Below are positions 1 to 29,063 of a stretch of 29,063 nucleotides of DNA, in pieces (within the stretch, counting starts at the first letter, position 1; each line of letters opens with the position of its first letter). A program made the position numbers and the translations under genes. Under the pieces are notes generated by a model. That model was not told the DNA's origin and did no database searches. It worked only from the letters and a program-made list of their open reading frames with translations. Origin of the DNA: a virus; the IMG/VR virus record IMGVR_UViG_3300050139_000187, positions 1 through 29,063 of that record. One strand, given 5' to 3'.

Positions 1-526
1 CCTCAGGCAACCGTTTGTCGCTCGGATCGGCAACGACATCGAGCAGTTCCTCGACACCCTTGCGTCCGACCGGCGCGACGATCCCGAACTCGGCAAGATG
101 GGCCCGGATCGCATTGATCACCGCGGTCTGCTGGCGGATGAACAGATGGCGCGTGCGATGGAGCATCAGGCAGCTCTGCTGCTCGGGGGTCTTGGTCGCG
201 ACGAACCGCATGTTCACCCTGCTGACAGCCTCGCAGATGGCCTCCGCGTCGGCGGCGTCGTTCTTCTGCCGTTTGACGTAGGGTTTAACGTAGGCTGGCG
301 GCATCAGCCGCACGGTGTGGCCAAGCGCCTTGAGCTCGCGCGACCAATGGTGCGACGAGGCACAGGCTTCGATGCCAACCAGACACGGTGCCAGCTTCTG
401 GAAGAACGTCAGGACATAGCGCCGCTTCAACTGTCGGCGTGTGACCACTTGCCCTTGCGCATCAATGCCGTGGACCTGGAACACCGATTTGGCAATATCG
501 AGACCGATTGTCGTGATCGTATGCAT
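1..526 (-). CDS. IS110-family transposase, 5' part (runs off the window)
   Basis: The minus strand encodes the first 175 residues of an IS110-type DEDD transposase, cut by the window edge. Near the N-terminus it reads LDIAKSVFQVHG, the usual first catalytic Asp segment. Then come a conserved Glu in VGIEACASSHHW and the NDAADAEAICEA block, which supplies further acidic residues. The family moves DNA through a RuvC-like nuclease and a C-terminal Ser domain; the latter lies outside this window. The start at 526 is chosen because GGAGGAG sits 8 bases upstream. The element end upstream of the start is not definable, since IS110 ends lack clear inverted repeats. Confidence 0.9.
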   Translation of the reverse strand, partial: MHTITTIGLDIAKSVFQVHGIDAQGQVVTRRQLKRRYVLTFFQKLAPCLVGIEACASSHHWSRELKALGHTVRLMPPAYVKPYVKRQKNDAADAEAICEAVSRVNMRFVATKTPEQQSCLMLHRTRHLFIRQQTAVINAIRAHLAEFGIVAPVGRKGVEELLDVVADPSDKRLPE

Positions 527-667
527 GCTTGGCTCCTCCAAATTGTGGGGGCCTTAACAGCACCCACATTCATGGCACTCACGTGCCGGTGGAGGAGCCG
601 TCCACAGCATCAGAAGCGGACATTGCACGTATGGTTTGAAATGATAGAGGTCGCCAACTGAGGCGGC

Positions 668-838
668 CTAATCGGTCCTGCGCGTGATCAATCGGAAAAA
701 GATGTAACCCCACGCAACGCCTAAAAGAATAGAACCGAACAACCAAATGTGTGGGTTTGGCTGGTAGTACCAAAGGACTCCACTCAAAACCAAAAAAACC
801 AGGGTCAGAACGAATATAAGAATAGCTTGCATCGCCAT
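668..838 (-). CDS. Small two-helix membrane protein, 56 aa
   Basis: This short minus-strand frame encodes a 56-residue protein. It has a hydrophobic helix at about residues 4-24 (AILIFVLTLVFLVLSG), a short polar turn YYQPNPH, and a second hydrophobic stretch at about 31-49. It ends in the basic tail RLITRRTD. Two transmembrane helices with a positive C-terminus is a coherent design that random sequence seldom gives. No strong ribosome-binding site is seen, and a second ATG lies two codons in. It sits between the IS110 end and a zinc-ribbon gene, divergent from the latter with a 25-base gap. Function is unknown; it may be host sequence flanking the insertion sequence. Confidence 0.5.
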   Translation of the reverse strand: MAMQAILIFVLTLVFLVLSGVLWYYQPNPHIWLFGSILLGVAWGYIFFRLITRRTD

Positions 839-863
839 ATGTTTATGCGAAATTTATACAGCG

Positions 864-1046
864 ATGTCGAGCAATGAGTCACCGTCGGAAAAAACGTGTC
901 CAGCTTGTGGGACAGGGCGGATGATCGTGATTAGTCACATCACGCATGAGGATAATTCCGCCACGACTTATTGGCATTGCCGCGTGTGCTTGCATCTCCA
1001 GGTAATCAAATCGGAAATTGATCCCAAAAGGGACCAGTCTATTTGA
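864..1046 (+). CDS. Small zinc-ribbon protein, 60 aa
   Basis: The product has two cysteine knuckles, CPACGTGRM at about residues 12-20 and WHCRVC at about 37-42. This is the CxxC-(about 23)-CxxC spacing of a zinc ribbon. The segment between them has a beta-strand character (MIVISHI, TTYWHC). Small ribbons of this kind are often nucleic-acid binding or act as structural adaptors, but nothing here fixes a partner. A hairpin follows the stop codon within six bases. The opposite-strand frame over the same bases lacks any such pattern. Confidence 0.6.
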   Translation: MSSNESPSEKTCPACGTGRMIVISHITHEDNSATTYWHCRVCLHLQVIKSEIDPKRDQSI

Positions 1047-1051
1047 TGAAA

Positions 1052-1083
1052 GAGCCCCGGCTGTCAAAGCGCAGCCGAGGCTC
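1052..1083. terminator. Hairpin after the zinc-ribbon gene
   Basis: GAGCCCCGGCTG at 1052-1063 pairs with CAGCCGAGGCTC at 1072-1083, with one G-T pair and an 8-base loop. The stem starts six bases past the stop at 1046. There is no T-run on the plus strand, so it is at best a weak or Rho-assisted terminator. Confidence 0.4.
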
Positions 1084-1184
1084 CCTGTGCGGCAGCGGCC
1101 CTAAAGGGGCAAACCAAAAGAGCCGAAACCCGGCACATCAATAAATCTGCCTAAATATTGTGCGGACCACAACTAGTCGAAAGT

Positions 1185-1245
1185 GGGCCACTCTCAAATT
1201 CAAAACCGGCCACTAGGGGTCAAAACAGGCCAGTACCAACAAAAC
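1185..1245. repeat. Three short repeats resembling an IS21-family terminus
   Basis: GGCCACT at 1186, GGCCACT at 1208 and GGCCAGT at 1228 are each followed by an A-rich tail ending in CAAAAC or similar, giving a 20-22 bp period. Multiple terminal repeats of about this size are typical of IS21-family ends. No istA or istB coding sequence is present, so this would be a solitary end left by a deleted element. Confidence 0.4.
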
Positions 1246-1275
1246 CGAAATCTAGGGCATTTCCGGCTACGGGTT

Positions 1276-1896
1276 TTAACCACGCAGGCCGGGCCACACC
1301 TCAAGCGCGCCGCGCCAGATCATGTCGCCGGCGACATAGAGGATGATCGCTAGTCCGATATAGGCGATCCAGCGATACCGGGTGAGCAGCCCGGCGATGA
1401 AACTTGCGGCGACGCCCATCAGCACGATTGATAGGCCCAGTCCGAACACCAATGCTGCCGGGTGGTCGCGCGCCGCGCCCGCCACCGCCAGCACGTTATC
1501 GAGCGACATCGAGATGTCCGCCATCACAATCTGCCTGGCGGCCTGCGCGAAGCTTTTGCGCGGCGTATGGACGTCTCCCGCCGCCTCGGCCGCGGTGTGC
1601 GGCGCCCCGCGCAATTCGCGCCACATCTTCCAGCTCACCCACAGCAGCAGAATGCCGCCCGCGAGCAGCAGGCCCACGATCGCCAGCAGCTCGACGGCGA
1701 CGCTGGCAAACAAGATACGCAGCACCGTCGCCGCGATGATGCCGACCAGGATCGCGCGCGCGCGTTGTTTTTTCGCCAAGCCCGCCGCCGCCAGCCCGAT
1801 GACGACCGCGTTGTCGCCGGCCAGCACCAGGTCGATCATGATCACCTGCAAGAACGCGGCGATCGATTCAGGCGACAGGATGAAAAGGTCGTTCAT
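1276..1896 (-). CDS. TerC/YjbE-family integral membrane protein
   Basis: The 206-residue product is almost entirely hydrophobic, with about six to seven predicted membrane spans. It carries the two acidic signatures of the TerC family: DLVLAGDNAVVIG near residue 22 and DISMSLDNVLAVAG near residue 127. TerC/YjbE proteins are linked to metal handling, notably manganese export, and to tellurite resistance operons. The central basic stretch (KKQRAR) is a likely cytoplasmic loop. Length matches the short YjbE-type branch. No yybP-ykoY manganese riboswitch was recognised upstream; a repeat array is found there instead. It is probably a chromosomal gene bordering the mobile region, though surrounded by insertion-sequence remains. 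Confidence 0.88.
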   Translation of the reverse strand: MNDLFILSPESIAAFLQVIMIDLVLAGDNAVVIGLAAAGLAKKQRARAILVGIIAATVLRILFASVAVELLAIVGLLLAGGILLLWVSWKMWRELRGAPHTAAEAAGDVHTPRKSFAQAARQIVMADISMSLDNVLAVAGAARDHPAALVFGLGLSIVLMGVAASFIAGLLTRYRWIAYIGLAIILYVAGDMIWRGALEVWPGLRG

Positions 1897-2608
1897 AGGC
1901 TCTGGGCCCTTCGGCGTTCAATCAGTCCGACATCGCAACCGTAGGGCTGCCACTAGCTCGGTCCTGGGGACGGACGGACGGACAGGACAGGACATCCCCC
2001 TAGAGGGGGAGATGTCCATGTCCGAGATGTCCGCACCGCCCACCACCCAAGAGGACTAGGACACGGACGGACAAATGTCCGCAAATGTCCAAGATGTCCG
2101 CGATGTCCAGATAGGGAAGGATAGTCATCACCACCCCTGAAAGCCAAAGCAGCAGCAGTAAAAGAAGGGCCGGCGGCAGGTATCGAATGCATCCGGCAGC
2201 GACCGGGAAACTTTCGAGTGCTGCGGCCGCGGCGATGCAACAGCCTGCCGCATGATCTCGCCGCCGCGAGCTTGATGGCGAAGCTGAGGATGGCGACCGC
2301 CGATCGGGCTGTGTGTCGGAGATAGCGTCCGCCCAACCGGATGAATGAAAGCCCTATTTGCATGGGCATTCCGCGCATTCCCGGCATGTCGCCGCACCCC
2401 AACCCACAAGGCAACCCACATCCAGAGCCCATTTGCCGCCGCCGCACCGAGGCTATCCCGGCTCGGCCTGGCGCCGCGCCGATCCAAGGAGGGCCCCACC
2501 CCCTTCGCGATCTCGAAAGACCCAATAGAAACGACCGGGGGGCAAAGTCGGCTCGCGCCGCGGCCCCTGCAAGATCAAACGCACGACACTTGTGCTGCTG
2601 TTTTTGGA
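1897..2608. other. No convincing gene in about 0.7 kb
   Basis: Apart from the repeat array, this stretch holds only long frames with skewed, low-information protein sequence (Arg/Pro/Gly rich) on both strands, with no good ribosome-binding site or recognisable motif. It probably marks an eroded junction between chromosomal DNA and the phage-derived block. Confidence 0.5.
1964..2108. repeat. ATGTCC/GGACAT short-repeat array with palindrome
   Basis: ATGTCC occurs seven times, at 2012, 2018, 2027, 2075, 2085, 2094 and 2103, next to runs of GGAC/GGACG at 1968-1993. A near-perfect palindrome lies at 1990-2017: GGACATCCCCCT, then AG, then AGGGGGAGATGTCC. Spacing is irregular and there are no unique spacers, so it is not a CRISPR. 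From memory, similar strings occur at the 3' ends of primase-like genes in rhizobial prophages. A relic of such a gene end is possible. Confidence 0.6.
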
Positions 2609-2878
2609 ATGAAAACTAATATTTTGGGCTGGAAACGGCCCGTCAATTCAGCGGAACAGGGATTTTTATCGGAATTGAAACGCGGGGCGTGCGGGGTATT
2701 TGGCCCTGGGCGCCCTGCGGCTCGATTTGTCGTTTTGGCCTGTGGAGTGGCGACCGAGGCACAAAACGAATGGGCGGTCGGTTTCTGCCTCGGCGCGCTG
2801 GCATCTATGGGCGTCCTCGACCGTCACTTGAGGAGTTTCCGGCAAGCATTTGAATGCGCGTTGCTTCATGCCGCCTGA
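2609..2878 (+). CDS. Doubtful small ORF, 89 aa
   Basis: A frame starting at ATG 2609 could encode 89 residues with one mildly hydrophobic stretch around FVVLACGVATEAQNEWAVGF. The ribosome-binding site is poor (GGA directly abutting the ATG) and the family is not recognised. It is listed only because the frame is open up to the real operon start at 2947. Confidence 0.2.
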   Translation: MKTNILGWKRPVNSAEQGFLSELKRGACGVFGPGRPAARFVVLACGVATEAQNEWAVGFCLGALASMGVLDRHLRSFRQAFECALLHAA

Positions 2879-2946
2879 TGGGTGGCCGGTGCGTTGAAAG
2901 CCCGCATTTTTTCCGTAGGGTGGCCGCGACATATGGAGGCGGTCTA

Positions 2947-3129
2947 ATGGTTGATCGACGACGTTTCGAAGTCGCCTTGCCGGCTGATCGGCGCGCCGGC
3001 CTCGAGCAGCTAGCCAGGGAGGTCGGTGTGTCGTCGGCCGATCTGGCGCGGATCGCTATCGGCAGGTTGCTCGCCAATCCGGACGTGATCACCGGCCGCA
3101 AGGATCATCCGGCGCAGGAGGCGGCGTGA
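2947..3129 (+). CDS. Ribbon-helix-helix-type small protein, first gene of the phage-like block
   Basis: The 60-residue product begins with a basic strand-like segment (RRRFEVALP). Two helices follow, RRAGLEQLAREVG and SSADLARIAIGRLLAN, in the order expected for a ribbon-helix-helix DNA-binding fold. GGAGG at 2935-2939 sits 7 bases before the ATG and fixes this start over an upstream one. The next gene overlaps its stop as GTGA, so the two are translationally coupled. It may regulate the operon that follows; this role is inferred from fold and position only. Confidence 0.7.
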   Translation: MVDRRRFEVALPADRRAGLEQLAREVGVSSADLARIAIGRLLANPDVITGRKDHPAQEAA

Positions 3130-3314
3130 AACTCATACTGAAAATCATCGGGCCAGCTTTGGTCAAGCCGGCGTCCGACCGCGAAAAGGCCGCGCGCATG
3201 ACCGAACTCGCCAACGTGGTGAAAACCATCGGCGATCGTATCGCCGCAACCGGCGCGAAGGATGGCCAAATCGAGCATGGCGATTTTCGCGGCAGCTTTT
3301 TTATTGAGGGTTGA
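3126..3314 (+). CDS. Phage-block mini-protein A, 62 aa
   Basis: It starts at a GTG overlapping the previous stop codon and encodes 62 residues. There is a hydrophobic strand at the start (KLILKIIGPALV), then a helix (ARMTELANVVKTIGDRIAAT), then a glycine-rich beta end, DGQIEHGDFRGSFFIEG. The layout matches the genes at 3318 and 4491 (see findings), suggesting a small paralogous set. Four bases after its TGA the next gene begins. No function is known. Confidence 0.6.
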   Translation: MKLILKIIGPALVKPASDREKAARMTELANVVKTIGDRIAATGAKDGQIEHGDFRGSFFIEG

Positions 3315-3317
3315 AAA

Positions 3318-3518
3318 ATGGCTGCAACGCTGCGCGTGGACGTTTCCATTCCGAAATCGGAAACGAAATCAATCGAAGTGAAATGGTGCCACAGGGCGCT
3401 CGAATTAGCCGCCCACGAAATTCGTCGCACGGGCGGCGCGCAGACCAGCGGCAACATCACCGGAGACGGCGGAATTCTCCTTGGCTCGTGGGTCTACACC
3501 CCGCAGGCCAAATCGTAA
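3318..3518 (+). CDS. Phage-block mini-protein B, 66 aa
   Basis: This 66-residue protein has an N-terminal strand (LRVDVSIPKS), a central helix (WCHRALELAAHEIRR), and a C-terminal block GGAQTSGNITGDGGILLGSW. The helix and C-terminal block resemble mini-protein C at 4491, where the block reads GGGKLSGTVLADGAVPIGEW. It lies three bases after mini-protein A and just before the scaffold-like gene, so it is probably part of the same structural operon. The function is not recognised. Confidence 0.6.
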   Translation: MAATLRVDVSIPKSETKSIEVKWCHRALELAAHEIRRTGGAQTSGNITGDGGILLGSWVYTPQAKS

Positions 3519-3548
3519 TCGAGATCGAGGCATGAAGGACAGGACGAC

Positions 3549-4454
3549 ATGACCGACACACCATCGCAAGGCTCGGGCTCGCCGGCGCCAGGCAGCGCGG
3601 CGCCAGGCAGCGGCCAACAGCCGGCCGCGGGCGCACCGTCTCCACAGAGCGGCAGCGGCCAACAGCAACAGCCGAGACCGGCCGAAAATCCGAACACGCG
3701 CGGCGTCTCGCCGGCACGCGATGCCCGCGAAGCGGCCGCCGCTCGACAGCCGGGACAGCAGCCGGGCGCCGAGCAACAGAGCGACCAGCAGCCGGGCCAG
3801 CAGCAGAGCGATGCCGGCGATGAGGCCGAGGTACAGGTCGGTAAAATCAAAATCACACCTAAGCGGCTTTCCGAGATCATGGAGCGCCAGGGCGCCGAGG
3901 ACGCGCGCAAGCTCACGCTGCCCGCCAGCCCGGACGCATACGAGTTGAAAACCTCGGAAAGCTTCAAGCCACCGGCCGGCGTCACATTCGAGTTCAATAA
4001 GGATGATCCGGTGTTGGCGCAGGCACGCCAATTAGCGCACGCGCGCGGCATGGATCAGCAGACCTTTTCCGATTTCCTCGACGTCTACGCGAGCGACCGC
4101 ATCCGCGAAATGACCAAGATCAACACTGCGCGCAATGCCGAGATTGCTCGGTTGGGCACGATGGCCCCGCAACGGATCGACGCGATCAAGACTTTCTTGC
4201 ATGGCACACTCGGCAGCGAGCTCGGCGGCGCTTTGGAAATGATGTTGTGCACCGAGCGCCAGGTCCGCGGCTTTGAGAAAATCATCGAACGAGTGTCGCG
4301 CCAAGGCGGGACGCCGTTCAGTCAGGGCCACCGCGAAGGCGAACCGCCGAAGGGCAAAATCCCCGGCTACGCGAATATGTCGTTCGAGCAAAAGCGCGCT
4401 GCGCAGATGTCGCAAAACCCGCCGGCGCAGCGGACAACTCGCGAGATCCGATAA
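3549..4454 (+). CDS. Putative phage head scaffolding/assembly protein
   Basis: The 301-residue product has a low-complexity Gln/Pro/Gly/Ser/Ala-rich N-terminal third (residues 1-95), a charged helical linker, and a conserved-looking block at about 123-181. That block holds LPASPDAYELK, FKPPAGVTFEFNKDDP and QTFSDFLDVYA. I recognise this 'PDAYEL ... DDPxLxxAR' pattern from scaffold or capsid-assembly proteins of alphaproteobacterial podovirus-like prophages. The C-terminus is basic and Gln-rich, as capsid-binding tails often are. A capsid gene would be expected directly downstream but a 70-residue gene is there instead. The role is inferred; the match rests on pattern memory. Confidence 0.65.
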   Translation: MTDTPSQGSGSPAPGSAAPGSGQQPAAGAPSPQSGSGQQQQPRPAENPNTRGVSPARDAREAAAARQPGQQPGAEQQSDQQPGQQQSDAGDEAEVQVGKIKITPKRLSEIMERQGAEDARKLTLPASPDAYELKTSESFKPPAGVTFEFNKDDPVLAQARQLAHARGMDQQTFSDFLDVYASDRIREMTKINTARNAEIARLGTMAPQRIDAIKTFLHGTLGSELGGALEMMLCTERQVRGFEKIIERVSRQGGTPFSQGHREGEPPKGKIPGYANMSFEQKRAAQMSQNPPAQRTTREIR

Positions 4455-4490
4455 TCGACCCCCAGGTCGCCCGATTGAAGGAGTAAAAAA

Positions 4491-4703
4491 ATGGCTGACG
4501 GGAAAAAAGTGATTTTTGTGCTGCGGGTTTTCGCTGCGGGGCATGAAAGCATGGCCCAAGAACTTGCGCACATCGCGCAGGCCTGCCAAGGCGCCGCGAA
4601 AGACGCGCGCGGCGCCGGTGGTGGAAAATTGAGCGGCACCGTCTTGGCTGATGGCGCCGTGCCGATCGGGGAGTGGCGCTTCGATCCGGTAGCACCGGCT
4701 TGA
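4491..4703 (+). CDS. Phage-block mini-protein C, 70 aa
   Basis: A strong AAGGAG lies 8 bases before the ATG. The 70-residue product has an N-terminal strand (KVIFVLRVF), a helix (MAQELAHIAQACQGAAKDAR) and a C-terminal segment GGGKLSGTVLADGAVPIGEW followed by FDPVAPA. The same strand-helix-Gly-rich-strand order occurs in the genes at 3126 and 3318. It occupies the place where a major capsid gene would be expected after a scaffold gene. No function is assigned. Confidence 0.6.
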   Translation: MADGKKVIFVLRVFAAGHESMAQELAHIAQACQGAAKDARGAGGGKLSGTVLADGAVPIGEWRFDPVAPA

Positions 4704-4708
4704 TCGTG

Positions 4709-4915
4709 ATGCTCACGCCGGAAGCCGAAAGGCCGGAATTTCTTTGCTCGTTGTGCCAACGGCCAGCGGGGCGCGTCGTTACCTTTGTGCCGCTTTGCCT
4801 GCGCTGCCGAATCGCTGGCTATGAACGGGTGGCGGCGGCCGAACCGAAGCCGATCATCGTCCGCTGGCCTGCGCCTGCCTCCGACCTGCCTGCTTTGCCG
4901 TTGGGAGCGGCTTGA
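4709..4915 (+). CDS. Small zinc-finger-like protein, 68 aa
   Basis: The product carries CSLC and CLRC knuckles about 15 residues apart within FLCSLCQRPAG and VPLCLRCRIAGYE, a compact treble-clef or zinc-ribbon pattern. ATG 4709 (or GTG 4706) lies just after the preceding stop at 4703 and so is preferred over a longer overlapping start at 4673. The next gene starts three bases after its stop. The C-terminal third is Pro/Ala rich. It is likely a small accessory protein of the phage-like operon. Confidence 0.5.
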   Translation: MLTPEAERPEFLCSLCQRPAGRVVTFVPLCLRCRIAGYERVAAAEPKPIIVRWPAPASDLPALPLGAA

Positions 4916-4917
4916 AC

Positions 4918-5286
4918 ATGAAACGCATCCTTGTCGCCATCGCGCTTTTGCTGATCCCCGCCGCCGCCCTCGCGCAGACGCCGCCATATGCTTATCCGAT
5001 TGTTGTCGGGACAGCGCAGGTGCAGGTTCTCGCGGCCGACAATGCGCGAAGGCGCCTTGTGTTCTCAAATCCGAACGCCACCGCAATCGTCGCCGTCTGC
5101 CCGACGCTGAGCCGCGTGAACTCCGCGCCGATCACCTGCGCGGTGCACGGCGCCGGTTCGGTTACGATTTTGCCGTATGCCTCTTTCACCGTCGATGGTG
5201 TCGGGCAAAACGGCGCGCTGCCGTCCGCATGGAACGGGATTGCGAGCGCGCCGGGCTCGGCCCTTTCGATCTTGGAATTCGAATAG
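4918..5286 (+). CDS. Exported small phage-virion-like protein
   Basis: The 122-residue product begins with a clear Sec signal: KR, a hydrophobic core of about 14 residues, then AALAQ as a cleavage site near residue 20. The mature part has the pattern VQVLAADNARRRLVFSNPN, typical of small phage head or tail proteins in which a strand with 'RR-hydrophobic-x-NP' recurs. Two later cysteines (VCP, TCAV) could form a disulfide outside the cytoplasm. A signal peptide on a virion-type protein is unusual (see findings). ATG 4918 is chosen because the signal peptide starts there. Confidence 0.6.
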   Translation: MKRILVAIALLLIPAAALAQTPPYAYPIVVGTAQVQVLAADNARRRLVFSNPNATAIVAVCPTLSRVNSAPITCAVHGAGSVTILPYASFTVDGVGQNGALPSAWNGIASAPGSALSILEFE

Positions 5287-5345
5287 CCACTGCGCCAGAT
5301 TTTGATACTCACACGCCGTTAGGAAATTTCGAGGTAAGCCGACAC

Positions 5346-5846
5346 ATGCTCGACGAGCGCGCACTCGCCACCGTGACGGATTACGACGGACTGATTACGG
5401 CCATCCGCGCTCGGATGCGCGAGCTCGGCGTTACCAACGAGACAATCGATAGCATCACGGGGCTGCAATCCGGCTATGTCGGCAAGCTTCTGGCGCCGAG
5501 CCGAATCAAGCACTTGGGATCGATGAGTTTCGGCGTAATGCTGCAAGGCCTGGGTTTAAAACTGATCGTTGTCGAGGACGCTGAAACGTCAGCAAAAATG
5601 CGGCCGCAATGGGCGCAGCGCAAAAAGGGGCTCCCAATTTTTTTACATGCGATGGCAAGCACGCCTCCTCGCGCGACTTGGTTGTTCACGTCGAGATCAG
5701 GCAGAAAGGCGGCAAAAGCGCGCGCGGAAAGTTTGTCTCCAGCCGCGCGCAGCGCCATCGGTCTGCACGCGGTCAGCGTGCGGTGGCAGCGGGAGCGTGA
5801 GAAGGAAAGCCGCCAGCGGCTCGCACGGCAGGCCAGGACAGCATGA
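5346..5846 (+). CDS. HTH-type phage-block protein
   Basis: The 166-residue product has an N-terminal helical domain with a helix-turn-helix-like core: DGLITAIRARMRELGVTNET, then IDSITGLQSGYVGKLLAP. It continues through LGSMSFGVMLQGLGLKLIVVED. This matches a family seen widely in bradyrhizobial genomes in which the pattern 'SGYxxKLL' follows the recognition helix. The C-terminal 80 residues are Arg/Ser/Ala rich and probably disordered. ATG 5346 is preferred to a far upstream start because the upstream frame overlaps two genes. The terminase gene overlaps its stop by four bases (ATGA). DNA-binding is inferred. Confidence 0.65.
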   Translation: MLDERALATVTDYDGLITAIRARMRELGVTNETIDSITGLQSGYVGKLLAPSRIKHLGSMSFGVMLQGLGLKLIVVEDAETSAKMRPQWAQRKKGLPIFLHAMASTPPRATWLFTSRSGRKAAKARAESLSPAARSAIGLHAVSVRWQREREKESRQRLARQARTA

Positions 5847-7447
5847 ACGACCGCACCCTCGCCACGCCGCCGCACTTAGCATCGCGCAGCACGCTCGACC
5901 ACGCCGACATTGCAGCCGAGCGTCTGAGACGCGGGCCGCCGATCGTCAAGCTCGACGCACATGGGCGCGAAATATACGAGCCCGACGGCGCGGTGCTGAC
6001 CCGATTTGTCACCAGCAATAACAAAGTCGATATTTTGCAAGGACCGGTCGGCAGCGGGAAAACCGTTGCGATGTTTCGGCGGCTCGGTCGGCACGCGATG
6101 CAGCAGGCGCCGTCGCCGCGCGACGGGCTGCGCAAGACGCGCTGGTTTGTGGCTCGCAGCACGTTTCCAGAATTGAAGCGAACCACAATCAAAACTTGGC
6201 GGCGCGTCTGGCCGGCGAACCTCTACGGCGAAGTGCTAATGGGCAGTCCGCCGCGGCACGATATCAGCTTCGGCGATGTGCGCATCGAGGTGGATTTCCT
6301 AGCGCTCGACGACGAGGGCGACATCAGCAAACTGCGCAGCGCTGACTATACCGGCGGCTGCTTCCATGAGGTTCAGTACACGGATCTCGAACTTTTCAGA
6401 GAGGGCCGGTCGCGGACCAATCGCTTTCCGGAAGAAGGTGACGGCGGCGCTAGCTGGCACGGAATTCTCGCCGATTGTAACGCGCCCGACGAGGATCATT
6501 GGCTCGCGGTGATGACCGGACAAGTTGATCTGCCGGAAGGACTGACACCAGAGGAACGGCGCGCGATGCAGTGGCCGGCAACTTGGGGATTTTTTCTACA
6601 GCCGCCGGCCACGATCAAGATCCGCGACCCGCGCGGTCAATTCATCCGGCACGAGGTGAATTTAGACACTGAGAATTTGCGCTGGCTCGCGTCCGATTAT
6701 TATCTCGATCTACTCGAGGGCATGGAGTCCGACTGGATCAACAACCGGCTTGGCAACGAAACTATTTTGGTCGCCAGCGGCTCGCCGGTCTGGCCGATGT
6801 TCCGGCGGGAATTCCACGTCAGTCGTGAAGTCTTGCGGCCCATTAAAGGCCATGACGTCCTCGTCTGGCTCGACTTCGGGCGCGTCTTTCCAGCGGTGCT
6901 GTTCGCGCAGGAGGTGAACCAGAAAATTCTCGTCCAGCATGAGATCCTCGGGTTCAATGAGGGCGCGACCATTTTTGCGCCGAAGGTCAAACGGTTTCTC
7001 GAACAGCACTATCCCGGTCATACATTCCGTTGCGTCGGCGATCCGAAGGGCCGCGACAAAGGCCAAGCGACCGAGCAGTCGGCCTATGACATTTTTCGCG
7101 GGCTCGGCATGCCGGTACAGCCGGCGCCGGTGAAGGCCAACGATATCGCAACGCGGCTCGAGGCGGTGGCATTCGCACTCAACGACAATCCCTCGGGCTT
7201 TCCGCGGCTGGTTATTTCGCCGCTTTGCCGCACGCTGATCGTCGGCATGGCCGGCCGCTATCATCTGCTGCGCGAGGAAGATGGCGAACTGCGCCCGAAA
7301 AAAGATAAGTATTCGAACCTGTGCGACTGCCTGCAATACGGTTGCCTCGCGCTCGGCGAGGGGCGTCGGATGGCCGGCCTCACCGCGTCGATGCCCAAGG
7401 CCGTTCGCGTCATGCCCGAGCGAAAGAGCATGCGACGGGTGTCCTGA
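5843..7447 (+). CDS. Phage terminase large subunit
   Basis: The 534-residue protein has the two-domain TerL plan. The N-terminal ATPase shows a Walker A GPVGSGKT at residues 67-74. A Walker B-like GGCFHEVQYTD follows, with the catalytic Glu after the hydrophobic strand, preceded by the DFLALDDEGDISKLRSADY region common in TerL proteins. The C-terminal RNase H-like nuclease has WLDFGRVFPAV, CVGDPKGRDKG and SNLCDCLQYGCLAL, placing acidic residues as in the family. TerL packages DNA into proheads through a portal and cuts concatemers. Length is normal and no frame damage is seen. It is flanked by overlapping genes on both sides. No portal gene is nearby. Confidence 0.88.
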   Translation: MNDRTLATPPHLASRSTLDHADIAAERLRRGPPIVKLDAHGREIYEPDGAVLTRFVTSNNKVDILQGPVGSGKTVAMFRRLGRHAMQQAPSPRDGLRKTRWFVARSTFPELKRTTIKTWRRVWPANLYGEVLMGSPPRHDISFGDVRIEVDFLALDDEGDISKLRSADYTGGCFHEVQYTDLELFREGRSRTNRFPEEGDGGASWHGILADCNAPDEDHWLAVMTGQVDLPEGLTPEERRAMQWPATWGFFLQPPATIKIRDPRGQFIRHEVNLDTENLRWLASDYYLDLLEGMESDWINNRLGNETILVASGSPVWPMFRREFHVSREVLRPIKGHDVLVWLDFGRVFPAVLFAQEVNQKILVQHEILGFNEGATIFAPKVKRFLEQHYPGHTFRCVGDPKGRDKGQATEQSAYDIFRGLGMPVQPAPVKANDIATRLEAVAFALNDNPSGFPRLVISPLCRTLIVGMAGRYHLLREEDGELRPKKDKYSNLCDCLQYGCLALGEGRRMAGLTASMPKAVRVMPERKSMRRVS

Positions 7448-7908
7448 TGAAACGAAAACTCGGTCGCCCCCGCAAACCGCCAGGCGCGCCCGTCGACCAC
7501 AAGCTCACGCCGCGGATGCGCGCTGCGATCATCGCGCTTGTGGAAACCGGAAAAGATATGGAAGTCGCCGCCGCCGAGGCTGGCTTAACGCCGAACGCAA
7601 TCTACAAGGCCATGCGGCACGCGCCGGCGCGCGAATTCTATAACGCCGAGCTCAAGCTGCTGTTGACCGCCGCCAAGGCCAAGGCTGCGCACACGCTGAT
7701 CAAGGAGCTCGACGGGCCCAACGCTGCGAGCCGCGTTGCTTCCGCGCGCACGATATTGGAGGGCGATAAGCAGGCTCCGATCAGCGCCGGCATGCCGCAG
7801 GTGCCGGGCTTTAGCATTCTGATCGTCGATGGCCGCACGCAGCCGAACACCATCGACGTCACCGCTGGACCTGAAAGAATTCTTATTCCTCGAGATTCGG
7901 CCGCCTAG
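7447..7908 (+). CDS. Small-terminase-like HTH protein
   Basis: The 153-residue product starts in a TGATG overlap with the terminase. It has a basic start (KRKLGRPRK). An HTH follows within MRAAIIALVETGKD and MEVAAAEAGLTPNAIYKAMR, then a long helix (FYNAELKLLLTAAKAKAAHT) ending in ASARTILEGDK. This HTH plus helical-oligomerisation plan is that of small terminase subunits. Finding it directly after TerL supports the role, although small subunits more often lie upstream. The C-terminal 50 residues are less conserved-looking. The alternative is a general HTH regulator. Confidence 0.6.
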   Translation: MKRKLGRPRKPPGAPVDHKLTPRMRAAIIALVETGKDMEVAAAEAGLTPNAIYKAMRHAPAREFYNAELKLLLTAAKAKAAHTLIKELDGPNAASRVASARTILEGDKQAPISAGMPQVPGFSILIVDGRTQPNTIDVTAGPERILIPRDSAA

Positions 7909-7979
7909 CGTTTGACAACACGCGGCGCGCACTCGGTGGGCGAGAAGGGGCTGAGCGGTGAGCTCGAGCGTGGCGGCGG

Positions 7980-8699
7980 CTAGAATGGCAAAGAAACCTG
8001 TTTGATCTTTTCTTTGAGGTCGAGTGCCTCGAACAATTCGCCAAACACCAAATCCAAAATCTTCAAAGCACAAATGCCAACTTGAGCGCACGTTTGCAAT
8101 GCATGGTCCAGCGCAAGCCCGCCGTCGCCCGGTAGCATTCGGAATTGGATATTTCCGGTTTCCATCGACTCTTTGACCACGTTTATCGTCACGGATTTTT
8201 CGTTGGGGTGGGCTCCGAAATCTATAGTGTGTTCGTAAAGCTCTTGATAAATGAGCGCCAGTTTATCGTCGGATGACGAGATCGATTCTCGCACGGCGCG
8301 ATTGTTAAAGCGGCTTTTCGACTCGGGATCATCGTCGCGGTTAAGCCAATGCTCACTCAATTGCGGCGCCGTAGATATGAGACGCGCGTACCCTGCATTT
8401 TCGAGGCAGGACCGTTGGAGTGGATAGCTGTCTGTGGGGAGGGCTAGGCACACCATCACGCTTGCGCGAAATGCACTGAATGATCGCAACAGCAAAAACG
8501 AAGGGACTAATTGCGCCATGCTCGACGGCTTTAGATTCCGATGAATTTCTTCAAAAATTGCATCTATCGTAGTGAGACGCCGTGCAATGTCAGTTTTGTT
8601 GCCCACGGCCGCAATCGAATTGCTCCAACAGTCTTCGATGAACGGAAATAAAGAGCCAAGGCCCCACAGTTCCGGTCGCGGACGATTGAGGTTATTCAT
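7980..8699 (-). CDS. Hypothetical helical protein, 239 aa
   Basis: The product is mostly helical and unlike its neighbours. The gene is clearly richer in A and T than the phage block, suggesting separate acquisition. A stretch SFLLLRSFSAFRASVMVCLA is followed by PLQRSCLENAGYARLI, a pattern I associate with accessory proteins of the DUF5677-like kind that carry helical bundles; this family link is weak. No catalytic motif or membrane segment is convincing. Its start overlaps (ATGA) the stop of a truncated upstream frame, so it was once translationally coupled to another gene. It is convergent with the terminase operon. Confidence 0.65.
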   Translation of the reverse strand: MNNLNRPRPELWGLGSLFPFIEDCWSNSIAAVGNKTDIARRLTTIDAIFEEIHRNLKPSSMAQLVPSFLLLRSFSAFRASVMVCLALPTDSYPLQRSCLENAGYARLISTAPQLSEHWLNRDDDPESKSRFNNRAVRESISSSDDKLALIYQELYEHTIDFGAHPNEKSVTINVVKESMETGNIQFRMLPGDGGLALDHALQTCAQVGICALKILDLVFGELFEALDLKEKIKQVSLPF

Positions 8700-8773
8700 C
8701 TCCGTTGGCCTCCGATCTCAGTCAGCACCGCGCGCACCTCGGCGTCGATCTCGGCCACATCATGCGCGACGCG
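8696..8773 (-). pseudogene. 3' remnant of a truncated gene
   Basis: Between the stop codon of the Rap1a-like gene and the 7980-8699 gene, the minus strand encodes the tail RVAHDVAEIDAEVRAVLTEI, followed by GGQRR and a TGA that overlaps the next ATG as ATGA. The piece is in frame with, but separated by, the TAG at 8774-8776. It looks like the end of an older gene of the 7980 operon whose body was replaced by the Rap1a-like pair. Confidence 0.4.
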
Positions 8774-9136
8774 CTATTTCTTACACGGCCAAGCCGCTTG
8801 AAGGGCTTCACGGGCTAACAGCAAGAAATCTTCATGCTGCCTCGCGGGTCGGCTGTCGATGTACTGCACTACGACCCGTATGAATTGTCCGTCCGTCACA
8901 GATGCTGATGAGATGCAGAAGTCTCTGTTTTGGGACAATTCAACCAGCGTAACGATTTTGCCGTAGCAGATGCCCTTTTCCAGATCATCTGAGACAGGGC
9001 CAAGAACTGGGGCGTTCCATTGGCGGCAGCCCGGCATGATATTATTGGCTGAGTGTAGGTCTACTTCGGCTAAGGCCGCTCCGCAGTTCAATATCAATAC
9101 CCCGATGAGAGCAATGCCGCGCAAGAATTGAAACAT
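8774..9136 (-). CDS. Rap1a/Tai-like exported protein, copy 1
   Basis: The 120-residue protein has a Sec signal (FLRG, then IALIGVLILNCGAALA). Its mature part matches the Rap1a/Tai immunity family pattern: a Cys in MPGCRQW, GICYGKIVTLVEL, FCISSASVTDGQFIRVVVQY, and AREALQAAWPC at the C-terminus. Family members block type VI amidase effectors in the periplasm. GGAG lies 8 bases before the chosen ATG at 9136. An alternative ATG at 9166 overlaps the stop of the next copy as ATGA. No cognate effector is in this window. Confidence 0.72.
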   Translation of the reverse strand: MFQFLRGIALIGVLILNCGAALAEVDLHSANNIMPGCRQWNAPVLGPVSDDLEKGICYGKIVTLVELSQNRDFCISSASVTDGQFIRVVVQYIDSRPARQHEDFLLLAREALQAAWPCKK

Positions 9137-9162
9137 CGCCGCATCTCCGAAACCTGACCTAT

Positions 9163-9570
9163 TCATGAACATGGAAATGCTTTCCGTAAAGCAGCCAACA
9201 CAAGCTCTGCCGCGTTTTGATGTAATAAGCGTGGATTGGCCTGAGCATAATTAACGTAGATTCGTATGAACTGCACCAAGGTGCTTTCTGGCGGTGCGCA
9301 TATTTTCAAAATCCGACCATCACCGTCATTATTATTTTCGATCAATGCCGACAGGCCCTGAAATGCCGAAATATAGTTCGCGCACTGCGCACCTTGATTT
9401 GGGATGCTCATTTGTTCGCCACCAAGTGGCTTAAAATTTCGGAGTAGCGCCTCACAACTTGTCAAAATATCATTGGCGGTGAATGCCTTCGCCTGACCAA
9501 CCGCAGCCATTGTTATAAAAAGCAATGTTACAAGTGTTTTCATAATCTGGATTTGCTGAGACCGAAACAT
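9163..9570 (-). CDS. Rap1a/Tai-like exported protein, copy 2
   Basis: This paralogue of the neighbouring gene is 135 residues long. After a signal segment (MKTLVTLLFITMAAVGQAKA at residues 10-29) come CEALLRNFKP, QCANYISAFQGLSALI, ILKICAPPESTLVQFIRIYV and ALRKAFPCS. These give the same Cys spacing and the same 'xxFIRxxVxY' and 'AL-x-x-A-F/W-P-C' ends as copy 1. AGAGGTG lies 6 bases before ATG 9570, which supports the longer start; ATG 9543 begins right at the signal peptide. The two copies form one minus-strand operon. Periplasmic immunity is inferred from the family. Confidence 0.72.
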   Translation of the reverse strand: MFRSQQIQIMKTLVTLLFITMAAVGQAKAFTANDILTSCEALLRNFKPLGGEQMSIPNQGAQCANYISAFQGLSALIENNNDGDGRILKICAPPESTLVQFIRIYVNYAQANPRLLHQNAAELVLAALRKAFPCS

Positions 9571-9657
9571 TGATGCACCTCTGATCTCGGAATTTGGGCG
9601 TGCCGACAGCCTAGCCGGATCAGGTCACGACGTCTCGCCGTTCGCACGCCGTTGGCG

Positions 9658-9843
9658 CTACCGACGCGGCTTCGATGCTTTTAGTCCGATTTGGACCAAG
9701 CGGCGTATCGCCTCGGAGCGGGCCGGAATGTCGGGCTGCTTTCGGCGCCAATTGTCGATCTCTGTCCGAAGGCTAATCGAAAGCCGTATCGCCGTAACCG
9801 GGTCCATTCCCGTTGCTGGGCGTCCTCGCTTTTTCGTATTCAT
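9658..9843 (-). CDS. Ribbon-helix-helix regulator, 61 aa
   Basis: The 61-residue product begins NTKKRGRPATG, then a strand (TAIRLSISL), then two helices (RTEIDNWRRKQ and RSEAIRRLVQIGLKA). This is a typical ribbon-helix-helix regulator in size and order. It is divergent from the Tat-signal gene at 9917, with a 73-base gap. A weak promoter-like pair TTGCAC and TACGAT, 17 bases apart at 9843-9871, points toward that gene. It could repress its own promoter and that of the divergent gene; this is inference from arrangement. Confidence 0.75.
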   Translation of the reverse strand: MNTKKRGRPATGMDPVTAIRLSISLRTEIDNWRRKQPDIPARSEAIRRLVQIGLKASKPRR

Positions 9844-9916
9844 TGCACTCGCCTAATTTTCGTACTACGATAAATACGCCTTGCAAGACATGCGGGCGAA
9901 TCAGGAGGTATCACCT

Positions 9917-10330
9917 ATGACTAAACAACATACTACAACACGCCGCGCCGTCCTGGCCGGCGCCGCAAGCCTTCCCGCACTCGCCATCATTCCGGCAACG
10001 GCCCTTGCCGCCGGCGGCGTCGATCCGATCTTTGCAGCAATCGAGGAGCACAAAGCGGCCGACGCGGCCTTTCGGGACGAAAGCGTATCGGAGGAAATCA
10101 TGGCTGAACGCGGCGAAGAAGCCGACCAGGTGCTCGCCGATCTGCTCGCCACACGCCCGACAACTATTTCAGGATGCGTCGCCGTCCTGCGGCACGTCGA
10201 TCATCACATCGCAAAATACGAGGATGAGGCGACGTCGCTCTTTGGTAATTCAATCGATCCGCTATGCTCGGCGGGCGCTGCTTTCCTGGCCACGATCGCG
10301 GCGGCACTCGATAAGGCGGCGCAATCATAA
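9917..10330 (+). CDS. Tat-signal small secreted protein, copy 1
   Basis: The 137-residue product carries a twin-arginine start (TTRRAVLAGAASLPALAII), followed by an Ala-rich cleavage region near residue 30, then DPIFAAIEEHKAADAAF. The rest is acidic and helical. AGGAGGT at 9903-9909 sits 7 bases before the ATG. I recognise the family as one present in many copies in Bradyrhizobium genomes, of unknown function. A second copy lies at 26826-27341 inside the integrative element. It is probably exported folded by Tat and active in the periplasm. Confidence 0.8.
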   Translation: MTKQHTTTRRAVLAGAASLPALAIIPATALAAGGVDPIFAAIEEHKAADAAFRDESVSEEIMAERGEEADQVLADLLATRPTTISGCVAVLRHVDHHIAKYEDEATSLFGNSIDPLCSAGAAFLATIAAALDKAAQS

Positions 10331-10499
10331 GCGGTGTGGCCGCACCGACGGCTTGATAATCTGAGACAGGGCAGGGCTCGCCGTCACCGCGGCGGGCCCC
10401 CGCGCACGCTGCCAGCGGGATGGCAGGTTGTGCTCGGCCCCGGCTTGCTGAATCCTCCAAATGACCTACAATTTGCGGTGTGCGAAAGCCACGGAAAAG

Positions 10500-10513
10500 G
10501 CCGCGATCGCGGC
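10500..10513. promoter_or_regulatory. 14-bp perfect palindrome before the dprA-like gene
   Basis: GCCGCGATCGCGGC is a perfect palindrome about 40 bases before the start at 10555. It could be an operator or simply a GC-rich hairpin. The 224 bases from 10331 to 10554 hold no gene. Confidence 0.3.
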
Positions 10514-10554
10514 GCGAATCGCCTAAGATTGCGGCCCGCGACAAGGGTGCAGCA

Positions 10555-11307
10555 ATGAACGTCGCAAGCATCCGAAAACCACGTGAAGGCCAAGGCCGGA
10601 CGCACTACGCGCCCCCGCCAAACGTGCGCGTGCGCGAGTTGCGCGATCTAATCGCGTGGTCTGGCCGCGACGCCATGCATGACGCCCAACTGACGCTTCT
10701 CACTGGCCGCCGAGACGACCCCACGGTTGACCTGTTCCTCGCCGGCGACCCCGAGCTTTTGCGCGCCCCCAGCGTGTCGGTCGTCGGTACGCGCGAGGTG
10801 AGCGAGGAGGGCCGGAGGCGCGCGAGTCGCCTTGCACGCGAGCTCGCCGCGGAGGGAATCGTCGTTACCAGCGGTCTCGCGAAAGGCGTCGACACTGCGG
10901 CTCTGACTGCCGCGATCGAGGCGGGCGGCCGTGTGGTGGCGGTGATCGGTACACCGATCGACAAGGCGTATCCTGCCGAGAATGCCTCACTTCAAGAAAC
11001 GATCTATCGCGACCATCTGCTGGTCTCGCCGTTCCCGGAAGGCGAGCAGGTCTACCCCTCGAATTTCCCGAAGCGCAATCGCGTCATGGCCGCACTTTCC
11101 GACGCCTCGGTGATCGTCGAGGCTTCCGATACATCGGGCACGCTGCACCAGGCGGCAGAGTGCCAGCGGCTCGGTCGGTGGCTATTCATCATGCGCGCGG
11201 TGGTCGAGGACAAGAGCCTAAAATGGCCCTCGAAGTTCATCGGTAAGCCGAAGGTGGCGGTGCTGTCGACCACGGCGGACATTCTTCGTGTCATCCAACG
11301 GCCTTAA
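10555..11307 (+). CDS. DprA/Smf-like protein
   Basis: The 250-residue protein holds the Rossmann-like DprA core: VVGTREVSEEG at about 76-86, SGLAKGVDTAA at 106-116, then AYPAEN, FPKRNRVMAALS and VEASDTSGTLHQA near 188-200. Chromosomal DprA is longer, with a SAM domain before and a winged helix after; both are absent here. DprA binds single-stranded DNA and loads RecA in transformation. ATG 10555 is preferred because the frame upstream is Arg-rich filler. It overlaps the following phosphoribosyltransferase gene by 20 bases. That pairing suggests a dedicated accessory module rather than the housekeeping copy. Confidence 0.85.
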   Translation: MNVASIRKPREGQGRTHYAPPPNVRVRELRDLIAWSGRDAMHDAQLTLLTGRRDDPTVDLFLAGDPELLRAPSVSVVGTREVSEEGRRRASRLARELAAEGIVVTSGLAKGVDTAALTAAIEAGGRVVAVIGTPIDKAYPAENASLQETIYRDHLLVSPFPEGEQVYPSNFPKRNRVMAALSDASVIVEASDTSGTLHQAAECQRLGRWLFIMRAVVEDKSLKWPSKFIGKPKVAVLSTTADILRVIQRP

Positions 11308-11953
11308 GCTCGTAACACTTTGCTCGTACCTGACGGCGCACGACCCACCAACGTGGCGACAGTCCGACCATGACGCCTCCAAGATGGTGAAGGCGCTCAA
11401 GGGCGACACGATCAAAGGATATTTCAGCACGATCATCGGCGGAAAAACTGTTCGCTTCGACAATTCGAATGTGGGGGACTTCTTGAAACGGATACCGCCG
11501 GCTTTGGCGAAGATCATTGCGCTTGAGTTGGACGGACCCGCGACGCTGGTGCCTATTCCGAATTCGCACGTCACATCCACATCCGCAGCGGGCTTCCGCA
11601 CGCTCGAGTTGGCGAAGCAAACCGCGGCGGCAAGCGGGGGGCGGCTTACCGTCGCTCCCGCTCTCGTGTTCGAGGAGGCGCAGCAGAAATCGCGTAGAGG
11701 TGGCCCGCGTAACGCCGAGCATTTCGAGCAGGCATACCGTATCGCTCGGGACGTGCGAGGACCGATCGTGCTGATCGACGATGTTTGCACGTCCGGCGGA
11801 CACCTCATCGGTGCGTACAGAAAATTGCATGACCCATCGAAGCGAGAGGTTGTGCTTGCGTGCGCTTTCGGCCGGTCGAGGCGTGAGCAGGTCAAGGCGC
11901 CCGTCGCCGTCTACCGGGAGGTTCTTGACGTGGCCAGCCCTTTTGATTTTTGA
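11288..11953 (+). CDS. Phosphoribosyltransferase (ComF-like) paired with DprA
   Basis: The 221-residue product has the PRPP-binding loop VLIDDVCTSGGHL at about residues 161-173, with adjacent acidic residues followed by T-S-G-G. An upstream LVPIPNSHV strand is as in ComF-type phosphoribosyltransferases. The first 80 residues differ from ComF and lack the zinc-finger cysteines. The start is a GTG at 11288 inside the dprA-like gene, implying translational coupling. dprA-like and phosphoribosyltransferase genes recur together on mobile elements. From memory such pairs have been listed as candidate anti-phage systems; this should be verified. Confidence 0.8.
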   Translation: MSSNGLKLVTLCSYLTAHDPPTWRQSDHDASKMVKALKGDTIKGYFSTIIGGKTVRFDNSNVGDFLKRIPPALAKIIALELDGPATLVPIPNSHVTSTSAAGFRTLELAKQTAAASGGRLTVAPALVFEEAQQKSRRGGPRNAEHFEQAYRIARDVRGPIVLIDDVCTSGGHLIGAYRKLHDPSKREVVLACAFGRSRREQVKAPVAVYREVLDVASPFDF

Positions 11954-12121
11954 AGCGGCAATCAGATCGAGGGGCACACCGCTAAGCCCGCCCTTTTTGT
12001 GCGCCCCGTGTTTCCCTATGTCTAGTCGACGACGGCATGGCCTGCGCTCGGGCTATCGCTGAGCACCGCACGCTGTTGTACCCCACCGCGCAGAATGAGC
12101 CGCCGCGCGTATTTTGACGCG

Positions 12122-12415
12122 TCAGTGATGCGTGCCGTGTGTCTTGTGCGCGATCCTGACAGCGAGATCAGCTCGTGCCCTAGCGTCAACTTTGCGCCCT
12201 GTGGACCGCTTCAACTTTCGCAATTCATCAACCGTCAGGATGACCTTGACGGCCTGCTCCTTCAAAGGACTGCCGAGGGCCTCAATGCCAGCCTCCGCAT
12301 TGGCGAGCCATTCCGCATGGGTAGCCTGGAGATCAGGACAGAAGCGTTTGATCTGACGCCATTCGTCTGGCCGAAACCACGCGAGCGCCACCATGGCAAT
12401 GTTTGATCGTTCCAT
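12122..12415 (-). CDS. Conserved small hypothetical protein, 97 aa
   Basis: The product reads ALAWFRPDEWRQIKRFCPDL, then THAEWLANAEAGIEAL, EQAVKVILTVDELRKLK and VDARARADLAVRIAHKTHGT. It is an all-helical pattern of a small family common in Bradyrhizobium that I recognise but cannot assign. ATG 12415 is preceded by GAGGCGGG, so the long upstream extension (to 12592) is rejected. It lies just outside the left attachment repeat and is therefore part of the DNA flanking the element. Confidence 0.7.
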   Translation of the reverse strand: MERSNIAMVALAWFRPDEWRQIKRFCPDLQATHAEWLANAEAGIEALGSPLKEQAVKVILTVDELRKLKRSTGRKVDARARADLAVRIAHKTHGTHH

Positions 12416-12598
12416 ATCCCGCCTCGATGCGCGCGCTCGACTCAACTTTGGCAGCATAGACCGCACGCGACACCCATGCGCGCCGGCAGCGCGGCGGCAT
12501 TTCCGGCCCGCGTTTTTCCATCCAATTCTAGAAACATGGGTTTTGCATTGTGGGTACAGGCCGAACTGAGCGAAATTCTCCTGCATTTTCAACTTGAC

Positions 12599-12613
12599 TG
12601 GCGGAAGGGGTGA
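12599..12613. repeat. Left attachment-site repeat (attL core)
   Basis: TGGCGGAAGGGGTGA is identical to the tRNA-Ser 3' end at 28917-28931 in the same orientation. The match breaks on both sides (C versus A before, C versus G after). It lies 156 bases upstream of the integrase start. Confidence 0.85.
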
Positions 12614-12731
12614 CGGTTTTCACCGTTTCCACCGCGTTCCGTATTATTCCAAAAACCCAAGACCTATCGACAGTTTTCTGTGTTTTCTCGTCTTGACCGT
12701 TCCGACCCATTCCGGCTAAATCCATGCGCGA

Positions 12732-12741
12732 TTTGTACGTT
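12732..12741. repeat. TTTGTACGTT motif near the left att
   Basis: The ten bases TTTGTACGTT recur at 28865-28874 near the right end, and in inverted, nearly identical form at 28826-28836. They are possible integrase arm-type or excisionase binding sites. See findings. Confidence 0.35.
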
Positions 12742-12769
12742 GAATCGTACGCAGCGAGTTGGGCGGAAG

Positions 12770-14047
12770 ATGCGGGAATCGAACCGGCTGACGGCACTCA
12801 AAATCGGCAAGCTGAAACGCCCCGGCCTCTATGCCGATGGCAATGGCCTTTGTCTGCAGGTGCAGCCGGGCCCGACCAAAGCCTGGATATTCCGCTACAT
12901 GCTCGCGCGCCGCCCGCGCAAGATGGGCATGGGGCCATTGGCGCTAGTCCCGCTAGCCGAGGCCCGCGAAAAGGCACTGGCCTACCGTAAGCTATTGCTG
13001 GCCGGAATAGATCCCATTGAAGCGCGGGCATCCGACCGCGCCAATGCAGCAGCCGAGGCCTTGCGCAGCATCACCTTTAGCCAATGCGCCGATAAATACA
13101 TCGCCACGCACCTGGCCGGATGGAAAAACCCTAAACACGCCGCACAATGGGAATCCACGATCGCCGACTATGCCAAGCCGATCATCGGCGCGCTGCCAGT
13201 ACGGGCTATCGATACGGCTGCGGTCATGAAGGTGCTGGAACAGGACGTCACCCGTAAGGCCAAGCCGCCGACGCCGCTCTGGCGCGCGCTGCCTGACACG
13301 GCCGGGCGCCTGCGCGGCCGGATCGAGCAAATTTTGGGCTGGGCGAGCGTGCGCGGCTACCGAACCGGCGACAATCCGGCGCGCTGGCGCGGCCATATCG
13401 ACCAGCTACTGCCCGGCCGCTCCAAGATTGCCAAAATTCGCCACCACGCGGCGCTGCCCTATCAAGAACTGCCGGCATTCATGACAACATTGCGCGCGCG
13501 CCCCGGCATCAGCGCACGGGCGCTCGAATTCACCATTCTGACCGCGACCAGAACGGGCGAAACGATTGGCGCGCGCCGCGAGGAATTTGATCCTGCCGAG
13601 CGCATGTGGAGTATTCCGGCCGCGCGAATGAAGGGGCGTGACGACGAGCGCGGGCCGCATCGAGTTCCGCTTTCCGAGCGCACCCTTGAAATTCTCGCCG
13701 AGCTGCCGTCTGAAGGCGAATTCGTCTTTCCCGGCCGGCGACCGCAGATGGCGCTATCCAATATGGCCATGCTCGAAACGCTCAAGCAGATGGGGCGCGG
13801 GGATCTGACCACGCATGGCTTCCGCTCGACTTTCCGCGACTGGTCGGCCGAAACCACGGCATATCCGCACGAGCTCTTAGAAATGGCTCTGGCGCACGCC
13901 GTTGGCGACAAAGTTGAAGCCGCTTACCGGCGCGGCGATCTGCTCGAAAAGCGGCGACGGCTGATGGGCGATTGGGCTGCCTACTGTGCTGCCTCGCCGA
14001 GTTCTGCCGACAATGTTGTACCGCTAAGGGGAGGCGACCATGGCTGA
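12770..14047 (+). CDS. int: P4-type tyrosine integrase
   Basis: The 425-residue protein has the N-terminal DUF4102-like domain (LTALKIGKLKRPGLYADGNG, LCLQVQP), a central SAM-like core-binding domain, and a complete catalytic domain. The catalytic set is R261 (TATRTGE), H349 and R352 (THGFRSTFRDW), H376 (LAHAVGDK) and the nucleophile Y386 (EAAYRRGD). Such integrases use the 3' ends of tRNA genes, which fits the tRNA-Ser repeat here. ATG 12770 gives the usual family length; the longer frame from 12680 adds 30 unlikely residues. It overlaps the next gene by 8 bases. It catalyses insertion and, with a directionality factor, excision. Confidence 0.93.
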   Translation: MRESNRLTALKIGKLKRPGLYADGNGLCLQVQPGPTKAWIFRYMLARRPRKMGMGPLALVPLAEAREKALAYRKLLLAGIDPIEARASDRANAAAEALRSITFSQCADKYIATHLAGWKNPKHAAQWESTIADYAKPIIGALPVRAIDTAAVMKVLEQDVTRKAKPPTPLWRALPDTAGRLRGRIEQILGWASVRGYRTGDNPARWRGHIDQLLPGRSKIAKIRHHAALPYQELPAFMTTLRARPGISARALEFTILTATRTGETIGARREEFDPAERMWSIPAARMKGRDDERGPHRVPLSERTLEILAELPSEGEFVFPGRRPQMALSNMAMLETLKQMGRGDLTTHGFRSTFRDWSAETTAYPHELLEMALAHAVGDKVEAAYRRGDLLEKRRRLMGDWAAYCAASPSSADNVVPLRGGDHG

Positions 14048-14618
14048 TACCATGAAAGAAGCCGTCTCTACGTACCAAAGGAAGTTTGCATCCGCGGCCA
14101 ATTTGGACGAGCAGCGGCGCGCATATGCTGAGTTCGACGAGGACTCAAATCGTTTACTCCTCGAAGAGTTGAAGGAACGGTTTCTGAACGGGCCACACAA
14201 CCCTCGTGCTCTTCAGGGAGGTGGGTCTATGGCCTTATTTGAAGCGATAGAGTTTTGCGGCCGTAAAAATATTCCCGTGCCTGCCTGGGCGGCATCAGCT
14301 TTTAGCCATGGGTTTAGCCGCGTCCTTTGGGCCGAGGTCGCTACTTGGGATGAGGCGTTCGGTCGTCCATGGACGAAGCGCAAAAGTCTTATTACAGCTC
14401 GTAAGCACCATCGAATAATGACTAGGATTTATGAACGCGTCTTGGCATTGCACGATGGCCGCGACGGATCACCGCGCCTTCCGATTGATAATTCACTATT
14501 TGCGAAGGTGGGTAAGGAGTTCGGAATCAAGCGGTCACTTTGCAGCAAGCTCTACCTACAAGAGCGGCATCGTTTCGGCGATGTCCCGCTTGCTTTACGA
14601 GTGCCACCGGAACGTTGA
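14040..14618 (+). CDS. Hypothetical protein coupled to the integrase
   Basis: The 192-residue product overlaps the integrase end by 8 bases. It is helical. SMALFEAIEFCGRKNIPVPA and SAFSHGFSRV occur mid-protein. The C-terminal half has an HTH-like segment, LPIDNSLFAKVGKEFGIKRS, followed by LCSKLYLQERHR. Codon use is less GC-rich than in the integrase. The family is not recognised. It could be a DNA-binding partner (for example of excision), on position and the HTH-like end alone. An inverted repeat follows at 14640. Confidence 0.65.
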   Translation: MADTMKEAVSTYQRKFASAANLDEQRRAYAEFDEDSNRLLLEELKERFLNGPHNPRALQGGGSMALFEAIEFCGRKNIPVPAWAASAFSHGFSRVLWAEVATWDEAFGRPWTKRKSLITARKHHRIMTRIYERVLALHDGRDGSPRLPIDNSLFAKVGKEFGIKRSLCSKLYLQERHRFGDVPLALRVPPER

Positions 14619-14639
14619 GTTCCCGTGGTTATATTTCCA

Positions 14640-14658
14640 ATCTAAAATAGTTTTAGAT
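14640..14658. promoter_or_regulatory. Perfect inverted repeat before the AlpA-like gene
   Basis: ATCTAAAA, TAG, TTTTAGAT is an 8-bp perfect inverted repeat with a 3-base centre. It is about 50 bases before the AlpA-like gene and 22 bases after the previous stop. It may be an operator, or a weak hairpin. Confidence 0.4.
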
Positions 14659-14708
14659 CCACACCATTCCCGCCGGACACGGCGGCGTCCTACAATAGGA
14701 TGGCAAAC

Positions 14709-14948
14709 ATGGTGCAGACTATTCTCCGGCGCGCAGACGGGCTTGATCGGTTTTTGCGACGCCCCGAAGTTGAGCACGTGACCGGACTCGGGCGCTCGAC
14801 AATTTACGCCAAGATGGATTCCGGCGAATTCCCAAAACCCGTTCCTTTGAGCGGGGGCGCCGTCGGTTGGCTCGAATCTGAAATCGCGGCTTGGCAGGAA
14901 AAGCGGATCGCCGCCCGTGGCCGCGCGAATGAACCGCAGGCGGCCTGA
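14709..14948 (+). CDS. AlpA-family regulator/excisionase
   Basis: This MerR-like winged HTH reads FLRRPEVEHVTGLGRSTIYA, then KMDSGEFPKPVPLSGGAVGW, then LESEIAAWQEKRIAARG. That is the textbook AlpA pattern, with its 'GLS/GRSTIYxxM' recognition helix and 'GWxxxEIxxWxxxR' end. AlpA proteins act as excisionases or activators for P4-type integrases. ATG 14709 has AGGA 8 bases upstream; ATG 14700 is an alternative adding three residues. Its location two genes after the integrase supports a role in excision control. Confidence 0.85.
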   Translation: MVQTILRRADGLDRFLRRPEVEHVTGLGRSTIYAKMDSGEFPKPVPLSGGAVGWLESEIAAWQEKRIAARGRANEPQAA

Positions 14949-14951
14949 TCG

Positions 14952-15218
14952 ATGTCCCGCCAGCCGCAACTCGGACGTTTGGGCGCTTGTGGCTTGATCG
15001 TGCCTTCGCACGAAATTCAAAACTTTTTGGCGATTGGCTGGCGCCTGGGCGATGAGCCCGGATGCGGGACCGCTCGCATGTTTCCAGTTGCCGGTTGCGT
15101 TCACCGCGTTTCGATTAATAAAAAATTGGCCGCTCGTCGAGTTGCATCGATGGCGGCCAAAAGAAATGTTGACAATGAGCTATATAGAACGCCCATGCGC
15201 GGAACGCAAGCACGCTAA
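14952..15218 (+). CDS. Possible small hypothetical protein
   Basis: The frame begins three bases after the AlpA stop. Its first half, LIVPSHEIQNFLAIGWRLGD, continues EPGCGTARMFPVAGC, close to a small-protein pattern seen in phages ('VP...V..fl..GW.L.d'). The second half is basic and overlaps the next gene by 44 bases. It could be genuine with an evolved tail, or a chance frame; confidence is low. Confidence 0.4.
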   Translation: MSRQPQLGRLGACGLIVPSHEIQNFLAIGWRLGDEPGCGTARMFPVAGCVHRVSINKKLAARRVASMAAKRNVDNELYRTPMRGTQAR

Positions 15219-16389
15219 AATCGGACCGGCGAACCTCACACAGAATTTCGGCGGATGGCCCGAGCGGATCGCCGCCAAGTGGCGCGCGAGCGTCGAATCC
15301 GTCATCGCTGCCGGCAATCTAATCATTGAAGCGAAGGTCGCACTCGCTCACGGCGAATTCGAGTCGATGATCGATGGTGCTCTGCCTTTCGGCGCCAGCA
15401 CCGCTCGCCGGCTTATGGCGATAGCGCAGGATCCCCGAATTTCAAATCGTGCACATGTGCACGTTTTGCCCGCTGCATGGGGAACGCTGTACGAACTAAC
15501 GAAACTTGACGACGACCAATTCAGCGCCAGGATCGCCGACGGCACCATTCGCCCCGATCTTGAGCGCGCCGAAGTGACGGCACTTCGCAAGGCGGCGGCG
15601 CGGGCGCCGTCGCAAGTGGCATATGCCGAGCGTGTGGCCATTGGCTGCACGCTAGCCGATCTCAATGCACTTGCCGATAGCGGCGCTCGCTTCGCTGCAA
15701 TCTTGGCGGACCCGAACTGGAAATATGAAACTTGGAGCGCAAAGGGAAAAGATCGGTCGCCCGATCGGCATTACGAGACGGACCCTCTTGCGGAAATCAA
15801 GGCGCTTCCGATCAAGCGCCTCGCCGCAGTCGATTCCGTACTGCACCTGTGGTGCATGGACTGGCTCTTACCGGCGGCTCTCGAGCTTATCGAGGAATGG
15901 GGCTTTCGGTTTATCAAGGTCGGATTCGTATGGGTGAAACAGAATCCGAGCGGCGACGGGCTCTTTATGGGGCTCGGAAAATGGACGCGAGCAGGGACCG
16001 AACTATGTCTGTTCGCGACGCGGGGAGACCCCTCTCGATTGAATGGGGACGTGCGCCAGGTCATTGAAGAGCCAATCCGCGAGCATTCGCGCAAGCCCAA
16101 CGATATTCACGCCAGAATCGAAAGACTGAGCGCGGGCCCGTACCTCGAATTGTATGCGCGCCGGCCGCGCGAGGGGTGGACGGTTTGGGGTGACGAAATC
16201 CCGCGCGCCTCTTTCACCTTCGTCGTCGACGATAACGATGTAGATCCGATCGAAGCACCGCGGACCGACGATGGTCTCAATATTCCGAATTTCCTTAGGC
16301 GTGGACACCCTGAATGCGTGATTGGCGTGCGCGGCCTGGGTATCGGGGGAGTTTCCCGTGAAACAGGCCGAACGGAACTGCGGCGATGA
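15175..16389 (+). CDS. DUF3102-MT-A70 adenine methyltransferase-like protein
   Basis: The 404-residue product has an N-terminal DUF3102-like domain (AAGNLIIEAKVALAHGEFES, ASTARRLMAIAQ) and a C-terminal MT-A70 domain. The latter includes ILADPNWKYETWSAKGKDRS, VDSVLHLWCMDWLL, FIKVGFVWVKQNPSGDG, LFMGLGKWTRAGTELCLFAT and PYLELYARRPREGW. MT-A70 enzymes make N6-methyladenine. The catalytic motif is DPNW at residues 179-182 rather than the usual DPPW, so activity is uncertain. ATG 15175 is chosen; ATG 15166 is an alternative. It probably modifies the element's or a helper's DNA. The next gene overlaps its stop (ATGA). Confidence 0.85.
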   Translation: MSYIERPCAERKHAKIGPANLTQNFGGWPERIAAKWRASVESVIAAGNLIIEAKVALAHGEFESMIDGALPFGASTARRLMAIAQDPRISNRAHVHVLPAAWGTLYELTKLDDDQFSARIADGTIRPDLERAEVTALRKAAARAPSQVAYAERVAIGCTLADLNALADSGARFAAILADPNWKYETWSAKGKDRSPDRHYETDPLAEIKALPIKRLAAVDSVLHLWCMDWLLPAALELIEEWGFRFIKVGFVWVKQNPSGDGLFMGLGKWTRAGTELCLFATRGDPSRLNGDVRQVIEEPIREHSRKPNDIHARIERLSAGPYLELYARRPREGWTVWGDEIPRASFTFVVDDNDVDPIEAPRTDDGLNIPNFLRRGHPECVIGVRGLGIGGVSRETGRTELRR

Positions 16390-16778
16390 TGCGAGTGCCG
16401 CACACACCTGAAGCGCGGGCGCTTATCAGTGAGCGATTAAAGGCTTATTGGGCCGACCCCGAAAAGCGAGCGAAGCAAAGTGAGCACACGCGGGACCGGA
16501 TGAACCGTCCGGAGGTGCGCCGGCGAATAGCCGATGGAACACGCGCCGCGTTGGCGGACCCTGCTACGCGACAAAGACAATTCGACGGGCTCACACGAGT
16601 CTGGGCTGATCCGGCCAAGCGAGAGCAACAAGCGACATTGACCCGCGAGCGCATGGCACAATGGCGCGCCGGTCGCCTTGAAGCGGCGGCTGTGGTTTTG
16701 CGGCAATTGCCTCGGGCAGAGCGCGCTGCGGCTATGGCAAAGCTCGCCAGCGCGGCCCACGGGGCATCAACGCGATGA
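16386..16778 (+). CDS. Repeat-rich basic DNA-binding-like protein (NUMOD3-like repeats)
   Basis: The 130-residue product contains repeated units around 'R/K...YWADPEKRAKQ', 'ALADPATRQRQ' and 'VWADPAKREQQ', each after a short helix (ISERLKAY, IADGTRA, FDGLTR). This resembles the small NUMOD3-type helices found as DNA-binding modules near homing nucleases, but there is no nuclease domain. It is strongly basic. It overlaps both neighbours through ATGA, lying between the methyltransferase and a micro-gene. It is likely a nucleic-acid-binding accessory of the replication cluster. Confidence 0.65.
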   Translation: MMRVPHTPEARALISERLKAYWADPEKRAKQSEHTRDRMNRPEVRRRIADGTRAALADPATRQRQFDGLTRVWADPAKREQQATLTRERMAQWRAGRLEAAAVVLRQLPRAERAAAMAKLASAAHGASTR

Positions 16779-16876
16779 GCAAGCCCGTGACGCGAAACCT
16801 ATCAGTCTATGACGGCAGGCGGTTGCTCGGCCGCATTGAAATCACGCCGCGATCGAAACGCGCGCCGTATGGCTAA
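16775..16876 (+). CDS. Micro-protein, 33 aa
   Basis: The ATG at 16775 overlaps the preceding stop as ATGA, and the stop at 16874 overlaps the next start (ATGGCTAA). The product includes LSVYDGRRLLGRIEITPRSK. The 'YDG-R-x-LG-x-I/F' core recurs in small phage and island proteins. The double overlap with neighbours argues for real translation. The function is unknown. Confidence 0.5.
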   Translation: MSKPVTRNLSVYDGRRLLGRIEITPRSKRAPYG

Positions 16877-17588
16877 AAGCGCACCCACAATCACGCCGAT
16901 ATACCGCGTTGCTTGGGCCGACATGGTGGCAAACGATTCGCGCGTTTCAGCGATCGCGGTGCGCATCGCGATTATCGTCGGTGCCCATTTCAATAACGTC
17001 ACTGCGGAAACCTACGTTGGTCAAACAACGGTTGCCGCCAAGGCTGGCGTCTCGGCGCGGACGGCATGGGAGGCTTTAAGGTGCCTTGTCGAGTGCGGAC
17101 ACTTAACCGTTCGACGCGGTGGCCGACGCTCGAACATCTACGGAATGCCACTCCAAAATATCGCAGCCTATTGCGAAACATACTTTAAGAAATCTCGCAG
17201 CCCATTGCGGAATATGCCGCTGGAAATCTCGCAATCTAGCGCACTAAATTTCGCAACTGGTTGCGAACAGACTCTACTTACTAACTCAATAGATTCAGAA
17301 ACCGCTGAAATGGCAACGCCACAAGGGCGAACCTGGCGCGCCGTCTTGACATCGCTCACCGATGAATATGGTAGGGAAAAAGCGGCGGCGTGGTTTTACA
17401 AACTCACCTTCGTCGGCGTTCATGACTGTGTCTGCATCCTGCGCGCGCCAAGCGGTTTCATCAAAAGTTGGATCGATACGAACTATGCAGAGCCAATCCT
17501 GCAAGCGTGGCGAGCGCAAGATAGCGGCATAGTCAGAATCGAGATCGAGACGCCACGCGCGAAGCGCGCGAGCGGAGGCGCCGCATGA
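16869..17588 (+). CDS. Replication initiator-like protein: winged HTH plus DnaA N-terminal-like domain
   Basis: The 239-residue product has an N-terminal winged-helix part (SRVSAIAVRIAIIVGAHFN, TTVAAKAGVSARTAWEALRC, then GHLTVRRGGRRSNIY as the wing). A linker of about 60 residues follows. The C-terminal domain resembles DnaA domain I/N: RTWRAVLTSLTDEYG, AAAWFYKLTFV, CILRAPSGFIKSWIDTNYAE and PILQAWRA. This is the plan of lambda O-like initiators, in which the N-terminus binds iterons and the C-terminus recruits helicase. Four iteron-like repeats lie in the linker-coding DNA. ATG 16869 is used; 16809 is an alternative. Confidence 0.75.
   Translation: MAKSAPTITPIYRVAWADMVANDSRVSAIAVRIAIIVGAHFNNVTAETYVGQTTVAAKAGVSARTAWEALRCLVECGHLTVRRGGRRSNIYGMPLQNIAAYCETYFKKSRSPLRNMPLEISQSSALNFATGCEQTLLTNSIDSETAEMATPQGRTWRAVLTSLTDEYGREKAAAWFYKLTFVGVHDCVCILRAPSGFIKSWIDTNYAEPILQAWRAQDSGIVRIEIETPRAKRASGGAA
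17157..17300. other. Candidate replication origin: four intragenic iterons plus AT-rich stretch
   Basis: The repeat unit is TCGCA-N6-TGCGA, usually preceded by AAAT or AAAA. Copies begin at 17161 (TCGCAGCCTATTGCGA), 17195 (TCGCAGCCCATTGCGG), 17229 (degenerate right arm) and 17251 (TCGCAACTGGTTGCGA). Spacing is 34, 34 and 22 bases. The copies fall in different codon phases, so the DNA rather than the protein is repeated. An AT-richer run, ACTCTACTTACTAACTCAAT, follows at 17271-17290. Confidence 0.65.
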
Positions 17589-17782
17589 CGCGCCACACGC
17601 ACCGCCATCTTGATCATCGCCATCTCGCATTCGCCCGTGCAATCGCGGAAGGCAAGAGTGGTGGGGATGCAAGAAGAGGCCATGACGTTTGCCGATTGGA
17701 ATTGATGGATGGAGTAGGGGGTGGGGGAGTCGAAAACTCTATAGGTTTGCGACCTAAAAACCGGCTGGTGGGCACGCGCTGA
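17585..17782 (+). CDS. Small His-rich ORF, 65 aa
   Basis: The ATG overlaps the initiator stop (ATGA). The first 25 residues, starting THRHLDHRHLAFARAIAEGK, look like a genuine short start. The rest (GVGGGGVENSIGLRPKNR) is encoded by the G-rich repeat and is likely not under protein-level selection. It could be the remnant of a small-terminase or HNH gene front. Confidence is modest. Confidence 0.4.
   Translation: MTRHTHRHLDHRHLAFARAIAEGKSGGDARRGHDVCRLELMDGVGGGGVENSIGLRPKNRLVGTR
17714..17765 (+). repeat. G-rich GTCGAAAAC motif, copy A (cos-like)
   Basis: GTAGGGGGTGGGGGAGTCGA, then AAACTCTATAGGTTTGCGAC, then CTAAAAACCGGC. It matches copy B at 18098-18146 over about 45 bases with small gaps. 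A G-run followed by TCGAAAAC resembles packaging-site-like sequences seen upstream of terminase or HNH genes in HK97-like phages (recollection, not a search). Confidence 0.5.
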
Positions 17783-17892
17783 TTTCCGCACATTCCAGAA
17801 TATTTTTTTTCTCTAACAACGCAAGAACAACGCAAGAAGCGCCTGCGCGGCAATGGTTTCTGATGGTTTCTTAGAAATATGGAGATCGCGAA

Positions 17893-18126
17893 ATGAGGCA
17901 AAAACGCAAATTAAAATACGTCGATTGTCTGATGCCGCTCGGCGCTGGCGACGACACGCTGCTGCCACTCGGCGGCGACTTAGGACTGCTGCCGCTCGGC
18001 GCTAGCGATGATCTGCTGCTGCCGCTCGGCGAGGGAGATGACCTGCTGCGGCCGATCGGCGAGATGAGCGACGAACTGCGGCCGATGCGTCCGCCCGGTA
18101 GGGGTGGGGGGTCGAAAACTTCATAG
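17893..18126 (+). CDS. Decapeptide-repeat protein (LGxxDDLLLP), 77 aa
   Basis: After a basic start (RQKRKLKYVDC), residues 16-64 consist of five near-identical units: LGAGDDTLLP, LGGDLGLLP, LGASDDLLLP, LGEGDDLLRP and IGEMSDELRP. The C-terminus RPPGRGGGSKTS is encoded by the G-rich repeat copy B. GGAG at 17881-17884 lies 8 bases before the ATG. The alternating Leu/Pro and Asp pairs could form a short solenoid or an acidic calcium-like array. The function is unknown; I recall related repeat proteins in bradyrhizobial phage islands. Confidence 0.6.
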   Translation: MRQKRKLKYVDCLMPLGAGDDTLLPLGGDLGLLPLGASDDLLLPLGEGDDLLRPIGEMSDELRPMRPPGRGGGSKTS

Positions 18127-18146
18127 GTTCGACAACCATAACCGGG
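18098..18146 (+). repeat. G-rich GTCGAAAAC motif, copy B (cos-like)
   Basis: GTAGGGGTGGGGGGTCGAAA, then ACTTCATAGGTTCGACAACC, then ATAACCGGGC. It is the second copy of the motif at 17714. It overlaps the 3' end of the decapeptide-repeat gene. Confidence 0.5.
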
Positions 18147-18193
18147 CCTACCCTTTTGACGAAAAAAAGCAAAATTGTATTGAGAAAACCCAC

Positions 18194-18397
18194 ATGACAC
18201 CGAACCGCCGTAATCCATCAAAAACGGAGAAAATCCTTCTATCGAAATACCGCCAGGGCAAAGCGGCGCGTGCGATCGCAGTGCGCTCGTGCGCGCTCAA
18301 TGTCGTGGTCGTGGTGAAAAGACGGAAGCGCCCCAACACCAACGCCGCGCAAGGCGACCTGTTTGCGGAGCGGCGTGGGGCATTTCGAAATTGTTGA
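18194..18397 (+). CDS. Small HTH-like basic protein, 67 aa
   Basis: The product starts TPNRRNPSKTEKILLSKYRQ and continues GKAARAIAVRSCALNVVVVV. This gives a helix ending in 'YRQGKAARAIA', typical of small HTH proteins whose second helix follows the 'G-K-x-A-x-x-I-A' turn. A basic tail (KRRKRPN) and Asp/Leu end (QGDLFAERR) follow. It probably binds DNA. It starts 47 bases after the G-rich repeat and may belong to the same regulatory or packaging segment. Confidence 0.5.
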   Translation: MTPNRRNPSKTEKILLSKYRQGKAARAIAVRSCALNVVVVVKRRKRPNTNAAQGDLFAERRGAFRNC

Positions 18398-18434
18398 GTG
18401 ACGTGTCGCGGATCACGGTCGCCAATCGGGTACG

Positions 18435-19031
18435 ATGATGAATTTGATTTCTGCCCGCCTTCGCCGTCTTGCTGATCACGCTCGCGCCTGCGGTGATGAT
18501 GATTTTGCCGAGGGATTCGAATTGTACTTGGCGAAAGCACCGGCAGGGTTATCGCTCGATAGAGCACTTGGGCTGACGGTCGAAAGGGGGGGCGAGCGAT
18601 GGTGGTCGGTCGAGCACCGGCAGCGCCGCGATGAAGCAATTCGCGAATTCTTTGTGCGCTACTGCCCTGGTGCAACGGATGCGCGTCGCCGGGCGACCCT
18701 ACAGCATGAACTACGACGCTACGAACGTAAGTATTGGAAGATCGACAAAAGGTTGATGCCATCGACAGGCACGCCTCGCGCGTTATTGGCCTTGGCTTTT
18801 CATGAGCACGAATCGCTCGATGCGCACAGACCGTTTCCGACGAGCGATAATCAGATGCCCCGAATTCTGGCAAATCATTGTGCGGCCGATAGAAAATCTC
18901 TCCATGAAATATCGACCGTTGATGGTGAGGGCCGTTCCAGGCCAAATGATTCGACCAAGGGAGAGACGCACCATGCTGGCATCGAAATTTCGATCACTTC
19001 TCAACGGCGGCGCGGCAGAGGTCGGAGCTGA
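18435..19031 (+). CDS. Hypothetical protein, 198 aa
   Basis: The front two thirds look real: LISARLRRLADHARACGDDD, FAEGFELYLAKAPAGLSLDR, ERWWSVEHRQRRDEAIREFF, then ATLQHELRRYERKYWKIDKR and STGTPRALLALAF. The 'GTPRxLL' end suits a family seen in Bradyrhizobium islands, function unknown. The last 65 residues are low in structure and overlap the next gene by 59 bases. The tail may be new sequence produced by an old frame change, since another frame is open there from 18802. Confidence 0.55.
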   Translation: MMNLISARLRRLADHARACGDDDFAEGFELYLAKAPAGLSLDRALGLTVERGGERWWSVEHRQRRDEAIREFFVRYCPGATDARRRATLQHELRRYERKYWKIDKRLMPSTGTPRALLALAFHEHESLDAHRPFPTSDNQMPRILANHCAADRKSLHEISTVDGEGRSRPNDSTKGETHHAGIEISITSQRRRGRGRS

Positions 19032-19581
19032 TGGTTTGCGTGCGGAGATCACCGCGCTCGAGACCGAGCGAGCAAAACACGTGGCCGAGCTTGACAATCT
19101 TCCTGCACGTCGCGCGGATCTACTTCTCAGCGACGACCACAAGAATGCCGTCGATAAATTGGAAGCGCGCGAGTCCGATCTTTATCGATTCATCGAGCGG
19201 ATTGATCTTCAGGCCTCGGCGTTGCGCGACAGGCTTCCTCAGCAGCAAGACGTCAAATTTCGAGACCTCGTTGAGCATCATCGAGCGGCACTTGCCGTAG
19301 CGACGGCCGCTTTCGACGAGGCGATGATCGCAGCGGTCGCTGCTAATGAGGCTATGGCAGCTGCGCGGCAAGCTGGTGTTGACGAGCTTGGCTTTGACTC
19401 AGCGAATATCTTTCTCCCGCTAATTCATTTCGTCGGGCTGATAGACCATCAATGTTTGGCGGCATGGCGCAGCCGTCAGAAAGAGCGGCACGAAAGAGCT
19501 GCGCAGCGGCCGGCTGTTCCTTTCGTGCCGGTGGTACATCGGAGCCAGTTCATTTGGACAAACTATGGTGCCATCCGATGA
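18973..19581 (+). CDS. Coiled-coil phage protein upstream of the prohead protease
   Basis: The 202-residue product is dominated by a long coiled coil (LRAEITALETERAKHVAELD, AVDKLEARESDLYRFIERID, LQASALRDRLPQQQD). An Ala-rich helix (ALAVATAAFDEAMIAAVAAN) and a basic C-terminus follow. GGGAG about 8 bases before ATG 18973 decides this start over 18802. It overlaps the protease gene as ATGA, so it is expressed with it. Coiled-coil proteins in this place may be head-morphogenesis or scaffold-like factors. This is inference. Confidence 0.65.
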   Translation: MLASKFRSLLNGGAAEVGADGLRAEITALETERAKHVAELDNLPARRADLLLSDDHKNAVDKLEARESDLYRFIERIDLQASALRDRLPQQQDVKFRDLVEHHRAALAVATAAFDEAMIAAVAANEAMAAARQAGVDELGFDSANIFLPLIHFVGLIDHQCLAAWRSRQKERHERAAQRPAVPFVPVVHRSQFIWTNYGAIR

Positions 19582-20321
19582 ACCTCGATCGCGAGACATT
19601 GGTCGACCTCAATCATCAGATCGCCGGTTTTTCGCTGCCGGGGGTCAGGTCGAATTCACGCAGCGTTGCCATCAAGGAAGCGGCGACCGCGGTGGCTGAT
19701 CTCTCGCGTTACTTTGCCGCCGACCGCCGGCACAAAGCCATAGCCAATCTTGCGCGGGATCTTTCCTCCTTTTCGCTTGCGCCGATATCCGCCCCGCTGT
19801 TCGAAATTAAGAGGTCGCCGAATGGAACGGAAATTTCCGGTTATGCTTCTGTGTTCGGAAACATCGACAGTGACGGCGAGATCGTTGACCGCGGCGCATT
19901 CTCCGCGAGCTTAGCCGCGCATCGGAAGGCCTACACTCAGCCGTTGATGCTATGGCAGCACGATCCGCACCAGGTGATTGGAAAATGGGACCACTTCGAA
20001 GAAGACAGCACCGGACTCCTCGCGACGGGTCGCTTGCTGCCTGCTGTTCAACGTGCTGCGGAAGCTATTGCCTTGATCGGCGAAGGCGCAATTTATGGAT
20101 TATCGATCGGTTTTAATACCGTTCGAGATCGAGTGATCAATAAAATCCGACACCTAGAAATTTTAAATTTGAGGGAAGTGAGCTTGGTCTCCTTTGCTTC
20201 AAATTCAGACGCCCGCATTCACCTCACCGGAAAGGAATATGGCCAGCACCGGAGCGCGAAGAAAACTCTGGTCGATCTTCAGCGAGCGCTGTCAGATTTC
20301 TCGTTGGCGAGGTTGCGATGA
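19578..20321 (+). CDS. HK97-family prohead protease
   Basis: The 247-residue product has an N-terminal extension of about 75 residues. The protease domain follows: FEIKRSPNGTEISGYASVFG, LMLWQHDPHQVIGKW with H128, IYGLSIGFNTV with S176, and LNLREVSLVSFASNSDARI with E200. These form the His-Ser-Glu catalytic set of the family. The enzyme trims scaffold and capsid protein during head maturation. It is strange that no capsid gene follows; a 78-residue gene and a cold-shock gene do. The extension resembles a repeat of its own C-terminus ('DLxxxLSxFSLA'), possibly a scaffold-like or tethering segment. Confidence 0.88.
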   Translation: MNLDRETLVDLNHQIAGFSLPGVRSNSRSVAIKEAATAVADLSRYFAADRRHKAIANLARDLSSFSLAPISAPLFEIKRSPNGTEISGYASVFGNIDSDGEIVDRGAFSASLAAHRKAYTQPLMLWQHDPHQVIGKWDHFEEDSTGLLATGRLLPAVQRAAEAIALIGEGAIYGLSIGFNTVRDRVINKIRHLEILNLREVSLVSFASNSDARIHLTGKEYGQHRSAKKTLVDLQRALSDFSLARLR

Positions 20322-20554
20322 TTACCGATACGCAGTCACCGCTCGCAGAGCTAGAAAAGTTGTTGATGGACGTTATGGGGAATGTCGCATGGCTCACGCT
20401 GCGTATTCGGCATCTCGTTGAGGTCGAAAATTTCGCCCATCCGGTGGTCGAGGACATTGAGGCGCACCTCCTTACCGCCGGCCGAGTTGCGTGTGCCATC
20501 GACGCTCGCCTATTCGACAACGCGCGGGGATGTATCAGCGGCAGGCTGCATTGA
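20318..20554 (+). CDS. Small hypothetical protein, 78 aa
   Basis: It overlaps the protease stop as ATGA. The product has a helical character (LAELEKLLMDVMGNVAWLTL, RIRHLVEVENFAHPVVEDIE, AHLLTAGRVACAIDARL). It may be a helical-bundle partner of the head-assembly gene pair. No family is recognised. Confidence 0.55.
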   Translation: MITDTQSPLAELEKLLMDVMGNVAWLTLRIRHLVEVENFAHPVVEDIEAHLLTAGRVACAIDARLFDNARGCISGRLH

Positions 20555-20578
20555 TCTTAAAATTTGGGATGATCGAAA

Positions 20579-20857
20579 ATGACCACAGGTAAAATAATCA
20601 CTTGGAATTCTGATCGGGGTTTTGGTTTTATCGAGCGCGCCGATGGTGGCGCGGATGTTTTTGTACATTGCCGCGACTTGGCGGATCGGTCGGCCGATCA
20701 TTTGTCTTTCGGAACGCGGGGTAGCTTCGATATTGCACCACCCGACCGCAGCGGCAAGCCACGCGCGATCAACGTCGCAACATTAACCGGCAACGCGGCC
20801 ACGCCGCGCCCGTCTCCGCTTCGCGCGGCGGCACAAGCACATTTCCGGAGCGACTAA
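20579..20857 (+). CDS. Cold-shock-domain protein
   Basis: The 92-residue product is a CSD with the RNP1-like GFGFIE (in KIITWNSDRGFGFIERADGG) and RNP2-like DVFVHCRDL, and a Pro/Arg/Ala-rich tail. CSD proteins bind single-stranded nucleic acids and unwind RNA. Phage-linked copies occur next to structural genes in bradyrhizobial islands. It lies 24 bases after the previous gene. The RNP1 aromatic residues are intact, so binding is expected. Confidence 0.85.
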   Translation: MTTGKIITWNSDRGFGFIERADGGADVFVHCRDLADRSADHLSFGTRGSFDIAPPDRSGKPRAINVATLTGNAATPRPSPLRAAAQAHFRSD

Positions 20858-20970
20858 TGCCCAGTCTTAGTGCGTGAAGGTTGATCGTGAAGTGTGGCCC
20901 CGCGGTGGTCCTTGCCTCCGCGGAGAAAACCCAAAAGCGAAATGATCGGAAAGTGGAAAGGGAAAACAAC

Positions 20971-21420
20971 ATGAGGCTTCACCGCTCCGCAATTGCTGCA
21001 GTAACCGCGGCTTTGGTTTTCGCCGGCGCCAGCTCAGCAGCGATTGCCGCACCTGCGGATCACGCGCCGCGTGCCGCTGCCTGGCAATATCCTGGTCTGA
21101 CACAACAGCAAGTCGATGCGCTCACGGTCGAGCTCAAAAAGCTCGGGCCGCATGACGTACAAATCTATTGTCGATTTGAAGCCGTGTGCGGCGCGCTTGC
21201 GCAGGATTTTACCGATGCTTTCGAGGCGGCGGGATGGCATAGCAGAATCGATCGGCCGGTCGATGACCGCAATGTAGGAATCAACGTAGGGCCGAATAAT
21301 CAAGACGGTCGCGCGCTCGCCGCGGCGATCGAAGCCGGTGTCGGCGGCCGGTTCAAGGCCGGCCTAATAAAGGCATCGATCAATCCCGGCCGTCTCACAC
21401 TCATCCTAAGCGCATTCTAA
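20971..21420 (+). CDS. Exported protein, 149 aa
   Basis: A Sec signal (RLHRSAIAAVTAALVFAGAS, then AAIAAPA) is followed by a mature domain with LTQQQVDALTVELKKLGPHD, VQIYCRFEAVCGALAQDFTD, AFEAAGWHSRIDRP and GINVGPNNQDGRALAAAIEA. The pattern 'strand-helix with AxxAFxxAGW' looks like a small alpha/beta fold with one disulfide (YCRFEAVC). GGAAAGGGAAA before the ATG at 20971 supports the start. The role is unknown; it may be an envelope or receptor-associated product delivered with the phage genes. Confidence 0.65.
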   Translation: MRLHRSAIAAVTAALVFAGASSAAIAAPADHAPRAAAWQYPGLTQQQVDALTVELKKLGPHDVQIYCRFEAVCGALAQDFTDAFEAAGWHSRIDRPVDDRNVGINVGPNNQDGRALAAAIEAGVGGRFKAGLIKASINPGRLTLILSAF

Positions 21421-21476
21421 TCGCGAAACACTTGCCCGCCGTGATGGCGCGCGTTCCCTCAGATGGACCTTTTATT

Positions 21477-23129
21477 ATGAAAAAAATCGGAAAACTCTTA
21501 GCGGCCGTTCTGTTCGCGGCGAGCATCGCCGGAAATGGACCCGCACTCGCGTCGCAAGGTGCCTTGGTCATTCCGACGGCCGGAACGCTATCCGGTCTGA
21601 CGGCGATGAGCGATGTCAACGCGGCATTGGATGCACTGACAACCTGTAATTCCGGTGCCTCACAGCCATTGAATTCTGCTGGGGCGCCATCGATCGGGCA
21701 GTTTTGGTGTTCGACGGCGACGTCCGGCTATCTCATTCTCAAGCAATATGACGGCACGAGCTGGCAGGAAGTCGGCCGCCAGGACACCACCAATCATCTC
21801 TGGGTGCCCCCGGTCGGCGGCGGCGTCGCAACGCTGACCTCTGGATCCACGGTCGATCTCGGCTCGGTGCCACAGGCTTACGTCAACGTCACTGGCACCA
21901 CGACGATTACGGCGTTCGGCGCGAGCGCACAGCCCGGCTCCTGGCATACCATCAAGTTCGCCGGGATTCTGACGCTTACGCATAACGGCACTTCGCTTAT
22001 CCTGCCGAATGCCGGCAACAACATCACGACGGCTGTTGGCGATACCGCCCTGGCGATTTATCTCGGCGGCGCCAATTGGCTGGTGGCAAACTACACGACG
22101 GCCAGCGGCGCGGCGCTGCAGGCTCAATCGGTCGGTTCTGCGGCGCTGCTCGCCTCAGCGCAGGGCATGAATGCGCCGCTGAATCTCCGCATCAGTGCGA
22201 CGGTCGGATCGAGCGCGTTGACGGTGGCTATCAAAACTGCGGCGAACGCCGATGCCACCTCCGGCACGCCGGTATTGATTCCATTCCGTGACGCCACGTT
22301 AGCCAATGGCGATCCAGTCATAGGATCATTGCAGGCCGCGCTCAGCATCACGATTGCATCGACCAACACGCTCGGCACATTGAACGGCGTGCCGTTCCGG
22401 CTTTGGGTCATCGGAGACTATAACGGCGGAACGCTCGCGGTCGGATTGTTCAACGCCTCTACGGCCACACAAATATTTGGATTGTCGGAAGGTGATCTGA
22501 TCTCGACGGCGGCGAGCACTAACGGTGGCAACAGCGCCGGCACGCATTACGCCAACGTCTCGACGATTACCAACACGCCCTATCGCATTCTTGGCTATCT
22601 CGAATGGGGATCGGGCCTAGCGACGGCCGGAACATGGGCGAGCGCTCCGACGAAGATCGTTCTGTTCGGCCCTGGCATCAAGAAGCCTGGCGATGTGGTG
22701 AGTGGGCCTATTTATGTATCTGGTGCCGCCGGCGCGACCGTTTCAAATTCAACACCGGTTACAACGAGCCTTACGATAACCACCACACTTACGAGCCCGG
22801 TGAATTTGGTAAAGATAACAGCAGTTGGGAATGTAGGCGGGACCGCCTCGGAAAATTGTGTGACCACAATTGATTACAACGGGTCTCCGGTTTCCCCCGC
22901 AATGTCCGTTACGTCTCCCGCCGGATCTCAGTCTGGAACAGTTGCCGGTTTGTTGCTTTATAAGCCCGGGTCCGCCGCATCATCCGTGTGGGCACTTTAT
23001 TTTGCTCTGACGGCAGGCAGCGGAACGATTACGTTTGGTGGGGGTAGTATTATTTTCGAAGAAATCATGGGTGCGCTCGACGAGCCCGCGAATGACAACG
23101 GATCATCCGAACTGCGCATGGTGGGATAG
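21477..23129 (+). CDS. Fibre/spike-like phage protein with signal peptide
   Basis: The 550-residue protein is rich in Ala, Gly, Thr, Ser and Val with beta-repeat character throughout, as in phage fibres and spikes. Segments include FWCSTATSGYLILKQYDGTS, WQEVGRQDTT and GTSLILPNAGNNITTAVGD. A signal-like start (KKIGKLLAAVLFAASIAG, then ALASQ) is an oddity for a virion protein. ATG 21477 begins exactly at that signal; the longer frame from 21432 is less likely. Tail tape measure follows 37 bases later, so order is unusual (fibres generally lie downstream). The C-terminus forms a compact beta domain. Confidence 0.65.
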   Translation: MKKIGKLLAAVLFAASIAGNGPALASQGALVIPTAGTLSGLTAMSDVNAALDALTTCNSGASQPLNSAGAPSIGQFWCSTATSGYLILKQYDGTSWQEVGRQDTTNHLWVPPVGGGVATLTSGSTVDLGSVPQAYVNVTGTTTITAFGASAQPGSWHTIKFAGILTLTHNGTSLILPNAGNNITTAVGDTALAIYLGGANWLVANYTTASGAALQAQSVGSAALLASAQGMNAPLNLRISATVGSSALTVAIKTAANADATSGTPVLIPFRDATLANGDPVIGSLQAALSITIASTNTLGTLNGVPFRLWVIGDYNGGTLAVGLFNASTATQIFGLSEGDLISTAASTNGGNSAGTHYANVSTITNTPYRILGYLEWGSGLATAGTWASAPTKIVLFGPGIKKPGDVVSGPIYVSGAAGATVSNSTPVTTSLTITTTLTSPVNLVKITAVGNVGGTASENCVTTIDYNGSPVSPAMSVTSPAGSQSGTVAGLLLYKPGSAASSVWALYFALTAGSGTITFGGGSIIFEEIMGALDEPANDNGSSELRMVG

Positions 23130-23166
23130 CGTCGAGGGGCAAAGCAAGATGAAGGATTACTGACAC

Positions 23167-25365
23167 ATGGCCGATAACGTCTCCGTCATTTTCAGCGCAC
23201 AGATCGGGCAATTGATCGCCGGTGTCGATGAGGTCAAACAATCGATCTTATCGATTGCAAATCCGATCAACAGTCTCACCTCATCGCTTGGCACCGTAGG
23301 CGAGGCATTCGCCGCAGCCTTCGCGGTCGACAAAATCGACGAGTTTTTCAGTCATTTTGCCGAACTTGCCGTGCAGACACAGCGCAATGCGGCGCTGCTC
23401 GGTGTCTCCACCCAACAGATTGCCGGAATCGATATCTTCGCCAAATCGGCGGGCGGTTCGGTTGATACGTTGGTGATGTCAATGGAACGGCTCGGCCTGG
23501 CACTGGCGCGTGCCGGCAGCGGGGCGCAGCAACAGATGGCCGCGCTGCAGGCGTTGGGAATTACCGTCAAACAATTCCAGGCGCTTTCGCCGCAGGATCA
23601 GCTCGCGACTTTGGCTGATAAGTTTGCAGTGCTCAAGGACGGCATCGACAAGGACGCCATCGCGATGGCGCTCTTGGGTCGCGGCGGCGCGCAGATGATA
23701 CCTGTTTTCAATCAGGGTGGTGCTGCAATCCGCGCATTCCAGGAAGAGGCAGACCGCGCCGGCACGTCATTGAGCGGCGCTGTCGTGGCGGCATTCGAGA
23801 AAACACATTCGCTGCTGATCGAATTGGCGGCGAGTTTCGAGGGTGCCGGCATTACCATCGCGGCAGTGTTCAAGCCTGCTTTCGACGGCATCGTGAAAGT
23901 CCTGATCGATCTGGCAGAGAGTTTTACGCAGTCGGTGCGCCAGGGAGGCGCCATGCGCGTCATCATAGAAGGATTGGCCATCGCCGCAAATGGTCTTGCA
24001 ACCTCGCTCGCGATTGCTATTGGGGCGATCGAGACACTTTTGACCGTCGGCAAGGCCGTGGCCTATGCGCTCGGCAATGATTTTCGCGATCTCGGCAAGA
24101 TCATCTATAGCGCGATGACGTTTGACACTGCCGGCGTCAAGGCGGCCTGGGCCGACATGATGGCGTCTAATCACCATGTTGCCGTCAATGCGGCCGGTGA
24201 GATGACAACCGTCATGAACGGCATGATAAGCCAGCTGCGCGCCATTTGGAATTCAGGAGCCGATGCCAACGTCGCGATCGAGCAGACCAAAAATTCCCGG
24301 CTCAATATTCTGAATAAGGATGGTGTGAGCGCCGCGCTTGCGGCTGCGCAGGAGCTAATCCGCATCGCCGACATGCAATATCAGCAGCAGGCGGAAAAGA
24401 TAAATACCGAATTCAAGTTGATGCAGATCACTGAGTCGGGCAAGACGCAGGCGTTGCTCGCCGCGCTCGATGTGCGCCATAACGCCGAGCTCGCAGCGCT
24501 CGATCAGGAAGCCGCGGTCCATGGACTTTCAAAGGCGCAATATCAAAAGGTCCTAAACGAGAAACTGACGCTCGATCAGAAATACGCCTTGGATCGCCTA
24601 AAGATCATCGACAAAGCGGCGGAAGATGAAGCGAAGAAATGGAAGGCCGGCGCCGATGAGGTCGCTGGTGCCTTCAATTCGCAATTGCGCTCGCTGCTCT
24701 CCGGCCAGGAAACCTTCGGGCAGGCGATGCAGAAAATTGCTGGTGACCTCGCGCTGAAGGTGATCGAATTTTACGATAAAATTGCGGTCGAGTGGATCGC
24801 CAATCAGATCAGAATGCTGGTGATGGGCAACGCCGTCAAGACGACCGACGTCGCCACAACAACCGCGGCCGAGACTGCCAAGACCACGGCGGCGGTGACC
24901 GGCGCCGCCGCACGCGCAGCGGCCGAAACCACTGGCGCGAGCGTCGGCATCGTTGCCCAGATCGGCAACGCATTGGCGGTCATTACGGCGGACGCGGCCA
25001 AAACATTCGCCGGTGTGTTCGCGTTCCTGGCGCCCGCGATGGGTCCAGCTGCGGTTGGACCTGCGGCCTCTTCGGCCGCCACGGTCGAGGCATCGGCGGC
25101 CGGTGTCGTAGGATTGGCGGTTGGCACCGATTATATCATCAGCCCCGGTCTCGCCTTTCTGCATGGCGGCGAAAGCGTCGTGCCCGCCGCGCAGACTTCG
25201 GGACCATATACGGGTGGGGGGCAAGGCAACAGCATGTCCATTGTCTTCAATGTCAATGCTTTAGATGGAAACAGTGTACAAGCGTTTTTCCAAAGAAATG
25301 CAACTCAAATTTCGCGGGTTTTGTCCGCAAATGTGAAGAAGAACCCATCCTTTAACCAGGCTTGA
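23167..25365 (+). CDS. Phage tail tape measure protein
   Basis: The 732-residue protein begins with the tape-measure start VSVIFSAQIGQLIAGVDEVK. It has long helical stretches, hydrophobic segments near 265-300 (AIAANGLATSLAIAIGAIET), a coiled-coil middle (YQQQAEKINTEFKLMQITES) and a C-terminal part with GTDYIISPGLAFLHGGESVV, a known phage TMP end. By the family rule of about 0.15 nm per residue, it would suit a tail near 110 nm. Tail-tube, tail-terminator and assembly-chaperone genes are not visible, so the tail set is incomplete. Confidence 0.85.
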   Translation: MADNVSVIFSAQIGQLIAGVDEVKQSILSIANPINSLTSSLGTVGEAFAAAFAVDKIDEFFSHFAELAVQTQRNAALLGVSTQQIAGIDIFAKSAGGSVDTLVMSMERLGLALARAGSGAQQQMAALQALGITVKQFQALSPQDQLATLADKFAVLKDGIDKDAIAMALLGRGGAQMIPVFNQGGAAIRAFQEEADRAGTSLSGAVVAAFEKTHSLLIELAASFEGAGITIAAVFKPAFDGIVKVLIDLAESFTQSVRQGGAMRVIIEGLAIAANGLATSLAIAIGAIETLLTVGKAVAYALGNDFRDLGKIIYSAMTFDTAGVKAAWADMMASNHHVAVNAAGEMTTVMNGMISQLRAIWNSGADANVAIEQTKNSRLNILNKDGVSAALAAAQELIRIADMQYQQQAEKINTEFKLMQITESGKTQALLAALDVRHNAELAALDQEAAVHGLSKAQYQKVLNEKLTLDQKYALDRLKIIDKAAEDEAKKWKAGADEVAGAFNSQLRSLLSGQETFGQAMQKIAGDLALKVIEFYDKIAVEWIANQIRMLVMGNAVKTTDVATTTAAETAKTTAAVTGAAARAAAETTGASVGIVAQIGNALAVITADAAKTFAGVFAFLAPAMGPAAVGPAASSAATVEASAAGVVGLAVGTDYIISPGLAFLHGGESVVPAAQTSGPYTGGGQGNSMSIVFNVNALDGNSVQAFFQRNATQISRVLSANVKKNPSFNQA

Positions 25366-25371
25366 TTATAG

Positions 25372-25704
25372 ATGCCGCGCATGACTCAATCTAACGACAA
25401 CGGAGACGCATGGAGCGGACTTGAACCTGGCATTCGGCCTTTGATGGCTGGGTGGGGCTATGGAAGCGAAATTATAGATTGGGTCTTGGCAGACCTGAAA
25501 AAGCGGCCAATCCCGACAGTCTTTCCGCGCGATATTAGGCGCGATGATCTATGTGCCGCTTGTCTGCCTAAGGTCGCAGAGGATGCCGACGAAGTGAAGG
25601 CCGCATTTTCCGAAGTGATGGGGCTCTGGCTTCAAGAGATCCTTCGGCTTGAGGGAGAGCTGTGGGTGGCAAGGTTTGATCCGCCGCGCCAAACGCCGAT
25701 CTAA
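25372..25704 (+). CDS. Hypothetical protein after the tape measure
   Basis: The 110-residue product includes WSGLEPGIRPLMAGWGYGSE, IIDWVLADLKKRPIP and DDLCAACLPKVAEDADEVKA. It starts 6 bases after the tape measure stop. Two Cys form a CxxC (CAAC). The family is not recognised; the position suggests a tail-associated or late gene. It is convergent with the minus-strand gene at 25738. Confidence 0.6.
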   Translation: MPRMTQSNDNGDAWSGLEPGIRPLMAGWGYGSEIIDWVLADLKKRPIPTVFPRDIRRDDLCAACLPKVAEDADEVKAAFSEVMGLWLQEILRLEGELWVARFDPPRQTPI

Positions 25705-25737
25705 CGAAAGGATGCCTCATGGCTGAACGCTCATCAG

Positions 25738-26154
25738 TTACTGCTTCTTCTGGGGGGAGGCCGATAGCGTTGTGGCTAACCGGCCAATATCGGCTGCCAT
25801 GCGCGCTAGACCATTACTGGGAACTCGGAATGGAAAATCGAACCCAGAACAACGCACAACAAGAATCGACGTCTCAGGCGTCTCGTCAAACTGAAACCCG
25901 ACACCATGAGCCAGAATCGGGACAAGATAGTTCCGCTTTGCGCGAGGGCCAGGCACTTCGGCACCGCTGATCTCTCCGGCCTCATTGGCGAGTTTGCCGA
26001 GATAAGCCATGATGTCTCCGAGCATTTCGATTTTGCATGAAACCCGCAGCGACTGGCCATCCTCTCGTTCGACCGTAAAGGCTACAGATGCTCCGTCGTC
26101 TAGCACGCGAGCATCTGTGAATTCGCGGATAGTTTCGCCGGGGGCGTCCGTCAT
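25738..26154 (-). CDS. Small hypothetical protein, 138 aa
   Basis: The product alternates strands and acidic turns: FTDARVLDDGASVAFTVERE, DGQSLRVSCKIEMLGDIMAY, FQFDETPETSILVVRCSGFD and FPFRVPSNGLARMAADI. This resembles a family common in Bradyrhizobium that I recognise but cannot assign; the 'F-P-F-R-V' strand near the end is a hallmark. It is probably co-transcribed from the XRE gene 44 bases upstream. The plus-strand frame over the same bases is rejected as a shadow. Confidence 0.65.
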   Translation of the reverse strand: MTDAPGETIREFTDARVLDDGASVAFTVEREDGQSLRVSCKIEMLGDIMAYLGKLANEAGEISGAEVPGPRAKRNYLVPILAHGVGFQFDETPETSILVVRCSGFDFPFRVPSNGLARMAADIGRLATTLSASPQKKQ

Positions 26155-26198
26155 GCGTTGGCCCTCAAATTTTCTCAGTTAAGCGGTGAGGCTTTGCT

Positions 26199-26450
26199 TC
26201 AGCGGGAGGTCTTTGCTTTTCCTCGCGTTCCGGCAAGCCGGACTCCGGGCCGCGTTCCGTTTGTGAATTCCACGCCGGCCACCTCGATCGCCTGGCGCAT
26301 CGACGCTATCGCGTCGGTTGATACCTTCAAGTCGGATTCAGTTTCAAACCGCTTCACGGTAGCTGGGGATAGCCCGGCGGCCTTGGCGAGAGCGGCTTGC
26401 GACCATCCCAGCAGCCCGCGGGCGGCGCGAAATTGTGGAATTGATGGCAT
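26199..26450 (-). CDS. XRE-family HTH repressor-like regulator
   Basis: This 83-residue protein is a compact HTH_3: QFRAARGLLGWSQAALAKAA, then GLSPATVKRFETES, with the recognition helix around SPATVKRF. Divergent promoter TTGACC-N17-GATAAT lies at 26460-26488 with an inverted repeat between its boxes. The gene leads the minus pair with 25738. It is the best candidate for an element repressor, though it is far from the integrase and replication genes. Binding at 26471-26492 would block the promoter of 26528-27341. Confidence 0.85.
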   Translation of the reverse strand: MPSIPQFRAARGLLGWSQAALAKAAGLSPATVKRFETESDLKVSTDAIASMRQAIEVAGVEFTNGTRPGVRLAGTRGKAKTSR

Positions 26451-26459
26451 TTTGACCTA

Positions 26460-26492
26460 TTGACCGAAAAGGTATCATTGATGATAATGACC
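26460..26492 (+). promoter_or_regulatory. Sigma-70-like promoter with embedded operator
   Basis: TTGACC at 26460-26465 and GATAAT at 26483-26488 are 17 bases apart (both one base off consensus). ATCATTGATGAT at 26474-26485 is an inverted repeat across the spacer and the -10 box. GGTATCA occurs at 26471 and 26498, and TGACC at 26453, 26461 and 26488. The promoter points to the gene at 26528. Confidence 0.6.
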
Positions 26493-26527
26493 TTATTGGT
26501 ATCAGATTCGCAAAAAGGATGGCAACC

Positions 26528-26821
26528 ATGAAAGCAGAAAAATCACCGAGTAAGGCGCCGCGCGCCGATCGCCGCACCGGCCAGAAGGTACGCGATGTGC
26601 TTTTAGTCCTCAATGATCTTCTCGACGAGATTGATGTCGAAAGTCGCATCGCTCAAACAATTGAACTCGCGATCGCGGGCGAAGCCGTAATCTGCGACTT
26701 CGACCCTTCTGATTTGTGTACGCTAACTGCAGCTCACATCAAACGTCTTCAGGCGATCTCTAAAAAAGGGCTGGCGCTAAGCAGCCGAATGCGTCGCGAT
26801 CAACATCAGCAGGGGAACTAA
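26528..26821 (+). CDS. Hypothetical protein under the XRE promoter
   Basis: The 97-residue product starts KAEKSPSKAPRADRRTGQKV and has the helical segments RDVLLVLNDLLDEIDVESRI and AQTIELAIAGEAVICDFDPS, then LCTLTAAHIKRLQAISKKGL. AAAGGA lies 7-8 bases before ATG 26528; ATG 26519 is an alternative. It lies 33 bases after the -10 end of the divergent promoter and 4 bases before the Tat-signal gene. It may be the partner of the latter or of the XRE repressor (antirepressor-like). The family is not recognised. Confidence 0.55.
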   Translation: MKAEKSPSKAPRADRRTGQKVRDVLLVLNDLLDEIDVESRIAQTIELAIAGEAVICDFDPSDLCTLTAAHIKRLQAISKKGLALSSRMRRDQHQQGN

Positions 26822-26825
26822 CGCC

Positions 26826-27341
26826 ATGACTAGCAAAACATCCCGCCGCGCCGTCCTGGCCGGTGCTGCCGCTCTTCCCGCGCTTGCCGTTCCAGCGATC
26901 GCTATGACGGCCTTCGCCGATCCGATCTTCGCCGCGATAGATCGTCACAAAACGGCGTATGCTGAATTCGTGCGTGTCGTTCGCCTTGAAGAAAAACTGC
27001 ATGAAACAATTCCCGCCGAGCGCCGCACGAGGTATCACGTCGAAGATCGCTATAACTCCGAGATGATCGCAAACGAAGATCCTGCATGGACGAAATATCA
27101 GGATGCATGGTTTGCCACAAATGACGCTGCAGACGAAAGGGCCATCGATCTGCTGAATGTCGCGCCTACTTCGATCGCAGGCGTCGCGGCGCTTTTGGAT
27201 TATGTGGCTACTTTCGAAAAAAACGGAGAAGAACTGTTCGGGTCAGTCGCCGAAGAAGGCACAGACAAACTTTTGGACGGCCGGATCGCTTCTATGCAGT
27301 GGTGTGCTGACTGTTTGCGGGAGATCTCGGCGGCGTACTGA
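26826..27341 (+). CDS. Tat-signal small secreted protein, copy 2
   Basis: This is a paralogue of the gene at 9917. It has a twin-arginine start (TSRRAVLAGAAALPALAVPA), then DPIFAAIDRHKTAYAEFVRV, then acidic helical stretches (DAADERAIDLLNVAPTSIAG, VAALLDYVATFEKNGEELFG). It is 171 residues versus 137, longer in the middle. The signal-coding DNA is nearly identical in both copies (CGCCGCGCCGTCCTGGCCGG). AGGGGA lies 12 bases before the ATG. A likely terminator follows. The family function is unknown; Tat export is inferred. Confidence 0.8.
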   Translation: MTSKTSRRAVLAGAAALPALAVPAIAMTAFADPIFAAIDRHKTAYAEFVRVVRLEEKLHETIPAERRTRYHVEDRYNSEMIANEDPAWTKYQDAWFATNDAADERAIDLLNVAPTSIAGVAALLDYVATFEKNGEELFGSVAEEGTDKLLDGRIASMQWCADCLREISAAY

Positions 27342-27352
27342 CAGCGGCAAGC

Positions 27353-27384
27353 GCGGCGCCTGGGTGCGTTATTCCGGGCGCCGC
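27353..27384 (+). terminator. Hairpin terminator after the Tat-signal gene
   Basis: GCGGCGCC at 27353-27360 pairs perfectly with GGCGCCGC at 27377-27384, followed by TTAGTTCT. It starts 12 bases past the stop at 27341. Confidence 0.55.
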
Positions 27385-27491
27385 TTAGTTCTGCTCTCGA
27401 AGCTCCTGCCAATTCGGTCGCGCGGCTGCAGTTGGTGCCGGCGACCGATGATGGTGGCCAGCGGTAGCACCATCAAAAAACGAGGTTTGAT

Positions 27492-27803
27492 ATGAGTAGG
27501 CACGAGCGACGCAAAGCGAAGGTTTCTGAGTTGAAAATGATATCGGTTGCCGATCTCGTTTCTGCTAGCAAACTGTGTGCTTGGGACGGCTGCGCAGCGA
27601 CATTCAAAGGCGATATGCCGAAGGGCTGGACTTGGATAGTGCAATACTGGTCAAAGCACCCTCAGGTACAGTTTTTAGATATTCCGCCAAAGGACATGGA
27701 GTGGGATGTGTGCCTTTGCCCGGAGCATACACGCGCGTTGAAAGATCAACTCAAAGACGTTGGGGTTAAATTGGGTCCGATGCCGGCATTGGGCCAAGCC
27801 TGA
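27492..27803 (+). CDS. Cys/His small protein, 103 aa
   Basis: The product contains CAWDGCAATF near residue 29 and VCLCPEHTRALK near 74. This gives two Cys pairs (one CxxxxC, one CxC followed by PEH) that could bind a metal, with WTWIVQYWSKHPQVQFLD between. It starts after GAGG at 27480-27484. It is a member of a small family I recall from Bradyrhizobium phage islands, with no known function. Confidence 0.6.
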   Translation: MSRHERRKAKVSELKMISVADLVSASKLCAWDGCAATFKGDMPKGWTWIVQYWSKHPQVQFLDIPPKDMEWDVCLCPEHTRALKDQLKDVGVKLGPMPALGQA

Positions 27804-28119
27804 GAAGCAGCGGGCGACCATGGCGGTGCATGATGGCACTCGCGGAGGATCACCAATTTCTCCCATGCCAAGGTAGCGACCCTATGCCGGTCAACGCATG
27901 GCGACCGTCCTAGAGGCCAGGATAGCGGTCGTGCTGCGCTTTCCTGCCAATTTGGCCAAGGCACCAGACGGCGAGGGTGTGCGCGCCGTTCGCGCGCATG
28001 TTGCCGATGGTCATGGGTGGAGCAGAGCGTCGTCCGGTTTGACCTGGACTAGATAGCTTTACGGGGCATATTGTTCGGGGCACAATCAAAGATAGTCCCC
28101 GCTGAACTAGGGGTGCCGA
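27804..28119. other. Non-coding stretch before the VasI-like gene
   Basis: No gene is supported here. CGCATGTTGCCGATGGTCAT at 27995-28014, followed by GGGTGG, is one arm of a direct repeat whose partner lies at 28740 just after the VasI-like gene. Confidence 0.5.
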
Positions 28120-28728
28120 ATGTACCGTATCGTCCTATTTGCTGCAGCAATCGCATTCGGCTCGGCGAGTGCGGCGTCGGCGCAATCGATATTGGAGGCC
28201 GTCGCCGGATTGAAATTCTGCCGAACGCTAAAGGACGACGGGCAACGACTAAAGTGTTTCGACGGCATCATTGTCGACGCGCCCGCGGCTAATCCTGCAG
28301 CCGGCAAGCTCGACGCCGAGATCACCTGGGCCGTGGACGAAAATAAATCGCCGCTTGACGACAGTCCGCAGGTCTCGGCGTCGCTTTCCAACGCAAAAGC
28401 CGACGCGGCGCTTGTGCTTCGCTGCAGGGAAAAAAAGACCGAGGCGATTTTCTCGAAAATGTTAGGTTTCCTAGGGAGCGCAAAACCTATTAAGGTTATG
28501 GTGCGCATCAATGACGGCAAGCTGATAGAGACGCAGTGGTCACCATCGACGACCGGCAGCGGTGCATTTGCGCCAAGTGCAGTTCAATTCATCAAGGCAT
28601 TGCCCGATCAGGGCAAGCTTTTCATTCGAGCGCTCGGCTTCAACGGGAATTCGCAGGACGGAGAGTTTTCGCTCGGAAAAGTTTCAGAGATCCGCGAGAA
28701 GATCGCGCAGGCCTGTAATTGGAAATGA
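28120..28728 (+). CDS. Orphan VasI/TagO-like exported protein
   Basis: The 202-residue product has a Sec signal (YRIVLFAAAIAFGSASAASA). The mature part has a conserved Cys region (LKFCRTLKDDGQRLKCFDGI) and a C-terminal domain with QVSASLSNAKADAALVLRCR, VMVRINDGKLIETQWSPSTT, SAVQFIKALPDQGKLFIRAL and ACNWK. This fits the VasI/TagO pattern of type VI secretion accessory proteins. There is no type VI cluster in the window. It is the last gene before attR, at the tRNA-proximal end. It is flanked by a 26-bp imperfect direct repeat. Confidence 0.65.
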   Translation: MYRIVLFAAAIAFGSASAASAQSILEAVAGLKFCRTLKDDGQRLKCFDGIIVDAPAANPAAGKLDAEITWAVDENKSPLDDSPQVSASLSNAKADAALVLRCREKKTEAIFSKMLGFLGSAKPIKVMVRINDGKLIETQWSPSTTGSGAFAPSAVQFIKALPDQGKLFIRALGFNGNSQDGEFSLGKVSEIREKIAQACNWK

Positions 28729-28739
28729 ATTCATTGGCT

Positions 28740-28765
28740 CGCATGTTGCCGAGGGTCATAGGCGA
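28740..28765. repeat. Partner of the direct repeat flanking the VasI-like gene
   Basis: CGCATGTTGCCGAGGGTCAT, followed by AGGCGA, matches 27995-28020 with about three mismatches in the first 25 bases. The two arms bracket one cargo gene. Confidence 0.5.
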
Positions 28766-28825
28766 GGCGGGCGGTTTTCATTTTGGCTGCACCACATTGC
28801 GACCGGAATTGCGACCGGGCGCGCT

Positions 28826-28876
28826 TTAACGTGCAATTTTCGCATTTTTGCCATTGTGCGCGAGTTTGTACGTTAA
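28826..28876. repeat. Inverted TTAACGTGCAA / TTTGTACGTTAA pair near attR
   Basis: TTAACGTGCAA at 28826-28836 is the reverse complement (one mismatch) of TTTGTACGTTAA at 28865-28876. TTTGTACGTT is repeated near the left att at 12732. Confidence 0.4.
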
Positions 28877-28916
28877 AATATTAAATCTCAATAACATATT
28901 GATGTTACACATGTTA

Positions 28917-28931
28917 TGGCGGAAGGGGTGA
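28917..28931. repeat. Right attachment-site repeat (attR core, in tRNA-Ser)
   Basis: TGGCGGAAGGGGTGA on the plus strand is the CCA, discriminator and acceptor/T-stem 3' part of the tRNA. It matches 12599-12613. Confidence 0.85.
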
Positions 28932-29006
28932 GATTCGAACTCACGATACCCTTGCGGGTATGCCGGTTTTCAAGACCGGTGCCTTAAACCGCTCGGCCAC
29001 CCTTCC
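28917..29006 (-). tRNA. tRNA-Ser (anticodon UGA), with encoded CCA
   Basis: On the minus strand the 90-base gene starts GGAAGGGTGGCCGAGCGGTT and ends CCCTTCCGCCA. The 7-bp acceptor stem pairs fully (GGAAGGG with CCCTTCC). The anticodon arm is CCGGT-CTTGAAA-ACCGG with anticodon TGA (UCA codons). A long variable arm (ATACCCGCAAGGGTAT) marks it as serine. The T arm reads GTGAGTTCGAATCTCAC. The element's insertion left it intact. Confidence 0.95.
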
Positions 29007-29063
29007 GTAACACTCGTGCAATACAGATAGTCCAATGGTCGAAGCGCTTCGCCCTTGCAAGCG

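Follow-up and report, generated by a model that had tools for sequence, protein, structure and literature searches.

The replication origin of phage lambda consists of four 18-bp inverted repeats that adjoin a 39-bp high-AT region and lie inside gene O (PMC6022878). In Rhodobacterales, DnaA-like plasmid replicases of types I and II have been distinguished (Petersen et al. 2011, as named in PMC9025767 and PMC4148982), while gram-negative PICIs (phage satellites) carry an integrase at their end, AlpA, a replication initiator of their own and short flanking repeats, with the origin located 3′ of a primase-type pri-rep gene (PMC6092414). We analyzed an IMG/VR virus record of 29063 bases, hereafter the window, in which a DnaA-like initiator gene contains a repeat array of its own. 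Sequence comparison indicates that the region 16869–17588 is very probably a one-gene replicon, origin and initiator combined, of a 16.3-kb integrative element. According to our best reading, this replicon works like lambda ori/O but is most closely related to the DnaA-like plasmid replicases, which possess a matching array upstream of the gene.

The record seems to combine two adjacent elements. A 15-bp sequence from the 3′ end of a tRNA-Ser occurs in identical form at 12599, beside an integrase gene, and at 28917, in the tRNA gene, which places the initiator gene in a 16.3-kb integrated element with the following features outside the initiator region:

12599..12613, plus strand: attL, TGGCGGAAGGGGTGA, the exact 15-bp repeat of the tRNA-Ser 3′ end
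12680..14047, plus strand: tyrosine integrase, adjoining attL (Pfam PF13356, PF22022, PF00589)
14700..14948, plus strand: AlpA-type regulator/excisionase (PF05930, E = 4e-20)
15253..16389, plus strand: DNA methyltransferase (PHROG 359; PADLOC MTase_II)
28917..28931, plus strand: attR, within the 3′ end of tRNA-Ser(TGA) (28917–29006, minus strand)

Like PICIs, the element has an integrase at its end, an AlpA regulator, its own initiator and short flanking repeats, but its putative origin lies inside a DnaA-like initiator gene and not 3′ of pri-rep. The terminase gene (terL, 5.8 kb) is located outside the element, and no terminase was found inside. In addition to these satellite-type features (att sites, integrase, AlpA, external terL), the element encodes an S78 protease-like and a tape-measure-like gene, which could mark a decayed prophage. 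Three identities are possible for the element: a satellite, a prophage in decay, or an integrative element of some other kind. A terC gene at 1.3 kb with 79% identity to Pseudolabrys-like MAGs points to a host within the Hyphomicrobiales. Just left of attL, DprA-like and phosphoribosyltransferase-like genes (10480–11953) were assigned by PADLOC to ShosA/ShosT, a pair that defends against phages (6e-67 and 1e-9), and a VasI-like protein (28120–28728; Pfam PF11319, 1.4e-7) is encoded adjoining the tRNA end of the element.

The initiator region was resolved into the following features:

16775..16876, plus strand: 33-aa ORF, the stop of which overlaps the initiator start
16869..17588, plus strand: initiator gene, 239 aa, encoding a winged helix, a linker and DnaA domain I; start assigned by alignment with plasmid relatives
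16956..17138, plus strand: O-like winged helix-turn-helix, aa 30–90 (PHROG 391 'replication initiation O-like', E = 2e-4)
17156..17176, plus strand: putative iteron 1, AAATATCGCA-N6-TGCGA
17190..17210, plus strand: putative iteron 2, AAATCTCGCA-N6-TGCGG
17224..17244, plus strand: putative iteron 3, AAATCTCGCA, right half not conserved
17246..17266, plus strand: putative iteron 4, AAATTTCGCA-N6-TGCGA, with 8-bp perfect arms TTCGCAAC/GTTGCGAA
17267..17310, plus strand: AT-rich run, candidate unwinding region, right of the iterons
17331..17513, plus strand: DnaA domain I, aa 155–215 (Pfam PF11638, E = 4e-12, above the curated cut-off; alignment to 2e0g)

An alternative in-frame start is possible at 16809, and the overlap with the 33-aa ORF might reflect translational coupling. 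Downstream of the initiator gene, a small ORF contains a short tandem repeat with units of 27–30 bp (17929–18061).

The initial annotation had described the gene product as a winged-HTH plus DnaA_N-like protein, and profile searches bear this out for the C-terminal half; the N-terminal half is a winged helix with a weak O-like match. No match to Pfam Phage_rep_O was obtained for the protein. For the C-terminal module, the assignment to DnaA domain I was corroborated by chromosomal DnaA domain I sequences of Hyphomicrobiales, to which it is approximately 27–35% identical in the best matches. Residues W156, W175, F197 and W201 match W6, W25, F46 and W50 of E. coli DnaA, while K171 stands at the position of E21; F46 and E21 are the DnaB contacts of E. 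coli DnaA domain I (PMC5448010). A whole-protein AlphaFold model computed without alignment was poor (pLDDT 39). Domain I modelled alone, likewise without alignment, gave a low-confidence structure (pLDDT 63) with a helix-helix-strand-strand-helix-strand order, and its first Foldseek match was 4tps, a DnaA domain I–SirA complex, albeit a weak one (E = 0.029). The protein ends after domain I and lacks the AAA+ domain III and the DnaA-box-binding domain IV of chromosomal DnaA.

The linker-coding DNA contains four copies of AAATNTCGCA, starting at 17156, 17190, 17224 and 17246. A re-reading of the coordinates reproduced the spacing of 34, 34 and 22 bp that had been reported before. The repeats had originally been formulated as four TCGCA-N6-TGCGA units; this motif is exact at 17161 and 17251 and carries one mismatch at 17195, but at 17229 only the left half is present, the right half being mismatched at three of five positions. 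We therefore regard AAATNTCGCA, with nine of its ten bases present in all four copies, as the better common unit, copies 1, 2 and 4 as dyads and copy 3 as a half-site. The first dyad starts at codon 98, just after the winged helix. The copies fall into codon phases 1, 2, 0 and 1. The claim that they occupy different phases and encode unrelated peptides is thus accurate in that all three frames are used, but too strong for copies 1 and 4, which share a phase and encode the similar heptapeptides NIAAYCE and NFATGCE. No single frame accounts for the array. Elsewhere in the window, AAATNTCGCA was found as a single copy at 855 (minus strand), outside the element.

To score repetitiveness, we counted the copies of any 10-mer with one wildcard within the initiator gene. 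Four copies were reached in 0/3000 synonymous shuffles, 0/3000 codon resamplings, 0/3000 codon-order shuffles and 1/3000 dinucleotide shuffles, and seven other genes (five in the window and two plasmid replicases) scored 2–3. Lambda O, included as a positive control, scored 3 on the same measure, a value reached by 35 of 1000 shuffles. Two cruder, earlier statistics were too blunt to tell the repeats and shuffles apart. The repeats thus exceed chance expectation with protein and codon usage held fixed and occupy three codon phases, in agreement with the proposal that selection acts on the DNA. The AT-richer run said to follow them was recovered as well: 17267–17310 is 64% AT as compared to 43% for the element, and when the element was ranked by low duplex stability, a 150-bp window at 17151 reached the 99.7th percentile. 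DnaA boxes showed no excess in the window.

The arrangement resembles that of lambda. There, the winged helix is directly followed by the four annotated iterons, which start at O codon 117 and also lie in several phases (0, 2, 2, 1), so that the proposed correspondence in intragenic position holds. Both genes carry dyad iterons (with copy 3 of the window as a half-site) in the linker DNA after the winged helix, in mixed phases and followed by an AT-rich run. However, iteron sequence and spacing differ, and a profile comparison of the two proteins detected no homology (hhalign probability about 0.1–0.2%). The C-terminal domains are distinct, too: that of lambda O binds the P loader, whereas that of the window protein is DnaA domain I, and no P-like helicase loader was seen among the neighbouring ORFs scanned.

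A tblastn search against plasmids revealed relatives on plasmids of Sulfitobacter and other Rhodobacteraceae that were alignable over aa 39–227 at approximately 26% identity. Among these records is CP084961, which PMC9025767 (Table 1) classes as a DnaA-like-II replicon. These DnaA-like replicases of 230–240 aa consist, like the window protein, of a winged helix and DnaA domain I and can be aligned over most of its length, the winged helices being 33% identical over 61 aa. A family profile yielded matches in 106 of 293 Rhodobacterales genomes; DnaA_N was present in 24/24 aligned members and an O-like PHROG 391 match in 15/24. In a tree of the C-terminal domain (85 columns), the window protein grouped neither with the plasmid clade nor with host DnaA, a placement compatible with either one or two DnaA_N fusion events.

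All 31 loci with enough upstream DNA among L002–L004 and L237–L266 (some of them near-identical) exhibited an array of three AT-prefixed GGKGACA copies with spacings of 32–33 and 21–22 bp, starting 231–350 bp upstream of the gene; core and spacing had been defined on the first loci before the remaining ones were examined, so that this test was not fully blind. Such an array occurred in 0/620 shuffles, and within or downstream of the gene in 0/33 genes. It lies on the replicase side and is followed by an AT-rich run, and in L003 and L004, the two loci with sufficient flanking sequence, a ParA/ParB pair is divergent from the replicase. The relatives thus share with the window AT-prefixed direct repeats at spacings of about 32–34 and 21–22 bp. 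They differ in that their array is upstream, has a GGKGACA core and is accompanied by parAB, whereas that of the window is intragenic, has a TCGCA core and comes with no parAB among the element ORFs scanned. No GGKGACA-type array was detected on either strand of the window, and the conserved W..VGPDF..R linker shared by the plasmid relatives has no alignable counterpart in the window protein. Homologues lacking the repeats had been named initially as evidence against an origin. Taken literally, such homologues exist, as the plasmid relatives have no intragenic repeats, but all 31 carry an array upstream. Because every relative of the same architecture examined in this way has an iteron-like array with spacings of 32–33 and 21–22 bp, the proposed origin gains strong comparative support.

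Searches beyond the plasmid family were negative. Exact peptide patterns retrieved no close homologue from viral and genome collections, and tblastn of phage records gave no match at 1e-3 and three weak, chance-level matches at E up to 10. No DnaA_N protein occurred among relatives of the TerL phage (the protein was run against 50 records and the DnaA_N profile against 42), as is explained by the location of TerL outside the element. Only chromosomal DnaA was found in 297 Hyphomicrobiales genomes searched with the protein. The family profile, applied to 397 Hyphomicrobiales genomes at a strict threshold and with a first-look seeding that may miss diverged copies, gave one match, which overlapped a chromosomal DnaA region. 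The methyltransferase and tape-measure genes, used as anchors, did not lead to a related replication module. A scan of viral contigs for the iteron pattern returned 22 loci, none of them a homologue, including two phage genes with same-core repeats. One of these, an unrelated phage gene (L215:6477–6596), contains tandem 21-bp copies of ATCTCGCAGGAGGGTGCGACA with the same TCGCA-N6-TGCGA core and in-frame QEGATIS repeats; the other (L219) encodes a similar protein with scattered repeat copies. Neither matched a Pfam or PHROG initiator.

These data suggest a model in which, after excision, the winged helix would bind the intragenic repeats, two or more of them as dyads. The resulting nucleoprotein complex would open the AT-rich run on their right-hand side, and the clustered DnaA domain I modules could then recruit host DnaB directly, in which case a phage-type loader such as lambda P would not be needed. 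Recruitment of DnaB is favoured by conservation of the Phe46 equivalent, while the replacement of the other DnaB contact, Glu21, by Lys171 argues against it. Points against the origin itself are the absence of intragenic repeats and the different core in the plasmid family, the missing close homologue, and a GC skew without a switch at 17.2 kb, the latter being uninformative.

Operators represent the most serious alternative. The repeats might serve autoregulation by the winged-helix protein, or binding of another regulator, with replication starting elsewhere. This idea would agree with a winged-helix protein having dyad sites within the gene that encodes it, and iterons often act in both replication and autoregulation. 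However, four copies in the same orientation, spaced 34/34/22, followed by an AT-rich run and situated about 290–400 bp inside the gene suit an origin better. Moreover, the relatives hold their similarly spaced array 231–350 bp upstream, and no other copy of the motif occurs in the element, so that we consider a purely regulatory role unlikely.

Partition (centromere-like) or packaging sites appear more improbable still. The parAB genes adjoin the replicase in the plasmid relatives, whose upstream arrays could in principle be centromeres, but no parA or parB was present among those element ORFs that were scanned (a part of the total), the element has no terminase, and the relatives' array is on the replicase side with the AT-rich run after it. 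Finally, the least probable explanation, and one largely refuted, is that the repeats arose incidentally from a recent tandem duplication or a repeated peptide. Copies 1 and 2 are 71% identical across a 34-bp alignment, and similar heptapeptides are encoded by copies 1 and 4, but identity between copies 1 and 2 is confined to the core (19/22 in the first 22 bases versus 5/12 in the 12 bases between them), the last pair is spaced 22 bp, three codon phases are used, and the relatives contain no repeated peptide.

Returning to the intragenic origin, we give about even chances to a broader interpretation, namely that an integrative element arrived at the lambda O solution with DnaA domain I as the effector. 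It would then own a self-contained replicon of approximately 0.7 kb in which host DnaB is loaded with no phage loader involved, and the origin would have moved between an upstream position (plasmids) and an intragenic one (element) within one initiator architecture. More than one type of initiator gene could then harbour an origin within its coding DNA. The locus would also provide a natural setting for asking whether DnaA domain I suffices by itself for loading the replicative helicase when a foreign winged helix brings it to DNA. For the DnaA-like plasmids, the family-wide GGKGACA array upstream of the replicase provides a concrete candidate origin. A 32nd relative on an IMG/VR contig (L267) showed an agreeing upstream array; judged from translations only, a ParA-like ATPase and P2-like tail genes are encoded nearby, and this contig is possibly a phage-plasmid.
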